A DNA stretch of 64,000 nucleotides. It comes from an uncultured Candidatus Poseidoniales archaeon (GTDB lineage: Archaea; Thermoplasmatota; Poseidoniia; Poseidoniales; Thalassarchaeaceae). The notes under the pieces were generated by a model. The model was given only the letters and a program-made list of their open reading frames with translations. It was not told where the DNA came from and did not search any database. Location: the NCBI GenBank assembly GCA_902593945.1, contig CACJKA010000006.1, forward strand, positions 1-64,000, in the 5' to 3' direction. Below are positions 1-64,000 of this stretch, piece after piece (position 1 is the stretch's first letter; the number at the start of each line of letters is the position of its first letter). The translations under genes and the position numbers were made by a program.

Positions 1-440
1 GGGAACTCTTGTCTTGCCAATTCAATCCCACCTTTGTATAGGGTAAGATTTAGGTTTTCACAAACGGAATTTGCATTACACTGACCTCTTGCATCGATAT
101 TGAAGTTTAGAATAATATTGATTGTTGAATTAGGCTGAAGATACATATCTTGTTTGAAGTTCTCTTGTAATCTACAGGTATAATCCATTTCTATTTGTTG
201 GCCATTTTGTTCTGGCCAAACCTGCTCACCATATCCTTCTTCAGCAGAACCAGTAGAATCATTTCCATCAAAATGCATGAAACAGTTAGATAAGTCACTA
301 GTCCCATAGATATACATTATGTTATTTTCAGGAGTTGGTTGTTTTGGATCAACAAATTGTGCTGATGTAGGAGCGCCGATTGAACTCACTAGAAGTAAGA
401 CGACTAATGCCGCGGACTGTAACCTAAGGTTGGCTGCCAT
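1..440 (-). CDS. Secreted/surface hypothetical protein, N-terminal part (C-terminus runs off the window)
   Basis: Reverse-strand reading from ATG at 440: MAANLRLQSAALVVLLLVSSIGAPTSAQFVDPKQPTPENNIMYIYGTSDLSNCFMHFDGND..., open to the window edge, with a signal peptide-like N-terminus. Not in the ORF track because it is truncated. Confidence 0.75.
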   Translation of the reverse strand, partial: MAANLRLQSAALVVLLLVSSIGAPTSAQFVDPKQPTPENNIMYIYGTSDLSNCFMHFDGNDSTGSAEEGYGEQVWPEQNGQQIEMDYTCRLQENFKQDMYLQPNSTINIILNFNIDARGQCNANSVCENLNLTLYKGGIELARQEF

Positions 441-493
441 GAAACACCGTCGATACCCGCATGGTTTGAAACTTACCGCTACTCGATTGCTAA

Positions 494-1681
494 TTAATCG
501 AATCTTTGCAGTCCACGATTTTCTTGATTTGTGGCCTTTCTAGCGATATTTAGGGCTTCTCCAAGCATATCTGCACTGATTAATTGGCCATCTAATCTCT
601 TATTTGCCACACCTGTAATGATTGACATGACCTTGATTGTGTCTCCAAATGCTGGATCATGCCTTGCACCAAATATTACTTGAGCCGATGGAGATAACTT
701 TGATGTCATCAAATCACAGACCTGATTTGCTTGTTCCAGAGTCATGTATGGACCTCCAGTAACGTGAATCAAAGCACCAGTTGCTCCTTCAATATCAATA
801 TCTAATAATGGATGATTTAGAGATTCATGAACTACTTCTTCAGGTCCTTGATCTGACTCACCGTAAAGCATCATAGTAACTCCGCCTCCTTTCATTATTG
901 TTCTAACATCAGCAAAGTCAAGATTAATCAGACTAGGTAGTGTAATTGTTTCTACAACTCCCTTTACAATTTCTGCAATAAGTTGGTCCATTATACTAAA
1001 TGCTTCATCAAGAGGCATATTTGGTACGAAATGTAACAACCTATTGTTGTCTAGAACAAGAACTGCATCTGTTTCTTTCTCTAGTAGCTTGAGCCCTTCT
1101 AGAGCTCGATTCATTCTTTGCCTTCTTTCTACATCAAAAGGAGTTGTCACGATTGCGACAACCAAGGCCCCTGCACGCCTTGCTTCTTCTGCCACAATCG
1201 GAGCAATTCCTGTGCCGGTTCCCCCTCCCAATCCGGCAGTAACGAAAACCAAGTCAGCACCAGTGACTATTTTCGATATTACATCACGTCCTGCTTCGGC
1301 GCATCTTCTACCCATTATTGGGTCGCCTCCTGCTCCAAGTCCGCGTGTAATGTGTCTACCTACTAGCAATTTCTGCATTGCTCTTGTATGATCTAAATGT
1401 TGCTTATCAGTATTTATTGCAACTGTAATAGCTCCTTCAACTCCGATATGAGTAATTCTATTCATTGTATTATTTCCAGATCCTCCACAGCCACAAACCA
1501 GTATTCTTGGGTCTGGAGTTCCGAACGATTCTAACTCTCTATCGCGTAGTGCAGTTTGGGTTCTCTCGGACGATTGAGGGCGCTCATTTACACCAACTGA
1601 ACTATGAGGTACTCCTGTCATATTATCCCCCGCGCATCCCGGCATTCCTGCCTTACAATTCTTCATTGGTCTTCTTAGCAT
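494..1681 (-). CDS. ftsZ: Cell division protein FtsZ (tubulin/FtsZ GTPase); true start may be downstream of the ORF start
   Basis: Tubulin signature AGLGGGTGTGIAPIVAEEAR, N-terminal G-box CGCGGSGNNTMNRI, NxDxxD-type LINLDFADVRTIM. Confidence 0.95.
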   Translation of the reverse strand: MLRRPMKNCKAGMPGCAGDNMTGVPHSSVGVNERPQSSERTQTALRDRELESFGTPDPRILVCGCGGSGNNTMNRITHIGVEGAITVAINTDKQHLDHTRAMQKLLVGRHITRGLGAGGDPIMGRRCAEAGRDVISKIVTGADLVFVTAGLGGGTGTGIAPIVAEEARRAGALVVAIVTTPFDVERRQRMNRALEGLKLLEKETDAVLVLDNNRLLHFVPNMPLDEAFSIMDQLIAEIVKGVVETITLPSLINLDFADVRTIMKGGGVTMMLYGESDQGPEEVVHESLNHPLLDIDIEGATGALIHVTGGPYMTLEQANQVCDLMTSKLSPSAQVIFGARHDPAFGDTIKVMSIITGVANKRLDGQLISADMLGEALNIARKATNQENRGLQRFD

Positions 1682-1834
1682 TATTAACAGTTGAGGATAA
1701 TCTTAGGGTCGAGAGGCCGATTATCGTAGTAGATTATCAGAACCAAAATCATTTTTTTTAAAGATAATTTTTTTGCATTTTTCGAGTTGCGACCGGAAAT
1801 TGACATAAGTAAAAGGTCGCTCGAAGGCTCTGTC

Positions 1835-1938
1835 CCGCGCTTAGCTCAGTTGGCTAGAGCACCTGACTGTAGACTGGAAACACATGGTTGTAGGCAGCCA
1901 TCAGGGGGTCCCCGGTTCAAGTCCGGGAGCGCGGACCA
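1835..1938 (+). tRNA. tRNA-Tyr(GTA) with encoded CCA and a ~27-nt intron (about 1873-1899) at position 37/38
   Basis: Perfect 7-bp acceptor CCGCGCT/AGCGCGG; D-arm GCTC-AGTTGGCTA-GAGC; anticodon stem CCTGA/TCAGG with CT-GTA-G; T-arm CCCGG-TTCAAGT-CCGGG. Junctions fold as a bulge-helix-bulge: 3-nt bulges AGA and CCA around the helix CTGT/GCAG. Confidence 0.93.
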
Positions 1939-1941
1939 AAA
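1912..1941 (+). repeat. Direct repeat copy 1 (3' end of tRNA-Tyr): CCGGTTCAAGTCCGGGAGCGCGGACCAAAA
   Basis: Exact 30-nt match to 2602-2631; offset is 690 bp. Confidence 0.9.
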
Positions 1942-2010
1942 TCATCATCTCATCCCAACAAGATTGATAGATAACCGATAAGTTTGAGTCAGCAGAAAAT
2001 GTCTAAAAAA

Positions 2011-2036
2011 TTATAAATATAAAAATTTTGGAGGAT
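2011..2036 (+). promoter_or_regulatory. TATA-like box (TTATAAATATAAA) and GGAGGA ribosome-binding-like motif upstream of the 164-aa ORF
   Basis: Direct reading of ttataaatataaaaattttggaggatttATG. Confidence 0.35.
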
Positions 2037-2038
2037 TT

Positions 2039-2533
2039 ATGCCCATAGATCCAACAAGAAGAATTTCTGGTCCTTATGCACCAAAAAGAGATTCAGCAGA
2101 TATTGAAAAAGCTAGTGTATCAGCATCACATAATACACCCAGGTCAAAACTTCTGTCTAATTTCAATGCCGTACAGAATATGACGGTTGGCGAATTTATT
2201 AAAAGACCCCCTGCTGGATTTATTATCCCTTCGACTTGGCGAGATGGCCTAGACGAAATGAAGTTTATACTGGTACACGATAAGGAAGATGGATTTGTAT
2301 ATCACATCACTATCAAAGGCGATAGTGGAGGAAATGATTACAACTTACACTATCATCTCCACTATTGGAGACAGTACTGTAATGGCAGCCGACACGCAGC
2401 AGAGCATAACGATCTGCCGAAGCGAATGGTATGGACAGACACAGAGCGACAATCTAGAAAGGCAAACTACACGAACCCGATTCGTGCAGCCTTACAAGAA
2501 TTAGGATTTAACACTGCAGAGAAACTTGAATGA
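2039..2533 (+). CDS. Hypothetical protein (164 aa), orphan cargo ORF
   Basis: ORF with ATG preceded by ggagga; no recognised domain. Confidence 0.7.
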   Translation: MPIDPTRRISGPYAPKRDSADIEKASVSASHNTPRSKLLSNFNAVQNMTVGEFIKRPPAGFIIPSTWRDGLDEMKFILVHDKEDGFVYHITIKGDSGGNDYNLHYHLHYWRQYCNGSRHAAEHNDLPKRMVWTDTERQSRKANYTNPIRAALQELGFNTAEKLE

Positions 2534-2569
2534 TCTCTGCTATTAGAAAAACTGTGTCGAAATCTCCTT

Positions 2570-2594
2570 CAGTAAGAGAAATGGTTCCTTACTG
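2570..2594. other. Inverted repeat CAGTAAG-N11-CTTACTG beside the downstream tRNA-fragment repeat (possible terminator or recombination-arm site)
   Basis: Perfect 7-bp stem located 8 nt upstream of direct repeat copy 2. Confidence 0.45.
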
Positions 2595-2601
2595 CTGGAC
2601 T

Positions 2602-2631
2602 CCGGTTCAAGTCCGGGAGCGCGGACCAAAA
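2602..2631 (+). repeat. Direct repeat copy 2: isolated tRNA-Tyr 3' fragment, attachment-site-like
   Basis: Exact 30-nt match to the tRNA-Tyr 3' end, with no matching 5' half, D-arm or anticodon arm upstream. Confidence 0.9.
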
Positions 2632-2724
2632 CACTATACTGAGTACAAATCCGTCAACTTTGCTGTTCATTGTCTTAGATATAGACTCATAAAGGGGTGG
2701 CAAGTCGGCGACTCGCTACGAGGG

Positions 2725-3315
2725 ATGAAGGTGGGAGTAACAAAGTACGTACGTTCGGCTTGGAAGAATCCAAAGCAAAGCATGGAACCCCGTCATAGGA
2801 CAGGTAGAATGGCAGAATGGCGCCACCAACCAGTCTTCCAAAGAATCGACAAACCTACTCGTATTGATGCGGCTCGTCGCGTCGGATACCGTGCTAAGCA
2901 AGGTGTTGTAATTTGTAGAACTCGTGTTCGCCGAGGTGGACTTCGTAAAGGTGTAGTAAACATGAAGCGTAAACCATCAAAAGCTGGTGTAACAAAAATT
3001 ACTATGGCTAAGTCAATTCAGAGAATCGCTGAAGAGCGTGTTTCTCGCAGATATCCAAATCTTAGAGTGCTTAACTCATACTGGGTTGGAGAAGATGGAA
3101 AGAACAAGTTCTTCGAAGTTATCCTTCTAGATCCAAATCATCCAGTTGTTAAGGCAGATAGTCAATGGTCTTGGATTACAGAGAATCACCAGAAGGGTCG
3201 CGCTATGCGTGGTATGACAAGTGCTGGAAAGCGTGGCCGTGGTTTGTACAACAAGGGTAAGGGTGCTGAGAAACTCCGTCCTAGCCTAAATGCTAACAAA
3301 AACCGTGGTAAATAA
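2725..3315 (+). CDS. rpl15e: 50S ribosomal protein L15e
   Basis: L15e-like MKVGVTKYVRSAWKNPKQ...RRVGYRAKQGVVICRTRVRRGGLRK...; the real start is internal to the ORF at 2725. Confidence 0.93.
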   Translation: MKVGVTKYVRSAWKNPKQSMEPRHRTGRMAEWRHQPVFQRIDKPTRIDAARRVGYRAKQGVVICRTRVRRGGLRKGVVNMKRKPSKAGVTKITMAKSIQRIAEERVSRRYPNLRVLNSYWVGEDGKNKFFEVILLDPNHPVVKADSQWSWITENHQKGRAMRGMTSAGKRGRGLYNKGKGAEKLRPSLNANKNRGK

Positions 3316-3365
3316 GTAAGTTTCAGCCGAAGGTTGATTTCACTTGAGCCTGCGGCTTGCATCCA

Positions 3366-3626
3366 ATGGTCGAGTTAGACATGAGTTCTGTTCGTGGTCT
3401 TCCAGTGATTATTCCAGATGGAAGAGTCCTAGGAACAGTACATGATACAGTGATTTCTGCCGAATCAGAATCATGGTCTTGTACCCATTTATTTGTTTCA
3501 GATCCTCCTGCAAGTATAGTCGAAGGTAGAATACATGTAGCAATACCTTGGAACTGGGTAAAATCTATTGGAGATGTTGTGGTTTTACGTTGGTTTCCTC
3601 AGACTCCAATACCTAAAAAACCCTAA
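3366..3626 (+). CDS. PRC-barrel-like small protein
   Basis: Pattern SVRGLPVIIPDGRVLGTVHDTVIS...IPWNWVKSIGDVVVL resembles archaeal PRC-barrel proteins; start at 3357 (TTG) or 3366 (ATG). Confidence 0.6.
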   Translation: MVELDMSSVRGLPVIIPDGRVLGTVHDTVISAESESWSCTHLFVSDPPASIVEGRIHVAIPWNWVKSIGDVVVLRWFPQTPIPKKP

Positions 3627-3693
3627 TTATTGATGATGCAACTATACACGTAATCACAATACGATTCAAAAAGGGAAAGTTCACGCTAAGCCA

Positions 3694-6195
3694 ATGCGTA
3701 GAGTCTCGTCAGCCATTTTGATTGTTCTTCTTCTCTCTCTAGCAAGCCCTTTAGTTTCTGCTGATTCTAAAGGTATCATTGGTTGTACTAGTGCAGATTT
3801 AGACATGATGCCAGCGAGTTGGGAGATATCTGATCAGTCTTGTGTGACTATAGATTTCCAGGAAGTATTGTCTCCTGGTACAACATTTTCATTTGAGATA
3901 GACTCAGATGAAGATATTGATATTTTACTATTCACAGCAAATGCAAGAACAACTTATCAGAATGAGCAGAATTACAGAACAGATTTGATTTGGGAAGAAG
4001 ATTCTGTCTTCGAATCTTTTTCTGGACAGGGTTCTTGGCATTGGACTGTTCCAGATGAAGGGCAATCAACTCGATGGTACATGGTAATTGATAATTTAGC
4101 TCATCCTCAAGATAATGGTCAGGGCGCTCAAGGAGGAAGTGTAGCGAATGTAATAATGAACGTTGAACAGGTTGTGGCTCCTGCTTTTTCTTTGATAGAT
4201 ACGATTGTTCGTTTGGATACAAATGATCACCAAGTTGTAGCTGGTCCTTTCTCTTTAGACCAGGGCAGTCAACTTTCTATTGATGTGACTACAATGGAAG
4301 GTGGTCCTGATATATTCTTGATGACAGAGGAACAAAAGAACACCTATGAATCTGCAGTTGCAAATGGTACAGTTGCAGCATCTAGAATAAATCAAGCAGA
4401 TTTACTCGCAGTAACTAGTTCTGGTAGCACAGTTTGGTCAGCAGGGCCTCAGTATTCTGGGATTCCTCTATACTTAGTTGTGGATAATCGTGCAGGTGCA
4501 GGCGGAGCAGGAACAAGCAAAGTGGCAACTACTGTGGTGTCTTACCTCACACCTGTTGTTCAAGTGATTCTAACCGATCCAGACTCTTTGACCGTTGTTG
4601 ATGTTGGGGCGACTATGACATTGGATGCCAGCAATACACCAAATCTTTCCAATCAAATATCTAGTATTAATTGGGATACAGACGGCGACGGGTTTGATGA
4701 TTATTCTGGTGAAACTATTGAATTATCTTGGCTAATTCCAACAAATTTCACATTAAAGGTTACAGCAGTATCTACCGATTCACGAAGTTCTACCATATTC
4801 AAAGACATAGAAGTTAGAGATATCTCAAATCCTTCTGCTAGCATTGATATTAACTCGGATATAACACGCGGATATGGTGAAAATATTGTCTTGAGTGGCC
4901 AATTCTCAGATAACTGGGAGGTTTCAACCGTAGAATGGTTAGTTGATGATTTAGTTATGGAGTCTTATTCTGGCACCGATCCCTCTGCTACTTCCTTTAC
5001 TCATGTATTCGACTCATCCTACATATCTGGGCTTCATACAATCACTCTCAGAGTTACAGACAAATCAGGATTAGTAACTGATGATGTCGCTAACATAAAT
5101 TTGTATGACCCCACACCTCCTAAAGTAGACTCCGATTTCGTCACTGAACTGCAAGTTGTAGTCAACCAAGCTTATCCTTTCTCAGTCCCAGCAACTGATC
5201 CTGAATCAACGAATCTAATTTACAAATGGGATTTCAATAGAGATATTGATTCAGATAATGACGGAATAACTTCTAATGATAACGAAGGAGTAGGTCCAAC
5301 AGTAGTTCATCCTTTTTCAGAGCCAGGAATTTTTTGGGTAGTTTGTACTATTCAGAATGATGAGGGATTAACTACTGAAGCAGAGATTCTAGTGACAGTT
5401 ATTTCCGCAGATTCTGGTTCAGATGGAATTGATTGGTTGAATATTATTGTAATTTTAGTTGTAATCTTAGTTGTAATGGCATTAATTGGTTTGGTAACAG
5501 TAAGAGTACTAGAAAATAGAAAAATCGCAGCAATGTTAGCTGAACAAGCGGAACAAGAAGTTGAAGAAAATGTGGCACCCCCATCTGTTGACGAGCAGAA
5601 AGCAATGTGGGGAGGAGCGGGAATTAATCAAGTGAGTCCGCTCTCTCAAGCAACTGTAGGTAATCAATACGGTGGTTATTCTTCAGGAATGTCCGGTTTA
5701 CCAACTCCGCCGCCGTCCGGTTCCCCTACTTCTCCTGTAGAGATGGATCCTGATTTGTCAGAATTACTCAGTTCGTCCCCTCCACCAACATCTGCCCCTG
5801 TTAATAGTCCTGCTAATGACTTACTTGCAGCATTTGAAGAAGACGATGCAGTTCCTAGAGAAGATATTCAACACGATTTTGATTCTTCTGAGAATTCTGA
5901 AAATGTTTGGAAACCTTCTGAAGATCCACTAGAAGGCATTTCAGCGCCAGTTTCTGAGGTAGTAGAAGCACCTGATTTTGAGCCAGAACCGGAACCAGAA
6001 CCAGAACCGGAACCTGAATCAGAACCGGAGCCTGAACTAGAACCAGAACCGGAGCCACCTTCACAAAATCGTACAGTTAGAAATTCATGTTCAAGTTGTG
6101 GGAAATTGTTTGAAGTCGATATGCCAGTAGGTGTTGATGTTGCTAGAACATCATGTCCACATTGTGGGTCAATTGAGACAATACGTTTTGAGTGA
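3694..6195 (+). CDS. Secreted, membrane-anchored PKD/Ig-like protein with cytosolic Glu-Pro-rich linker and C-terminal zinc ribbon
   Basis: Signal peptide (SAILIVLLLSLASPLVSA), PKD-like repeats (INWDTDGDGFDDYSG; YKWDFNRDIDSDNDG), one TM (WLNIIVILVVILVVMALIGLVTV), EPEPEP tract, CSSCGK...CPHCG. Confidence 0.85.
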   Translation: MRRVSSAILIVLLLSLASPLVSADSKGIIGCTSADLDMMPASWEISDQSCVTIDFQEVLSPGTTFSFEIDSDEDIDILLFTANARTTYQNEQNYRTDLIWEEDSVFESFSGQGSWHWTVPDEGQSTRWYMVIDNLAHPQDNGQGAQGGSVANVIMNVEQVVAPAFSLIDTIVRLDTNDHQVVAGPFSLDQGSQLSIDVTTMEGGPDIFLMTEEQKNTYESAVANGTVAASRINQADLLAVTSSGSTVWSAGPQYSGIPLYLVVDNRAGAGGAGTSKVATTVVSYLTPVVQVILTDPDSLTVVDVGATMTLDASNTPNLSNQISSINWDTDGDGFDDYSGETIELSWLIPTNFTLKVTAVSTDSRSSTIFKDIEVRDISNPSASIDINSDITRGYGENIVLSGQFSDNWEVSTVEWLVDDLVMESYSGTDPSATSFTHVFDSSYISGLHTITLRVTDKSGLVTDDVANINLYDPTPPKVDSDFVTELQVVVNQAYPFSVPATDPESTNLIYKWDFNRDIDSDNDGITSNDNEGVGPTVVHPFSEPGIFWVVCTIQNDEGLTTEAEILVTVISADSGSDGIDWLNIIVILVVILVVMALIGLVTVRVLENRKIAAMLAEQAEQEVEENVAPPSVDEQKAMWGGAGINQVSPLSQATVGNQYGGYSSGMSGLPTPPPSGSPTSPVEMDPDLSELLSSSPPPTSAPVNSPANDLLAAFEEDDAVPREDIQHDFDSSENSENVWKPSEDPLEGISAPVSEVVEAPDFEPEPEPEPEPEPESEPEPELEPEPEPPSQNRTVRNSCSSCGKLFEVDMPVGVDVARTSCPHCGSIETIRFE
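5980..6057 (+). repeat. Hexanucleotide GARCCN tandem tract encoding (EP)n
   Basis: gagccagaaccggaaccagaaccagaaccggaacctgaatcagaaccggagcctgaactagaaccagaaccggag. Confidence 0.85.
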
Positions 6196-6605
6196 ATTTT
6201 ATGAAAAGAAATTGGATTCTTCACATAGGATCAATTATTTTCGGGTTTCCATTTGTACTCATTGGGATAGATCACTTTGTAGACCCAGTTTGGTATGAGC
6301 CGATAGTCCCCGAAATATTGGGTTATCCTACATTTTGGGTATATGCTAGCGGAGTTTTTGAAATTGTTTTAGGGGCCGGCTTGATGTTTCCACGTACTCG
6401 ACAAATTTCTGCATATGGTGTAGCTTTAATGCTGTTAGTTCTTTATTGGGCCAATTTCAACATGTGGATTAATGATATAGCAATTGGCGGCTCTAAATTC
6501 GGCACTAATTGGCATATAATGAGAGCAATAATTCAAGTAATTCTAATTATTATTTGTCTTACGATAGCTAAATATTCTTCTAAATTATCTCAATCATCAG
6601 AATGA
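6192..6605 (+). CDS. DoxX-like small integral membrane protein
   Basis: Four hydrophobic segments; IGSIIFGFPFVLIGIDHFVDP...ASGVFEIVLGAGLMFPRTRQ resembles DoxX-like proteins. Confidence 0.55.
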   Translation: MNFMKRNWILHIGSIIFGFPFVLIGIDHFVDPVWYEPIVPEILGYPTFWVYASGVFEIVLGAGLMFPRTRQISAYGVALMLLVLYWANFNMWINDIAIGGSKFGTNWHIMRAIIQVILIIICLTIAKYSSKLSQSSE

Positions 6606-6696
6606 AAGATTGGTTTCAATTGAAACAAGATTAAATCTATTTTTATTGTACTCAAGTAGGGGAATAACCTTTACCATATCTCTGAGAGGTGAGTCC

Positions 6697-9600
6697 ATGA
6701 AAGGCGGTGCTGTACGTATCATACGCAGAGCCCCTGCCATCAATCATTCACAGACAATTCTTCTAGTTCTGATATTTTTGATGCCGATGTATTCGCCAAT
6801 TACTAATGTATCTGCAGATACAAGAATCAGCGCTGATGATTTTCAAATTCTTGACGAAATGACGGAAGTACTTTCTCAGAGAGAAGATGTAATATCGTCG
6901 GAACTGGTTAAAAATATCGCAGGACCTTCTCTTGAAGGGGTTGAAAATTCAGTTACCTCAACAAATCAGGATGATCCTCTTTATGGAATTAATGATTTGT
7001 TTTCAGATTCTTCCATTGTAGATACAACACCTCCTGAAGTCATTCATCCGGGACCATATGATCTTCTAATAAATCCTGAAAATTCACCCCCTGGTGCCGT
7101 GAATACAGTCTGGCAAACAATTTTCAATCTGACAGATTATTTGATTTGGACAAAGTATACTGATTTAGACGGTAATCAAGTCGAAAAGTTCGAAGTAGTT
7201 ACTTTTACTGCTTCATTGTTTTCTTTACTTGATCCTGAGACCGAATCATTCCTTCATGCGATTGATGTCGATAATGACGGAAATAATGATATCCAAGTAG
7301 GTCTAAAGATAGCTTTTGATTTAGGCGATGAATTGGGTATTGAAGGAGATACTCTTTGGATAAAACCTACAATTTCTTTCGAAGTAGTTGTATTAGAATC
7401 TAGTGAAGGAGATGCCGTTTGGGATGAGTTACAAAATCTTCAAGTTTCACTATTGAAAGCATTTGCTTATTCTGAAGGTATTCTAACAGGTGGAGAAAGT
7501 TATGTTTGGGTCATCGACTCAGCCTTTACTACCCCGCCAATTGACTTTTCTTTGGATGTTGGTATAGAAAGATTATTTTTTGATATTTCAGATGCCGCAT
7601 CAAGTTTGGTGTCTAGTCTTCTTGCATTCGTTAGTTTAGGAATACCTTTACCTGGTGTGGATGAGTCAGATATTGTTCTTTCATCGCTTTCTTCTCCATA
7701 TGCAATTCTCATAAATAATAATGGACAAACAAATTGTCCAGATAGATATTCCCAAATTGAATTATCTACTTTACCTTCCACTGAGATTTCTTGTGGAGTT
7801 GTAGCAGGGTTTGGGTATGTCCATTTTTCTCCTCAAGATAGTAATGGTGATAGAGAGGTCTGGGAAGTTGCTTATATCGAAGCCACTATACATCCAAACG
7901 GTGTTTCTACAAGATTACCTTCTGAAGTGAATCTAGTCATCAGAACTGATACAACATTGGCTGAGGGTGGCGGTGGAGCAGGTGAAAATGCTCTAGATAC
8001 AATCGAATACTATGCAGATAGAAGATCAGATTTACACATTCACTTCCATGAGAATAAAGCCGGACAACCAACTGCTAACTCCGACGATCCAAGTGGAAAT
8101 TCCACAGATACAATTGGTTGGCTAAGAGGTATGCCTGCCGGAAGCCTCTCCTCTGATGAGATTGATCGTGTTTTCACAATGTTGGGCTCTAAATCTTCTC
8201 CTGAATTACCAGGTGGTCAACCTGAAAAATTAGGTATGATCATTGCAATCAAGAATTTCTCTAGAGATACAACACAAAATGTCGATGACCCTACTCTACC
8301 GATTAATCCTGCTTATCCTCCTAAGACCTTAGTGCTAATTAGATCTGTTCAAAGTATCCAATCAATAGAATATGATTCATGGCATAAAAGAGGAGATATT
8401 GCTACAGATCATAGTAAACTCAGTCTCGAATTGAGAGATTTGCCAACATCAATCGCTATTTTTGGTTCATTCGAACTGGGAAGTACTGAATCATCAGATA
8501 CAAGCCTTGATACTGGCGCTAATTTAGATTTCATGTCCAAGATTTTAGATTCAGTGATTCTTAACTTGGTTAATTTATTCTTAGATGTCGGCGATATAAT
8601 CAATTCAGTACCAGGTGAAGCAATTTCAGTACTTACTGGCGATGCTGGTGCTGGAGGAATAAATTCATTCGCAGGTAGAGAGGTAAATCTATTGATGACT
8701 GATAATCTATTATCAAGTAGAGAGAGTATGGAAATCAGTGTACTTTCTTTCCAAATCGGATCAAGTCCTCACCCAATTGCTCAAGATGATCATATCATAA
8801 TTTCTAAAGATAGAGATTTGAATCAGGTTGTTGGAGAATTTGGAGTCAGAGAACCTATTGTTCCAGTTGCTTCAAGTATTAGATTTAGTGGATTATCCGA
8901 ATTTACATTCAGTGATGACAATCTTACTAATATTCAATCAGTAGGGATAAAAACTAATTCCGATGAATCATTCAGATTTTCGTTTATTGAACATGATAGA
9001 AGTTCTCTCGAGAATTTTTCATTCCAGAGCCTATATCTCTCAGACATACCAAATAATATTTCTATTGAATTGGATGAAGAATCTTTGAGCTATATCGCTA
9101 ATGAAGGAATAGAATTGATCTCTTATGTTGGTTTAGATGGTGAACAGAGACAGGCTGCAAATATTCATGATATGCCTGCAGAATTCATGTTTGAATTCGG
9201 AGAACAGACCAGTTTTATTGCAGAAACTCCAATTTCTACTGTAGAAGTTCAAATTAGTAATTCTTCTGATCCCGTTACTATGACTGGTGATCATTTCTTA
9301 TTCCATCATGATTCTAATAATGAGACCTCTACTATATCCACTAGATTGACAGGAATACAGGAATTAGGCTGGATACCACCTATTGAGGAAGGTTCTCTAG
9401 GATCATCGGGCCGAGGAACAGCATTCCTAAAATCTGCAGGAGATAGGCCAATGAGTATCAATGTAGATAACGCTCCTACTGTCGATTCTTCTGGGTTGTC
9501 AGCATTAGCTTTAATTGAACCATTACCATCTTATCTTACGGTTGAAGTTCCAACTGGTGAATCTTCCAATTCTGATTTGGTCTTACCAGACTTCAATTCA

Positions 9601-11094
9601 ACTCAGGGGCTTTCAGGAGTTGCCTTTTTCATTGGTGGATTTTCCGATTTCGGCAGGTCAATTAATTCTGTATTAGCAGGTTTAACTAGCGATATCTCAA
9701 CAGGCACAGACGAAGTCGATGAATCTTTTTCATATGCCTTACAATTAGAATCAGATTCTGCATTTGATCTTACTCTAGAAGCAACATATGGAAAAGACGT
9801 GACTTCTGAGCCTCCATGGGTGCATGGAATCTCTTTCCAGTCCGCACCTGAGGGATTATCGAATGGATTCCATATCAAAACATGGTTACCTGGTTTGCCA
9901 CCACAAATTGATATGACAATTGCTAGAGATACTCTATCCAATGGTGAAGATTGGTATATACAAGTTTCAATGGATGGATGGAAACCTGCTCGAGAAGAAT
10001 TTATGATTCATGCATATGGTGTGAATGGTCAAGATTTGTTAATGACAATGCAGGGACTAAGTCCTGGAGAATCTACTAGCTTGTACATTGATTCAATTTT
10101 TGAAATCAGAGACACCGGAGGAATTACGGTAGTTTCAACTGGGACACAATTTGGTATATCTGAAAGATTAGATTGGGTGCATATGATTTTGATTAATCGA
10201 GAGTCCCAGAGTCGAACGGAGATGTTGATTAATGAGATTCCTAAATCTATTTCTTTACAGGCAAGTCTTGGAACTGCGATTTCTATTGATATGAGTGTCC
10301 CCGAACAAGAAAGAATTGAAGGATTTGCTGTAGGTTCTTTGATGTTGCAACAGATGCAATGGATGGATGGATTTTGGTGGCCAGCAACTGTATTCTTGAA
10401 AGACATACCAGGTTATATTAATTTGACAACTGCTCCAGAATTGAATTTTGATATAACCAAGAATCTTGCTTTCCAAGGTTTACCTAATCTTGATTTCACT
10501 TCTTCAGATGAAGGAATGTCATTGTATATTGAAGCATTTGGTAGAGCAATAAATTCTCGTGGAGATATTATTCTCCTAGCAGAAGGGATGACCGATAAGA
10601 TGGTCATAAAACCAACAAATGATTTTGGTTTAGAGATACGTTCTGGAGGAAGTGGAGTAGAAAAAATATATGTTAGAGTTAACGATGTTCCTACGGGAAC
10701 TAGTCAAGTAGGTACTCCACCAGTTTATCTTGAAGAAATGGAAGCCATGGGGGAAAATCTTCGTAGTGCTACTTTGCATATTAGGGAATTAGTTGGCCCT
10801 TACAGTGTAATTGAAGTTGATGATGTAGATGGCGGAAAAATAATTGTTTCAGCTAAAGTAAGTACCGAGTTTGCAGGTCAAGAAATACAAGTCAGAGGCG
10901 TTCTAATCGATGCCCAAACTACTGGAGGAGTCCCTACAGGTACTACTCTTGGAGTCAATGGTTTATCTTCGGATCTTTCAATATTGAATTTAGTGCCTGG
11001 TTTGGGGGGTTCAACACATCACTTGTTAGTTCCAGAACCATTTACTTCTGCAATACTAACTGTTGTTGCCACATTATCTAATGGAGGTGACTAG
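6697..11094 (+). CDS. Giant secreted surface protein (~1465 aa), unknown function
   Basis: ATG at 6697 preceded by GAGGTGA; signal peptide-like QTILLVLIFLMPMYSPITNVSA; long beta-rich body with no clear domain. Confidence 0.75.
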   Translation: MKGGAVRIIRRAPAINHSQTILLVLIFLMPMYSPITNVSADTRISADDFQILDEMTEVLSQREDVISSELVKNIAGPSLEGVENSVTSTNQDDPLYGINDLFSDSSIVDTTPPEVIHPGPYDLLINPENSPPGAVNTVWQTIFNLTDYLIWTKYTDLDGNQVEKFEVVTFTASLFSLLDPETESFLHAIDVDNDGNNDIQVGLKIAFDLGDELGIEGDTLWIKPTISFEVVVLESSEGDAVWDELQNLQVSLLKAFAYSEGILTGGESYVWVIDSAFTTPPIDFSLDVGIERLFFDISDAASSLVSSLLAFVSLGIPLPGVDESDIVLSSLSSPYAILINNNGQTNCPDRYSQIELSTLPSTEISCGVVAGFGYVHFSPQDSNGDREVWEVAYIEATIHPNGVSTRLPSEVNLVIRTDTTLAEGGGGAGENALDTIEYYADRRSDLHIHFHENKAGQPTANSDDPSGNSTDTIGWLRGMPAGSLSSDEIDRVFTMLGSKSSPELPGGQPEKLGMIIAIKNFSRDTTQNVDDPTLPINPAYPPKTLVLIRSVQSIQSIEYDSWHKRGDIATDHSKLSLELRDLPTSIAIFGSFELGSTESSDTSLDTGANLDFMSKILDSVILNLVNLFLDVGDIINSVPGEAISVLTGDAGAGGINSFAGREVNLLMTDNLLSSRESMEISVLSFQIGSSPHPIAQDDHIIISKDRDLNQVVGEFGVREPIVPVASSIRFSGLSEFTFSDDNLTNIQSVGIKTNSDESFRFSFIEHDRSSLENFSFQSLYLSDIPNNISIELDEESLSYIANEGIELISYVGLDGEQRQAANIHDMPAEFMFEFGEQTSFIAETPISTVEVQISNSSDPVTMTGDHFLFHHDSNNETSTISTRLTGIQELGWIPPIEEGSLGSSGRGTAFLKSAGDRPMSINVDNAPTVDSSGLSALALIEPLPSYLTVEVPTGESSNSDLVLPDFNSTQGLSGVAFFIGGFSDFGRSINSVLAGLTSDISTGTDEVDESFSYALQLESDSAFDLTLEATYGKDVTSEPPWVHGISFQSAPEGLSNGFHIKTWLPGLPPQIDMTIARDTLSNGEDWYIQVSMDGWKPAREEFMIHAYGVNGQDLLMTMQGLSPGESTSLYIDSIFEIRDTGGITVVSTGTQFGISERLDWVHMILINRESQSRTEMLINEIPKSISLQASLGTAISIDMSVPEQERIEGFAVGSLMLQQMQWMDGFWWPATVFLKDIPGYINLTTAPELNFDITKNLAFQGLPNLDFTSSDEGMSLYIEAFGRAINSRGDIILLAEGMTDKMVIKPTNDFGLEIRSGGSGVEKIYVRVNDVPTGTSQVGTPPVYLEEMEAMGENLRSATLHIRELVGPYSVIEVDDVDGGKIIVSAKVSTEFAGQEIQVRGVLIDAQTTGGVPTGTTLGVNGLSSDLSILNLVPGLGGSTHHLLVPEPFTSAILTVVATLSNGGD

Positions 11095-11655
11095 ATGGGA
11101 TTACTCGAGAAGTCTAAAAATCAGAATATAGAAGAAACTCTTGAAGAGGAATATGCTCACGATGTTTTGGTTAAATTAGAAGACACAATGAGTCACATCT
11201 CACCGATGAGAGTGATAATTGTTTCTGTAGTTGCTTTGATGATTATTTCTTCGACAATTATTGCTGTGACATGGATAGTCCCTTACGATAAGGTTACAGT
11301 GGATGTAGTTTACATCCAAAGCAGTGCAGGTCATGTGATTCTAACTGAGGTTGATAATGATGGAAGTAGAGCCATATCTGATATAATTTTGATAATTCGA
11401 TTCATCAATTCAGATAATATTGAGATTGATAGAACTTCTTTCAATAAATCATCTCTACCTGCCCATAGTTCAGTTTCTGGAGATAGTCTAGAATTAATTG
11501 TAATTGGGCCATCCGTTTGGGAAAATTATACTATCGATATTGATTTAGAATATACAAAGAATAACAATGATAATTCTAAGATTGAATTAGAGTATGTTGT
11601 AGGTGAATGGAAAATGGAACAATTTAGTCATGGCACTGGTATTGACTTTTTCTAA
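11095..11655 (+). CDS. Single-TM membrane protein (186 aa)
   Basis: TM VIIVSVVALMIISSTIIAVTWIV; abuts the stop of the giant upstream gene, suggesting co-transcription. Confidence 0.65.
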   Translation: MGLLEKSKNQNIEETLEEEYAHDVLVKLEDTMSHISPMRVIIVSVVALMIISSTIIAVTWIVPYDKVTVDVVYIQSSAGHVILTEVDNDGSRAISDIILIIRFINSDNIEIDRTSFNKSSLPAHSSVSGDSLELIVIGPSVWENYTIDIDLEYTKNNNDNSKIELEYVVGEWKMEQFSHGTGIDFF

Positions 11656-11736
11656 CTCTGTTAGAATCCAATGTATGAATCCTTTAGGGTTCAACTAACC
11701 CATATACTCAAAACCATCTTTAGTAGAGGGAACTTC

Positions 11737-14700
11737 ATGACCAAGCGTACTGTATGCTTAATTTTAGGGCTCTTCCTCCTTTCATACATACCTGCTACTG
11801 ATTTCTTTGAAGAACCAGAAGAATCATTTGGAGCAAATATGGATGATAAAATAGAACGAGTAGAAATCTCTCCCAATCCAAATAGCATTACAGATCTAGG
11901 AGCTCCAGTAATCGCAGATAGTTTTGAATTGGTACGTTCTGAGAATGCGGATTCTAGTATTGGAGTGTTTACTCATTCAGGACTTATACCTAGCGTATAT
12001 TTTTCTGAAGATATTGCAACAACTAGAGCAGACCTTGCTTTAGTCATAGTAGACGGAAATACTGGTTTATGGGACGCTAGAATGGAATTAATGGAAATAA
12101 ATGGACTAGAAATCCGTTCTACTATTCCTCCATCTGGGTACTTAGTCCAAGGCTCCGAAGAACAATTAAATGAATTAAAGAATATTCGATCTGTTGAATC
12201 TATTCACAATGTGCCAGCAGGCCTAATGGTTCATTCATCTCTTTATGATGCTCCTGCAGATCAAAGTCTAGTTGTTGAAATCACAGGATGGAAGAATTCA
12301 GATCTAGTGCGTCAATTAGATGTATTAGGCGACAATCTCCAAGATGTTGCAGATTTATGGCTGACAGAACCTTGGTCACCTGATTCAGGAATTTTTTGGG
12401 GCGAAATACAAACAAATGACATTCCAAAAATCATCAAGCATCCATCTGTATCATACATTGCTCCAGTCCCTGTGCTTGAATTAATGAATAATGAAGCCAG
12501 AGACCACATGGGAATCGATACTGTAGAAGATTTCTTCATTACTGGTTTGAATGGTTCGGGGCAAAAGATAGCTGTTGGGGACTCAGGTTTAGATGATGAC
12601 CATGGCGACTTTACAGGTAGGGTTGCTGGTCTAGATTCTGTTACTCCGGGGGACTCTTCCACTGCTGACCTTTCTGATGGACATGGAACACATGTGGCAT
12701 GCACAGTACTTGGTTCTGGAATGAGAAGCAACGGGAATTACCAAGGAATCGCCCCTGAAGCAGATCTTTATTTCCAAGCAATGGAAGATGATGATACTGG
12801 AGCATTGTATTCAATCGGCATTAACAGTATGTTGAATGAAGCTTACAATGCAGGGGCTCGCCTTCATACTAACAGTTGGGGTTCCCCAACTGGTGGAGAT
12901 TATACGACATCATCTGAAGATGCTGATGATCGCGTATCAACTTGGGATCAATATTGGCAATATCAAGGAATGACCGTATTATTTGCGGCTGGAAATGAAA
13001 GAAATGACGGCATCTCTTCTCCAGGGACTGCAAAAAATGTGATTACAATAGGTGGTCATGTAAATAGATACAACGGTGCTCCTGACGATATGTATTACTG
13101 GAGTAGTAGAGGCCCTACTGACGATGGTCGAATTAAACCTGATCTTGTAGCTCCAGGAGATTATGTCCGCTCTTGCAAGTCTCAAGAAGCAAGTAGTGCT
13201 TCAGGATCTTGGAGTAATAATTGGTATCTCGAATATAGCGGTACTTCAATGGCTACTCCAGCAGCAGCAGGAGCTGCGGTATTAGTTAGAGAATATTTGA
13301 TGGAAGTGGCTTCAAGGCCTGCTCCACAAGCTGCTTTGATTAAGGCATTACTAATTCTTGGTGCAGAAGACATGGGTGCCAGAAACATTCCCAATAATGA
13401 CGAAGGCTGGGGGCGAGTAAATCTTGTGAATACTTTAGTTCCAGATAGTGATGTAGGAATTTTCGTCGATGACCGATCTAGATTATCTTCCGGCCAAATT
13501 AGTGATTATTCGTTTGAAATTACAAGAGCAGGGGAGCCTCTGAAAGTAGTACTTGCTTGGTCTGATTATCCTGGCTCATCTTCATCTTCAACTCAATTAA
13601 GAAATGATTTAGATTTAGAAATCACCAATCCGAATGGCCTCATTTACAAAGGTAATGTTTTCACTAATGGTCAATCTGTAACTAATGGGCAAAAAGATTC
13701 CAAAAACAATGTTGAAGTAGTACTTGTAGATAATGCAATGGTCGGTACGTGGAGCGTTAGGGTGAAAGACGCATCTCACGGAGGAAGTAGTTTCTATCAG
13801 TCATATTCTCTTGCTGTTAGGGGAGTTAATGTCAATGATTTAGACCCCGACCCAACTTTCGTACAAGATTCATTTGATTTATCGGTTCCAATACCTCAGA
13901 TAGATGAAGAAGTCGAATTTTCAGTTTCACTAATCAATCAAGGAGCTGGGAGTATACCCGAACTTTCAGTCTTAGCTGCAGTTAATAGTGTAACAATTAG
14001 TACGAAAACCATCAGTCTTTCCCCAGGAGAATATGCAGAATTAACTTGGAATTGGACCCCTAATCAAGATGGTGAAAATATTATTTCATTTTACATTGAT
14101 CCAAATGATGAAGTCGAAGAAGTATCAGAATCTAATAATCAGCTTTTCGAAACTGTAATTGTTAGCGTTCCCGGAGTTAGAGTAACTAGCGATAATCCTA
14201 CAATGCTTATTGAAGGTACAACTGATAGTTCAACAACTTGGTCTCTTGAATTGACAAATACGGCACTTTTTGAAACGAATGCTAGCATTGTAGTTTCAGA
14301 ACCTGTAAGAATGCAAGATGGTATAGAGTTTGATTGGTTCTCATCATTCTCAAATAATACTTTCAATTTAATGCCGGCTGAGTCAACATCAGTTGATTTG
14401 TCAGTAATTCATCCTGCTCCACCAGAACCTGGACTTTATCGTATGATTGTAACAGGAACTGATACTGAGAATCAGGTACAATCTGAATTTGAGTTATATC
14501 TAGAAGTGCCACTTCTTTCTAGTCCTGATATCCTACTTCCTCCAGGCCAGGTTAAGGTAAACCCTCTAGTCTCAACACCATTGCAGATAGAAGTTAAGAA
14601 TGAAGGAAATGGCCCTCAGACCTACGATGTTGAATTAATTTCTCCATCGGGGTGGAGTCTAGGTTTAGATTCAATAGGATCTTTTGCAGGTTCATCTCAT

Positions 14701-16203
14701 GGCTCAACAGGTTCTTTGGACAAAGGAGAAACTAGAGTTATTGATGTTACAATAAATCCACCGGGTGCAATGATTCCTGCAGGAACTTTGTTTTCAGGGT
14801 CAATTTCTATACATTCTAGAGTTAGTTCAGAATCTTGGTTTGAAGACATAACCATGGTGGTTGAGAATGTAGATGTCGTTACTTTAACTCCAACCTCTGA
14901 TGGATTAGAGCCCGAGGTTTCTGCAGATGATACATTAGAATGGGATGTTAATTTTAATAACCAAGGAAATCGAGATCTAGAATTAACCCCGTATGTTCTT
15001 TCTACACCAAATGGATGGTCGTTAACAGGTACTCAGAGCTCATTCACTGTATTGTCTGGTGAGCAGTTTATATTGCCTCTATCACTCAATGGCAACGGTC
15101 TTGCTAAGAGTGGTGAATTAAAGATTCGATTTGTCACAGATGACGGGTTTACAGTTGACTGGAATAGAACAATAGATGTTATCTCTGGAGCGATCCCTAA
15201 CATTGACTTTTTCCAAGTTGCCTTACCTGATGGAACTTCTGCGAGTACTCCATTAGGTGTAGATGCCCATCCTGTAGGGGGGATTGGATTTGACCTACTA
15301 TGGAAGGTTTCTAATTCTGGAACAATGACTTGGAGGCCTAGCGTTTCAATGGATTTACCTGATGAGGAATGGCAATATTCGTGTTCTAGCGACCCAACCA
15401 TAATGGTCGATTCTACAGTCACAGTAATTTGTAATGTAATCATTCCCTTATCTGCAGAAGCAGGTTCTGAACCATCAATTTCACTGATATTAGACGGCGG
15501 GGGAATCGTATCGCAAGATACAATTTCTCTTTATGTTGAAACAATTTCTAAAGTGAGTTGGACCATTACTCAACAATTTGATTCTCCTCAAGGTTTCAAT
15601 AATGAATTACATTTGGAACTGCAGAATGTAGGTAATTCTGATATTTCAGAGATATTAGAGATAACCGCCCCTTCCGGTTGGAATGAACTAATTTTAGATA
15701 GTCAATGGGTAAATTTAAGGCCCGGAGAAACTAGATCTGTGGAAATAGGATATAATCCTACAAAAAGTTCGGATGGAGTCATCACTGTCTCTCTTTCTAA
15801 TTCAGATGTAATTGAAAATTCAAAAATAGAAGTCGAGATTGATGTACTATCTAACGGGAGTTCTGAAGATATCAATTTGACAAATATTCTTTTGATAATT
15901 CTAATTATGATTCTATTAGCTGGAGGTTTGGGTTTAGCTATGTTCTTGCGTAGAGGAGGAGAGATTCAATCTTTAATTCCTGAGAAAGTAGTTGAAAATT
16001 TGACTCCAAAGGAAGACGAAGAAGTTTCGAGTGGAGTTCCTTGTTGGATTTGTAGTGTTGATATTACCATAGGCAAGGCTTGGGCCTGTTTAGAATGCGG
16101 TGCAAGGTATCATATGGATGGACAGGTACAGGGTTGCAGTATCATTGAAAGAGGAAATTGTTTGCATTGTGATGCAGAGATAGATCAACTCACAGAAGTA
16201 TGA
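11737..16203 (+). CDS. Secreted subtilisin-like (S8) serine protease with CARDB-like repeats, C-terminal TM and cytosolic RING/treble-clef-like zinc module
   Basis: Asp region KIAVGDSGLDDDHGDF, His region DGHGTHVACTVLGSG, Ser region YSGTSMATPAAAGAAVLV; TM TNILLIILIMILLAGGLGLAMFL; CWIC...CLECGARYH...GC...CLHC tail. Start chosen at MTKRTVCLILGLFLLSY. Confidence 0.9.
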   Translation: MTKRTVCLILGLFLLSYIPATDFFEEPEESFGANMDDKIERVEISPNPNSITDLGAPVIADSFELVRSENADSSIGVFTHSGLIPSVYFSEDIATTRADLALVIVDGNTGLWDARMELMEINGLEIRSTIPPSGYLVQGSEEQLNELKNIRSVESIHNVPAGLMVHSSLYDAPADQSLVVEITGWKNSDLVRQLDVLGDNLQDVADLWLTEPWSPDSGIFWGEIQTNDIPKIIKHPSVSYIAPVPVLELMNNEARDHMGIDTVEDFFITGLNGSGQKIAVGDSGLDDDHGDFTGRVAGLDSVTPGDSSTADLSDGHGTHVACTVLGSGMRSNGNYQGIAPEADLYFQAMEDDDTGALYSIGINSMLNEAYNAGARLHTNSWGSPTGGDYTTSSEDADDRVSTWDQYWQYQGMTVLFAAGNERNDGISSPGTAKNVITIGGHVNRYNGAPDDMYYWSSRGPTDDGRIKPDLVAPGDYVRSCKSQEASSASGSWSNNWYLEYSGTSMATPAAAGAAVLVREYLMEVASRPAPQAALIKALLILGAEDMGARNIPNNDEGWGRVNLVNTLVPDSDVGIFVDDRSRLSSGQISDYSFEITRAGEPLKVVLAWSDYPGSSSSSTQLRNDLDLEITNPNGLIYKGNVFTNGQSVTNGQKDSKNNVEVVLVDNAMVGTWSVRVKDASHGGSSFYQSYSLAVRGVNVNDLDPDPTFVQDSFDLSVPIPQIDEEVEFSVSLINQGAGSIPELSVLAAVNSVTISTKTISLSPGEYAELTWNWTPNQDGENIISFYIDPNDEVEEVSESNNQLFETVIVSVPGVRVTSDNPTMLIEGTTDSSTTWSLELTNTALFETNASIVVSEPVRMQDGIEFDWFSSFSNNTFNLMPAESTSVDLSVIHPAPPEPGLYRMIVTGTDTENQVQSEFELYLEVPLLSSPDILLPPGQVKVNPLVSTPLQIEVKNEGNGPQTYDVELISPSGWSLGLDSIGSFAGSSHGSTGSLDKGETRVIDVTINPPGAMIPAGTLFSGSISIHSRVSSESWFEDITMVVENVDVVTLTPTSDGLEPEVSADDTLEWDVNFNNQGNRDLELTPYVLSTPNGWSLTGTQSSFTVLSGEQFILPLSLNGNGLAKSGELKIRFVTDDGFTVDWNRTIDVISGAIPNIDFFQVALPDGTSASTPLGVDAHPVGGIGFDLLWKVSNSGTMTWRPSVSMDLPDEEWQYSCSSDPTIMVDSTVTVICNVIIPLSAEAGSEPSISLILDGGGIVSQDTISLYVETISKVSWTITQQFDSPQGFNNELHLELQNVGNSDISEILEITAPSGWNELILDSQWVNLRPGETRSVEIGYNPTKSSDGVITVSLSNSDVIENSKIEVEIDVLSNGSSEDINLTNILLIILIMILLAGGLGLAMFLRRGGEIQSLIPEKVVENLTPKEDEEVSSGVPCWICSVDITIGKAWACLECGARYHMDGQVQGCSIIERGNCLHCDAEIDQLTEV

Positions 16204-16268
16204 GAATAGCATATTTTAGTACACGACAAACACGAAGCCCTTAGAGGGAAGATTACTCCGGGTCAATC

Positions 16269-18938
16269 ATGAAGAGAGCCGATACAACTCGCTTGGTTCT
16301 AATTTTATTGTTACTTTCTTTGATCCCTCCTGCTGTATCTGCGGCTGTAGATGTATCAATTTCAGCATCTCCTACGTCTCAAGAAGCGGACTCCGATAAT
16401 CCTGCTGAATATGACATAACAGTGACAAATACAGGTGATGACGACATTACTGTAACTCTTACCACATCCCAAGCTGCTGATTGTAATGGTTTTACTTCAA
16501 ACGTAGAACAAGTTAGTGGAACAATCGAATCAGGTTCTAGCGAAACAGTCCTCCTTACAGTATCTGTGAATGAACAGGCTAGTGGTGAATGTGAAACTAC
16601 AGTTACAGTATCTGCAACAGGAGCAACTCCTGGTCAACCAAAAACCGATGACGTAAAAGTCACTACTACTGCGGGAGATGGAGGGCTATATTCCGTAACT
16701 TTGACTGTTGATGATCAGACAGTAACTTATGATGGCGAAGAGGATGAAGTAGTTTGGGAAGTTGATGTAGAGAATACTGGTGAACAGCAAGAAAATATAC
16801 AACTTGAAATGAGCTCTGATAATGATTGTGAATCTGATGAACTAGACGCAACCGTCAACCCGACTACTGTTCAGTTAGACTCTGGAGACTCAACAACAGT
16901 TGATGTTACAGTAGATTTGCCTGATGGCTCATCAACAGAAGCTGGAATCCATTGTTTCATAATTAAGGCTACAGTAACAAATGACCCTAATGCTGCAGAT
17001 CCTGCTGAAGACAATTTAACTTTAACAGTAAATATCCCTGAAGTAAAGGAATGTGACCCCTCATTACAATTCACATCCATGAGTTTGAATCCTGGTGAAA
17101 CAGGAAATAATAGATTTACCGTTGAGAATATTGGAAACACAGAGTGGACAGTTACAGCAAAAGCAGTAGCAGATAATTTTGATGTCTCGGATTGGGTTGA
17201 TTTTTCACCACCTTCGAATGCATTACTCGGTGAGAAAAATACTGCAGATGACAGACATACATTTGAGTTCCAAGTAACACCTGATGATTCAGTGGAAGCA
17301 AGTACCCAAGTCCCAATAAAAATACAAGGTAGATCAGGTACTGATGTCGGTTGTGAGAAGATAATGACATTAAATGTTGGGCAATCATATGATGCTTCGG
17401 CATCTTTGAGTAAATCCTCTCTTTCCAATGTTGAACCGGGTACTTCAAAATCTGTGACTATGACAATCACTAATGAGGGCAATGGCGTTGATACAATCCA
17501 AGTTAATGCAGCAAATGTTCCTTCTGGTTGGCAAGTTTCATTTTCACAATCATCTGTTACGCTTGCAAGTGGGAATCAAGGTAGTTTGACTATTGATGTC
17601 GCTGTACCTGAAGGTGCTGATGCAGGTTCAGATAGCATTACCTTCAATGTAGGTCATGGAGGAGGCTCTACGCCTTATGACTCGAAAACTCTAACGGTTT
17701 CTGTAGCCCAAGTTCATGATTTGAGCACCTCTATTATTTCAGACTCCCAGAAAGGTAAATCAGAGCAGATTATTAGTTTCCCGATTGAGATTACAAATAC
17801 TGGAAATGTGAATGATAATTTCAAGTTACAAGCCTGTGATCCAAATGACGTAACGGGTTGTAATGATCCTCTATGGGAATCATCTTTTTCCAATTCTCAA
17901 GGTTCCACAATTACTCAAATAAACATTGAATCCGGAGCAACAAAGACGGTTTATTTGGATGTTACAATTGAGGGAGAAGAGAATGGGGACAGGGCATCAG
18001 TTTCTGCAGTCATAACTATCTTTGGAACGGACAAGTCTTCATCTCATGAGTTCACAATTTCAGTTTCAAACTTTAATTATGGTATGAGTATAACACCGGT
18101 TAGTCCCGGAGAAATTCCTGATGAATTACAAGTCCAGCTTCCGCCCGGCGGAATAGGCTCTGTTTCTTTTTGGGTTGAAAATATTGGCGACTTCCCTAAT
18201 GGTGATAATGCTGTGATTACAGTTACTGGAATGGAATCTACCGTTCTGCGTACTTTGAAGGTAAGTGGCGTAACTACAGATGAATCATTCCATGTTGATG
18301 TAGGACCTGAGAATCGTGTAATGGTGACGCTTGATTTCGAGGTTTTAGAGGGAGTCCAAAGTGGGGCTTCTGGAATGATTAAGGTTTCAGCATCTTCAGA
18401 ACTTAATGCTATAGAAAGTACACATGTAGATCTATTAGTTGATGTCATCACTATACATGATCTCAGGTTCACTATCGAAGAAGAAACTTCCAAGACTGTT
18501 ACGTACCCTGAGAAGGCAATTTTCACAATTTTTGTTACTAACCATGGCAATATTGAAGAAACTGTTGTTATTGAATCTTCAGAAGCACTGAGATTCTGGT
18601 CTGTCAATGCAGTTGAAGATGAATTCAAATTGGCTCCTGGTGAAACAAGAGAAGTAGAAGTTCGAGTAACTCCTCCTAATGATTTAATCCAAGATGATAC
18701 TTATGATTTTACAATTATTGTAATGCCAAAAGGACTTCCGGTGGCGGGGCAACCTCTAGACCTATCTGTTACTGCTGAGATTTCTATTGGGATATCTTTC
18801 CTCTCTGACGACATGGTCCAGATTCTAGGCTGGGGAGGTATCTTAATCGGCGGACTGCTCGTCATTATTCTTTTCCTCAGGTCTAGGAAAGAGAGCCAAA
18901 GAATAATGAAAGCTCTTGAACTTGAATCCGAACGTTAA
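16269..18938 (+). CDS. Secreted membrane-anchored protein with repeated NEW3/CARDB-like Ig domains
   Basis: Signal peptide LVLILLLLSLIPPAVSA; repeated NTGN/PSGW..SxxxxxLxxG motifs; C-terminal TM ILGWGGILIGGLLVIILFL. Confidence 0.8.
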   Translation: MKRADTTRLVLILLLLSLIPPAVSAAVDVSISASPTSQEADSDNPAEYDITVTNTGDDDITVTLTTSQAADCNGFTSNVEQVSGTIESGSSETVLLTVSVNEQASGECETTVTVSATGATPGQPKTDDVKVTTTAGDGGLYSVTLTVDDQTVTYDGEEDEVVWEVDVENTGEQQENIQLEMSSDNDCESDELDATVNPTTVQLDSGDSTTVDVTVDLPDGSSTEAGIHCFIIKATVTNDPNAADPAEDNLTLTVNIPEVKECDPSLQFTSMSLNPGETGNNRFTVENIGNTEWTVTAKAVADNFDVSDWVDFSPPSNALLGEKNTADDRHTFEFQVTPDDSVEASTQVPIKIQGRSGTDVGCEKIMTLNVGQSYDASASLSKSSLSNVEPGTSKSVTMTITNEGNGVDTIQVNAANVPSGWQVSFSQSSVTLASGNQGSLTIDVAVPEGADAGSDSITFNVGHGGGSTPYDSKTLTVSVAQVHDLSTSIISDSQKGKSEQIISFPIEITNTGNVNDNFKLQACDPNDVTGCNDPLWESSFSNSQGSTITQINIESGATKTVYLDVTIEGEENGDRASVSAVITIFGTDKSSSHEFTISVSNFNYGMSITPVSPGEIPDELQVQLPPGGIGSVSFWVENIGDFPNGDNAVITVTGMESTVLRTLKVSGVTTDESFHVDVGPENRVMVTLDFEVLEGVQSGASGMIKVSASSELNAIESTHVDLLVDVITIHDLRFTIEEETSKTVTYPEKAIFTIFVTNHGNIEETVVIESSEALRFWSVNAVEDEFKLAPGETREVEVRVTPPNDLIQDDTYDFTIIVMPKGLPVAGQPLDLSVTAEISIGISFLSDDMVQILGWGGILIGGLLVIILFLRSRKESQRIMKALELESER

Positions 18939-18950
18939 CTACTAAGTTGA

Positions 18951-18994
18951 GGCCCACTGTTAGGTTACACTTATTGCCCTATTTTTAGTGGGCC
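18951..18994. terminator. Inverted repeat GGCCCACT...AGTGGGCC downstream of the secreted-protein gene; possible terminator or regulatory hairpin
   Basis: Perfect 8-bp arms separated by 28 nt. Confidence 0.4.
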
Positions 18995-19001
18995 ATACTA
19001 A

Positions 19002-19018
19002 CGGTCCCGAAGGGACCG
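19002..19018. promoter_or_regulatory. Tight hairpin CGGTCCC-GAA-GGGACCG immediately upstream of nuoA
   Basis: Perfect 7-bp stem with a 3-nt loop, 4 nt before the GTG at 19023. Confidence 0.45.
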
Positions 19019-19022
19019 GGTT

Positions 19023-19484
19023 GTGAGCCCTATGACATCCGTCTCCGAAGCCTATCTTGCACTAGCAGTAATGACTTTGGTTGGTATCGGTTTTCCAGTA
19101 GGAAGTTTCGTAGCTTCAAGACTTTTGAGGCCTGTTGTTGATCCAAATAATCCAACAAAAACTCGTTCCTGGTTACTTCCTGGTTATGAGGTAGATCAAT
19201 CATTATATGTTCGTCGTGAGAGTACCTATGAGTGTGGTTCTGCACCAGTTGGTGAGGCACACATTAATTTCCACTTTCAATACTACTGGTATGCAATTAT
19301 ATTCTTAGTATTCGATATAGCTTTTATGTTTCTAGCATTTGGTGGAATAATATCCATACAAGATGTTGACGTTACATCTAGGGCTGAGATTATGGGTGCT
19401 TTGACTACAATGTCAATCTTCATTTTACTTATGGGCCTAGGGGTTTGGCACGTATTCAGGAAAAGAGGAAGAATATACATTTGA
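19023..19484 (+). CDS. nuoA: NADH dehydrogenase-like complex subunit A
   Basis: Three-TM NuoA pattern with YECGSAPVGEAHINFHFQYYWYAIIFLVFDIAFMFL; start GTG 19023 or ATG 19032. Confidence 0.92.
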   Translation: MSPMTSVSEAYLALAVMTLVGIGFPVGSFVASRLLRPVVDPNNPTKTRSWLLPGYEVDQSLYVRRESTYECGSAPVGEAHINFHFQYYWYAIIFLVFDIAFMFLAFGGIISIQDVDVTSRAEIMGALTTMSIFILLMGLGVWHVFRKRGRIYI

Positions 19485-19493
19485 GGTGGTTGC

Positions 19494-20090
19494 ATGGCAG
19501 ACGATACACAAAATTATTCTATGTTTAGCAGTAGACTATTAGTCGATACAGTCGGAGATGTTACAGATGAAGCATTGAAGTCTAGTAGATTGAAAGATGT
19601 GATTGGTGTATTAGCAGGACGTCTATTCAATTGGGGACAGAGAAAATCTCTCTTCCCCTTACATCTTGGGATAAAGTGCTGTGCATTGGAAATGGCTGCT
19701 GCGGGAGCAAGTAGATTCGACGCAGAACGTTTTGGAGTTTTCTTTCGCTCTAGTCCAAGGCAATGTGATGTACTACTAGTAAACGGACCTATCAGCAAGA
19801 AATTTGCAGACCCCATAGTACGTCTTTGGGAACAAATGCCTGAGCCCAAATGGTGTATTGCTATGGGAGAATGTGCTATCTCTGGAGGGCCTTATTTTCA
19901 ATCCTACAATATTCTAGAAGGGGTAGATACAATCATTCCTGTTGATGTATATATTCCTGGTTGCCCCCCAAGACCCGAGGCTTTAATCGACGGTTTCGGC
20001 AAATTGAGAGAGAAAATAATTCGAATTGGCGCTATGCCAAGCCATTCAAGATTAGAAAGCGAAGCTCCTGTGATTATCGGAGATGCATGA
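19494..20090 (+). CDS. nuoB: Complex I subunit B (N2 cluster)
   Basis: IKCCALEMAAAGASRFD...CIAMGECAISGG...VDVYIPGCPPRPEALI. Confidence 0.96.
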   Translation: MADDTQNYSMFSSRLLVDTVGDVTDEALKSSRLKDVIGVLAGRLFNWGQRKSLFPLHLGIKCCALEMAAAGASRFDAERFGVFFRSSPRQCDVLLVNGPISKKFADPIVRLWEQMPEPKWCIAMGECAISGGPYFQSYNILEGVDTIIPVDVYIPGCPPRPEALIDGFGKLREKIIRIGAMPSHSRLESEAPVIIGDA

Positions 20091-20099
20091 GGGATAATT

Positions 20100-20753
20100 A
20101 TGAGGATAGTTTCGGAAAAAGCACAACAAGAGGCGGCTGAGAAATTAGTCGCTTCTCTGAATAAGATGGATGGGGTCGAATCATCGTTAGATATTCGTAC
20201 TAGTGGTACTCAGAATAGACCGATTGTTAATGCATCAGTTTCTCCTGAAAACTGGAGAAAGGTTGCTGAACAACTCAAAGAAAAACATTTGGTTGACCAT
20301 TGTTCTATGATCACAGGTATTCATTGGCCGGAATCTTCAGATAAGAAATGGGAAGTTGTTTACCATTTCTTGAGAACAGGAATTAGAGATCCTGTTATTG
20401 AAGAAGGCCTTGTAATACCAAACATTGTCGATTTTTCAAAAGTAAAGGGCAAGAATGTTCCTTTAGAAATTCAAATCAGTGTCAAGATTGGAGAGACAAG
20501 AACGCCTTCAGTGGCTAGTGTGCAAGACCTTTGGGTTGGAGCAGATTGGAATGAAAAAGAGACTTGGGACTTAGTTGGTATTGATTTCGAAGGACATGAT
20601 GGAATGAGGAGAGTTCTAAATCCGCATGAGTCTCCAGTCGGTTTCCATCCGCTTCAGAAACAACATAAATTACGATATCATGGATTCGAAGAAATGTACG
20701 ATGACGCTCAAGGTTTTATGCGTAAACCAGTCGATTCTAGTAGAGTAAAGTAG
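20100..20753 (+). CDS. nuoC: Complex I subunit C
   Basis: Position in operon; KETWDLVGIDFEGHDGMRRVLNPHE...GFHPLQKQHKLRY. Confidence 0.9.
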   Translation: MRIVSEKAQQEAAEKLVASLNKMDGVESSLDIRTSGTQNRPIVNASVSPENWRKVAEQLKEKHLVDHCSMITGIHWPESSDKKWEVVYHFLRTGIRDPVIEEGLVIPNIVDFSKVKGKNVPLEIQISVKIGETRTPSVASVQDLWVGADWNEKETWDLVGIDFEGHDGMRRVLNPHESPVGFHPLQKQHKLRYHGFEEMYDDAQGFMRKPVDSSRVK

Positions 20754-21899
20754 GTGAAAAAAATGGCAGAAATGTGGATTTCAATGGGCCCTCAGCACCC
20801 GATGACCCATGGTCTTTGGACTTTGAAAGTTAAAGTCGATGGAGAAACGGTAGTAGATACAGAACCTGATCTTGGTTACATTCATCGAGGTGTTGAAAAA
20901 ATATGCGAGTCACGTGATTTCACACAGATTACTACTTATTGCGATAGACTCTGTTATGCATCGGCAAATACTTGGTCTCATGCTTACATCTATGCTGCAG
21001 AAGACTTACTCGAAGTCGAAGTTCCTGAGAGGGCGGAATATATTCGCTTGGTAGCTGTTGAGATTCAAAGGATAGCAAGTCATTTGATGTGGCTTGGTGC
21101 TTATGGTCCTGATATTGGAAATCTTAGTGTAATGGTTTGGTGTCTACGTGAAAGAGAGATGATGATGGACTTATTACAAGAATTGGGCGGTTCTAGGATG
21201 CATTATAATTTCCCTCGTATTGGTGGTGTCAAAAGAGACTTACCCCATGGTTTTGCCCTTAGAGCTAGACACAAACTAAAACTATTTTTGGATAGAATCC
21301 AAGAATATGAGGCACTTTTTGATGAATCAACTGTATTCTTAATTCGTAGCCAAGGAGTAGGTTATGCTAAACCTGAAGAAATGATTAATCACGGTGTTTC
21401 GGGACCTAATATTCGTGCAGCAGGAGTAAATCACGATATACGTTCATCTCATCCCTATTCAGTATATTCTGAGTTAGATTGGGAGCCAGCAGTGGAACGT
21501 TCTTCGATAAAGGGCGCGGACTGTTATGACAGATATAGGATTAGAGTTGAAGAAATGCGACAAAGTGCAAATCTAGTTCTGCAAGCATTAGATAAAATTC
21601 CAGGAGGGGCTGAAACATATCACGAACCAGGAGATCCTAAGATAATTGGCAAGGCCCCAACTCGTGCCCCAGAGGGCACATCAGGTTCACATCACTTTGA
21701 AGATAGTCGAGGTGAATCAATGTTCTACATTGCCGGTGGAGGAGAGGGCCGTGGCAAGATGCCTTATCGTGTTTCAATTCGTTCCCCTATGTTCATTACA
21801 ATTCCATATGCTTCAAAGTGCATGATTGGATACAAGGTAGCAGACATTCCTGCAATAATGGGGTCATTCGACCCTTGTATCGGCGAGACAGATAGGTGA
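20754..21899 (+). CDS. nuoD: Complex I subunit D
   Basis: MGPQHPMTHGLWTLKVKVDGETV...DLGYIHRGVEKICESRDFTQ; C-terminal ADIPAIMGSFDPCIGETDR. Confidence 0.96.
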   Translation: MKKMAEMWISMGPQHPMTHGLWTLKVKVDGETVVDTEPDLGYIHRGVEKICESRDFTQITTYCDRLCYASANTWSHAYIYAAEDLLEVEVPERAEYIRLVAVEIQRIASHLMWLGAYGPDIGNLSVMVWCLREREMMMDLLQELGGSRMHYNFPRIGGVKRDLPHGFALRARHKLKLFLDRIQEYEALFDESTVFLIRSQGVGYAKPEEMINHGVSGPNIRAAGVNHDIRSSHPYSVYSELDWEPAVERSSIKGADCYDRYRIRVEEMRQSANLVLQALDKIPGGAETYHEPGDPKIIGKAPTRAPEGTSGSHHFEDSRGESMFYIAGGGEGRGKMPYRVSIRSPMFITIPYASKCMIGYKVADIPAIMGSFDPCIGETDR

Positions 21900-21900
21900 G

Positions 21901-23472
21901 GTGATAAATATGGCAAGCAGTGATTGGTTAGATGTTCGTGGTTGGACAGAATCACTCATAGGTTGGTCAATGGACAAAACTCATGACGCCCTCCCCTCAA
22001 ATGATATAGATTTGCAATTTTCTATTACAAGGCCAAGATGGTTTTTAGAAGAACCAATAGTTATCGGTTCTGAAATTAATCTTCAGTCCGGATTTGCAGA
22101 TATCCAACCCTCATTAGAAGCATTCTTTGTTTCAACTATAATGTGTACAGTGGTTTTCGCTACAATGATGCTGACTTTGATGGTCGTTCCTTACATTGAG
22201 AGGAAATTTATTGGCAGATTAATGGATAGAATTGGTGCAACAACTTCATTGAGAAGTTTGTGGATTGGAGAAGGCCCATCTACAGCAGGAGATTGGTGGA
22301 ATAAATTACCAATGGGAATGGGGGCTCCAATAGGTATGGTGAATAAGAGTTTAAATTCTGCTTTTGGCAATAGTCACCATTTGGAAACAATTGATAGAGT
22401 CGGAAATCGAGGATATCATGGAATTTGGTTCTTATTCCCTGGTTTCTTTCAAGCATTGGCAGATTTCCTGAAGTTCGCCACAAAAGAGCACCTTATCCCT
22501 GAAAAGGCCGATAAATTAGTTTTTGAAGTTGCACCTGTGATTATTATTGCAACCACAATAATGTGCTATGCATTCATTCCCTTTGGTCCGCATATATGGG
22601 CCGCTAATCCTGATCTTTCTCTACTATTCTTAATGGCAATTTTCGGAGTTGCTCCTCTTGGAGTATTCTTTGCTGGTTGGGCATCAAACAACAAATATAC
22701 ATTAATTGGAGGCATGCGTTCTGCAGCGCAATTGACAGCTTATGAGATACCTCTGTTAATTACCGTACTTTCGATTGCAGTCATTAGTGGTTCTTTCAAT
22801 ATTATCGAGATTGTAGATTTCCAGATTCAAACTTCTGATACATGGAATCTATTTATGCTTCCTCTGGGTGCTGCACTTTTCTTGATAACAATGATTGCAG
22901 AAGTTGAAAGAATCCCATTCGATATGCCTGAGGCAGAAGCAGAACTTGTTGAAGGATGGTGGACAGAGTACGGAGGAATCCGTTGGGGACTAATGTTCGC
23001 AGTAGAAATGATGAGAGCCTATGCAGCTTGTATCTTATTCGCTATGTTTTTCCTTGGCGGATGGGAGTTCCCATTCCAAGATACACTTTCTGGCATACCA
23101 GTTATTGGCACTATAGTTGATTTGATACCAGGGTTAGTAGTTGTTCTACTCAAAGCTTGGCTACTTTTCGCATTCTTTGTTTGGGTTCGTGCATCGCTAC
23201 ATAGAATTAGAACAGACCAGATATTAGAGTTCGGTTGGAGATACTTGCTCCCACTTTCAATCTTGAATCTAGCAATTGCAATGTATCTACGGCTAGAAGT
23301 ATGGACAGGTACAAGTTGGCCAATATGGGCCCCTCCCGTGATTACAATTCTAGGGATAATTCTGTTTGTTGTGTATGCAATAGATGAAGACAAAGATGCA
23401 TTAGAGTACTCAAGAAGGCCGTACAATACCCAAACATTGGATAAAGCATATCCAGGAAGTAGAAGAGATTAG
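21901..23472 (+). CDS. nuoH: Complex I subunit H (unusually long, 523 aa)
   Basis: PYIERKFIGRLMDRIG, FQALADFLKFATKEHLIP, ERIPFDMPEAEAELVEGWWTEYGG. Confidence 0.95.
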   Translation: MINMASSDWLDVRGWTESLIGWSMDKTHDALPSNDIDLQFSITRPRWFLEEPIVIGSEINLQSGFADIQPSLEAFFVSTIMCTVVFATMMLTLMVVPYIERKFIGRLMDRIGATTSLRSLWIGEGPSTAGDWWNKLPMGMGAPIGMVNKSLNSAFGNSHHLETIDRVGNRGYHGIWFLFPGFFQALADFLKFATKEHLIPEKADKLVFEVAPVIIIATTIMCYAFIPFGPHIWAANPDLSLLFLMAIFGVAPLGVFFAGWASNNKYTLIGGMRSAAQLTAYEIPLLITVLSIAVISGSFNIIEIVDFQIQTSDTWNLFMLPLGAALFLITMIAEVERIPFDMPEAEAELVEGWWTEYGGIRWGLMFAVEMMRAYAACILFAMFFLGGWEFPFQDTLSGIPVIGTIVDLIPGLVVVLLKAWLLFAFFVWVRASLHRIRTDQILEFGWRYLLPLSILNLAIAMYLRLEVWTGTSWPIWAPPVITILGIILFVVYAIDEDKDALEYSRRPYNTQTLDKAYPGSRRD

Positions 23473-23483
23473 GAGGTGAAATA

Positions 23484-24452
23484 ATGGATTACAATACAGG
23501 ACACCCTCATGCAACACCAAATTTTAGAAATTTAGTAATTAAACCTATGTGGATTACTTTGAAAACAGCTCTTCGGACAGTTCCATATATCGGTAAAGCA
23601 AAATTTTTGAAAAATAATTACCATGGTCAGAAAGCAAATCTGGCAGATGAATTTACTTTGGAAAGAATCGGAGAAGATCATCCTTCTTCTGGACAAATAT
23701 ATGCTGCTGATAGAGAATCATCGCCAGCTCTTCCTTTCCTAGAAAGACCGGTGACAATCATGTATCCATATGAAAGACTCGAGGATATGGAACCCTGGCT
23801 CTTTGTTCCAGGAAACTATAATGGAAGAATAGGAATTGTTTGGGAAACTTGCACAGCATGTAAAGCATGTGTGAAAGCCTGTCCCAATGACTGCCTTCAC
23901 ATGACTTCAGAAACTAGAGTCAATGTTCTTGATACAACTGATGAAGGAGATGAGTGGCATGGACTTGGAAGCGAAATAGAATCTGGAGGTCTAGCAGCTA
24001 GGAGAAAAGAGGATTTCGAAGAAATCGAGAGTTTTGATTTAATGCATGAACACACAGCTCCTCCGCAACAATATGATTTTGCAGAAGTCATTGATGTTAG
24101 TGGTGATAAAGCAACAGTTCGCTGGCAAGACGGCTCAGGCATTGAGTCAGTTGAGATGGCATCTCTAAAACCAGCAGAAGTAGATATTGTCTCAGGAAGA
24201 ATCGATATTGGAAGATGTATGTTCTGTGGTTTGTGCGCAGAAGCGTGTCCTTTCGAATCATTCTTCATGTCCAATGAATATGATGGAATGTCCGGATATA
24301 CTAGAGAAGATCTTTGGTTCGATGCAGATCGAACTAGATTACTTCCTGTAGTTCATCAGGAAAGGGTAGACATGGAATTAGCTAAGAGAGCTCAGAAAGA
24401 GAAAACTAAGCGTGAGAAGAAAGCTGCTAAGGCTGCTCAATCGGAGGCATGA
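23484..24452 (+). CDS. nuoI: Complex I subunit I, 2x[4Fe-4S], with a long insertion between the two clusters
   Basis: CTACKACVKACP and CMFCGLCAEACP separated by 110 aa. Confidence 0.93.
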   Translation: MDYNTGHPHATPNFRNLVIKPMWITLKTALRTVPYIGKAKFLKNNYHGQKANLADEFTLERIGEDHPSSGQIYAADRESSPALPFLERPVTIMYPYERLEDMEPWLFVPGNYNGRIGIVWETCTACKACVKACPNDCLHMTSETRVNVLDTTDEGDEWHGLGSEIESGGLAARRKEDFEEIESFDLMHEHTAPPQQYDFAEVIDVSGDKATVRWQDGSGIESVEMASLKPAEVDIVSGRIDIGRCMFCGLCAEACPFESFFMSNEYDGMSGYTREDLWFDADRTRLLPVVHQERVDMELAKRAQKEKTKREKKAAKAAQSEA

Positions 24453-24727
24453 TTTTTATGGCAATAGATTTTGAAGCGATTGTTTTTGTTATTCTTTCAT
24501 CTGCTGCAATTATTGGCGCTTTGGGGTGTGTTTATGCTAGAAGAGTAGCTCATTCTCTCCTCTCGCTTATGCTTACATTCCTAGCAGTTGCTGGAGTAAT
24601 GGTTATGGCCTCCGCAGAAATGTTGGCAGCAATACAAATTTTAGTTTATCTTGGTTCTGTAATGCTTGTGGTTCAATTCGGTGTAATGCTCACTCGTCGT
24701 CAAATTCAAGAAGGTGATATTCAATGA
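24449..24727 (+). CDS. nuoJ: Complex I subunit J, N-terminal part
   Basis: SAAIIGALGCVYARRVAHSLLSLMLTFLAVAGVMVMASAEMLAAIQILVYLGSVMLVVQFGVMLT; start 24449 or 24458. Confidence 0.88.
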   Translation: MIFMAIDFEAIVFVILSSAAIIGALGCVYARRVAHSLLSLMLTFLAVAGVMVMASAEMLAAIQILVYLGSVMLVVQFGVMLTRRQIQEGDIQ

Positions 24728-24996
24728 AAGCACTTTCAGCATTAACGAAACTGGGTCTTTTCGCATTCATTTTAGTAATGCTAAACGAAGTAATGTCACA
24801 TTCAATGTGGGGGTTATCGTCATCTACGCCCCCTTCAACAGTTGATTTCGCACTCTCACTCTATGGGGATGAGTGGGCTATTGCAACAGTGATTCTAGGC
24901 GCTTTGTTAGCTATGGCTATGGTTGGAGCATCTTACCTTGTACGTGATGAAAGATTAATCAATCTGATTTGGGATATGGGGGGAGAAGAGTCATGA
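24724..24996 (+). CDS. nuoJ: Complex I subunit J, C-terminal part (separate gene)
   Basis: Overlaps the previous gene by ATGA; two TMs, operon position between J-N and K. Confidence 0.75.
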   Translation: MKALSALTKLGLFAFILVMLNEVMSHSMWGLSSSTPPSTVDFALSLYGDEWAIATVILGALLAMAMVGASYLVRDERLINLIWDMGGEES

Positions 24997-25295
24997 TAGA
25001 TCCTAGTTGGATTTCTGGGTTAGGAGTGATCCTCTTCGGCATCGGACTTCTCGGTGCTTTTACAAGAAAAAATGCAATAATTGTATTGATGTGCATTGAA
25101 GTAATGTTGAATGCTGCAAATCTTAACTTTGTAGCAGGGGCTTCGCATTATGGGGATGTCGACGGCTGGGTATTCACTGCAATAGCAATAGCAATTGCTG
25201 CAGCAGAAGTTGCAATTGGTCTGGCAATATTACTTTCATTATACAGTACACAGGAGACAATCTCTCTTGACGAGGCTAGTATTCTGAGAAACTGA
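24993..25295 (+). CDS. nuoK: Complex I subunit K
   Basis: LGVILFGIGLLGAFTRKNAIIVLMCIEVMLNAANLNFV; ATGA overlap start at 24993. Confidence 0.93.
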   Translation: MIDPSWISGLGVILFGIGLLGAFTRKNAIIVLMCIEVMLNAANLNFVAGASHYGDVDGWVFTAIAIAIAAAEVAIGLAILLSLYSTQETISLDEASILRN

Positions 25296-25305
25296 GGTGA
25301 TTTTG

Positions 25306-27603
25306 ATGGGTGAAACAAAAAATGAGTACAGGCTTCTCTTTCCATTATTGCCGTTTTTAGCAATCGTTCCTTACCTGGCTTTACAAGGTGAAAATTCTTC
25401 TACTGATTTTGCTTGGATGATAGTAGTAGCACCTTTTATTGCCTTTCCAATTATTCTAATTAGTGGACAAGTGTATAATAAAAATGAAACATGGAAAAAT
25501 ACATTCAAGGAAGGAGGAATATTAGGTCTAGCAGCACTCTTAGTATCCTTATCTACTACAATATGGATTGTCTATGATTATCTTATAGGTAGTGCAGATA
25601 TCAACAATAATGATGTTACAAGTTGGTTAGAGTGGATTTCCTTTGATATTCTTCAATCAGATTACACAATGGCACAAAATCGAGTCCTTGGTGTAGGCGT
25701 ATGGGTCGACTCTTTGACATTGATGCTTCTATTTGTGGCCACATTTTTGTGCTTCTTGATTTGTTGGTTTGCTATCGGTTATATGACCACAGATCCAATA
25801 AATGAGGATAGTAATCATCGCTTTTTCGCAGAGTTTGTACTGTTTAGCCTTGGAATGTTTGGAATGGTTCTTGCAGATAACTTCCTCTGGTTATTCATTT
25901 TCTGGGAAGTTATGGGACTGTGCTCTTATTTATTGATAGGATTCTACTATTGGAAAGAAAGCGCGGCTTATGCTGCTAAGAAGGCATTTTTGACTACGAG
26001 AGTTGGAGACGTCTTCTTAATGGTAGGATTGTTGATTCTATACGACATCTATGGTTCTCTAGATTTCGCAGTTGTTTTTGATGACCCCTCAACAGGTGTT
26101 GGCGGTGCTTTAGTCGATTCAGGCGAGTTATTTTGGGCTTTAATGATGTTATTTATTGGTGCTGTTGGTAAAAGTGCTCAGTTCCCATTACACGTATGGT
26201 TACCTGATGCGATGGAGGGTCCAACCCCTGTATCTGCCTTAATTCACGCAGCTACAATGGTTAATGCCGGTTTATACTTAGTTGCAAGATTAATGCCATT
26301 TGTTGATGTTCATCATCATGGTGTTTCAGGATTAGAAGACTTTGGATTGATTGTAGCTTGGATTGGAGGTATTACTGCATTTATGGCTGCTTCTATTGCC
26401 TTTGTTCAGAATGATATCAAGAAAGTTTTAGCATACTCTACTATGTCTCAATTAGCATACATATTTACTGGTTTAGGTTCGGCACTTTATTTCTTAAACA
26501 TAAACGAATATTATGCAGGATATTTTGTTCTAGGGGCTTCTCTATTCCATTTATTCAATCACGCAATGGCAAAAGGAATGCTATTTATGGCCAGTGGTTC
26601 GGTAATTCACGAAGTTCATCATGCCCATGATCATCTACATCATGGTTCTGACCATGGGCATCATGATTTCGATCCTCAAGATATGCGAAACATGGGAGGC
26701 CTTGCATCTAAATTACCAGTCACAGCCACTGCAATGATGTTCGGTTCAATGTCAATAATTGGGATACCTTTGATTGGAGGTTTCTGGTCGAAAGAGGGAA
26801 TAATTGCAAAAACATGGTCTGCATATTTCCATGGCGAGACTCTGATGCTTGGCCCTGCTTTACTGATTCTTGCAACTGCAGGAATGACCGGATTCTATAT
26901 GTCTAGAATGTGGTTCATGACTTTTGCTGGAGAACCTAAGAGTGAAGTTGTTGACCATGTTCATGAATCAACTCCATGGATTAAGGAACCACTAATTATC
27001 CTTACAATAATCACCGCTGTTGGTGGATTTGTATTGGCTGTGTTAGGTGTGGTTGACTTCCTTTCAAACAAATCAGTAAATCTCTCCTTACATGGTAAAC
27101 CATTGCTTGATCAAATTATCTATGAATTAGAACATGCATTTTTACCAGAAGATCAAAAACTTCGTATTGTAGGTTGGATCACAATTTTCCTTTCTTTTAT
27201 AGTCGGACCAATCATGGCTTCAAGAGTTCATGGTGGGAGACTTAAAGAGGGTGAGAAAGCTAATTTATTTGTTGGATGGCTAGTCAATCTTTCAGGTAAG
27301 TTCGGGAAACAAGATGTTTCATGGTTAGCAGAGTCGCAATTATCAGAGGCTCTTGATAAAAGACTTTATTTTGATGATTTGTATGAAGGAGTATTAGCAC
27401 GTACACTAATTCCATTTGCTGATTTTACTGCCTGGTTTGATAGAAATATAATTGATGGCATCATTAAACAAATAGAATCCAAATCAGTTCTTGGTTCATT
27501 TGAGATTCGTAAATTTACTACAGGAAGTGCTGGTGATTATATCTTAATGGCGACCGTGGGTGCTCTCTGTATATTCGTATTATTAATGGGGGTGAGTTTC
27601 TGA
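25306..27603 (+). CDS. nuoL: Complex I subunit L (antiporter-like) with a His-rich loop
   Basis: FWEVMGLCSYLLIGFYYWKESAAYAAKKAFLTTRVGDVFLMVG...LPDAMEGPTPVSALIHAATMVNAGLYLVAR; SD GAGGTGA before ATG 25306. Confidence 0.95.
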   Translation: MGETKNEYRLLFPLLPFLAIVPYLALQGENSSTDFAWMIVVAPFIAFPIILISGQVYNKNETWKNTFKEGGILGLAALLVSLSTTIWIVYDYLIGSADINNNDVTSWLEWISFDILQSDYTMAQNRVLGVGVWVDSLTLMLLFVATFLCFLICWFAIGYMTTDPINEDSNHRFFAEFVLFSLGMFGMVLADNFLWLFIFWEVMGLCSYLLIGFYYWKESAAYAAKKAFLTTRVGDVFLMVGLLILYDIYGSLDFAVVFDDPSTGVGGALVDSGELFWALMMLFIGAVGKSAQFPLHVWLPDAMEGPTPVSALIHAATMVNAGLYLVARLMPFVDVHHHGVSGLEDFGLIVAWIGGITAFMAASIAFVQNDIKKVLAYSTMSQLAYIFTGLGSALYFLNINEYYAGYFVLGASLFHLFNHAMAKGMLFMASGSVIHEVHHAHDHLHHGSDHGHHDFDPQDMRNMGGLASKLPVTATAMMFGSMSIIGIPLIGGFWSKEGIIAKTWSAYFHGETLMLGPALLILATAGMTGFYMSRMWFMTFAGEPKSEVVDHVHESTPWIKEPLIILTIITAVGGFVLAVLGVVDFLSNKSVNLSLHGKPLLDQIIYELEHAFLPEDQKLRIVGWITIFLSFIVGPIMASRVHGGRLKEGEKANLFVGWLVNLSGKFGKQDVSWLAESQLSEALDKRLYFDDLYEGVLARTLIPFADFTAWFDRNIIDGIIKQIESKSVLGSFEIRKFTTGSAGDYILMATVGALCIFVLLMGVSF

Positions 27604-29198
27604 ACGATCCTTTGACAATTCTAACATTGACTCCAATTGGGGTAGGTCTGTTATTGCTGATTCTACCTCAGTTATTACCTGAAAACTTAGCCTCGTCAAT
27701 GCGCAGATTTTCTCGTAATGTTAGTTTTGGAGTTTCAATGGCCCTATTTGCATTCGCAACATACCTTTCATTTACTACTTTTGGCGGTATTGACTGGCTT
27801 GATATTAATATGGGCGAATATGAATTAATGAATGATAAACCGGTCACTCTTATCTCATCAATAGGTGTATCTTGGATTGTCGGTGTTGATGCACTTTCAC
27901 TACCAATGGTTTGGCTAACAGCTCTATTGATCCCCCTATCGATGTTAGTAGAATGGGATGCTAAAGAGGGGCATATCTTCCATCCATTGATCCTTGTTAT
28001 GGAAGGCGCTTTACTTGGTGTATTCGTCGTGCTAGACTTGTTTGTATTCTATGTCTTCTGGGAAATGACATTGATACCGATGTTCTTTTTGATATTAGTT
28101 TGGGGTGGTGAAGATAGAAAATATGCTTCTATGAAGTTCTTCATTTACACGTTCACTGCTAGTGTAATTATGCTAGTCGGAATTTTAGTCATGTATTTCC
28201 ACACAGGAGATATATCTGGAGTATCAGGAACATTAACAGGGCATCACTTTAGTCTTATTGAGATGAATAGTGAGATGATTCAATCCGAAGGTCTCAGACA
28301 TTTAGTTTGGATTTTATTATTAATTGGATTTGCAACAAAGATGCCTAGCGTACCTGTGCATACTTGGCTCCCCGACGCTCACGTTCAGGCGCCAACTGCG
28401 GGTTCAATGTTATTGGCAGGTGTAATGCTGAAAATGGGAGCATATGGTTTCCTCAGAGTTGCAGTATCATTATTCCCAGAGTCTACAGTTGTTTTCACAC
28501 CTATTCTAATTATTCTTGGTATGGCAAGTCTAGTTTATGGGGCATTGGTATGTATGGGTCAAACAAATCTGAAAAGGATGGTTGCCTATTCATCAGTTTC
28601 ACACATGGGATTAATATTCTTAGGAATTGCAACAATGCAACCATTAGGTATAGCTGGAGCTTTATTCATGATGTTTGCTCATGGAATAATTAGTCCTCTG
28701 TTGTTCGCAGTTGCAGGTGCTTTCAAACATCATTATCATACTCTAGAAATAGGATCTATGAGAGGAATTGCACACCATTCTCCATATTTAGCCGCTCATA
28801 TGATGCTAGGTTGGATGGGCAGTTTAGGGCTTCCATTACTAGCCGGTTTCGTTGCTGAGGTAGCAATTATGATTGCTTTCTGGATGAGTTTTGGATGGCT
28901 AGTTATTTTACCTGCATTGACATTAATTATTACAGCAGTCTACTATTTGACATCCATGCAGAAGACTATATTTGAATCAAACGATAGACATCATGGTATA
29001 CTTCCAGATTCATTACATGGTGAAGAACCTAGAGACATTACTTGGAATGAAAATACTAGTATGTTCATTTTAGGAATCCTCACAATTGCTTTTGGTATCT
29101 TCCCATTCATATTCTTTGATATGATGTCAGAATGGTCTTCTGAGTTTGTTCGTGAAGTATTACTTAATCATTTAATTGAGCAGGGGGTAAAACCATGA
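27600..29198 (+). CDS. nuoM: Complex I subunit M; start probably CTG 27600 or TTG 27612
   Basis: FWEMTLIPMFFLILVWGGEDRKYASMKFFIYTFTASVIMLVG...LPDAHVQAPTAGSMLLAGVMLKMGAYG. Confidence 0.92.
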   Translation: MNDPLTILTLTPIGVGLLLLILPQLLPENLASSMRRFSRNVSFGVSMALFAFATYLSFTTFGGIDWLDINMGEYELMNDKPVTLISSIGVSWIVGVDALSLPMVWLTALLIPLSMLVEWDAKEGHIFHPLILVMEGALLGVFVVLDLFVFYVFWEMTLIPMFFLILVWGGEDRKYASMKFFIYTFTASVIMLVGILVMYFHTGDISGVSGTLTGHHFSLIEMNSEMIQSEGLRHLVWILLLIGFATKMPSVPVHTWLPDAHVQAPTAGSMLLAGVMLKMGAYGFLRVAVSLFPESTVVFTPILIILGMASLVYGALVCMGQTNLKRMVAYSSVSHMGLIFLGIATMQPLGIAGALFMMFAHGIISPLLFAVAGAFKHHYHTLEIGSMRGIAHHSPYLAAHMMLGWMGSLGLPLLAGFVAEVAIMIAFWMSFGWLVILPALTLIITAVYYLTSMQKTIFESNDRHHGILPDSLHGEEPRDITWNENTSMFILGILTIAFGIFPFIFFDMMSEWSSEFVREVLLNHLIEQGVKP

Positions 29199-30880
29199 AT
29201 CTTCCAATTAATACTTCGGAAGCCGAATTAGTTATTCCTGAATTAATCATGCTATTTGGGCTAATAGCAATAATTTTAATTCCTAATCTAGGGAATGCAA
29301 GTTTCCGTATCCCTCTAACAAGAATTCATGTTCCTGTATTTATCGGAGGCAGTCGTTTCAAGAGTACGAGTAATCCTAAATTGCCAAATCAAGTTTCATT
29401 AATTATTTTTATCTCAGCTTTATTTTTTGGCCTTATGCAGAATTCTTATGGTCCAATAGGAAATACATTAGAGGTTACTGAATTCAGTCGTTTATTTTCT
29501 CTAATATTCATTGCGGCTTTACTTCTTGCTACTATTGCAACTACACACAGGCTTCCTGCTAGACCCAATGTAAAGCCGCCAAATGATGGAGATAGCGAGA
29601 ATATTTCTACTAAGAAAATTAATGCTTTAATCGATAATCGTCGCCAAGTTGATTTCCATATTATTCTGATTATGGTCGGGCTTGGGATGAGTCTTATGTC
29701 AATGGCAACTCATCTTTTCATGCTATTCGTTTGTATTGAATTGGCATCATTATCATCCTACATACTTGTAGCCTTCCACAAAGAAAGTAAGGTTGGTGGC
29801 GAAGCAGGAATGAAGTACTTCATTGTAGGTTCCGTCGCTTCAGCAGTCGGAATTTATGGTATGTCGCTTCTATATCTATGGAGTGGTGACCTTTCATTAG
29901 ATGCTCTAGCAATAAAGTGGGCAGAATCATCCTCGATTGATCCTTTAGCAGGAATAGCCGTTGGTTTGATGTTGGTAGCATTCGGATTCAAGGTAGGTGC
30001 CGCACCTTTCCATCTTGCAGCGCCTGATGCCTATTCTGGGGCATCATCACCCATTGCTGGTTTACTGGCCACAGCTTCGAAAGCCATGGGATTTGTTGCT
30101 TTAATGAGAATCTTAGTATCAGTTACAATGCCTATTGAAGGTGAAGCTTTCTGGTATACTGCGATTGCTATAATTGCAGTTGTTACTATGACATGGGGTA
30201 ATCTGGCGGCTCTAACTAGTAGTAATCCAAAGAGGATGCTGGCTTACTCTAGTGTATCCCATGCAGGATACATGTTAGCAGGTCTAGCAGCTATTGGAAG
30301 TGGTCTAGGTTCAGAAGAAGCAATTCAGCTTGTATTAACTGCTATAGTATTCCATCTCGCAGTCCTAGTTATTTTCAAGTTTGGAGCGTTCTTGGTTCTC
30401 TCTCTTTTAGAAACAGAGGAAAGAGGCCATAGGTTGGAAGATCTACATGGACTTGCCCGTAGAGAGCCATTAGTTGCTGGTTCCATGTTCTTGTTCATGC
30501 TGTCACTAGCAGGGGTCCCGCCATTGTCTGGTTTCCTGTCAAAGTTCTTGATGATTAATGGAATAGTGAATATTTCTGCTGGCACTGGCGCCTCAGATGC
30601 AACTTCAATTTTGGACTGGTTAATCAGTGTTGAACCAGTATTTTGGTTGGCTTTTGCAATTGTAATAAATTCTGCGCTATCAATGTTTTATTATCTAAGA
30701 ATTGGATTAGTAATGTTCTTTGAGGAACCAGAAGATAGTAGGGCCATGAAGGATGCCTTCAGTCTAAGATTAGCGATTGTCGCTTGTGCAATACTAACAG
30801 TAATTCTAGGAATTGGGCCATTAAGTGATTCATTATTAGAAATGGTTGCAGATGCTATAAATTCCTTTGTTTCTAACTGA
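29195..30880 (+). CDS. nuoN: Complex I subunit N
   Basis: ELASLSSYILVAFHKESKVGGEAGMKYFIVGSVASAVGIYGMSLLY...KVGAAPFHLAAPDAYSGASSPIAGLLATASKAMGF; ATGA overlap with nuoM. Confidence 0.95.
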   Translation: MNLPINTSEAELVIPELIMLFGLIAIILIPNLGNASFRIPLTRIHVPVFIGGSRFKSTSNPKLPNQVSLIIFISALFFGLMQNSYGPIGNTLEVTEFSRLFSLIFIAALLLATIATTHRLPARPNVKPPNDGDSENISTKKINALIDNRRQVDFHIILIMVGLGMSLMSMATHLFMLFVCIELASLSSYILVAFHKESKVGGEAGMKYFIVGSVASAVGIYGMSLLYLWSGDLSLDALAIKWAESSSIDPLAGIAVGLMLVAFGFKVGAAPFHLAAPDAYSGASSPIAGLLATASKAMGFVALMRILVSVTMPIEGEAFWYTAIAIIAVVTMTWGNLAALTSSNPKRMLAYSSVSHAGYMLAGLAAIGSGLGSEEAIQLVLTAIVFHLAVLVIFKFGAFLVLSLLETEERGHRLEDLHGLARREPLVAGSMFLFMLSLAGVPPLSGFLSKFLMINGIVNISAGTGASDATSILDWLISVEPVFWLAFAIVINSALSMFYYLRIGLVMFFEEPEDSRAMKDAFSLRLAIVACAILTVILGIGPLSDSLLEMVADAINSFVSN

Positions 30881-30924
30881 GCGTCAAGGCTCAACTTCAC
30901 ATAGGTGACTCTAGACGGGTAGTC

Positions 30925-31440
30925 ATGGCTCGTAGAGAGGAGAAGGTTGACGCTGAGCTTTTAGCAAGGTTAGAATCAGGTAGTGGTGACAAAATAAGGG
31001 TGCCTTTACCGAATCGTAAAGTCAACGAAATGTTTGCTATCGCAGATCAGATTTTAGGTGGCAGAAGGGTAAGAGCAGTCTGTGAAGATGGAGATAGTCG
31101 TCTAGCGCGAATCCCTGGGAAAATGCGCCGTAGACAATGGGTTAGAGAAGGAGACTTAATTGTTGTACAACCATGGGATTTTCAAGATGAGAAAGCAAAT
31201 GTAGTAATGAGATATACAAAAACCCAGTCATTATATTTATCAAGAAAAGGAGTCTTGCCTGACATAGTAGATTTATTTGGAATGTCCGAGGATATCTCAG
31301 AAGTAACTGAAACTAATGATGAGTCGGAATCTATAGAAAATGAAGATTTAGTTGAAGAAGAACAGGAATCAGAAATTGAGGAACCATCTGTAAGAGACAC
31401 ATCTTCGTTTGACGATGATATTGATTCTTTCTTTGGGTGA
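30925..31440 (+). CDS. eif1A: Translation initiation factor aIF1A with a long acidic C-terminal tail
   Basis: IRVPLPNRKVNEMFAIADQILGGRRVRAVCEDGDSRLARIPGKMRRRQWVREGDLIVVQPWDF OB-fold; tail ends DTSSFDDDIDSFFG. Confidence 0.93.
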   Translation: MARREEKVDAELLARLESGSGDKIRVPLPNRKVNEMFAIADQILGGRRVRAVCEDGDSRLARIPGKMRRRQWVREGDLIVVQPWDFQDEKANVVMRYTKTQSLYLSRKGVLPDIVDLFGMSEDISEVTETNDESESIENEDLVEEEQESEIEEPSVRDTSSFDDDIDSFFG

Positions 31441-31444
31441 AATT

Positions 31445-32329
31445 ATGTCGGAATCAGAGGATTGGGATTTACCCGACCTCGACGCTTTAATGCGAGGCGA
31501 GAAAAAACACGAATGGTTATCTGAACCTCGATTCGAGAAAATGTTCTCCGAAATTGAAGATGGACTTCAAGGAGTTCTAGGTAAGGGAACTTATGATTGG
31601 GTTGATCGAAGAGTATTCGATGCTGTTTTTGATAAATCTACATTAATGTCATTACATAAGTTAATGCAAAAAGGTGAGATTGAGACACTTGATTATCCAA
31701 TTGCAAGAGGTAAGGAGGCCCATGTTTTTCATGCAACATCTAATCATGGACCTGTAGCGGTTAAAATATTTCATACAACAAATGCGGTTTTCAAAGGACT
31801 AGCGAAATATATTGATGGAGATCCAAGATTTGGAGGTTTATCGCGTAGGCATAGAGAGTTAGTGAATATCTGGGTACGTAAAGAATTTAGAAATCTAAAA
31901 AGAATGAGGAAATATGGATTAAGAGTCCCAAAACCTCTTTCTAATCTGAAAAATGTTCTTATTATGGAATATTTAGGTGAAGGTGAAGGCGTCAGTCCAA
32001 GATTAAAAGATGTAGTTATTGATGAGCCATATGAGGTATTCGAAGATTTACTAGATTTCCTTGCTATTAATTGGCAAACAGCGGATCTTGTTCATGCAGA
32101 CTTTTCAGAGTATAATATCCTATGGAAAGATGGAGAACCATGGGTAATTGATGTTGGACAAAGTGTAACAAAGCAACATCCTCACTCAGAAGAGTTTCTT
32201 GTTAGAGATGTAACGAGATTAGTTCAGTGGATAAATCGCCAAGGATATAATGTAGATATCGGTGAAAGTTTACTCCGAGTATTAGAAGATCCGGTACCCA
32301 CATTACCTCCTTTATCCGATGGAAACTGA
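31445..32329 (+). CDS. rio1: RIO1-family serine protein kinase
   Basis: IARGKEAHVFHATSNHGPVAVKIFHTT...RKEFRNLKRMRKYGLRVPKP...LVHADFSEYNILWKDGEPWVIDVGQSV. Confidence 0.95.
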   Translation: MSESEDWDLPDLDALMRGEKKHEWLSEPRFEKMFSEIEDGLQGVLGKGTYDWVDRRVFDAVFDKSTLMSLHKLMQKGEIETLDYPIARGKEAHVFHATSNHGPVAVKIFHTTNAVFKGLAKYIDGDPRFGGLSRRHRELVNIWVRKEFRNLKRMRKYGLRVPKPLSNLKNVLIMEYLGEGEGVSPRLKDVVIDEPYEVFEDLLDFLAINWQTADLVHADFSEYNILWKDGEPWVIDVGQSVTKQHPHSEEFLVRDVTRLVQWINRQGYNVDIGESLLRVLEDPVPTLPPLSDGN

Positions 32330-32368
32330 AACAGGAAGTTAAAACATAACAACCACTCCCCTAAACAT

Positions 32369-33100
32369 ATGGAGCATTTAGCACGGATTCCTAAAAATCG
32401 TATTGCAGTGCTTATTGGTAAAAGTGGTTCTACAAGGAAAATGATTGAGAAAGCATGTGGGGCATCATTGCATATTGAGTCAAAATCAGGTGATGTTAGC
32501 GTTAACTGGCCGGATGAAGGGTCTGATCCTGTAATAAAAATGAAACTCCCTGATGTAATATTTGCTATTGGAAGAGGGCTAGCACCCAAAAGAGCAATCC
32601 AACTTTTAGAAGATGATGTATTTTTGAGAATGTATGACATCAGAGAGTGGGTAGGTAAGCAACCAAATCAAACTAGAAGAATGAGAAGTAGATTAATTGG
32701 CACTAATGGTAGAATTAGAAGTTTAATTGAAGAATTAACTGGGACAGAGATGGCAATTTATGGCTCAACAGTGTTGGTAATTGGAAATCAAGAATCTTTA
32801 GCATTAGCAACTCCTGCTATCGAAGGGATTCTCCAAGGTTCTGAACACGGCACAGTTCTTTTCGGCTTAGAACAAGATAGGAAACGTCAACGGATTCGTT
32901 CCTACAGTCTTGAAACCTATGAAGAAAAGGTTGTTGAAGATAATTCGACGTTCGAAGCCTTAGTTCCTAGTTTGGCCGATGCACGTCGTCGAAGAGAAAG
33001 AAAGTTTACAAATTCACAAGTTGACCCTCTAGATGAAGACGCAATTTCAGAAATGATGGAGTTAGCTGACGATGAAAAGATAGTATTTGAAGAAGAATAA
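32369..33100 (+). CDS. KH-domain RNA-binding protein (Pno1/Dim2/Krr1-like)
   Basis: IPKNRIAVLIGKSGSTRKMIEKACGASLHIES...RLIGTNGRIRSLIEELTGTEMAIYGSTVLVIG; adjacent to rio1. Confidence 0.88.
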   Translation: MEHLARIPKNRIAVLIGKSGSTRKMIEKACGASLHIESKSGDVSVNWPDEGSDPVIKMKLPDVIFAIGRGLAPKRAIQLLEDDVFLRMYDIREWVGKQPNQTRRMRSRLIGTNGRIRSLIEELTGTEMAIYGSTVLVIGNQESLALATPAIEGILQGSEHGTVLFGLEQDRKRQRIRSYSLETYEEKVVEDNSTFEALVPSLADARRRRERKFTNSQVDPLDEDAISEMMELADDEKIVFEEE

Positions 33101-33129
33101 TTTCCTAATCTTAAATGCGTTATACCTAA

Positions 33130-36106
<2,977 letters not shown>

Positions 36107-36107
<1 letters not shown>

Positions 36108-36976
36108 TGGTGAGTAAAATGAAAATGAGTGATTCCCTTCCAAAAAATAATCTATGTGAACTTGTTATTAATGATGATATTGCCAGAATTAATCTAAACC
36201 GTAGTGATGTTTTTAATGCTCTTAATACTGAATTGATTAGTGAGTTAATATCTCTAATTAAATGGACATCCGATAGGAGCGTCTCGAGAAATTCATCCTT
36301 GAAAGATTCAGACGGTAATAAATTTCTCCGAGTAATAATTTTTACAGGTGAAGGTAAGCATTTCTGCGCCGGAGCCGATATCAATATGATGAGAGATGCT
36401 GGAGCGCGTTCTGTTGAAGAGAATCGTTTAGATTCTGAAAGATTGGATAGTTTATTTTACGGACTTTGGTCACACCCATGTTTCACTATAGGTTGTATAC
36501 AAGGTGTAGCTTTGGGCGGGGGTGCAGGATTAGTCTCTTGTTTCGATTATGCAATTGCAGAACCAAGAACAAGAATTGCCCTTTCAGAGGCTAAATTAGG
36601 CATATTACCTGCAGTTATTGGCCCCTATGTGTATCGTAAAATAGGCAGTTCTAACTTCCGCAGATTATCCATGATGGCTAGTAAAATAGATTCTGATGAA
36701 GCCATGAGAATAGGTTTAATTGATTATGTCACAGAATCTTCTGGAGATTTTGAGGACAAATCGAATATGATCGCTCAAGAAGTTCTAACAACCGGTCCTA
36801 TGGCAATTACAGAGGCTAAGAATTTGACACTGTTTTTCGATAGATGGAATGGTAATGATGAAGATCTTCGTGAATGGACCTTAGACAAAACCAGCCAAAT
36901 GAGAGGTTCAGAAGAAGGACAAGAAGGGCTTTCTTCTTTCTTAGAGCGTCGTAAACCAAACTGGTCCTCTGAATAA
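36107..36976 (+). CDS. Enoyl-CoA hydratase/isomerase family (methylglutaconyl-CoA hydratase-like)
   Basis: IIFTGEGKHFCAGADINMMRDAG...IGCIQGVALGGGAGLVSCFDYAIAEPRTRIALSEAKLGILPA; lies within the carboxylase operon. Confidence 0.85.
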
Positions 36977-36989
36977 TGTGGTGTGAGAA

Positions 36990-38543
36990 ATGTTGCCTGA
37001 TTGGATGATTAATGCTCCAACTCCATTCAATTCAGTCTTGGTAGCAAATCGTGGTGAAATTGCAGTTAGAATACTAAAAGCAGCAAAAGAATCGGGCCTT
37101 AAAGGAATTGCTATTTACTCCGATCCCGATAAAAATTCATTACATGTTGAAATAGCCGATGACTCTGTTCATTTACCTGGAAAAAGTCTCTCTGAAACTT
37201 ATCTAAATATGGAATTAATAATATCTGCAGCAAAAGAATCGGGGGCTCAAGCCATACATCCAGGATATGGTTTCTTATCTGAAAGGGCTAATTTTGCTAA
37301 ATTAGTGAAAGATTCTGGATTAATATGGATAGGGCCATCCTCAGAAGCAATAGAAACTATGGGAGATAAGATATCTGCTCGCAGGAGAATGATTGAGTCT
37401 AATGTCCCTATTATTCCCGGTGAAGAGTTAGCAATTGAATCAGGATCAAATCCTCTTGGTGTTTTAGCAACATCTGCAGCTAGAGTAGGCTATCCGTTAT
37501 TGGTTAAGGCTAGTGCAGGTGGTGGAGGAAAGGGAATGAGAGCGGTTCACGAACCTAAGATGCTTAGGACTGAATATGAAGCAGCAGCACGTGAAGCCTC
37601 AGCAGCCTTCGGAGATGGTACTGTTTACGTTGAGAGACTATTGACAGGTTCAAGGCATGTTGAAATTCAAGTACTTTGTGATCAATATGGTAATTCAATA
37701 CATTTGAATGAAAGAGATTGTTCATTACAACGAAGACATCAGAAAGTAATCGAAGAAGCACCTTCTCCAGCAGTCACACCTGAAATTCGTAATAATATGG
37801 GTCAAGCTGCGATAAGGGCTGCCAAGGCTGTAAATTATGAAGGAGCTGGAACGGTCGAATTTCTTCTAACTTCTAAAGGCGAGTTTTTCTTTCTTGAAAT
37901 GAACACTCGATTACAGGTTGAACATCCAGTTACTGAATTAATTACTGGAATTGATTTAGTTCAGAAACAATTTGAAGTTGCTGCGGGTATTCCATTGAAT
38001 ATATCTCAAGATGAAATAGGAATTACAGGGCATTCGATTGAAGCCAGAATCTATGCTGAAGATGTAAGTAAAGGGTTCCTTCCGGCTATTGGAAAGCTAT
38101 CAATGTGGAGGCCACCAACAACTCCTGGTGTTAGAATGGATTCGGGATTTAGAGAAGGAGACGAAGTAACTATTGATTTCGATCCAATGTTAGCCAAATT
38201 AATTGTCCACGCCCCAACAAGGGAGGCAGCATTGAGAAGACTGGATACTGCATTATCAGAGTTTGTTGTTTTAGGCGTCACTACTAATGTTGGATTTTTA
38301 CGCGAGGTATCGAAAAGTGAAGCATTTTCAAATGGTCTTGTAACAACTGATTATCTTGATAACATATCTTTAGAAGAATTTAAGGAACCAGAAATTAGTG
38401 ATTCAATCTTAATTTCGATTGCAGCAGGAGCAAGCCGTTTTGGATTAGATCGTAATTTATTGTCTGTCAACTCAGAAATAATAGATGAGTATAGTGGGCA
38501 TTCAGGTGATCCATTCAAAACATTGACGAGGTCTTACCCTTAG
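36990..38543 (+). CDS. Acyl-CoA carboxylase biotin carboxylase (alpha) subunit
   Basis: SVLVANRGEIAVRILKAAKE...AIHPGYGFLSERANFA...KASAGGGGKGMRAV...FLEMNTRLQVEHPVTE. Confidence 0.93.
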   Translation: MLPDWMINAPTPFNSVLVANRGEIAVRILKAAKESGLKGIAIYSDPDKNSLHVEIADDSVHLPGKSLSETYLNMELIISAAKESGAQAIHPGYGFLSERANFAKLVKDSGLIWIGPSSEAIETMGDKISARRRMIESNVPIIPGEELAIESGSNPLGVLATSAARVGYPLLVKASAGGGGKGMRAVHEPKMLRTEYEAAAREASAAFGDGTVYVERLLTGSRHVEIQVLCDQYGNSIHLNERDCSLQRRHQKVIEEAPSPAVTPEIRNNMGQAAIRAAKAVNYEGAGTVEFLLTSKGEFFFLEMNTRLQVEHPVTELITGIDLVQKQFEVAAGIPLNISQDEIGITGHSIEARIYAEDVSKGFLPAIGKLSMWRPPTTPGVRMDSGFREGDEVTIDFDPMLAKLIVHAPTREAALRRLDTALSEFVVLGVTTNVGFLREVSKSEAFSNGLVTTDYLDNISLEEFKEPEISDSILISIAAGASRFGLDRNLLSVNSEIIDEYSGHSGDPFKTLTRSYP

Positions 38544-38551
38544 GTGATTTT

Positions 38552-39052
38552 ATGGAATGGAGTATAGATAATTCTGGTCCTAGATACACAGTAAACTTCT
38601 CTGAAAAAGAGGGTTTACTTTCCCTTTCTAAATTGATTTCTAATGGTGACGAAATTAGTTTTCCTGAGATTTCATTGAGTAAAGATCAGCAATCGGGGAG
38701 AATTCTTGTAGAATTAGACGGAGTTAGAAGTTTCGCTCATGTTTCTCGCTGTGACGATGAATGGTGGATTCATTTCCAAGGAAGAATTTATGTTACTAAT
38801 ATGCACGAACCCGGAAGTAAAGACTCTACATTATCAGAAGGCAGTCTAAGTGCTCCGATGCCCGGTACAATTCTTGATGTAATGGTAAAGAAAGGCCAGA
38901 GAGTAAGAGAAGGCCAGACGTTATTGGTTATGGAAGCGATGAAGATGGAGCACCGTATTCAGGCACCAAGAGCCGGTGAAGTTACAGAAGTATACTTCCA
39001 GACAGGTGAAAGAGTAGATATGGGTGCAAATCTAGTTGAAATAAGCGATTAG
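38552..39052 (+). CDS. Biotin carboxyl carrier protein of the acyl-CoA carboxylase
   Basis: LSAPMPGTILDVMVKKGQRVREGQTLLVMEAMKMEHRIQAP. Confidence 0.92.
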   Translation: MEWSIDNSGPRYTVNFSEKEGLLSLSKLISNGDEISFPEISLSKDQQSGRILVELDGVRSFAHVSRCDDEWWIHFQGRIYVTNMHEPGSKDSTLSEGSLSAPMPGTILDVMVKKGQRVREGQTLLVMEAMKMEHRIQAPRAGEVTEVYFQTGERVDMGANLVEISD

Positions 39053-39126
39053 ACCAGTCTTATGCATTTATTCTACAATTATCACGCAGGGAGTGGGTTA
39101 ATTACATCCAAGGTCTTGGCATTATC

Positions 39127-39720
39127 ATGGGAGTAGAAACGACAATACTTGCTGCATTGATGGGTCTCAGCCTTGCATCTGCCTCAGGATTTAGAGTATT
39201 CTTGCCTCCATTTATCTTATCATTAGCAGTTAGGACAGATACTTTTGTTAATTTTGATTTATCAGGAACAGAGTTTGCTGCTTTTGATAGTAATGCAGCA
39301 GTTCTAATTCTTGGAATAGCATGCTTAGCAGAATTTGGAGCATATTATGTTCCTTGGTTAGACAATTTACTAGATACAATCGCTACTCCTGCAGCTGTAG
39401 TTTCAGGTGTTGGTATGACTTCCATGGCTTTAGTAGGGAGCGACCCAATAATTCAATGGTCTTTTGCAATAATTGCAGGAGGTGGCTCAGCAGGAATAAT
39501 TCAAGTAACTACAGTGGCAATTCGTGGTTTGTCATCCACCTTAACTCTAGGTTTTGGCAATTCATTTGTTGCATCTGGTGAGAATATAGCAAGTATTGTT
39601 CTTACTTTTGCAGCTTTAATCGCACCTCTAATTGCAGCAATCTTCGCAGTTCTATTAGTTGTTTTATTGATACGGCAATCAATTAAAGTTACAGCGGAGA
39701 AATCAACTCAAGGGGCTTAG
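39127..39720 (+). CDS. DUF4126-like membrane protein
   Basis: LMGLSLASASGFRVFLPPFILSLAVR...DNLLDTIATPAAVVSG; glycine/alanine-rich TM helices. Confidence 0.6.
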   Translation: MGVETTILAALMGLSLASASGFRVFLPPFILSLAVRTDTFVNFDLSGTEFAAFDSNAAVLILGIACLAEFGAYYVPWLDNLLDTIATPAAVVSGVGMTSMALVGSDPIIQWSFAIIAGGGSAGIIQVTTVAIRGLSSTLTLGFGNSFVASGENIASIVLTFAALIAPLIAAIFAVLLVVLLIRQSIKVTAEKSTQGA

Positions 39721-40983
39721 GAATTCTTGATCCCCCATATATGATCTCAAAGCTTCTGGTATCATTATTCGACCATCCTCTGTTTGATATTGTTCAAGAA
39801 TTGCCACCAATGCTCTACTTGTGGCAACTGCAGTGGAATTTAGTGTATGAACAGCAGAGTTTCCTTCCGATGTCCTGTATCTCATACGAAGTCTATTTGC
39901 CTGATAGTCAGTACAATTAGAACAAGAAACCACTTCTTTGTATTCTCCAACACCCGGTAGCCATGCTTCAAGGTCATATTTCTTTGAAGCGACAGTCCCC
40001 ATGTCTCCAGTACAAATATTTACTACTCGGTAGTGTAAACCTAAACTATCCCATAATTCAGTTGCATTATTCAATAAATCTTCATGATGAGACCATGAGT
40101 CTTCTGGTTTACAAATTATTATTTGTTCTATTTTAGTAAACTGATGTACTCTCCATATCCCTCTATCTGAGAGCCCATGCGCTCCAACTTCTCTACGGAA
40201 ACATTGCGATACTCCGACAAGCTTTATTGGAAGCTCAGAAGGTTCGATAATTTCATCCATTCTCATAGCAGTTAATGGGTGTTCACTTGTGGCTATGAGA
40301 TAGAATTTATCTGGCTCAATACCATACATTACAGTTTCAAAATCCCCAAGATCTGTAACTCCCTCGTAAGCTTCTTTATTCATCATTAAAGGCGGTTGAA
40401 CGAGAGTATAATTTTTATTGATGAGAAAGTTTGTAGTGTAATTTTGTAGAGCCATTTCTAGTCTTGCTAAATCTCCTTGCATGAAATAGAATCTACTTCC
40501 AGTAATTTTTGCGGCCCTAGCTAAATCAACCCAACCATTGTTTTCAATAATTTCATTGTGATTTTTTGCCTCGAAACTAAAATCAATTTTCTCACCATGT
40601 AGGCTGTGTAGAGTATTCTTTTGCTCGTCTTCCCCTACTGGAACACTTTCGTGAAGAATATTTGGGACTCTCATTCTTATTGAATCTCTATTTTCTAGAA
40701 AATCATCCGCCATTTTTGATAATTCTTCAATCTTATCTCCTATGCTAGATACTTCAATCATTATTTTATTCACAGCCTCAGTATCTCCTGTTTTTTTTGC
40801 TGCGGCTATACCTCTTGCCGCTTCATTTCTTGATTTACGAAGTTGATCGACTTCATACCTCGCTTGCTTCCATTCATTATCTAGTCTAATTACTTCATCA
40901 ATGTTATCATGAGGAATTTTTCTTTTATCATGATCTTTTCGTAAAACCTCTGATTTTTCACGAAACATACTCATGTCTAGCAT
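39703..40983 (-). CDS. serS: Seryl-tRNA synthetase
   Basis: N-terminal coiled coil (MLDMSMFREKSEVLRKDHDKRK...), class II motifs VSQCFRREVGAHGLSDRGIWRVHQFTKIEQ and LNSTAVATSRALVAILEQYQTEDGRIMIPEALR. Confidence 0.95.
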   Translation of the reverse strand: MLDMSMFREKSEVLRKDHDKRKIPHDNIDEVIRLDNEWKQARYEVDQLRKSRNEAARGIAAAKKTGDTEAVNKIMIEVSSIGDKIEELSKMADDFLENRDSIRMRVPNILHESVPVGEDEQKNTLHSLHGEKIDFSFEAKNHNEIIENNGWVDLARAAKITGSRFYFMQGDLARLEMALQNYTTNFLINKNYTLVQPPLMMNKEAYEGVTDLGDFETVMYGIEPDKFYLIATSEHPLTAMRMDEIIEPSELPIKLVGVSQCFRREVGAHGLSDRGIWRVHQFTKIEQIIICKPEDSWSHHEDLLNNATELWDSLGLHYRVVNICTGDMGTVASKKYDLEAWLPGVGEYKEVVSCSNCTDYQANRLRMRYRTSEGNSAVHTLNSTAVATSRALVAILEQYQTEDGRIMIPEALRSYMGDQEFLSPLS

Positions 40984-41037
40984 AACTATCAACTCTAGGA
41001 GTGACCAATCTTCTTTCAATGAATCGGGCTTTTAGGT

Positions 41038-42138
41038 TCAGAAGAGGCTAATTTGTTGAATTAAATCAGATGGGCCATATACTATCAATCCAGTAATAAA
41101 ATAACCCAAAATTGCTCCACCATTAAGCAAAGGTAACCCTGCTTGTGGCTTCCCTTTCGCTACTTGGGTCATCAATCCTAAGTAACCCATTAATCCTCCT
41201 AATAAAGTCCCTATTCCAACCATCAAAGGATCTAAATGAAGCCATCCAAAGAATGAAGTTAGAGGTAAAGAACCTAAAACCGGACCAGTTTGTGGTAAGA
41301 AAGTGATGGTGGATATAATCAACATACCTGGGAAAATAACATCTCCGAGACCCATAAATAACGCATCTCTACCCGTTTTCTCTACTTTTATGGCCCCAAT
41401 TTTAGGGTCTTCCCAATCTTCTTGTGATGGTCTCTGAATTGTTTTTTCCATTACTCCTTCCTTCTCGTCTAAAAATGAATAACCTTTTTCTTTGGGAGCA
41501 ACTAATAATATTGGTAACTTCAGATCTATCATTGTGTCTGCTAATTCTAACATATGTTTACTTCCATTAACTGCCCAATGGTCATAAATTGCAGCGATAA
41601 TCATGAAGATGATAATTAATGTAGGGACAAAACTAATTCCAATCATTGTGATAACTCCAGCCCCAACTAGTATTCCTACAAGATTTACGATATACCATTC
41701 AGGGTATCTCCATAGAGTTATCATGAGTAATAGATCCAACCACAATGCAATAAAAAATGCATTTTCTTGAGTACTCATAAAAATTTCCATTGCCAATGCG
41801 ATATATGGATATGCTGTATATGTTAAGGAAAAATAAAGTGAGAACATAATAAATCCTTTAATGAAAAACTCAAGATTCTTTCTAGCAAGCCATATTATGA
41901 CGAAAGTAAAAATTCCGATTAAAACCAATTCCAGTAGTATATAGCTTGTTTGTGTCGTGCCTTCTTCTCCAAATGCTCGAGCCTCAGAAAAATTCCAAAC
42001 AGGTTGAATTGAAACTCCTAGAAATATAGTTGTTACAAACATTCCAGCCATGCTTGTCATTGATTTCCACTGATCTTTTATGGCCTCTATCGTCTCGTTC
42101 ACTTTCACTCCCCTGCCCCCACGAAGTTCAAAGACCAT
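41038..42138 (-). CDS. Presenilin/signal-peptide-peptidase-like aspartyl intramembrane protease
   Basis: MIIAAIYDHWAV (YD motif), LFMGLGDVIFPGML (GxGD motif), AGLPLLNGGAILGY (PxL motif). Confidence 0.85.
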   Translation of the reverse strand: MVFELRGGRGVKVNETIEAIKDQWKSMTSMAGMFVTTIFLGVSIQPVWNFSEARAFGEEGTTQTSYILLELVLIGIFTFVIIWLARKNLEFFIKGFIMFSLYFSLTYTAYPYIALAMEIFMSTQENAFFIALWLDLLLMITLWRYPEWYIVNLVGILVGAGVITMIGISFVPTLIIIFMIIAAIYDHWAVNGSKHMLELADTMIDLKLPILLVAPKEKGYSFLDEKEGVMEKTIQRPSQEDWEDPKIGAIKVEKTGRDALFMGLGDVIFPGMLIISTITFLPQTGPVLGSLPLTSFFGWLHLDPLMVGIGTLLGGLMGYLGLMTQVAKGKPQAGLPLLNGGAILGYFITGLIVYGPSDLIQQISLF

Positions 42139-42173
42139 ATCACTTTGACTAATACAAGTGTGTAGTTGAACTA

Positions 42174-43406
42174 GTGGGTGATTATCTTTTGAGCGTTAGA
42201 AAATGGCTAGAAAATACGAAAGATTCTGGTGTTAAATTAGGTCTTGAGAATTGTGAAGTCTTGTTGGAAAGATTGGGAAATCCTCATCTTGATTTCCCCT
42301 CAATTCATGTTGCCGGGACAAACGGTAAGGGTTCACTATGCGTTCAACTTTCTGCAGTTGCAAGAGAAAATAATTTGAAAGTAGGATTATTTACTTCTCC
42401 TCATTTGATAACAATTGAAGAAAGAATTAGAATAAATGGGATTCCAATTTCTCCTCAAGATTTTGATATCTTTTTGAATAAGGTACGTGAAGCCTCATTA
42501 ATTGCTCCAGTTTGTAAACCAACTTTTTTTGAAGTTACATTTTTGCTTGCCATGGTAGTTTTTAGTGAGAATAAGATTGACAGAGCTATTATTGAGACTG
42601 GTTTGGGAGGTAGACTAGATTCTACCAGATTGGTTGATGCTGATCTTTGTGTGATAACCACCATCTCAAAGGATCATACTGAGTTTTTAGGAGAAACCTT
42701 GGAAAAAATTGCTTTCGAAAAAGCGGGTATTCATCGTCCAGGGGTGCCTCTACTCTTATTGAAAAATGAGAATTTATCTTCTTCTGTATTGACAGTAATT
42801 TCCGATAAAGTTGGTGAAGATCTTTGGTTATTTGAAGAAAATAAAGAATTGTCGAATTGGCAGAATTGGAATATAATGGCAAGAAAAATTGCACAATTTT
42901 TCAAATGGGAAGAATCAGAAATTAATTGTAAATGGCCGGGGCGCTCCCCTGGATATGGTTCATCCTGGTTTGATTTCCCTCTGAAGATATGTGCTGCTCA
43001 CAACAAAGAAGGCTTTGAGTCCGAACTTAATTCAATCAAAAAACCGAGTGTTTTTGTTATCGGAGTAACAGAAAAAGCAGATATCAACGATACATTAACT
43101 CCATTTCTACAAGAGAATCTTCATCAATCCATTTTTCATCATTTGATATTTACTGAACCTCTTTCTGGAAGAAATAATTCTGTAAGTGCAGAGCAATTAG
43201 AAAATATAATTTGTAGCCATAGAGAAACCTCTCGTGATATAATTAAGAATCCAGTTAACGCGATTGAAGAAGCATCAAAAATTTGTGAAATCGATAGTGT
43301 CGAGTTGGTCCTGATAGGTAGTGTTTATCTTGTTGGAGATATTCTAAATTATATTATTTCTAGAGATAATCTGAATTTTTGGGAAGAACTCCGCGTTCAC
43401 CGATAA
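42174..43406 (+). CDS. folC: Folylpolyglutamate synthase / Mur-ligase family (GTG start)
   Basis: SIHVAGTNGKGSLCVQLSAVARENNLKVGLFTSPHLITIEERIRING...IIETGLGGRLDSTRLV...DHTEFLGETLEKIAFEKAGI. Confidence 0.92.
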   Translation: MGDYLLSVRKWLENTKDSGVKLGLENCEVLLERLGNPHLDFPSIHVAGTNGKGSLCVQLSAVARENNLKVGLFTSPHLITIEERIRINGIPISPQDFDIFLNKVREASLIAPVCKPTFFEVTFLLAMVVFSENKIDRAIIETGLGGRLDSTRLVDADLCVITTISKDHTEFLGETLEKIAFEKAGIHRPGVPLLLLKNENLSSSVLTVISDKVGEDLWLFEENKELSNWQNWNIMARKIAQFFKWEESEINCKWPGRSPGYGSSWFDFPLKICAAHNKEGFESELNSIKKPSVFVIGVTEKADINDTLTPFLQENLHQSIFHHLIFTEPLSGRNNSVSAEQLENIICSHRETSRDIIKNPVNAIEEASKICEIDSVELVLIGSVYLVGDILNYIISRDNLNFWEELRVHR

Positions 43407-43439
43407 TCAAAAAGGATGACCTATGTCGATGGCTCGTAG

Positions 43440-43748
43440 ATGACCAATAAGCCGGATGAGAAAAATGAAATTAGAGTAGTCTTGGAACCACAAGACAGTA
43501 CTTCGAAATATATCTTAGTAGCTCTTATTCTTGTTCTTTCTGGCTTGCTATTCGCTATTCTAGCGGGTGGCGGTGCAGAAAAATTACTATCATCAAATGA
43601 TGATACTATCGGAAACTGTGGTGATGGTTTAGATAATGACAATGGAGGAAAAGCCGATAGAGATGATCCTGATTGTTATGCCAACCCTACTTCTTTAGAT
43701 GGTTATGACCCTAATCGTACAGAGGCGAATAGGGATAATGACTTATGA
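43440..43748 (+). CDS. Small TM protein with Cys/Asp metal-binding-like motif
   Basis: TM YILVALILVLSGLLFAILA; NCGDGLDNDNGGKADRDDPDC motif. Confidence 0.6.
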   Translation: MTNKPDEKNEIRVVLEPQDSTSKYILVALILVLSGLLFAILAGGGAEKLLSSNDDTIGNCGDGLDNDNGGKADRDDPDCYANPTSLDGYDPNRTEANRDNDL

Positions 43749-43770
43749 TAGATATTCAGGAGATATTCAT

Positions 43771-44208
43771 ATGAGCGACAAATGGGATAAAAGATTTCTA
43801 GAATTAGCGAAACATATCTCTGACTGGTCAAAAGACCCCTCTACCAAAGTAGGTTGTATTGTTGTAGGCGAAGATCGTGAAATTAGGTCTACAGGATTCA
43901 ATGGTTTCCCTAGAGGTATAGAAGATAAAATCGAGAGATTAGAAGATCGCGAACAGAAGTATCCTATGATTTGTCACGCTGAAGAGAATGCTATAATGCA
44001 CGCTGCAAGAATTGGCATTTCATTGAAAGGTACTATGGCGTATGTAACTTGGCCGCCTTGTTCTAGATGTACTAGGTCTCTTATTCAAGCAGGAGTAAGA
44101 GAGGTTATTTATCCTAAAGATCTAGAGATTCCAGAAAGATGGCAAAAAGATTTTGATATTGCATCCGGCATGATGCATGAAGCTGGAATAATCGTTAGAA
44201 CTGCATAA
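43771..44208 (+). CDS. dCMP deaminase-like cytidine/deoxycytidylate deaminase
   Basis: STKVGCIVVGEDREIRSTGFNGFPRG, CHAEENAIMHAA, TWPPCSRCTRSLIQAGVREVIY. Confidence 0.93.
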   Translation: MSDKWDKRFLELAKHISDWSKDPSTKVGCIVVGEDREIRSTGFNGFPRGIEDKIERLEDREQKYPMICHAEENAIMHAARIGISLKGTMAYVTWPPCSRCTRSLIQAGVREVIYPKDLEIPERWQKDFDIASGMMHEAGIIVRTA

Positions 44209-44216
44209 TTCAGAGA

Positions 44217-46076
44217 TTAGAAGTCTCCACCGCCGCCACCGCCGCCACCGCTGCCACCGCTGTCAAATCCACCGCCGCCGCCACCGCCGCCGCCACCGCC
44301 ACTACTACTACTACTCGCTCTTTCAGAACGGGTACTTCCTGAACTGGATCTGAAACTTCCTCTTCTACTACTCATGACCCTGTAACTCCAATTGTAATGA
44401 TCGTAATGATCCATTTGATGAGTATCTCCCATAGTTGTAAAAGATTTTGAGTTCATAATTGGTATTCCTAGAATTAGGCTCATTTCCTTTTTCATATTTC
44501 CCGCACCTTGATTAGTTATATCGAAGACTAAATTGATGGCAGCAAAAACAGGCATTGCAACAAAAGGGCCTAAGATTGCTAAAACAAAAATAGAACCTCC
44601 AATACCAATAAAGAAATTACCAAATGTTATTTTTGATGCTTCCATTCCCCAATAAGATTCGTCATATCCTATTAATAAAGTTACAATTATGGGTATAGTA
44701 AGTATCAATAAAATTACAGAAAAATAGTCTGATATGTTAGTTCTTAGTTGGTATACTTCATTTATCATTCTCAATTCATTATCATATTTCTCTAGACTGA
44801 TTTCCTTATCTACTTGCATTAAAACATCGTCTAATTGTCTAAAGGATTTAATTTCAGAATCACTAATCCCACTAAATTTTCCATTCCAGTTTTTTCTTAT
44901 TGATGAGTTTCCTGCAAGATTACCCATTATTGCTCTATTAATTAGGGCTATATTTTCAAATGCCATGTCTTTTTTCTTTCGAAACTTAATCTTTTTAGGA
45001 ATTGTCCTAGCAAATATACCAATAGATAATAAAATGAATAATGGCAATAATAAAATTATGTATAGATTAATTTCTATCCATTCCTCCATATTGAAGCCAT
45101 CATCGAGAATTGCTTTTTCAGAGTAATCTACAATCTCATGCAATAAAAAATCATCAACTTCTCCTCCACCCCATTCTAATTCTTCGTAAATTTCCCATTC
45201 TTTATCGTACATGTAATTTATCCAATCACTATTATATTCTGCTCCCATTCTAGTATAAACTTCCCAGTAAGTTCCCCATGCCGATTCATCATTCGTGATT
45301 AACCATAAAATATCGCATTCATCCAAATCATAATTCTGAAAAGCTCCATATGCATATTCATATGGGCCAATAAAAGAGGCATTTTTTCCGCTTAACCCGT
45401 CTATGGTAATAATCAAGATAGAGCAGTTTGTATTCTTTTCAATATCATTTATCCTCAAATTAATATCGATTTCATCCACATCAACAATTAATCCGGCTTC
45501 ATCAATAATCCAGTTAGGTGATGAATCATCAGCAATTTTATTCCATTCAGGATATGTAATCTCTCCTTGGATAACAATTTCTTCCATTCCTTCAACTGCA
45601 GCAAGTAAACCCTCGTACCATCTATCCTCGCTAAGATACGGTCTCACTCCGTAATCAAAGACCTCTTGGACGTACGAATCCCAACCTTCGTTAGAATACC
45701 CACTTCCTAACTCAGTCCAAAATTGTCTGTCTTGTTCTGACATGAATATCAGTATCGCTTTATTCTGATTTTTGTCATCATTTATTCCGTATTCATCGAA
45801 TGCAAATCTAGCATAATCCCATTTTTCCCAACCATCTGCATTATGTTCTTCATAACTTTCTATTGTTAGAACTACAATCGGTTTTCCTGTTTCAAGATAT
45901 ATCTCATTGGATTTGTTATTCAGTATATTAAACTCAGAATCTGACAAAACCTCTGCTGAATCAATAACCCAGACTCCTTCTTCTTCAGGAGGAGGAGGGA
46001 CGTCTGCTGCTTGAACATTAATAGATAAAAAAATACTAATTAATAGTGCAATGACAATTAGCCTGAGTTTCTTCAT
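44217..46076 (-). CDS. TPM-domain membrane protein with two TPM-like modules and a Gly-rich C-terminus
   Basis: Signal peptide, VWVIDSAEVLSDSEFNILNNKSNEIYLETGKPIVVLTIES, second module NWIIDEAGLIVDVDEIDINLRIND..., C-terminal GGGGGGGGGGGFDSGGSGGGGGGGGDF. Confidence 0.8.
   Translation of the reverse strand: MKKLRLIVIALLISIFLSINVQAADVPPPPEEEGVWVIDSAEVLSDSEFNILNNKSNEIYLETGKPIVVLTIESYEEHNADGWEKWDYARFAFDEYGINDDKNQNKAILIFMSEQDRQFWTELGSGYSNEGWDSYVQEVFDYGVRPYLSEDRWYEGLLAAVEGMEEIVIQGEITYPEWNKIADDSSPNWIIDEAGLIVDVDEIDINLRINDIEKNTNCSILIITIDGLSGKNASFIGPYEYAYGAFQNYDLDECDILWLITNDESAWGTYWEVYTRMGAEYNSDWINYMYDKEWEIYEELEWGGGEVDDFLLHEIVDYSEKAILDDGFNMEEWIEINLYIILLLPLFILLSIGIFARTIPKKIKFRKKKDMAFENIALINRAIMGNLAGNSSIRKNWNGKFSGISDSEIKSFRQLDDVLMQVDKEISLEKYDNELRMINEVYQLRTNISDYFSVILLILTIPIIVTLLIGYDESYWGMEASKITFGNFFIGIGGSIFVLAILGPFVAMPVFAAINLVFDITNQGAGNMKKEMSLILGIPIMNSKSFTTMGDTHQMDHYDHYNWSYRVMSSRRGSFRSSSGSTRSERASSSSSGGGGGGGGGGGFDSGGSGGGGGGGGDF
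44220..44304 (-). repeat. Low-complexity GGN tract encoding poly-Gly
   Basis: ccgccgccaccgccgcc... runs. Confidence 0.85.
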
Positions 46077-46128
46077 ATCAAAGCCAATAATACTCAACTC
46101 ATAAACTATTTTCCGTCATTAAAATTAC

Positions 46129-46671
46129 TTATTCGATTTTCTGAAAGAATTCTTCCAAGTCACCAATTAATTCCTCTTCCGTACCATCATTTAGAATTAC
46201 TATATCTGCTAATTCTGCAGTTGCGTTTAGAGCCTGCCCTGCATCATCTTTAGCTACAGCCTCTGCCTTTTCTTGCTCCATAAAAGTCTCTTTGTCTAAG
46301 GGATCACCAGCTCTTGCCCGACTTTGCAGTCTCTCCCATCTTGTTTCTGTATTTGCTCTAATTTCTATTAAGATAAAATCATCTCTTTTCCTCAAAGCCT
46401 CAACTTCTCCTGGGGTCCTAATTGAATCAACAACGGCATCCTTTCCATCCAGAATGTCTAGCAACATTTCTGCTAATATTCCAGCGCCACCCTTTCTTCT
46501 AAGTTCTCTCCCTCCTTCAATCAAAGCGTCTCTTGTAGGCTCAATATTTTGTTCCGCAAGCCATGCTCTAATTGAATCAGAACAAGAAGAAGTTTCCAAT
46601 CCTTTATTTGAAAACCAGTTGACAACCGTCGACTTTCCGGACGCATTTCTTCCAGTTAAACCAATGAGCAT
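46129..46671 (-). CDS. Dephospho-CoA kinase-like P-loop NTPase (UPF0200-like)
   Basis: MLIGLTGRNASGKSTVVNWFSNKGLE; archaeal kinase-like sequence. Confidence 0.75.
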   Translation of the reverse strand: MLIGLTGRNASGKSTVVNWFSNKGLETSSCSDSIRAWLAEQNIEPTRDALIEGGRELRRKGGAGILAEMLLDILDGKDAVVDSIRTPGEVEALRKRDDFILIEIRANTETRWERLQSRARAGDPLDKETFMEQEKAEAVAKDDAGQALNATAELADIVILNDGTEEELIGDLEEFFQKIE

Positions 46672-46713
46672 GTGAGCACGCTGTGAAAGGATGGAAATAG
46701 TGATTGCCTTCTC

Positions 46714-49698
46714 TCAACCCCAATATCTACGTGTTGAAGCATACTTTAATTCAGCATTATGTATAGAACGTAGTAATCTTACTCTCTCTCCTGAAACATG
46801 ACCTCTGAGAATTTTTGTTGCTGTTTCTTCTGCAATTCCTCTACCCATCATACAAATTATTGCATCCTTCCCATGAGTACGAATTAGCTCTGCATTCTTA
46901 GTCATTTTACCAGAAATTTTCGGGTCCTTGCTTTCAACCCAATCAGATAACATAGACTCCATTCTTTCTGGTGAACATGCTTGCATAGTTCCTGAACAAC
47001 TAGAACAGGGGGCCACTCTTTCAGTAAATCTTGCAACTCTCTTTCTTGTTCTATTTTTACAATTTAGACAAATCAATACTGCTCTTTCGTTTACCAATCT
47101 AACTTCTAAATGATCTCTCAGTTCTTTATCTGACCAAGATGGAAGCAATAGATCTTTTTCACTTTTCTTTGATTGACCAAGAGGTCCAGGGGGTGTTTCT
47201 AATAATTTTATATCTCCATTTTGTATTTCGGTAAGTAAGTCGACAGTTGCCTCTATATCCATTCTTTCATGGAATAATTTACTTAACGCCTCTTCAATTA
47301 CTGGTGTCCCTTTCCATCTTCTCATCAAACCCTGAAGATTTACTTTGCGAGGATCAACTCCTTTTTGCAAAACTCCCATTCTTCTAGCAACTTGAACAAC
47401 TCTCCATCTCACTGCTCTTCCATTTGGAATCGTCATTCGCATTAGAGAAGGTATTGCTGCAGGTGGAGTTTGTTGTAACCATCCAACGACGTCTACAGTA
47501 CTTGTTCCTGGAATTTGAATGGATATTCTATAAGGGTCAATTAAGGTTCTTCCCATCTTACCTTCTTTCAATGAACCAAATGCTTGAATTAGATATGCCA
47601 ATGTTTCATTAATTTTAGATCCAGCACAAGTGTTTAGAATAATTGTTTTTTGTCTTTCTTCTATTGTTATGGTTCTTTCATCGGGTAAAACTCCAGTAGC
47701 CTCAATATGTTCTGCAACTGTCCTAATTAATACATCTCTTGCACTAGGTGATAGTGGATATTCTTCAAAGGGAATTACAGATTCATCATTTTCAATTGCT
47801 CCAATAGTTATTCCAACAGATCTTCTTAACTTTCCAACTTCTCTAGCCACTTCTTTGGGTACTGGGGTCAATTCTCCAGACCATACGGGAGCTTCTCCAG
47901 TTTCTTTTATTGGGGCTACTAGAAGTTCTTCTTGTTCTGGATCAGCATCAACAATTTGCCAAGTTCTACCTGCCATTACAAATCTTCTTGCTCTCCCCAT
48001 TGAATCATCACTAGCATCGTTGTTAAGAGACAGAACAAATGCTTCATCTACGGAACCAAGAACCGACCTACTTACAGCATCTCTAACTCTGTAAGAAATT
48101 TCATCAGGAATCATAGAGATATGGTCTGTTCTAGATTTAGATGCTTTTCCAGATGGAGAGAACCAACCTTTTTCAAGACTCTTGGGGAGCTCTTTGACCA
48201 TTGCCTTTCTCCATTTGATTTTATCAGATTCTTTTTGTTCCTCATCCCAAGGAGGCCTTTTCTCAGGGATATCTTGACTACTCCTCTTCGCCAACTCTTC
48301 CCAAAGTTTCGCTGGCCATTTTGTTACATCTGATTCTTCTGGATTTTCAATAAGTCTAATTAACCAACGATCATTTAGGACCCTCAATATATTGATACTT
48401 TTTTCATAATCCCATTCTCTGAATATTGAGCAATTTTCTATAATCTCATTAGCCTTCTGGAGTGGTACTACTCCTCTCTCTATGCCCAATTGAATAAACT
48501 GATTAGCGGCTACAATTCCTGGATCTGTTTGCCATTCTACTCCCTCAAGTTCCGATGCCATTGCTCTTCTTGAAATTACTGCACATTCAGAAATTTCATC
48601 TAATTCCCATGCTAGAATCTCTCCTCTTCCTGTACCGCCTAGATGATGCTCAGCTCTCCCCATTCTTTGCAGTAATCTATCTACTGCTCTTGGAGATTGT
48701 AATTGATGAACTTTCTTAATAGACCCAATATCAATTCCTAATTCCAAGCTACTAGTACAAATAATTCCATGTAAATCTCCACTCCTTAGTTTATCTTCCA
48801 TTTCTTTTCTAGTTTCAGATGCGAGACTTCCATGATGTACACCAATTTTAATCTCTGGTGCTATAGCAGTTAGTCTTTGAGAAACTGTTTCAGCAGCAGA
48901 TCTTGAATTAACAAACACTAGAGATGGAGAATCATCTATTAATGAGTTAGCTAGTCTCCGAAAGGCAGCAACAGAATTGGGTGAAACTGACCATTTTACT
49001 GATAGAATATCATCTTCAGGAGATGGGATTTCTTTATGGACTAAAACATCTGTAAATCTTGGAGCAGGCCCCATTATAGGTATCGCATTATTAGCCATGT
49101 AATTAGCAACCTCGGCAGGGTTTCCAACAGTTGCAGAGAGCCCTATTCGTTGTATATCATTAGGGTTAATATCTGCAATACGCTCTAGTCCTACCATTAA
49201 CTGAGAACCTCTTTCACTTCCAGCCAAATCATGTATTTCATCTAAAATTATAACTTTAACACCCGCAAGATGTTTCCTTAATCTACTTCCTAGCATCATT
49301 ATTTGTGTGGTTTCTGGTGTAGTAACTAATAAATTTGGAGGATTCTTTGATTGTCTTGTCCTCTCTTTTTGAGTAGTGTCTCCATGTCTTAAGCCAACAG
49401 TTAATCCAAGAGGTTCCAACATTGCAGATAACCTTCTGTCAATATCTCTGTTCAGTGCTCTTAGTGGCGTAATATATAGGATTGACAGCCCTTCCCAATT
49501 CTCACTAATTGCTCTTGAAATTACTGGCAATATTGCGGCTTCAGTTTTGCCACTTCCTGTTGGTGCAACCAATAGTCTATTTTTTCCTGCACATAAATCA
49601 ATAGCCGCTTCTTCTTGAATTGGCGTTAGATTCCAACCTAACTTAGATATCAAGTCTCTAACTTTTGGGTGCAGAATTTCTATTGCTGCCCCTTCCAT
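46714..49698 (-). CDS. Lhr-like DEAD/DEAH-box superfamily 2 helicase
   Basis: LVAPTGSGKTEAAILPVISRA, VIILDEIHDLAGSERGSQL, LSATVGNP, GIICTSSLELGIDIG, LLQRMGRAEHHLGGTGRGEI. Confidence 0.93.
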   Translation of the reverse strand: MEGAAIEILHPKVRDLISKLGWNLTPIQEEAAIDLCAGKNRLLVAPTGSGKTEAAILPVISRAISENWEGLSILYITPLRALNRDIDRRLSAMLEPLGLTVGLRHGDTTQKERTRQSKNPPNLLVTTPETTQIMMLGSRLRKHLAGVKVIILDEIHDLAGSERGSQLMVGLERIADINPNDIQRIGLSATVGNPAEVANYMANNAIPIMGPAPRFTDVLVHKEIPSPEDDILSVKWSVSPNSVAAFRRLANSLIDDSPSLVFVNSRSAAETVSQRLTAIAPEIKIGVHHGSLASETRKEMEDKLRSGDLHGIICTSSLELGIDIGSIKKVHQLQSPRAVDRLLQRMGRAEHHLGGTGRGEILAWELDEISECAVISRRAMASELEGVEWQTDPGIVAANQFIQLGIERGVVPLQKANEIIENCSIFREWDYEKSINILRVLNDRWLIRLIENPEESDVTKWPAKLWEELAKRSSQDIPEKRPPWDEEQKESDKIKWRKAMVKELPKSLEKGWFSPSGKASKSRTDHISMIPDEISYRVRDAVSRSVLGSVDEAFVLSLNNDASDDSMGRARRFVMAGRTWQIVDADPEQEELLVAPIKETGEAPVWSGELTPVPKEVAREVGKLRRSVGITIGAIENDESVIPFEEYPLSPSARDVLIRTVAEHIEATGVLPDERTITIEERQKTIILNTCAGSKINETLAYLIQAFGSLKEGKMGRTLIDPYRISIQIPGTSTVDVVGWLQQTPPAAIPSLMRMTIPNGRAVRWRVVQVARRMGVLQKGVDPRKVNLQGLMRRWKGTPVIEEALSKLFHERMDIEATVDLLTEIQNGDIKLLETPPGPLGQSKKSEKDLLLPSWSDKELRDHLEVRLVNERAVLICLNCKNRTRKRVARFTERVAPCSSCSGTMQACSPERMESMLSDWVESKDPKISGKMTKNAELIRTHGKDAIICMMGRGIAEETATKILRGHVSGERVRLLRSIHNAELKYASTRRYWG

Positions 49699-49763
49699 AT
49701 CTATATCGACAACGTTCTATCTAGAAAACCCAACGAATTAGAAATCAACTTCCATTATACAAT

Positions 49764-50948
49764 TTACGGGTGTGGAGGGATCTCGTCATCCCAATTTTCC
49801 ATTTTGTTTAATGTGGTTGTTACGTTTGTTATTTCACCATCTTCCCAATAATCAACGGCTACAAATGTAGGTCTTCTATCCATAATTTCCCAACATTCGA
49901 TAGTACGATTTAGTAAAAAATCATACTCATTTATCTCATGAGCCTTGTAAGGGTCTGCAGTACCAAATATACTACTCAACCAATGGCTTAGATGCCAAAC
50001 AGGTTGACTTGAATCCCCTCTTCCCAATTCACATGTCATTTCTTCTTTATCTTGTTGACCATATGGAGTATCCCAACTGTGCTTCCATGCCGGATGGAAA
50101 TATGAATAACTCTCATTATATTCTGATTGTACGTATATCACAACGTCCCTTTCTTGCAGAATCATATCTCCTATTGAAGGCCAAGGTTCACCTAATTGAT
50201 GAATAAATGCTCTTTCTAAAATTCCAGTTTGGTTAAATAAAAACTCTAGATGATCAGCAGGTACGTAGTTTTCAACTAATATGGATACAACCTCTCCACA
50301 TGTAAATGAGCAACTTTCATCAGTTAAATTCATTAACGAATTAAGAAGTGATAACCATTCAAATGGATCTACTTCAGAATACGCACATGGATGTGGAAAC
50401 TGACCAGGGGAACCATGACAGAATCTTACATCTTCTGCCTCAGTTTCATCATTACTTAGATGATGTGCATCCACCATAAATGCTCTAATTCCTCCATCCC
50501 ATTGAGCTTGAAGTCCAGTATAGTGATTAGTCCCAAGAATTACACCATCTTCTGATGTAGCAAAAGCATTGTGTGTCTCAGGAAATGTAAAATTATCATA
50601 GTTTCTTAAACAGTATTTTGCCAATCCATGGCAAATAATAGTGTCATTCTGATCTAGTGGGTCAAGACCTCTTTCTGATTCCCAGTCATTCGGCAAGTCA
50701 TCTCCATCTATATCCTCATCCAAAGTATCACAGATTGTATCGCCATCGAGATCATTAGGCATTTCTTCAGAATTATCTGGATTACTATTACAATCAATTT
50801 CGATTAAATTTTCCCATCCGTCTCCATCTCTATCCAAATCTTCACTATCTTCTATACCGTCATTATCCATGTCTAGAAACTCATCCCCTATACAGCCTGA
50901 AAGAACCAAGCCAACAACAATCAGAATCACTATCCAACGCTTTTCCAT
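49764..50948 (-). CDS. Lipoprotein with calcium-binding (thrombospondin type 3-like) repeats and PLC-like phosphodiesterase domain
   Basis: Lipobox VLSGC; DMDNDGIEDSEDLDRDGDGWENL...; FPETHNAFATSEDGV...QAQWDGGIRAFMVDAHH. Confidence 0.75.
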   Translation of the reverse strand: MEKRWIVILIVVGLVLSGCIGDEFLDMDNDGIEDSEDLDRDGDGWENLIEIDCNSNPDNSEEMPNDLDGDTICDTLDEDIDGDDLPNDWESERGLDPLDQNDTIICHGLAKYCLRNYDNFTFPETHNAFATSEDGVILGTNHYTGLQAQWDGGIRAFMVDAHHLSNDETEAEDVRFCHGSPGQFPHPCAYSEVDPFEWLSLLNSLMNLTDESCSFTCGEVVSILVENYVPADHLEFLFNQTGILERAFIHQLGEPWPSIGDMILQERDVVIYVQSEYNESYSYFHPAWKHSWDTPYGQQDKEEMTCELGRGDSSQPVWHLSHWLSSIFGTADPYKAHEINEYDFLLNRTIECWEIMDRRPTFVAVDYWEDGEITNVTTTLNKMENWDDEIPPHP

Positions 50949-51058
50949 AGTATTCCATTGGTAGCATAGCCCATCAATTAATTGGTATGATTGCATTTTT
51001 CATGTGAACTTGTTAGCGTAAGACACTAAGCCACGAAGCCTTACCCACGATTGATATA

Positions 51059-51841
51059 ATGGCTCGTCGAGATGATAGAAACTTGGGTTTTTTCGGTCGA
51101 TTATGGGAAAGTCAAAGGGGAAGACATTTCCAAATTGTCACTAATGTCTCAATTTTATCCGTGGCTCTATTAGTTTGGGGAATAATTTTTCTCTTCGGAC
51201 TTTCCGGACCCACAGACCCATCCAAAGAAAATATCGTAACTTTAAGTTGGATAGGTATGTTAATTGGAGCCATTGGTACATTCTATGTTGGCCCTGAGTT
51301 CTTCTTCTATCTTGAGAAGAAACAGGTTCTCGATGATATTCTTTTGTTGGATTCACGTGCCGAAGTATTAAGGCGCCGAAAAGAAGGAGAAGAAGCAGCA
51401 ATTATGCTTGGGTCAAAGCACATGAGTCTGATGCGAGGATTACTTGAACTACATGAAATACCAGTTGGAAAGAATCTGACTAATTCTCCAATAATTAAAT
51501 CTCATAGCGATATCAATGTAGAAGAAAATTGGTGGAATAATTCAAACTCGGTCCTTTCACGTAAACTTCCAGGATTAGATATACTTAGAGAACTATTCTT
51601 TCATAGATTTTTAATTTTAATCACTTCATCTAGTTTAATCGCATTATTTTGGAACACTATTTTTGGTATCGCTTCCATGGGAGGCTCTAGAGATTATACA
51701 ATCGATCTCACAGAGAGAATTAGTGGATTATCATCTTTCCATCACCTTGCTCCTCACATAGATCCCGTTAGTATTATTTTGATTCTTTTCTTAACTTTCA
51801 TATTATATCTAACTAGGCCGTATAACTTCAAGGAGATTTAG
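51059..51841 (+). CDS. Multi-TM membrane protein, unknown
   Basis: Hydrophobic segments near N- and C-termini; abuts the signal peptidase gene. Confidence 0.6.
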   Translation: MARRDDRNLGFFGRLWESQRGRHFQIVTNVSILSVALLVWGIIFLFGLSGPTDPSKENIVTLSWIGMLIGAIGTFYVGPEFFFYLEKKQVLDDILLLDSRAEVLRRRKEGEEAAIMLGSKHMSLMRGLLELHEIPVGKNLTNSPIIKSHSDINVEENWWNNSNSVLSRKLPGLDILRELFFHRFLILITSSSLIALFWNTIFGIASMGGSRDYTIDLTERISGLSSFHHLAPHIDPVSIILILFLTFILYLTRPYNFKEI

Positions 51842-51842
51842 T

Positions 51843-52727
51843 ATGGAAAATGACTTCAAGCTCTATCTCAGAGAGGCATTTCTTGCTATAGGGCTAGTTT
51901 TCTTATTACTTGGGTCCATGTGGTTAGCTACCGGTATGTTTCCTCCAATGGTTGTCGTTGAATCAGGTTCAATGAAACATAGCGAAGATGGTTCTCTAGG
52001 GGCAATTGATCCTGGTGATTTGGTATTGATTATGAATCCCGATAGAGTTGAAATAGTCACATACGTAGAAGCTTCTAATGAAGATAATGAGAATTTTGGA
52101 TATGAAATGCATGGTATGTATGGGGACGTAATTATTTATGAAAAAAATGGAGGTTCTGATACCCCTGTGATCCATCGAGCATTACTCAAAGCGGAAACAA
52201 ACTTAACCGAAAATCCAATTCAGAATTCATGTTCAGAGGGCGTATTTGATCAGTTAGAAGAAATATGCATTTTAACATGGGATGTTCCGGGTACTCATTT
52301 AGTAAATGTAAGTAATATTTCTTTAACATTAGATTATTCTTGCGCACCTCATGGAAATCTAACAATCGATAAGTGGATCCCAAAACACGAAGGATATTTG
52401 ACAACAGGCGACAATAGGATGACCAATGGATGTACAATCGATCAACTAAGAGCAACAAGTTCGACAGCCGATGATTCCTATATCCAGAGTCGTGGCTTAA
52501 AGGATGAATATGGCAACCCCGTAACTGCTGTGAGAGATGTTTGGGTAGTGGGAGTTGCTTCATCTGAAATTCCATGGGTCGGAGCAATCAAACTTTTTTT
52601 CTCTGGAACCTATGATTTTGTATCTCCACAAACTTGGAATTATCTGTTTACGTTGATTGCAGCAGTAGTCATTATTCCAATGGTTTATGATATGTTAATA
52701 TTCAGAGAAAGCGAAGAAGAAGAATAG
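51843..52727 (+). CDS. Signal peptidase I, archaeal/ER type (S26B-like)
   Basis: VVVESGSM (Ser), DVIIYEKNGGSDTPVIHRAL (His), GYLTTGDNRMTNG (Asp). Confidence 0.9.
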   Translation: MENDFKLYLREAFLAIGLVFLLLGSMWLATGMFPPMVVVESGSMKHSEDGSLGAIDPGDLVLIMNPDRVEIVTYVEASNEDNENFGYEMHGMYGDVIIYEKNGGSDTPVIHRALLKAETNLTENPIQNSCSEGVFDQLEEICILTWDVPGTHLVNVSNISLTLDYSCAPHGNLTIDKWIPKHEGYLTTGDNRMTNGCTIDQLRATSSTADDSYIQSRGLKDEYGNPVTAVRDVWVVGVASSEIPWVGAIKLFFSGTYDFVSPQTWNYLFTLIAAVVIIPMVYDMLIFRESEEEE

Positions 52728-52733
52728 AATATT

Positions 52734-54275
52734 TTAGTTTAACATATTAGCTAATAGTATTGGGAATAAGACAATTAAAAGTATAATTATACTACTAAAA
52801 CCACTTACTCGATTAGCTATTTTTTCAACTCTTAGAGGATTCATATTTTTCCCAAAGAATTTTATTACTGAGTGGGTAGAATCTCTAGTGATTTGCCCGC
52901 CATCAAAGGGTACCATAGGTATTAAGTTAGCAAAACCAAGTATGAAATTTATCCATGCTAACCAGAATAAGAAATCAAAAATAGCTAACATGCCGCTAGT
53001 CCCTATTATTGAAGCAATAATTCCATCTCCTGATTCAAGTAAATCTCTCTCTTCTAGTGGCATAGAATGACCCTCTAATCTTATTGGCTCACCCAATAAT
53101 TCTAATGGCTTGAATACGAAAATGACAGTTCTGAGGAGAGGATTTAGATCTTCAGTAGATGACAACTTATATCGCTCGACTGCACTAGTTCCAGAGGAAA
53201 TTCCACTAACTCCGAGAAAAGCATTCCCTTGTTCTATACCATTTCCATTCAAGAAAGTAATATAATCTTCCATACACTGTTCTTGACTATCACAATCCTC
53301 CTCAAACCAAGTAGGAATTCCTTGAGAAACGTAGTAATCCAGTTGATCGGTTAGTGTTACAACAATTTCTCTTGTTTCTCTGTCCCCCATCTCATTTTTT
53401 CTAGACATAACAGATAAATTCATTTCATCTCCTGCGGATTTAGAATCCATAATTTCTGTGAAAGAGTCATAATCCGGGACATGTATTCCATCAAGGTGAG
53501 TAATTATTTCATACGGCTCTAATCCCGCTTCCTCAGCACCACTATCTACAATAATACCCTTTGCATGTAGTCCAGGTTCAGAAGCTACAAATCCTGAGGC
53601 CGTGCATGATAGTAAAAGTATCACGATATATGTTGAAACAATATTTATCGAAGGTGCAGCAGCATAAATTCGCAATCTTTCTCTCCTAGGTGCTCTAGTC
53701 ATTTCTTGAATTTCCGGTTCGAAAAATGCCCCCATAGGCAAAGGACCTAGTAGTAATAATCCGAAACTTTTTGCTCTCATTCCATGAACTCTTGCTTGTA
53801 TTGCATGGCCGTATTCATGAATAATTACCGCCATAATTAGTGCGATTACTGGCCACCAGAAAGGAACAAAACTCGTTACACCTGGAATTAATAATAGATC
53901 TTTAGCAGGAATTGCCTCTTCCGGTGGTGAAAATGCACTTGCTACAGCGGTTAAAATCAGAAGAAGGATTACTCCAAACATTACTATGAAACATAACCAT
54001 ATTGAGAATTCTCCAAAACCTCTCCAAAATCTTCTGTATTTTGAGATCTTTTCAAGAAAAATTCTTCCTTTTTTTGTTCTAATCATCAAAATGAAACCCA
54101 AAACTCTTGTTGCATCCCAGTTATCTAGAGTTCCATTATTTTCTAGAATAATTAATACGGAGTACCAAATTATCATAATTATGGCACCCCATATTGGTAG
54201 CCCTAGAAGATAAAAAAAGTAGATTGAAATCATTGGTAAAAGATGATTCATAACCGACCCCTCCTCATCTTGCAT
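52734..54275 (-). CDS. Site-2 protease-like (M50) membrane metalloprotease with PDZ-like domain
   Basis: VIIHEYGHAIQARVHGMRAKSFGLLLLGPLPMGAFFEPE; MVPFDGGQITRDS; internal PDZ-like region. Confidence 0.9.
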   Translation of the reverse strand: MQDEEGSVMNHLLPMISIYFFYLLGLPIWGAIIMIIWYSVLIILENNGTLDNWDATRVLGFILMIRTKKGRIFLEKISKYRRFWRGFGEFSIWLCFIVMFGVILLLILTAVASAFSPPEEAIPAKDLLLIPGVTSFVPFWWPVIALIMAVIIHEYGHAIQARVHGMRAKSFGLLLLGPLPMGAFFEPEIQEMTRAPRRERLRIYAAAPSINIVSTYIVILLLSCTASGFVASEPGLHAKGIIVDSGAEEAGLEPYEIITHLDGIHVPDYDSFTEIMDSKSAGDEMNLSVMSRKNEMGDRETREIVVTLTDQLDYYVSQGIPTWFEEDCDSQEQCMEDYITFLNGNGIEQGNAFLGVSGISSGTSAVERYKLSSTEDLNPLLRTVIFVFKPLELLGEPIRLEGHSMPLEERDLLESGDGIIASIIGTSGMLAIFDFLFWLAWINFILGFANLIPMVPFDGGQITRDSTHSVIKFFGKNMNPLRVEKIANRVSGFSSIIILLIVLFPILLANMLN

Positions 54276-54357
54276 AACACGTGGTCAAGACCCCCCATTC
54301 TTCAACTTGTGTTCTTTATTACAAAAATGACTTCAAAGATAAGCCTCTCGGAATTGC

Positions 54358-54546
54358 ATGGTTGAACGTGATTCAGAGGATATCAAGAGCAAAAAACGTC
54401 AACTTGATATCATCAGAAGAGAAAGGGATAGTATCCTGCGTTTGTTAAATCAAGCTAGGTTGGCAAATCTGAACAAAGAAGTAGAAAATCTGATTCAAGA
54501 ATTCGATAGACTTGATGCGGTTCTCTCAGAAGAAGACTCATATTGA
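54358..54546 (+). CDS. Short coiled-coil protein (62 aa)
   Basis: MVERDSEDIKSKKRQLDIIRRERDSILRLLNQARLANLNKEVENLIQEFDRLDAVLSEEDSY; charged heptad-like. Confidence 0.55.
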   Translation: MVERDSEDIKSKKRQLDIIRRERDSILRLLNQARLANLNKEVENLIQEFDRLDAVLSEEDSY

Positions 54547-55136
54547 GTCATTATTGATTCTTTCATTGGGAAATTGGTATTTTCTTCCAAAGCAGTAGTT
54601 TGAATATTATTAGCATTTTCAGACTTAGAGATTAATGAAAGAAATTTGTGTAACGGAAGTCCCTTATTCCAATCTAAGTAAGGAGTTCCATTTCTCGTTA
54701 GAGGTAATTCAGGAACAGTTCTAGAGAGTAATCTTAGTTTCCCTGTAAGTCCTTCAGTTTTCACTCTAAATATTCTCCAACTGTCCCCCCTGACTCCTTT
54801 CAACCTGTAAGCATAGAATGGTTGTATTGAGCACCTAATTCCAATTTCTTCTAATGCTTTATACTGTAAAACAGTTCTACCAGAAAGATATAATTTAGGC
54901 TTCTTTGAAGATTTTACTTCTATTGGGAAACACATATCGCCCCTTAATGCTAGAAGATCGCCAGTACCTTCTGAACCACTTCCTGGCGCCCTTACAACTA
55001 GAAATGGACGTTGACAAATCTGCATAGCCTGTGCTCGTTCTGTTTCACTACAAGATCTTGTTATTGCACGAACTCCTTTTTCTTCACCTGCAAGTACTGA
55101 GCGTAACTCACGCTCGTATGCCCCTCCTATTCCCAT
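54495..55136 (-). CDS. hjc: Holliday junction resolvase Hjc-like nuclease
   Basis: GGAYERELRSVL...RPFLVVRAPGSGSEGTGDLLALRGDMCFPIEVKSSKKPKLYLSGR. Confidence 0.85.
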   Translation of the reverse strand: MGIGGAYERELRSVLAGEEKGVRAITRSCSETERAQAMQICQRPFLVVRAPGSGSEGTGDLLALRGDMCFPIEVKSSKKPKLYLSGRTVLQYKALEEIGIRCSIQPFYAYRLKGVRGDSWRIFRVKTEGLTGKLRLLSRTVPELPLTRNGTPYLDWNKGLPLHKFLSLISKSENANNIQTTALEENTNFPMKESIMTQYESSSERTASSLSNS

Positions 55137-55205
55137 GCTACTATCGTAATCTCAAGGTTATTGAGGACATCGCTTGATTAATGCTTTTTTTTCCGGTTTT
55201 TGGAG

Positions 55206-55217
55206 TTTTTTATAAAG
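55206..55217 (-). promoter_or_regulatory. TATA-like box upstream of hjc (CTTTATAAAAAA on the minus strand)
   Basis: Direct reading of ttttttataaag, ~70 nt upstream of the hjc start. Confidence 0.35.
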
Positions 55218-55231
55218 TGACATTTAGCAAA

Positions 55232-55873
55232 TTATTGAAATTTACCTTTCCTATATTCTCTTGTCCTATCGACTCCCGGGAATTGATCTTCACTTTCACG
55301 ATATACGGTTTTCATATTCTTTAGAAAACTCTGCTCATTTGTAACAATTAAGACCATATCTACACCTGGGTCTTCTCCTTCATCCATCCAAGCTAATACA
55401 ATCTCCATTGTCATCCTAGCTCCTTCTCTATGTGGGTAAGCAAATACATCCATGCCCAAAGGTGGTAGAACTAAAGTTTCGCGCGGTTCTAGATTTTCTA
55501 CTTCTAAAAATAATGAATCATATGATTTTTTTAATAATTCTCTTCTGTATTGATCTTGTGTAGGTCTTCTACAATCTGGACCTACAACATGTACAAGATG
55601 TTCTGCAGGTAGATTGTAGGCAGATGTGGTAACCGCCTCTCCAACTCCACAAGGTTGTGAGTTTGTTTTACGTTTTTCTTTTGCTATTTCAGTACAAGCA
55701 GCTCTTAATTCAGGTCCGGCCGCTAGTTGCATCACCTCATCTAAACCTTCTCTGCCCGCAAGTCTATTGTTGGCTGGTAGAACCATTATGTCACCCTCCA
55801 CTCTAGTAACATTGCCAAAGCACACTCTCACCTGTCCATATTTACATTCTCGGACTATGATAACCTCTGCCAT
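55232..55873 (-). CDS. Macro-domain (ADP-ribose binding) protein
   Basis: GNVTRVEGDIMVLPANNRLAGREGLDEVMQLAAGPELRAAC...QPCGVGEAVTTSAYNLPAEHLVHVVGP; start at MAEVIIVRE. Confidence 0.82.
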   Translation of the reverse strand: MAEVIIVRECKYGQVRVCFGNVTRVEGDIMVLPANNRLAGREGLDEVMQLAAGPELRAACTEIAKEKRKTNSQPCGVGEAVTTSAYNLPAEHLVHVVGPDCRRPTQDQYRRELLKKSYDSLFLEVENLEPRETLVLPPLGMDVFAYPHREGARMTMEIVLAWMDEGEDPGVDMVLIVTNEQSFLKNMKTVYRESEDQFPGVDRTREYRKGKFQ

Positions 55874-55972
55874 ATTAATGATGAGGGGAGGGCATCCAAT
55901 ATGTATGCTTCTTCTCAACATTCTGAATATTAAAGCGAACATTTGATGCGTGAAGACGTCTCCCACTGGAAT

Positions 55973-56206
55973 ATGTCAGTGGGTTACGTACTAGTAAATG
56001 TTGAACCCGGTTCGGAAGTAGATGTGTTTAATACAGCATCATCATTATCTTTTGTAACCGATGCAAATCTTCTCTTCGGCGATCATGATTTAATAGTTAA
56101 ATTAGAGGCAGAAAATATGGGAGATATAGCTAGGTTAGTTGTAGAATCAATACGTGCAATTCCAGGAGTTTTGAATACCAAAACGCTTGCTTGCGCAGAA
56201 ATGTAG
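55973..56206 (+). CDS. Stand-alone Lrp/AsnC ligand-binding (RAM) domain protein without HTH
   Basis: VGYVLVNVEPGSEVDVFNTASSLSFVTDANLLFGDHDLIVKLEAENMGDIARLVVESIRAIPGVLNTKTLACAEM. Confidence 0.82.
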   Translation: MSVGYVLVNVEPGSEVDVFNTASSLSFVTDANLLFGDHDLIVKLEAENMGDIARLVVESIRAIPGVLNTKTLACAEM

Positions 56207-56263
56207 ATGATTTTTCATTAGTCGGTTTTTTCAGTTTTCTTTTAATTGTGGCGCAGTATTGCG

Positions 56264-56273
56264 TTTTTTATAC
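56264..56273 (+). promoter_or_regulatory. TATA-like element TTTTTTATAC upstream of the MC1 gene, with GGAGG near 56310
   Basis: Direct reading; spacing to ATG 56323 is compatible with an archaeal promoter plus short leader. Confidence 0.4.
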
Positions 56274-56322
56274 AATAACTTCATATCCTATTTTGACTGT
56301 CGAAGTGGCGGAGGATTGCTTT

Positions 56323-56586
56323 ATGTCAGACAAAAAATACTTCGTATTGATGGAGAATGGAAAGGACACTACTCAAGTGTTCGTAAGCAAGCAGCCACGT
56401 GGAGCAGCCTTGAAGGCAGCTACTCGTGGCCATACCGCTATCCAACTGCGTGAGCGCGGAACAAACCGTGTTCACAATTTTGAAGGTTGGACTGAGGTTG
56501 TTGCAAAGCCAGCTAATGGACCAGCTTGGCTACCAGACAAAATCAAGAAGGCCAATGTAAAGAAAAATGGAATTACTCGATTATGA
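56323..56586 (+). CDS. MC1-like archaeal chromatin protein
   Basis: MSDKKYFVLMENGKDTTQVFVSKQPRGAALKAATRGHTAIQLRERGTNRVHNFEGWTEVV...PAWLPDKIKKANVKKNGI. Confidence 0.85.
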   Translation: MSDKKYFVLMENGKDTTQVFVSKQPRGAALKAATRGHTAIQLRERGTNRVHNFEGWTEVVAKPANGPAWLPDKIKKANVKKNGITRL

Positions 56587-56615
56587 GTAATCTATTTTTT
56601 CCGGAATTACAAAAC

Positions 56616-56641
56616 CCCTCTCCGGGTTTACTCGGAGAGGG
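56616..56641. terminator. Hairpin CCCTCTCCG-N8-CGGAGAGGG between convergent MC1 and sdhB genes
   Basis: Perfect 9-bp stem in the 60-nt convergent intergenic gap. Confidence 0.6.
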
Positions 56642-56646
56642 TTAAA

Positions 56647-57408
56647 TCATCTTAATCCTAATTTACGTCCAATTATTGCAATTGGATCGTAGTATTCTGT
56701 AATTACTCTTTCTTTGAGAGGTATTATTGCATTGTCTGTGATATTGATCCCTGCAGGGCATACTTCTGTGCAACATCGAGTAATATTACAATAGCCTATA
56801 CCAAAATCATCTTTAATTTCAGGAATTCTATTTTCAACATCTAATGGATGCATTTCTAATCCTGCTAAACGTACAAAGAACCTTGGTCCAGCGAAATCAT
56901 CGAATTTTTGATGTTCTCGGAGTACGTGACATGTGTTTACACACAACATACATTCAATACAACCTCTAAACTCTTGGATTCGATTTGCCTCATTCTGATT
57001 AAATTCCCAGTCTAATTCATCAGGGCCTTTCACAGGGACCATTTTTTTATTCATTTCATAAGCCCATGATGTATCTGTAACCAAGTCCTTTGTTAATGGG
57101 AATGATTGCATTGGTTTCACAAGAACAGGCTCTCCATCTGGAGTTTCTTCCATTACTTCTTCCATTCTTGTCATGCACATAAGACGTGGTTTTCCATTAA
57201 CTTCTGCGGAACATGAACCACATTTACCTGCTTTACAATTCCATCTGCAAGATAGGTCTGGAGCATGCTCAGCTTGTATTCTATGAATTACATCAAGAAC
57301 TACCATCCCTTCATCCATTTCAACAGTATAATCTACCATTTCTCCGAATGGGTCTCCATCTTCATCGGGTTCTCCTCTGAAAATTTTGAATGTTACATCT
57401 TCTGCCAT
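56647..57408 (-). CDS. sdhB: Succinate dehydrogenase/fumarate reductase iron-sulfur subunit
   Basis: CRWNCKAGKCGSCSAEVNGKPRLMC; CIECMLCVNTCHV; CNITRCCTEVCPAGI. Confidence 0.95.
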   Translation of the reverse strand: MAEDVTFKIFRGEPDEDGDPFGEMVDYTVEMDEGMVVLDVIHRIQAEHAPDLSCRWNCKAGKCGSCSAEVNGKPRLMCMTRMEEVMEETPDGEPVLVKPMQSFPLTKDLVTDTSWAYEMNKKMVPVKGPDELDWEFNQNEANRIQEFRGCIECMLCVNTCHVLREHQKFDDFAGPRFFVRLAGLEMHPLDVENRIPEIKDDFGIGYCNITRCCTEVCPAGINITDNAIIPLKERVITEYYDPIAIIGRKLGLR

Positions 57409-57409
57409 T

Positions 57410-59236
57410 TTATTCCTCCTCGTGCAAGTCTTCAATATCTAGTAATTTTTTCAGTTCCTCGTCTATGGGAGGGTATCTTCGATGCTCAATTGTCATTTTA
57501 TCTTTCTTCGTTATAACACTATTTATTTTGCCCCAGTATTTGTAATCAGGTGTTGGGAAATCATCTCTAGTATGGCCTCCTCTAGATTCCTTTCTATGCA
57601 GTGCTGCTAATGTACACATTCTACTTACATCAATCATAGCATCAATTTCTAGTGCTTGATGCCAACCTGGATTGTAAATACGGCTATTTCCTGTAGATGT
57701 ATTCTTAGAACGTTTTTCCAAATCATCTAAATCTTCTAATGCCTCTTTTAACAATTTTTCAGTTCTAATTATGCCTACTTTATATTGCATCATTTCTCTT
57801 AAATCTTCTACGACTTTTGCTGGATTCTCCCCTTCAGTTCTATTTAATGGCGCTAATGTTTCTTCAATTGCATTATTAATTTCTATAGGGTCTATTGGGA
57901 GAAAATCCTCAATATCTTTAGCGAGCAATGCAGCGTTTTCTCCAGCAATTTTTCCGAATACAATAAGATCTGAGAGTGAATTTCCTCCAAGCCTATTTGC
58001 GCCATGTAGGCCTGTAGCGGCTTCTCCGGCTGCAAACATTCTAGGTACTGTAGTTTCCTGTGTTTCCGGGTGAACTTTTATTCCTCCCATCACATAGTGT
58101 GCTGTAGGGCCAACTTCCATTTTTTCAGTAGTAATATCAACTGCAGCCAATTCCTTGAATTGATGGTACATTCCTGGAAGTTTCTTTCTTACTTGATCAG
58201 GCTCTCTCCAAGAAATATCCAGATATGCTCCTCCATGAACGCTGGCTCTACCAGCATCTCTTTCGGAATTTATTGCTTTAGCAACAACATCTCTTGTCAA
58301 TAATTCAGGAGGTCTACGGACAGTTGCTAATTTCCCTTCTACAATCTCAGAGACCCATTCCAAAGCCTCTTTTTCAGTATCAGCGAATTCGTCCTTATAC
58401 ATCTCAGGGACATAGTCGAACATGAATCTCTTTCCTTCAGAATTGGTCAGCATACCTCCCTCTCCTCGAACACCCTCAGTAACTAAAATTCCTTTTACAG
58501 ACGGGGGCCAAATCATACCTGTAGGGTGGAATTGAATGAATTCCATATCTCCCATTTCGGCTCCGGCCCAATATGCTAATGCATATCCTTCTCCAGTATA
58601 CTCCCATGAACCTGAACAAACAGCCCAACACCTTGTGGCACCTCCAGTTGCCATTACAATGGTTTTTGCTTTGAAAACATGTAATGTTCCATTGTTCCTA
58701 TCGTAGGCAAAACATCCAGATATTTTCCCATCAGTCTTGAACATTTTACGGACAGTGAATTCCATAAATATCTCCATACCCATATGAACTCCTTTCTCTT
58801 GAAGAGTTCTGATTAATTCTAAACCAGTTGCATCTCCAATATGTGCTAACCTAGGATATGTATGTCCACCAAAGTTTCTTTGATTTGTTAGCCCCTTTGG
58901 TGTTCTATCAAAAACAGCCCCCCAAGTTTCTAGTTCTCTAATCCTGTCTGGGGCCTGTTGAGCATGAATTTTTGCCATCCTCCAATCATTTAGGTATTTT
59001 CCACCTTTCATTGTGTCTCGGAAATGAGTTTGCCAATTATCACGAGGATCTTTGTTGCCCAATGCGGCTGCAGCACCTCCTTCAGCCATTACCGTATGCG
59101 CCTTTCCTAGCATTGATTTACATATCATGGCGACACTAACTCCTGAGTTACTAGCCTCTATTGCTGCTCTCAATCCAGCACCCCCTGCTCCAATTATTAC
59201 GACATCATGTTCATGAACAATGTAATTTTCACTCAT
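57410..59236 (-). CDS. sdhA: Succinate dehydrogenase/fumarate reductase flavoprotein subunit
   Basis: [18 protein letters not shown]...[11 protein letters not shown]...QFHPTG...EGVRGEGG...[20 protein letters not shown]. Confidence 0.96.
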
Positions 59237-59245
59237 AATATCACC

Positions 59246-60046
59246 TCACATTATAATCCAATAGTGGTCTTGAATTCTGCCTTCTGAGACGGCCAAAACA
59301 AACAAATCTCCAAGAAAAACCATAACTAAACTAGTCCAAAACCAGAAGGCATGTTCAATATTTAAGTTACTAACTTTGATGTATAATTTCCCCATTATTC
59401 CTGAGATTCCACCTCTCCATCGATTCATCCCTCCACCAAATAGATGTCTGAATGCGTGACAAGAAGCAACATACATGAATAGAAGAATAGATTCAGTAGC
59501 TAAAACCACGGTTCCTAAAGATATTCCAAATTCAGTTCCATCGTTAAACCACATTGTATGATATACATCGTAAACTTTCATTGAAAGAATAATTATTGCT
59601 AGATATAACATATATCTGTGAATATTATTTAACACAAATAGTCCGGTTTCTCCTTTGTACCCTATTCTGTAATTCACTTCAGGTTTTGCAACTACACATG
59701 CTGTAGGATTTTGGAAAAAGACTCTATGGTAGACTTTTCGCATGTAGTAACATGTCCCTCTAAATCCAAATGGTATCCATAAAATCAGCATAGCTGAATT
59801 CATCCAATTAGGTGCTTTTATACCGAACAAATGTATTACATCGGGTGAAAAAATTGGTGAAGTCACCCTGTGATTGTCGTAGTGAATTGCTCCATCCCAA
59901 ATCAAAACCCGTAATGCAGTATAGATCAAAGCCAGAGTTAATCCAAACCCCATCCAAAATGGCTTAGTCCACCATCTGTCGATTCTATCTGTTTTCCCAA
60001 ACCCCTTTTTCAGGGGTAGTTTAATCGCATCAGACAAAGAACTCAC
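59246..60046 (-). CDS. Succinate dehydrogenase membrane anchor subunit
   Basis: Multi-TM, FRGTCYYMRKVYHRVFFQNPTACVV...NNIHRYMLYLAIIILSMKVYDV; directly upstream of sdhA. Confidence 0.8.
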   Translation of the reverse strand: MSSLSDAIKLPLKKGFGKTDRIDRWWTKPFWMGFGLTLALIYTALRVLIWDGAIHYDNHRVTSPIFSPDVIHLFGIKAPNWMNSAMLILWIPFGFRGTCYYMRKVYHRVFFQNPTACVVAKPEVNYRIGYKGETGLFVLNNIHRYMLYLAIIILSMKVYDVYHTMWFNDGTEFGISLGTVVLATESILLFMYVASCHAFRHLFGGGMNRWRGGISGIMGKLYIKVSNLNIEHAFWFWTSLVMVFLGDLFVLAVSEGRIQDHYWIIM

Positions 60047-60177
60047 CTAATGGTGCAAGCACCAGTAATACTCCCGACTCAAGTAAGGGCAATAAGTGAT
60101 TGCTTTTACCCATGACTTAATCATTCATCTTTAGCGGAATATTAATGTTAACTTGGCTTTTCGTATGTTTGATTAAA

Positions 60178-60291
60178 ATGGATGACTTCAATGATATCAC
60201 TTCATCAATTTGTCCTAATTGTGGTTATATGCCCGGAGCTTGGCTCCCCTCTCTCCGTTGTCCGGAATGTGGAGAAATAATGTTTCCATGA
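60178..60291 (+). CDS. 37-aa zinc-ribbon microprotein
   Basis: ATG..TGA translation MDDFNDITSSICPNCGYMPGAWLPSLRCPECGEIMFP; CPNCG/CPECG. Below the length cutoff of the ORF track. Confidence 0.65.
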   Translation: MDDFNDITSSICPNCGYMPGAWLPSLRCPECGEIMFP

Positions 60292-60305
60292 AAAAATATT
60301 ATAAT

Positions 60306-61934
60306 TTACGCTAAAGAAGAATAATCAACCTTTTCTTCAATTAATTCAATTTCGTCTACATCCATTTGTGCAAGCTGCAATTTACCTGACAATTCGTCAT
60401 TTACTGCATGCCAATATGAGTATGATTCGATAACCCATATTCCTGATTCCCGAGTGCCATTTCCACTACCTTTTACTCCACCAAAAGGAAGGTGCGCCTC
60501 AGCCCCCGTTGTCGAATTATTTATTCCGGTCATTCCTGCTTTAATTCCTGACTTGTACCTATATGCCTCTAGTCTATCATTGGTATAAATTGCACTTGAT
60601 AATCCATATGGTGATGCATTGGCAAGATGTAATGCATGTTCGAAATCTTTAGCCTTTACAATAGTGACTACTGGACCAAATATTTCTTCATGGAAACATT
60701 CCATTTCTTCAGTTACATCTGCATAAACATGTGGCCACATGTAAACTCCTTGTTCAGGATTACCAAGGAAGTTCTCTGGTCTATTGTCGGAAGTTATTCT
60801 TCCATTACCCCACAATTTCTTCGCTCCACTTTTCTCACATAATTCTAAATCTCGCATGAAATCATTTGCATATTTTTCAGATAACATAGGGCCATATAAT
60901 ACATCTTCATGTACCATTGAATCCCCAATTGTTGTTGATCTGACTTTTTCCATTAACTTTTCAATGAAATCATCATAAATGTCTTCATGAATTATCAAAT
61001 TACCAAGACTTGTACATCGTTGACCGGCTGTCCCAAATCCTGCCCAGTATGCTCCTTCAACAGCGTTCTCCATATTTGCACTTGGCATAATTACCAATGG
61101 GTTCTTACCTCCTAATTCTAGACTGGCAGATACTAAGTTCCTACCGCAAACTTCTCCAATCATTTTTCCTACTGATGTAGAACCAGTAAAACTGATCTTA
61201 TTGACTAATCCTTGGTCAACAGCATCAACAAGATGTTGTCCCGCGCCACTTCCTTTTCCATGAATCAAGTTTATGACGCCATTTGGTAGTCCTGCTTCAT
61301 GCATAATTCTAGTTAGCATGAAAGACAATAATGGGGAGTCCTGTGGGCTTTTCCAAACACAAGTATTACCGCACATTATTGCCGGAATCATTTTCCAAAA
61401 GGGAACTGCTGAGGGGAAATTACATGCGTTGATTATTCCGCAAACTCCTAAAGGTCTTCTGTAGGTAAAAAGCTCCTTATCGGGTAATTCTGAATTAACT
61501 GTTTGGCCATATAATCTACGACCCTCAGATTGGAAAAATAGGCATGTATCAATCGCTTCCTGAACTTCTCCTCCACTTTCTTTCAATGTCTTACCGATCT
61601 CTCTTGTTTCAACTCTTACAATATCCTCTTTGTATTGCATTAGAAGTCTCCCCATATTTCCTATAATTTGACCTCTGGTTGGTGCCGGTGTTGCAGCCCA
61701 TGAAGGAAATGCATTTCTTGCAGCATCTAGGGCTTCATGCACATCATCTTTAGTGGAAAGAGGAAACTCTCCAAGACAGTCAGAAAGTAGTGCTGGATTT
61801 AGACTTTCAAAAGTTTCTCCACTACTGGATAATTTCAATTCCCCATTAATTATATTGTATCCCTTAATCTTCGGACTACCGTTGGGATTATTGGCTTCCA
61901 TAAATTCAAATCCTGTTTCGAGTACATTGGTCAT
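60306..61934 (-). CDS. NAD(P)-dependent aldehyde dehydrogenase
   Basis: ISFTGSTSVGKMIG, SLELGGKNPLVIM, FGTAGQRCTS, ECFHEEIFGPVVTIVKAKDFEHALHLAN. Confidence 0.93.
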   Translation of the reverse strand: MTNVLETGFEFMEANNPNGSPKIKGYNIINGELKLSSSGETFESLNPALLSDCLGEFPLSTKDDVHEALDAARNAFPSWAATPAPTRGQIIGNMGRLLMQYKEDIVRVETREIGKTLKESGGEVQEAIDTCLFFQSEGRRLYGQTVNSELPDKELFTYRRPLGVCGIINACNFPSAVPFWKMIPAIMCGNTCVWKSPQDSPLLSFMLTRIMHEAGLPNGVINLIHGKGSGAGQHLVDAVDQGLVNKISFTGSTSVGKMIGEVCGRNLVSASLELGGKNPLVIMPSANMENAVEGAYWAGFGTAGQRCTSLGNLIIHEDIYDDFIEKLMEKVRSTTIGDSMVHEDVLYGPMLSEKYANDFMRDLELCEKSGAKKLWGNGRITSDNRPENFLGNPEQGVYMWPHVYADVTEEMECFHEEIFGPVVTIVKAKDFEHALHLANASPYGLSSAIYTNDRLEAYRYKSGIKAGMTGINNSTTGAEAHLPFGGVKGSGNGTRESGIWVIESYSYWHAVNDELSGKLQLAQMDVDEIELIEEKVDYSSLA

Positions 61935-62074
61935 GTGCCTGCGAAATATAACTCTATCAAGAAACCTTCTCAAGGAAGATTATGGTGATTTAATCCATTA
62001 TTCATTTGACATCTTCAAGTTCACAGGTTTAACTACCCCCCATTACTACAGAGGATTGTTCAGAGGTATGTGGA

Positions 62075-64000
62075 ATGTCAAATGAGGAAGTAGATGACTT
62101 ACAACTTAGAGTAGCAAAGGCGATACCGAGTGATGTAGGGCATGGTCGTGCTCGAGTACCTTTCGACAATGATTTGAATCTGAAACCAGGAGATATTGTT
62201 GAGATTACAGGAGAACAGAAAACTGCTGCTATTGTTTGGCGTTGTCGCCCAGAAGATGCCAATCTTGGCATTATTAGAGTGGATGGAATTATTAGGAAAA
62301 ATGCAGGTGTTTCTCTTGGTGATAAAGTTTCAATCCGTAAAGTCGAGACACAGCCTTGTCAGAAATTAATTCTTAGTCCTGTAATGGCTAAACAGCAGAA
62401 AGTACGATTCGGGCCAGGAATTGAAGGTTTTGCTCGTAGAGGCCTGAATAAGAGGCCAGTAGTTTCTGGAGATAGAATTTTTATACCAGGGATGACTCTT
62501 TTCGCAGAGGCTTTACCATTTCAAATTGTCAAAACAACTCCTAAGGGAATAGTTCAGGTACTTCCTGATACTGAAATAGTAATCAAAGAAGAACCTGTTG
62601 ATGAAGAAGATGAATCCGGACAGCCAATTTCAACAATTTCATATGAGGACATAGGGGGAATCGGTGAGCAACTTCAAAAAGTTAGAGAAATGATAGAACT
62701 TCCATTGAAGCATCCTATTCTTTTCCGAAGATTAGGAATTGATCCTCCCAGAGGGGTTCTTCTCCATGGTCCTCCAGGCACAGGGAAAACATTGATTGCG
62801 AAGGCGGTTGCATCAGAAACTAAGGCAAACTTTACTTCAATAAATGGTCCAGAGATAATTTCGAAATATTATGGTGAGAGTGAAAAACAGTTACGTGAAA
62901 TATTTGACGAAGCAGCTGCCAATTCTCCTGCAATAATTTTCATTGATGAGTTAGATTCTATTGCCCCTAAGAGAGAAGATGTTAGTGGAGAAGTAGAAAG
63001 AAGGGTCGTAGCTCAATTATTGACTTTACTGGATGGTATGCAAGGCAGGGACAATGTCATAGTAATAGGTGCAACTAATCGTCCTGATGCAATCGATCCT
63101 GCTCTCCGTCGCGGAGGGAGATTTGATCGAGAATTAGAGATAGGCGTTCCTGATAAGCATGGTCGTTCAGAAATCATTGGTATCCATACTCGTGGAATGC
63201 CAATTAGTGACGACTTTGAGATTGAATGGTTATTAGATAATACTCATGGATTTGTAGGTGCAGATATTTCAGCTCTTGTAAGGGAAGCCGCAATGAAAGC
63301 TCTTAGAAGATATTTACCAGAGATTGATTTAGACGAAGAACAGATTCCAACTGAAGTACTTGAGAAGATGGAAGTCAAAATGGCAGATTTCAAATTAGCA
63401 ATAAAGGAAATTGAGCCAAGCGCTTTAAGAGAAATATATCTTGAAGTTCCTGAAGTAAGTTGGGATCAAGTAGGTGGACTCAAAGAAGTAAAAGAAAGAC
63501 TGAAGGAAAGTATTGAATGGCCTCTAACAAGGCCCGAGATGTTCAACCACTTTGGTATTAATCCTCCACGAGGAATAGTACTGTTTGGGGCACCTGGAAC
63601 TGGTAAGACACTTATTGCTAAGGCGATTGCAAATGAAGCCAAGGCGAATTTCATTACAATAAAAGGTCCTGAATTAATTTCTAAATGGGTAGGTGATTCT
63701 GAGAAAGCGGTAAGAGAATTATTCAAGAAAGCCAAACAATCTAGTCCTTCTATAATTTTCTTAGATGAGTTTGAAAGTATTGCAGGAGTTAGGAGAAGTA
63801 ATACCGGTGAAGGTTCAGATGTGATGAATAGAGTGGTTAATCAATTACTAAGTTCAATGGATGGTGTTGAATCAATGGAAGGCGTAATAGTCGTTGCAGC
63901 TACCAATCGCCCAGAGATGATAGACCCCGCACTACTAAGAAGTGGAAGATTCGAAAGAGTACTCCATATCCCTCCTCCTGATGTTGATTCAATTAAGGCA
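62075..64000 (+). CDS. cdc48: CDC48/VCP-type AAA ATPase (C-terminus beyond the window)
   Basis: N-domain [21 protein letters not shown]1 [28 protein letters not shown]2 [26 protein letters not shown]; frame open to 64000. Confidence 0.96.

Follow-up and report, generated by a model that had tools for sequence, protein, structure and literature searches.

The 690-bp segment that separates the tRNA-Tyr gene from rpl15e in an uncultured Candidatus Poseidoniales archaeon is very probably a site-specifically integrated unit at the tRNA 3' end, lacking an integrase and derived from integrative elements of the Thalassarchaeaceae. The site is empty in the closest relative, the attachment site is exactly duplicated, the ends of the unit are shared with integrase-bearing elements, and the same tRNA gene is occupied in further relatives. 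We read the unit as a non-autonomous, integrase-less derivative within an accretion hotspot at tRNA-Tyr. The window analysed here comprises the first 64,000 nucleotides of contig CACJKA010000006.1, and the gene order at the locus is ftsZ, tRNA-Tyr, an orphan ORF and rpl15e (Table 1).

Table 1. Features of the tRNA-Tyr locus in the window.
Feature	Coordinates	Strand	Basis
tRNA-Tyr with intron, the attachment site (attL once integrated)	1835..1937	+	Rfam RF00005
Copy 1 of the 30-nt repeat, the tRNA 3' end	1912..1941	+	
Inserted unit, 690 bp; true boundary anywhere inside the repeat	1942..2631	+	Absent from G001, contiguous alignment across the site
Relic of the integrase gene 3' tail, left end common to integrase-bearing elements	1942..1972	-	Alignment versus G008, G045
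Putative A+T-rich TATA-like stretch and GGAGG motif preceding the ORF	2011..2034	+	Read from the sequence
164-aa ORF, orphan cargo gene	2039..2533	+	Coding signal; no homologue
Right arm common to integrase-bearing elements	2547..2601	+	Scores 60-85, shuffles <=26
attR, made up of the core CTGGACTC-CGGTTC-AAGTCCGG and the tRNA 3' end that was displaced (copy 2, 2602-2631)	2595..2631	+	
rpl15e, once adjacent to tRNA-Tyr	2725..3315	+	PF00827 2e-73; tRNA-Tyr neighbour in G001

Repeat structure and empty site

The initial annotation had proposed an exact 30-nt duplication of the tRNA-Tyr 3' end, and this was recovered: positions 1912-1941 and 2602-2631 are identical and spaced 690 bp apart. Such a repeat is not due to chance, because a reversed control pattern with up to 3 mismatches gave 0 matches in the sets of 98 and of 148 whole genomes. 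The first copy belongs to an intact intron-bearing tRNA gene (Rfam RF00005 match at 1835-1935, 56.4 bits). ARAGORN reported no tRNA at this locus, and the intron is probably the cause. The second copy had been described as lacking a tRNA 5' half; the Rfam tRNA search detected nothing there, and an element arm lies to its left. The identity had also been said to end on both sides. To the left of copy 2 the edge is less sharp (GGACT versus GGTCC; 33 of 35 nt are alike between 1907-1941 and 2597-2631), since that side is an attP-type arm. The mechanically listed rpl15e ORF reaches into copy 2, and the conserved L15e protein begins at about 2725.

Among the 98 relatives searched, the closest, G001, holds a single copy of the repeat and no ORF, and its tRNA-Tyr gene stands directly before the rpl15e leader, as the initial annotation had predicted for a relative lacking the insertion. 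What comes after tRNA-Tyr in G001 corresponds, in the window, to the sequence downstream of copy 2. Window positions 780-1941 (96.2% identity) and 2602-5459 (91.7%) align to adjoining stretches of G001 with collinear flanks, and the L15e proteins of the two genomes are 100% identical. As these flanks are contiguous in G001, tRNA-Tyr and rpl15e were once neighbours and were split apart by the addition of 690 bp, which agrees with the earlier suggestion that 1942-2631 is an att-bounded insertion. Marks of a tRNA-targeting integrative element, or of a derivative of one, include the tRNA 3' end repeated in direct orientation at each border and an empty site in a close relative, and both are present here. 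The same ORF standing without the repeat in relatives would have spoken for a different history; the ORF occurs in none of the other genus members searched and in 0 of 340 genomes of the class.

Ends of the unit and att core

Both ends of the unit resemble those of integrase-bearing elements at tRNA-Tyr, as expected of an integrative element or its derivative. The 55-nt right arm scores 60-85 against G008, G010, G045, G004 and G102, and 1000 shuffles for each comparison reached at most 26. The left-end match is short, about 31 nt. It aligns with the 3' tail of the integrase gene in G045 (score 42; best of 1000 shuffles 31), G008 (36; best shuffle 24) and G122 (30; best shuffle 23), and the score of 25 against the G010 tail alone was equalled by one shuffle and is not significant. 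With left and right ends shared, the unit has both ends of an integrase-bearing element whose inside has been deleted or replaced. It holds a single ORF without an integrase match, in agreement with the initial annotation. We therefore class the unit as a non-autonomous derivative rather than a complete element. A point against its proposed origin is that the window's own genome, only 65% complete and in 35 contigs, yielded no integrase of this family.

The displaced copies share a core with the consensus CCGGACTT-CGGTTC-AAGTCCGG, in which CGGTTC of the tRNA T arm is flanked by mutually inverted repeats; the tRNA gene has GGTCCC on the left. The majority read CGGACTT-CGGTTC-AAGTCCGG, often with one extra C at the left. 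The position before CGGTTC is T in most displaced copies and C in the window, a departure that counts against the proposed origin but is shared by G173 and G179. As the T before CGG remains with the far copy, the exchange takes place to its right. Inverted arms are expected of a tyrosine-recombinase core, and we infer that the integrase would bind here.

By the mechanism that we propose, the tyrosine recombinase of the parent element would join the inverted-arm core around CGGTTC to the tRNA-Tyr gene. The incoming element would provide a new tRNA 3' end and displace the old one to the far side. In the window unit the integrase and other element genes would have been lost, leaving one cargo gene between the two att sites, together with the 55-nt right arm and an integrase tail of about 31 nt. 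It is presumably this integrase family that catalysed the insertion in the window.

Occupancy of tRNA-Tyr in related genomes

Displaced copies of the tRNA 3' end were found in 14 of 148 genomes of the family, including that of the window, and number 16 in all (reversed pattern, 0). Within the genus the site is empty in G001, filled by the present unit in the window, by an integrase-bearing element in G008, and by several units in G010 and G004. Such variable content at one tRNA gene in related genomes, bounded by tRNA-end repeats, is characteristic of an additive flexible genomic island. Tyrosine recombinases (PF00589) adjoin tRNA-Tyr in G010, G045 and G008, and a fourth is present in G122; the two ends of the G008 element lie on two contigs.

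The tandem array of G010, a single-cell genome (Poseidoniales archaeon AG-319-P11), begins with an 8.0-kb unit after tRNA-Tyr that encodes a tyrosine recombinase (PF00589), the integrase gene terminating in the tRNA 3' end. It continues with an att copy, a 3.8-kb integrase-less unit with ABA4-like and fasciclin proteins, another att copy, more DNA and rpl15e. Integrase-less units between att copies also occur in G004 (2.9 kb, flanked by two displaced copies of which the outer one is degenerate), in G167 and G173 (2.7 kb, a single gene for a phosphodiesterase-like membrane protein) and in G091 of a sister family (576 bp, an ABA4-like gene only). The ABA4-like genes (PF14108) in the units of G010, G004 and G091 (L068:7294-7755, L134:368-829, L076:2429-2890) lie beside carotenoid-type genes, as read by eye from their neighbours.

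The right arm of the integrase-bearing elements is adjoined by an inward-pointing gene (L068:8145-8897, L074:4187-4945, L066:5715-6506) whose conserved protein, about 250 aa long (MIRFN.DTERKLKEDLANVGK), has no Pfam match. Neither this protein nor the element integrase has relatives in viral contigs, and the displaced site used as a pattern matched nothing there, neither a free attP nor a circular form. There is accordingly no sign that the parent element is a virus. G008 carries a second integrase (L138:7358-8668), 43% identical, directly after another tRNA gene whose anticodon, CTG by eye, points to tRNA-Gln; its left end is similar (TCATCATCCTC...ATCCAGCAAGACGGGTGGATG). The integrase family may thus have more than one tRNA target, to judge from this neighbourhood.

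A TPR-protein gene after tRNA-Tyr or an att copy (loci L183, L179, L188, L266-L269, L271 and L073) was considered as a further cassette and rejected, as five loci read downstream hold no right-hand att. Copies at this position span three genera at 91-99% identity, and most copies elsewhere show 77-89%.

The cargo gene

The 164-aa ORF is probably a real gene, as indicated by its codon preference, its rarity in shuffled sequence and the GGAGG immediately upstream of its ATG. Its own frame scores 0.11 bits per codon and the other five -0.44 or lower; the host codon signature is weaker than in the long ORFs of the window (0.33 bits per codon). Markov shuffling of the insert yielded an ORF of this length in 0.13% of cases. 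The GC content (42%) is similar to that of the flanks.

No homologue of the protein was found in the 98 relatives, in the class-wide set of 340 genomes (where the best match had an E of 0.001 and ran across broken frames), in viral contigs, genome contigs, phages or plasmids, or in Pfam, PHROGs, NCBIfam and PDB sequences. An identification as LmuC by PADLOC (E 0.009, 13.9 bits) was too weak and was discarded. AlphaFold run without an alignment gave a pLDDT of 44.

Origin and mobility of the unit

Three findings are relevant to whether integrase-less units at this site move. The ABA4-like proteins borne by the units of G010 and of G091 are 90% identical while the neighbouring FtsZ is 73% identical, and ABA4-like proteins encoded on the chromosomes of the genus share about 60% identity with the unit-borne protein of G010. 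Two contigs of G173 (L180 and L181) share 4133 bp at 99.86% identity, covering the tRNA and the unit, and diverge precisely where the att copy ends; one continues into a TPR-protein gene and the other into rpl15e. They probably stem from two strains, G173 being a draft assembly with 6% contamination. Contigs of G011, G022 and G041 (L071, L145, L146) stop at the tRNA-Tyr att or no more than 2 nt from it, as can happen in assemblies at polymorphic sites, and may reflect polymorphic insertions in the respective populations. Other integrase-less units at tRNA-Tyr thus appear to have been gained, lost or transferred, which does not by itself make the unit of the window mobile.

The initial annotation had left the choice between a decayed remnant and a minimal element mobilised in trans. 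This choice is narrowed and not settled by the ends of an integrase-bearing element being kept without its integrase and by the gain, loss or transfer of other integrase-less units. That the unit is a dead remnant, in which a full integrase-bearing element inserted and was later mostly deleted, leaving an immobile piece with the ORF as surviving cargo, has a chance somewhat short of even. An integrase tail and a right arm left without the intervening genes are consistent with it, and archaeal elements are known to lose their integrase after integration (PMC8371274). Against it stand the two att sites and two ends that are still recognizable, the open ORF with its coding signal, and the behaviour of the other integrase-less units at tRNA-Tyr.

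We give a similar standing, just below an even chance, to a cassette integrated as a small circle by the integrase of a co-resident element and mobile whenever such an element is present. Several different integrase-less one-gene units at tRNA-Tyr, the array with an integrase unit in the single cell G010 and the close similarity of the ABA4-like unit between families argue for it. It is opposed by the lack of a circle in viral contigs, of a second occurrence of the unit, and of an integrase in the 65%-complete genome. We put the chance that excision of the unit, or its movement in trans, is still possible at about even.

A simple tandem duplication of part of the tRNA gene, or an error of assembly, is highly improbable and was rejected, although copy 2 is a piece of tRNA and the genome is incomplete and split into 35 contigs. 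An element arm and not a tRNA lies left of copy 2, the flanks are collinear with G001, and many genomes, including one from a single cell, show the same arrangement.

Comparison with known systems

Cis-mobilizable elements (CIMEs) of ICE families are deletion derivatives that keep both att sites and cargo, lack a recombinase and accrete beside complete elements; they originate from conjugative elements. The integrase-less unit of the window resembles them in having both att sites and cargo without recombination or conjugation genes. It may differ from CIMEs in its origin, as conjugation genes were not recognized in this system: among the proteins scanned from the G010 element, none matched a Pfam family related to conjugation, and several had no Pfam match at all.

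Additive islands at a tRNA target with tRNA-end repeats are known in bacteria (PMC10872708, PMC4119200). In Ca. Methylopumilus, fGI-2 ranges upward in size from 330 bp and a single CDS (PMC10872708), and the cassettes of Alteromonas fGI1 are present or absent by strain (PMC4119200). The tRNA-Tyr locus shares with both the variable DNA at a fixed tRNA gene and the tRNA-end repeats, but it lies in an archaeon and at tRNA-Tyr, with an identified integrase family and core, named one-gene units and an empty site. For archaea, tRNA targets, tyrosine recombinases, integrase loss and tandem integration have been described (PMC8371274, PMC6563490). The smallest cryptic integrated element in Thaumarchaeota measures 2.6 kb and carries an integrase (PMC6563490), whereas the units of 690 bp and 576 bp reported here are integrase-less and belong to another phylum.

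Integrons and gene cassettes have been reported in archaea too (PMC9668308). The one-gene units at tRNA-Tyr are like integron cassettes in having one recombination site each and being stacked in one place. Unlike in integrons, the site is a tRNA T arm, a tRNA-targeting integrase is borne by some of the units, and there is no integron platform; against the XerA_Arch model (integron integrase/XerA) the element integrase scored 24.6 bits with a cut-off of 220.

Charybdis clade P integrates beside tRNA genes in Poseidoniales by an acquired integrase and holds both structural and accessory modules within about 4.6 kb (PMC12324425). Tycheposons of Prochlorococcus span 4-200 kb with a recombinase (PMC10872708 for Methylophilaceae). 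The former has tRNA-adjacent integration and the order in common with the window unit; the latter share the marine setting, the tRNA association, the tyrosine recombinase and cargo. Unlike either, the window unit is 690 bp long, with a single gene unrelated to Charybdis and no integrase. The literature on tRNA-gene islands and integrases, as far as it was covered, holds no description of a tRNA-Tyr hotspot in Poseidoniales, which with partial coverage is weak evidence of absence.

Implications for marine group II archaea

The locus is ordinary in its mechanism and unusual in its size and setting, and integration is about as well established as sequence alone permits. The small unit of the window belongs to a larger gene-collecting hotspot at tRNA-Tyr, and integrase-less units of 0.6-0.7 kb are easily missed by searches for larger islands or integrase genes. 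Members of marine group II are abundant, have not been cultured, and gain genes in ways that are poorly known. Such gain could be traced in existing ocean metagenomes at this locus, where the att core is defined, an integrase family is identified, the site occurs both empty and occupied, and one-gene units are at hand. We tentatively posit, as a possibility well below even, that tRNA-Tyr in Poseidoniales is a standing capture site, where integrases that come with larger elements insert one-gene cassettes with a core of about 22 bp, stack them, remove them and pass them between genera and families. If so, an ordinary pair of tRNA and integrase would provide integron-like gene exchange, and the unit of the window would be one of the smallest cassettes.
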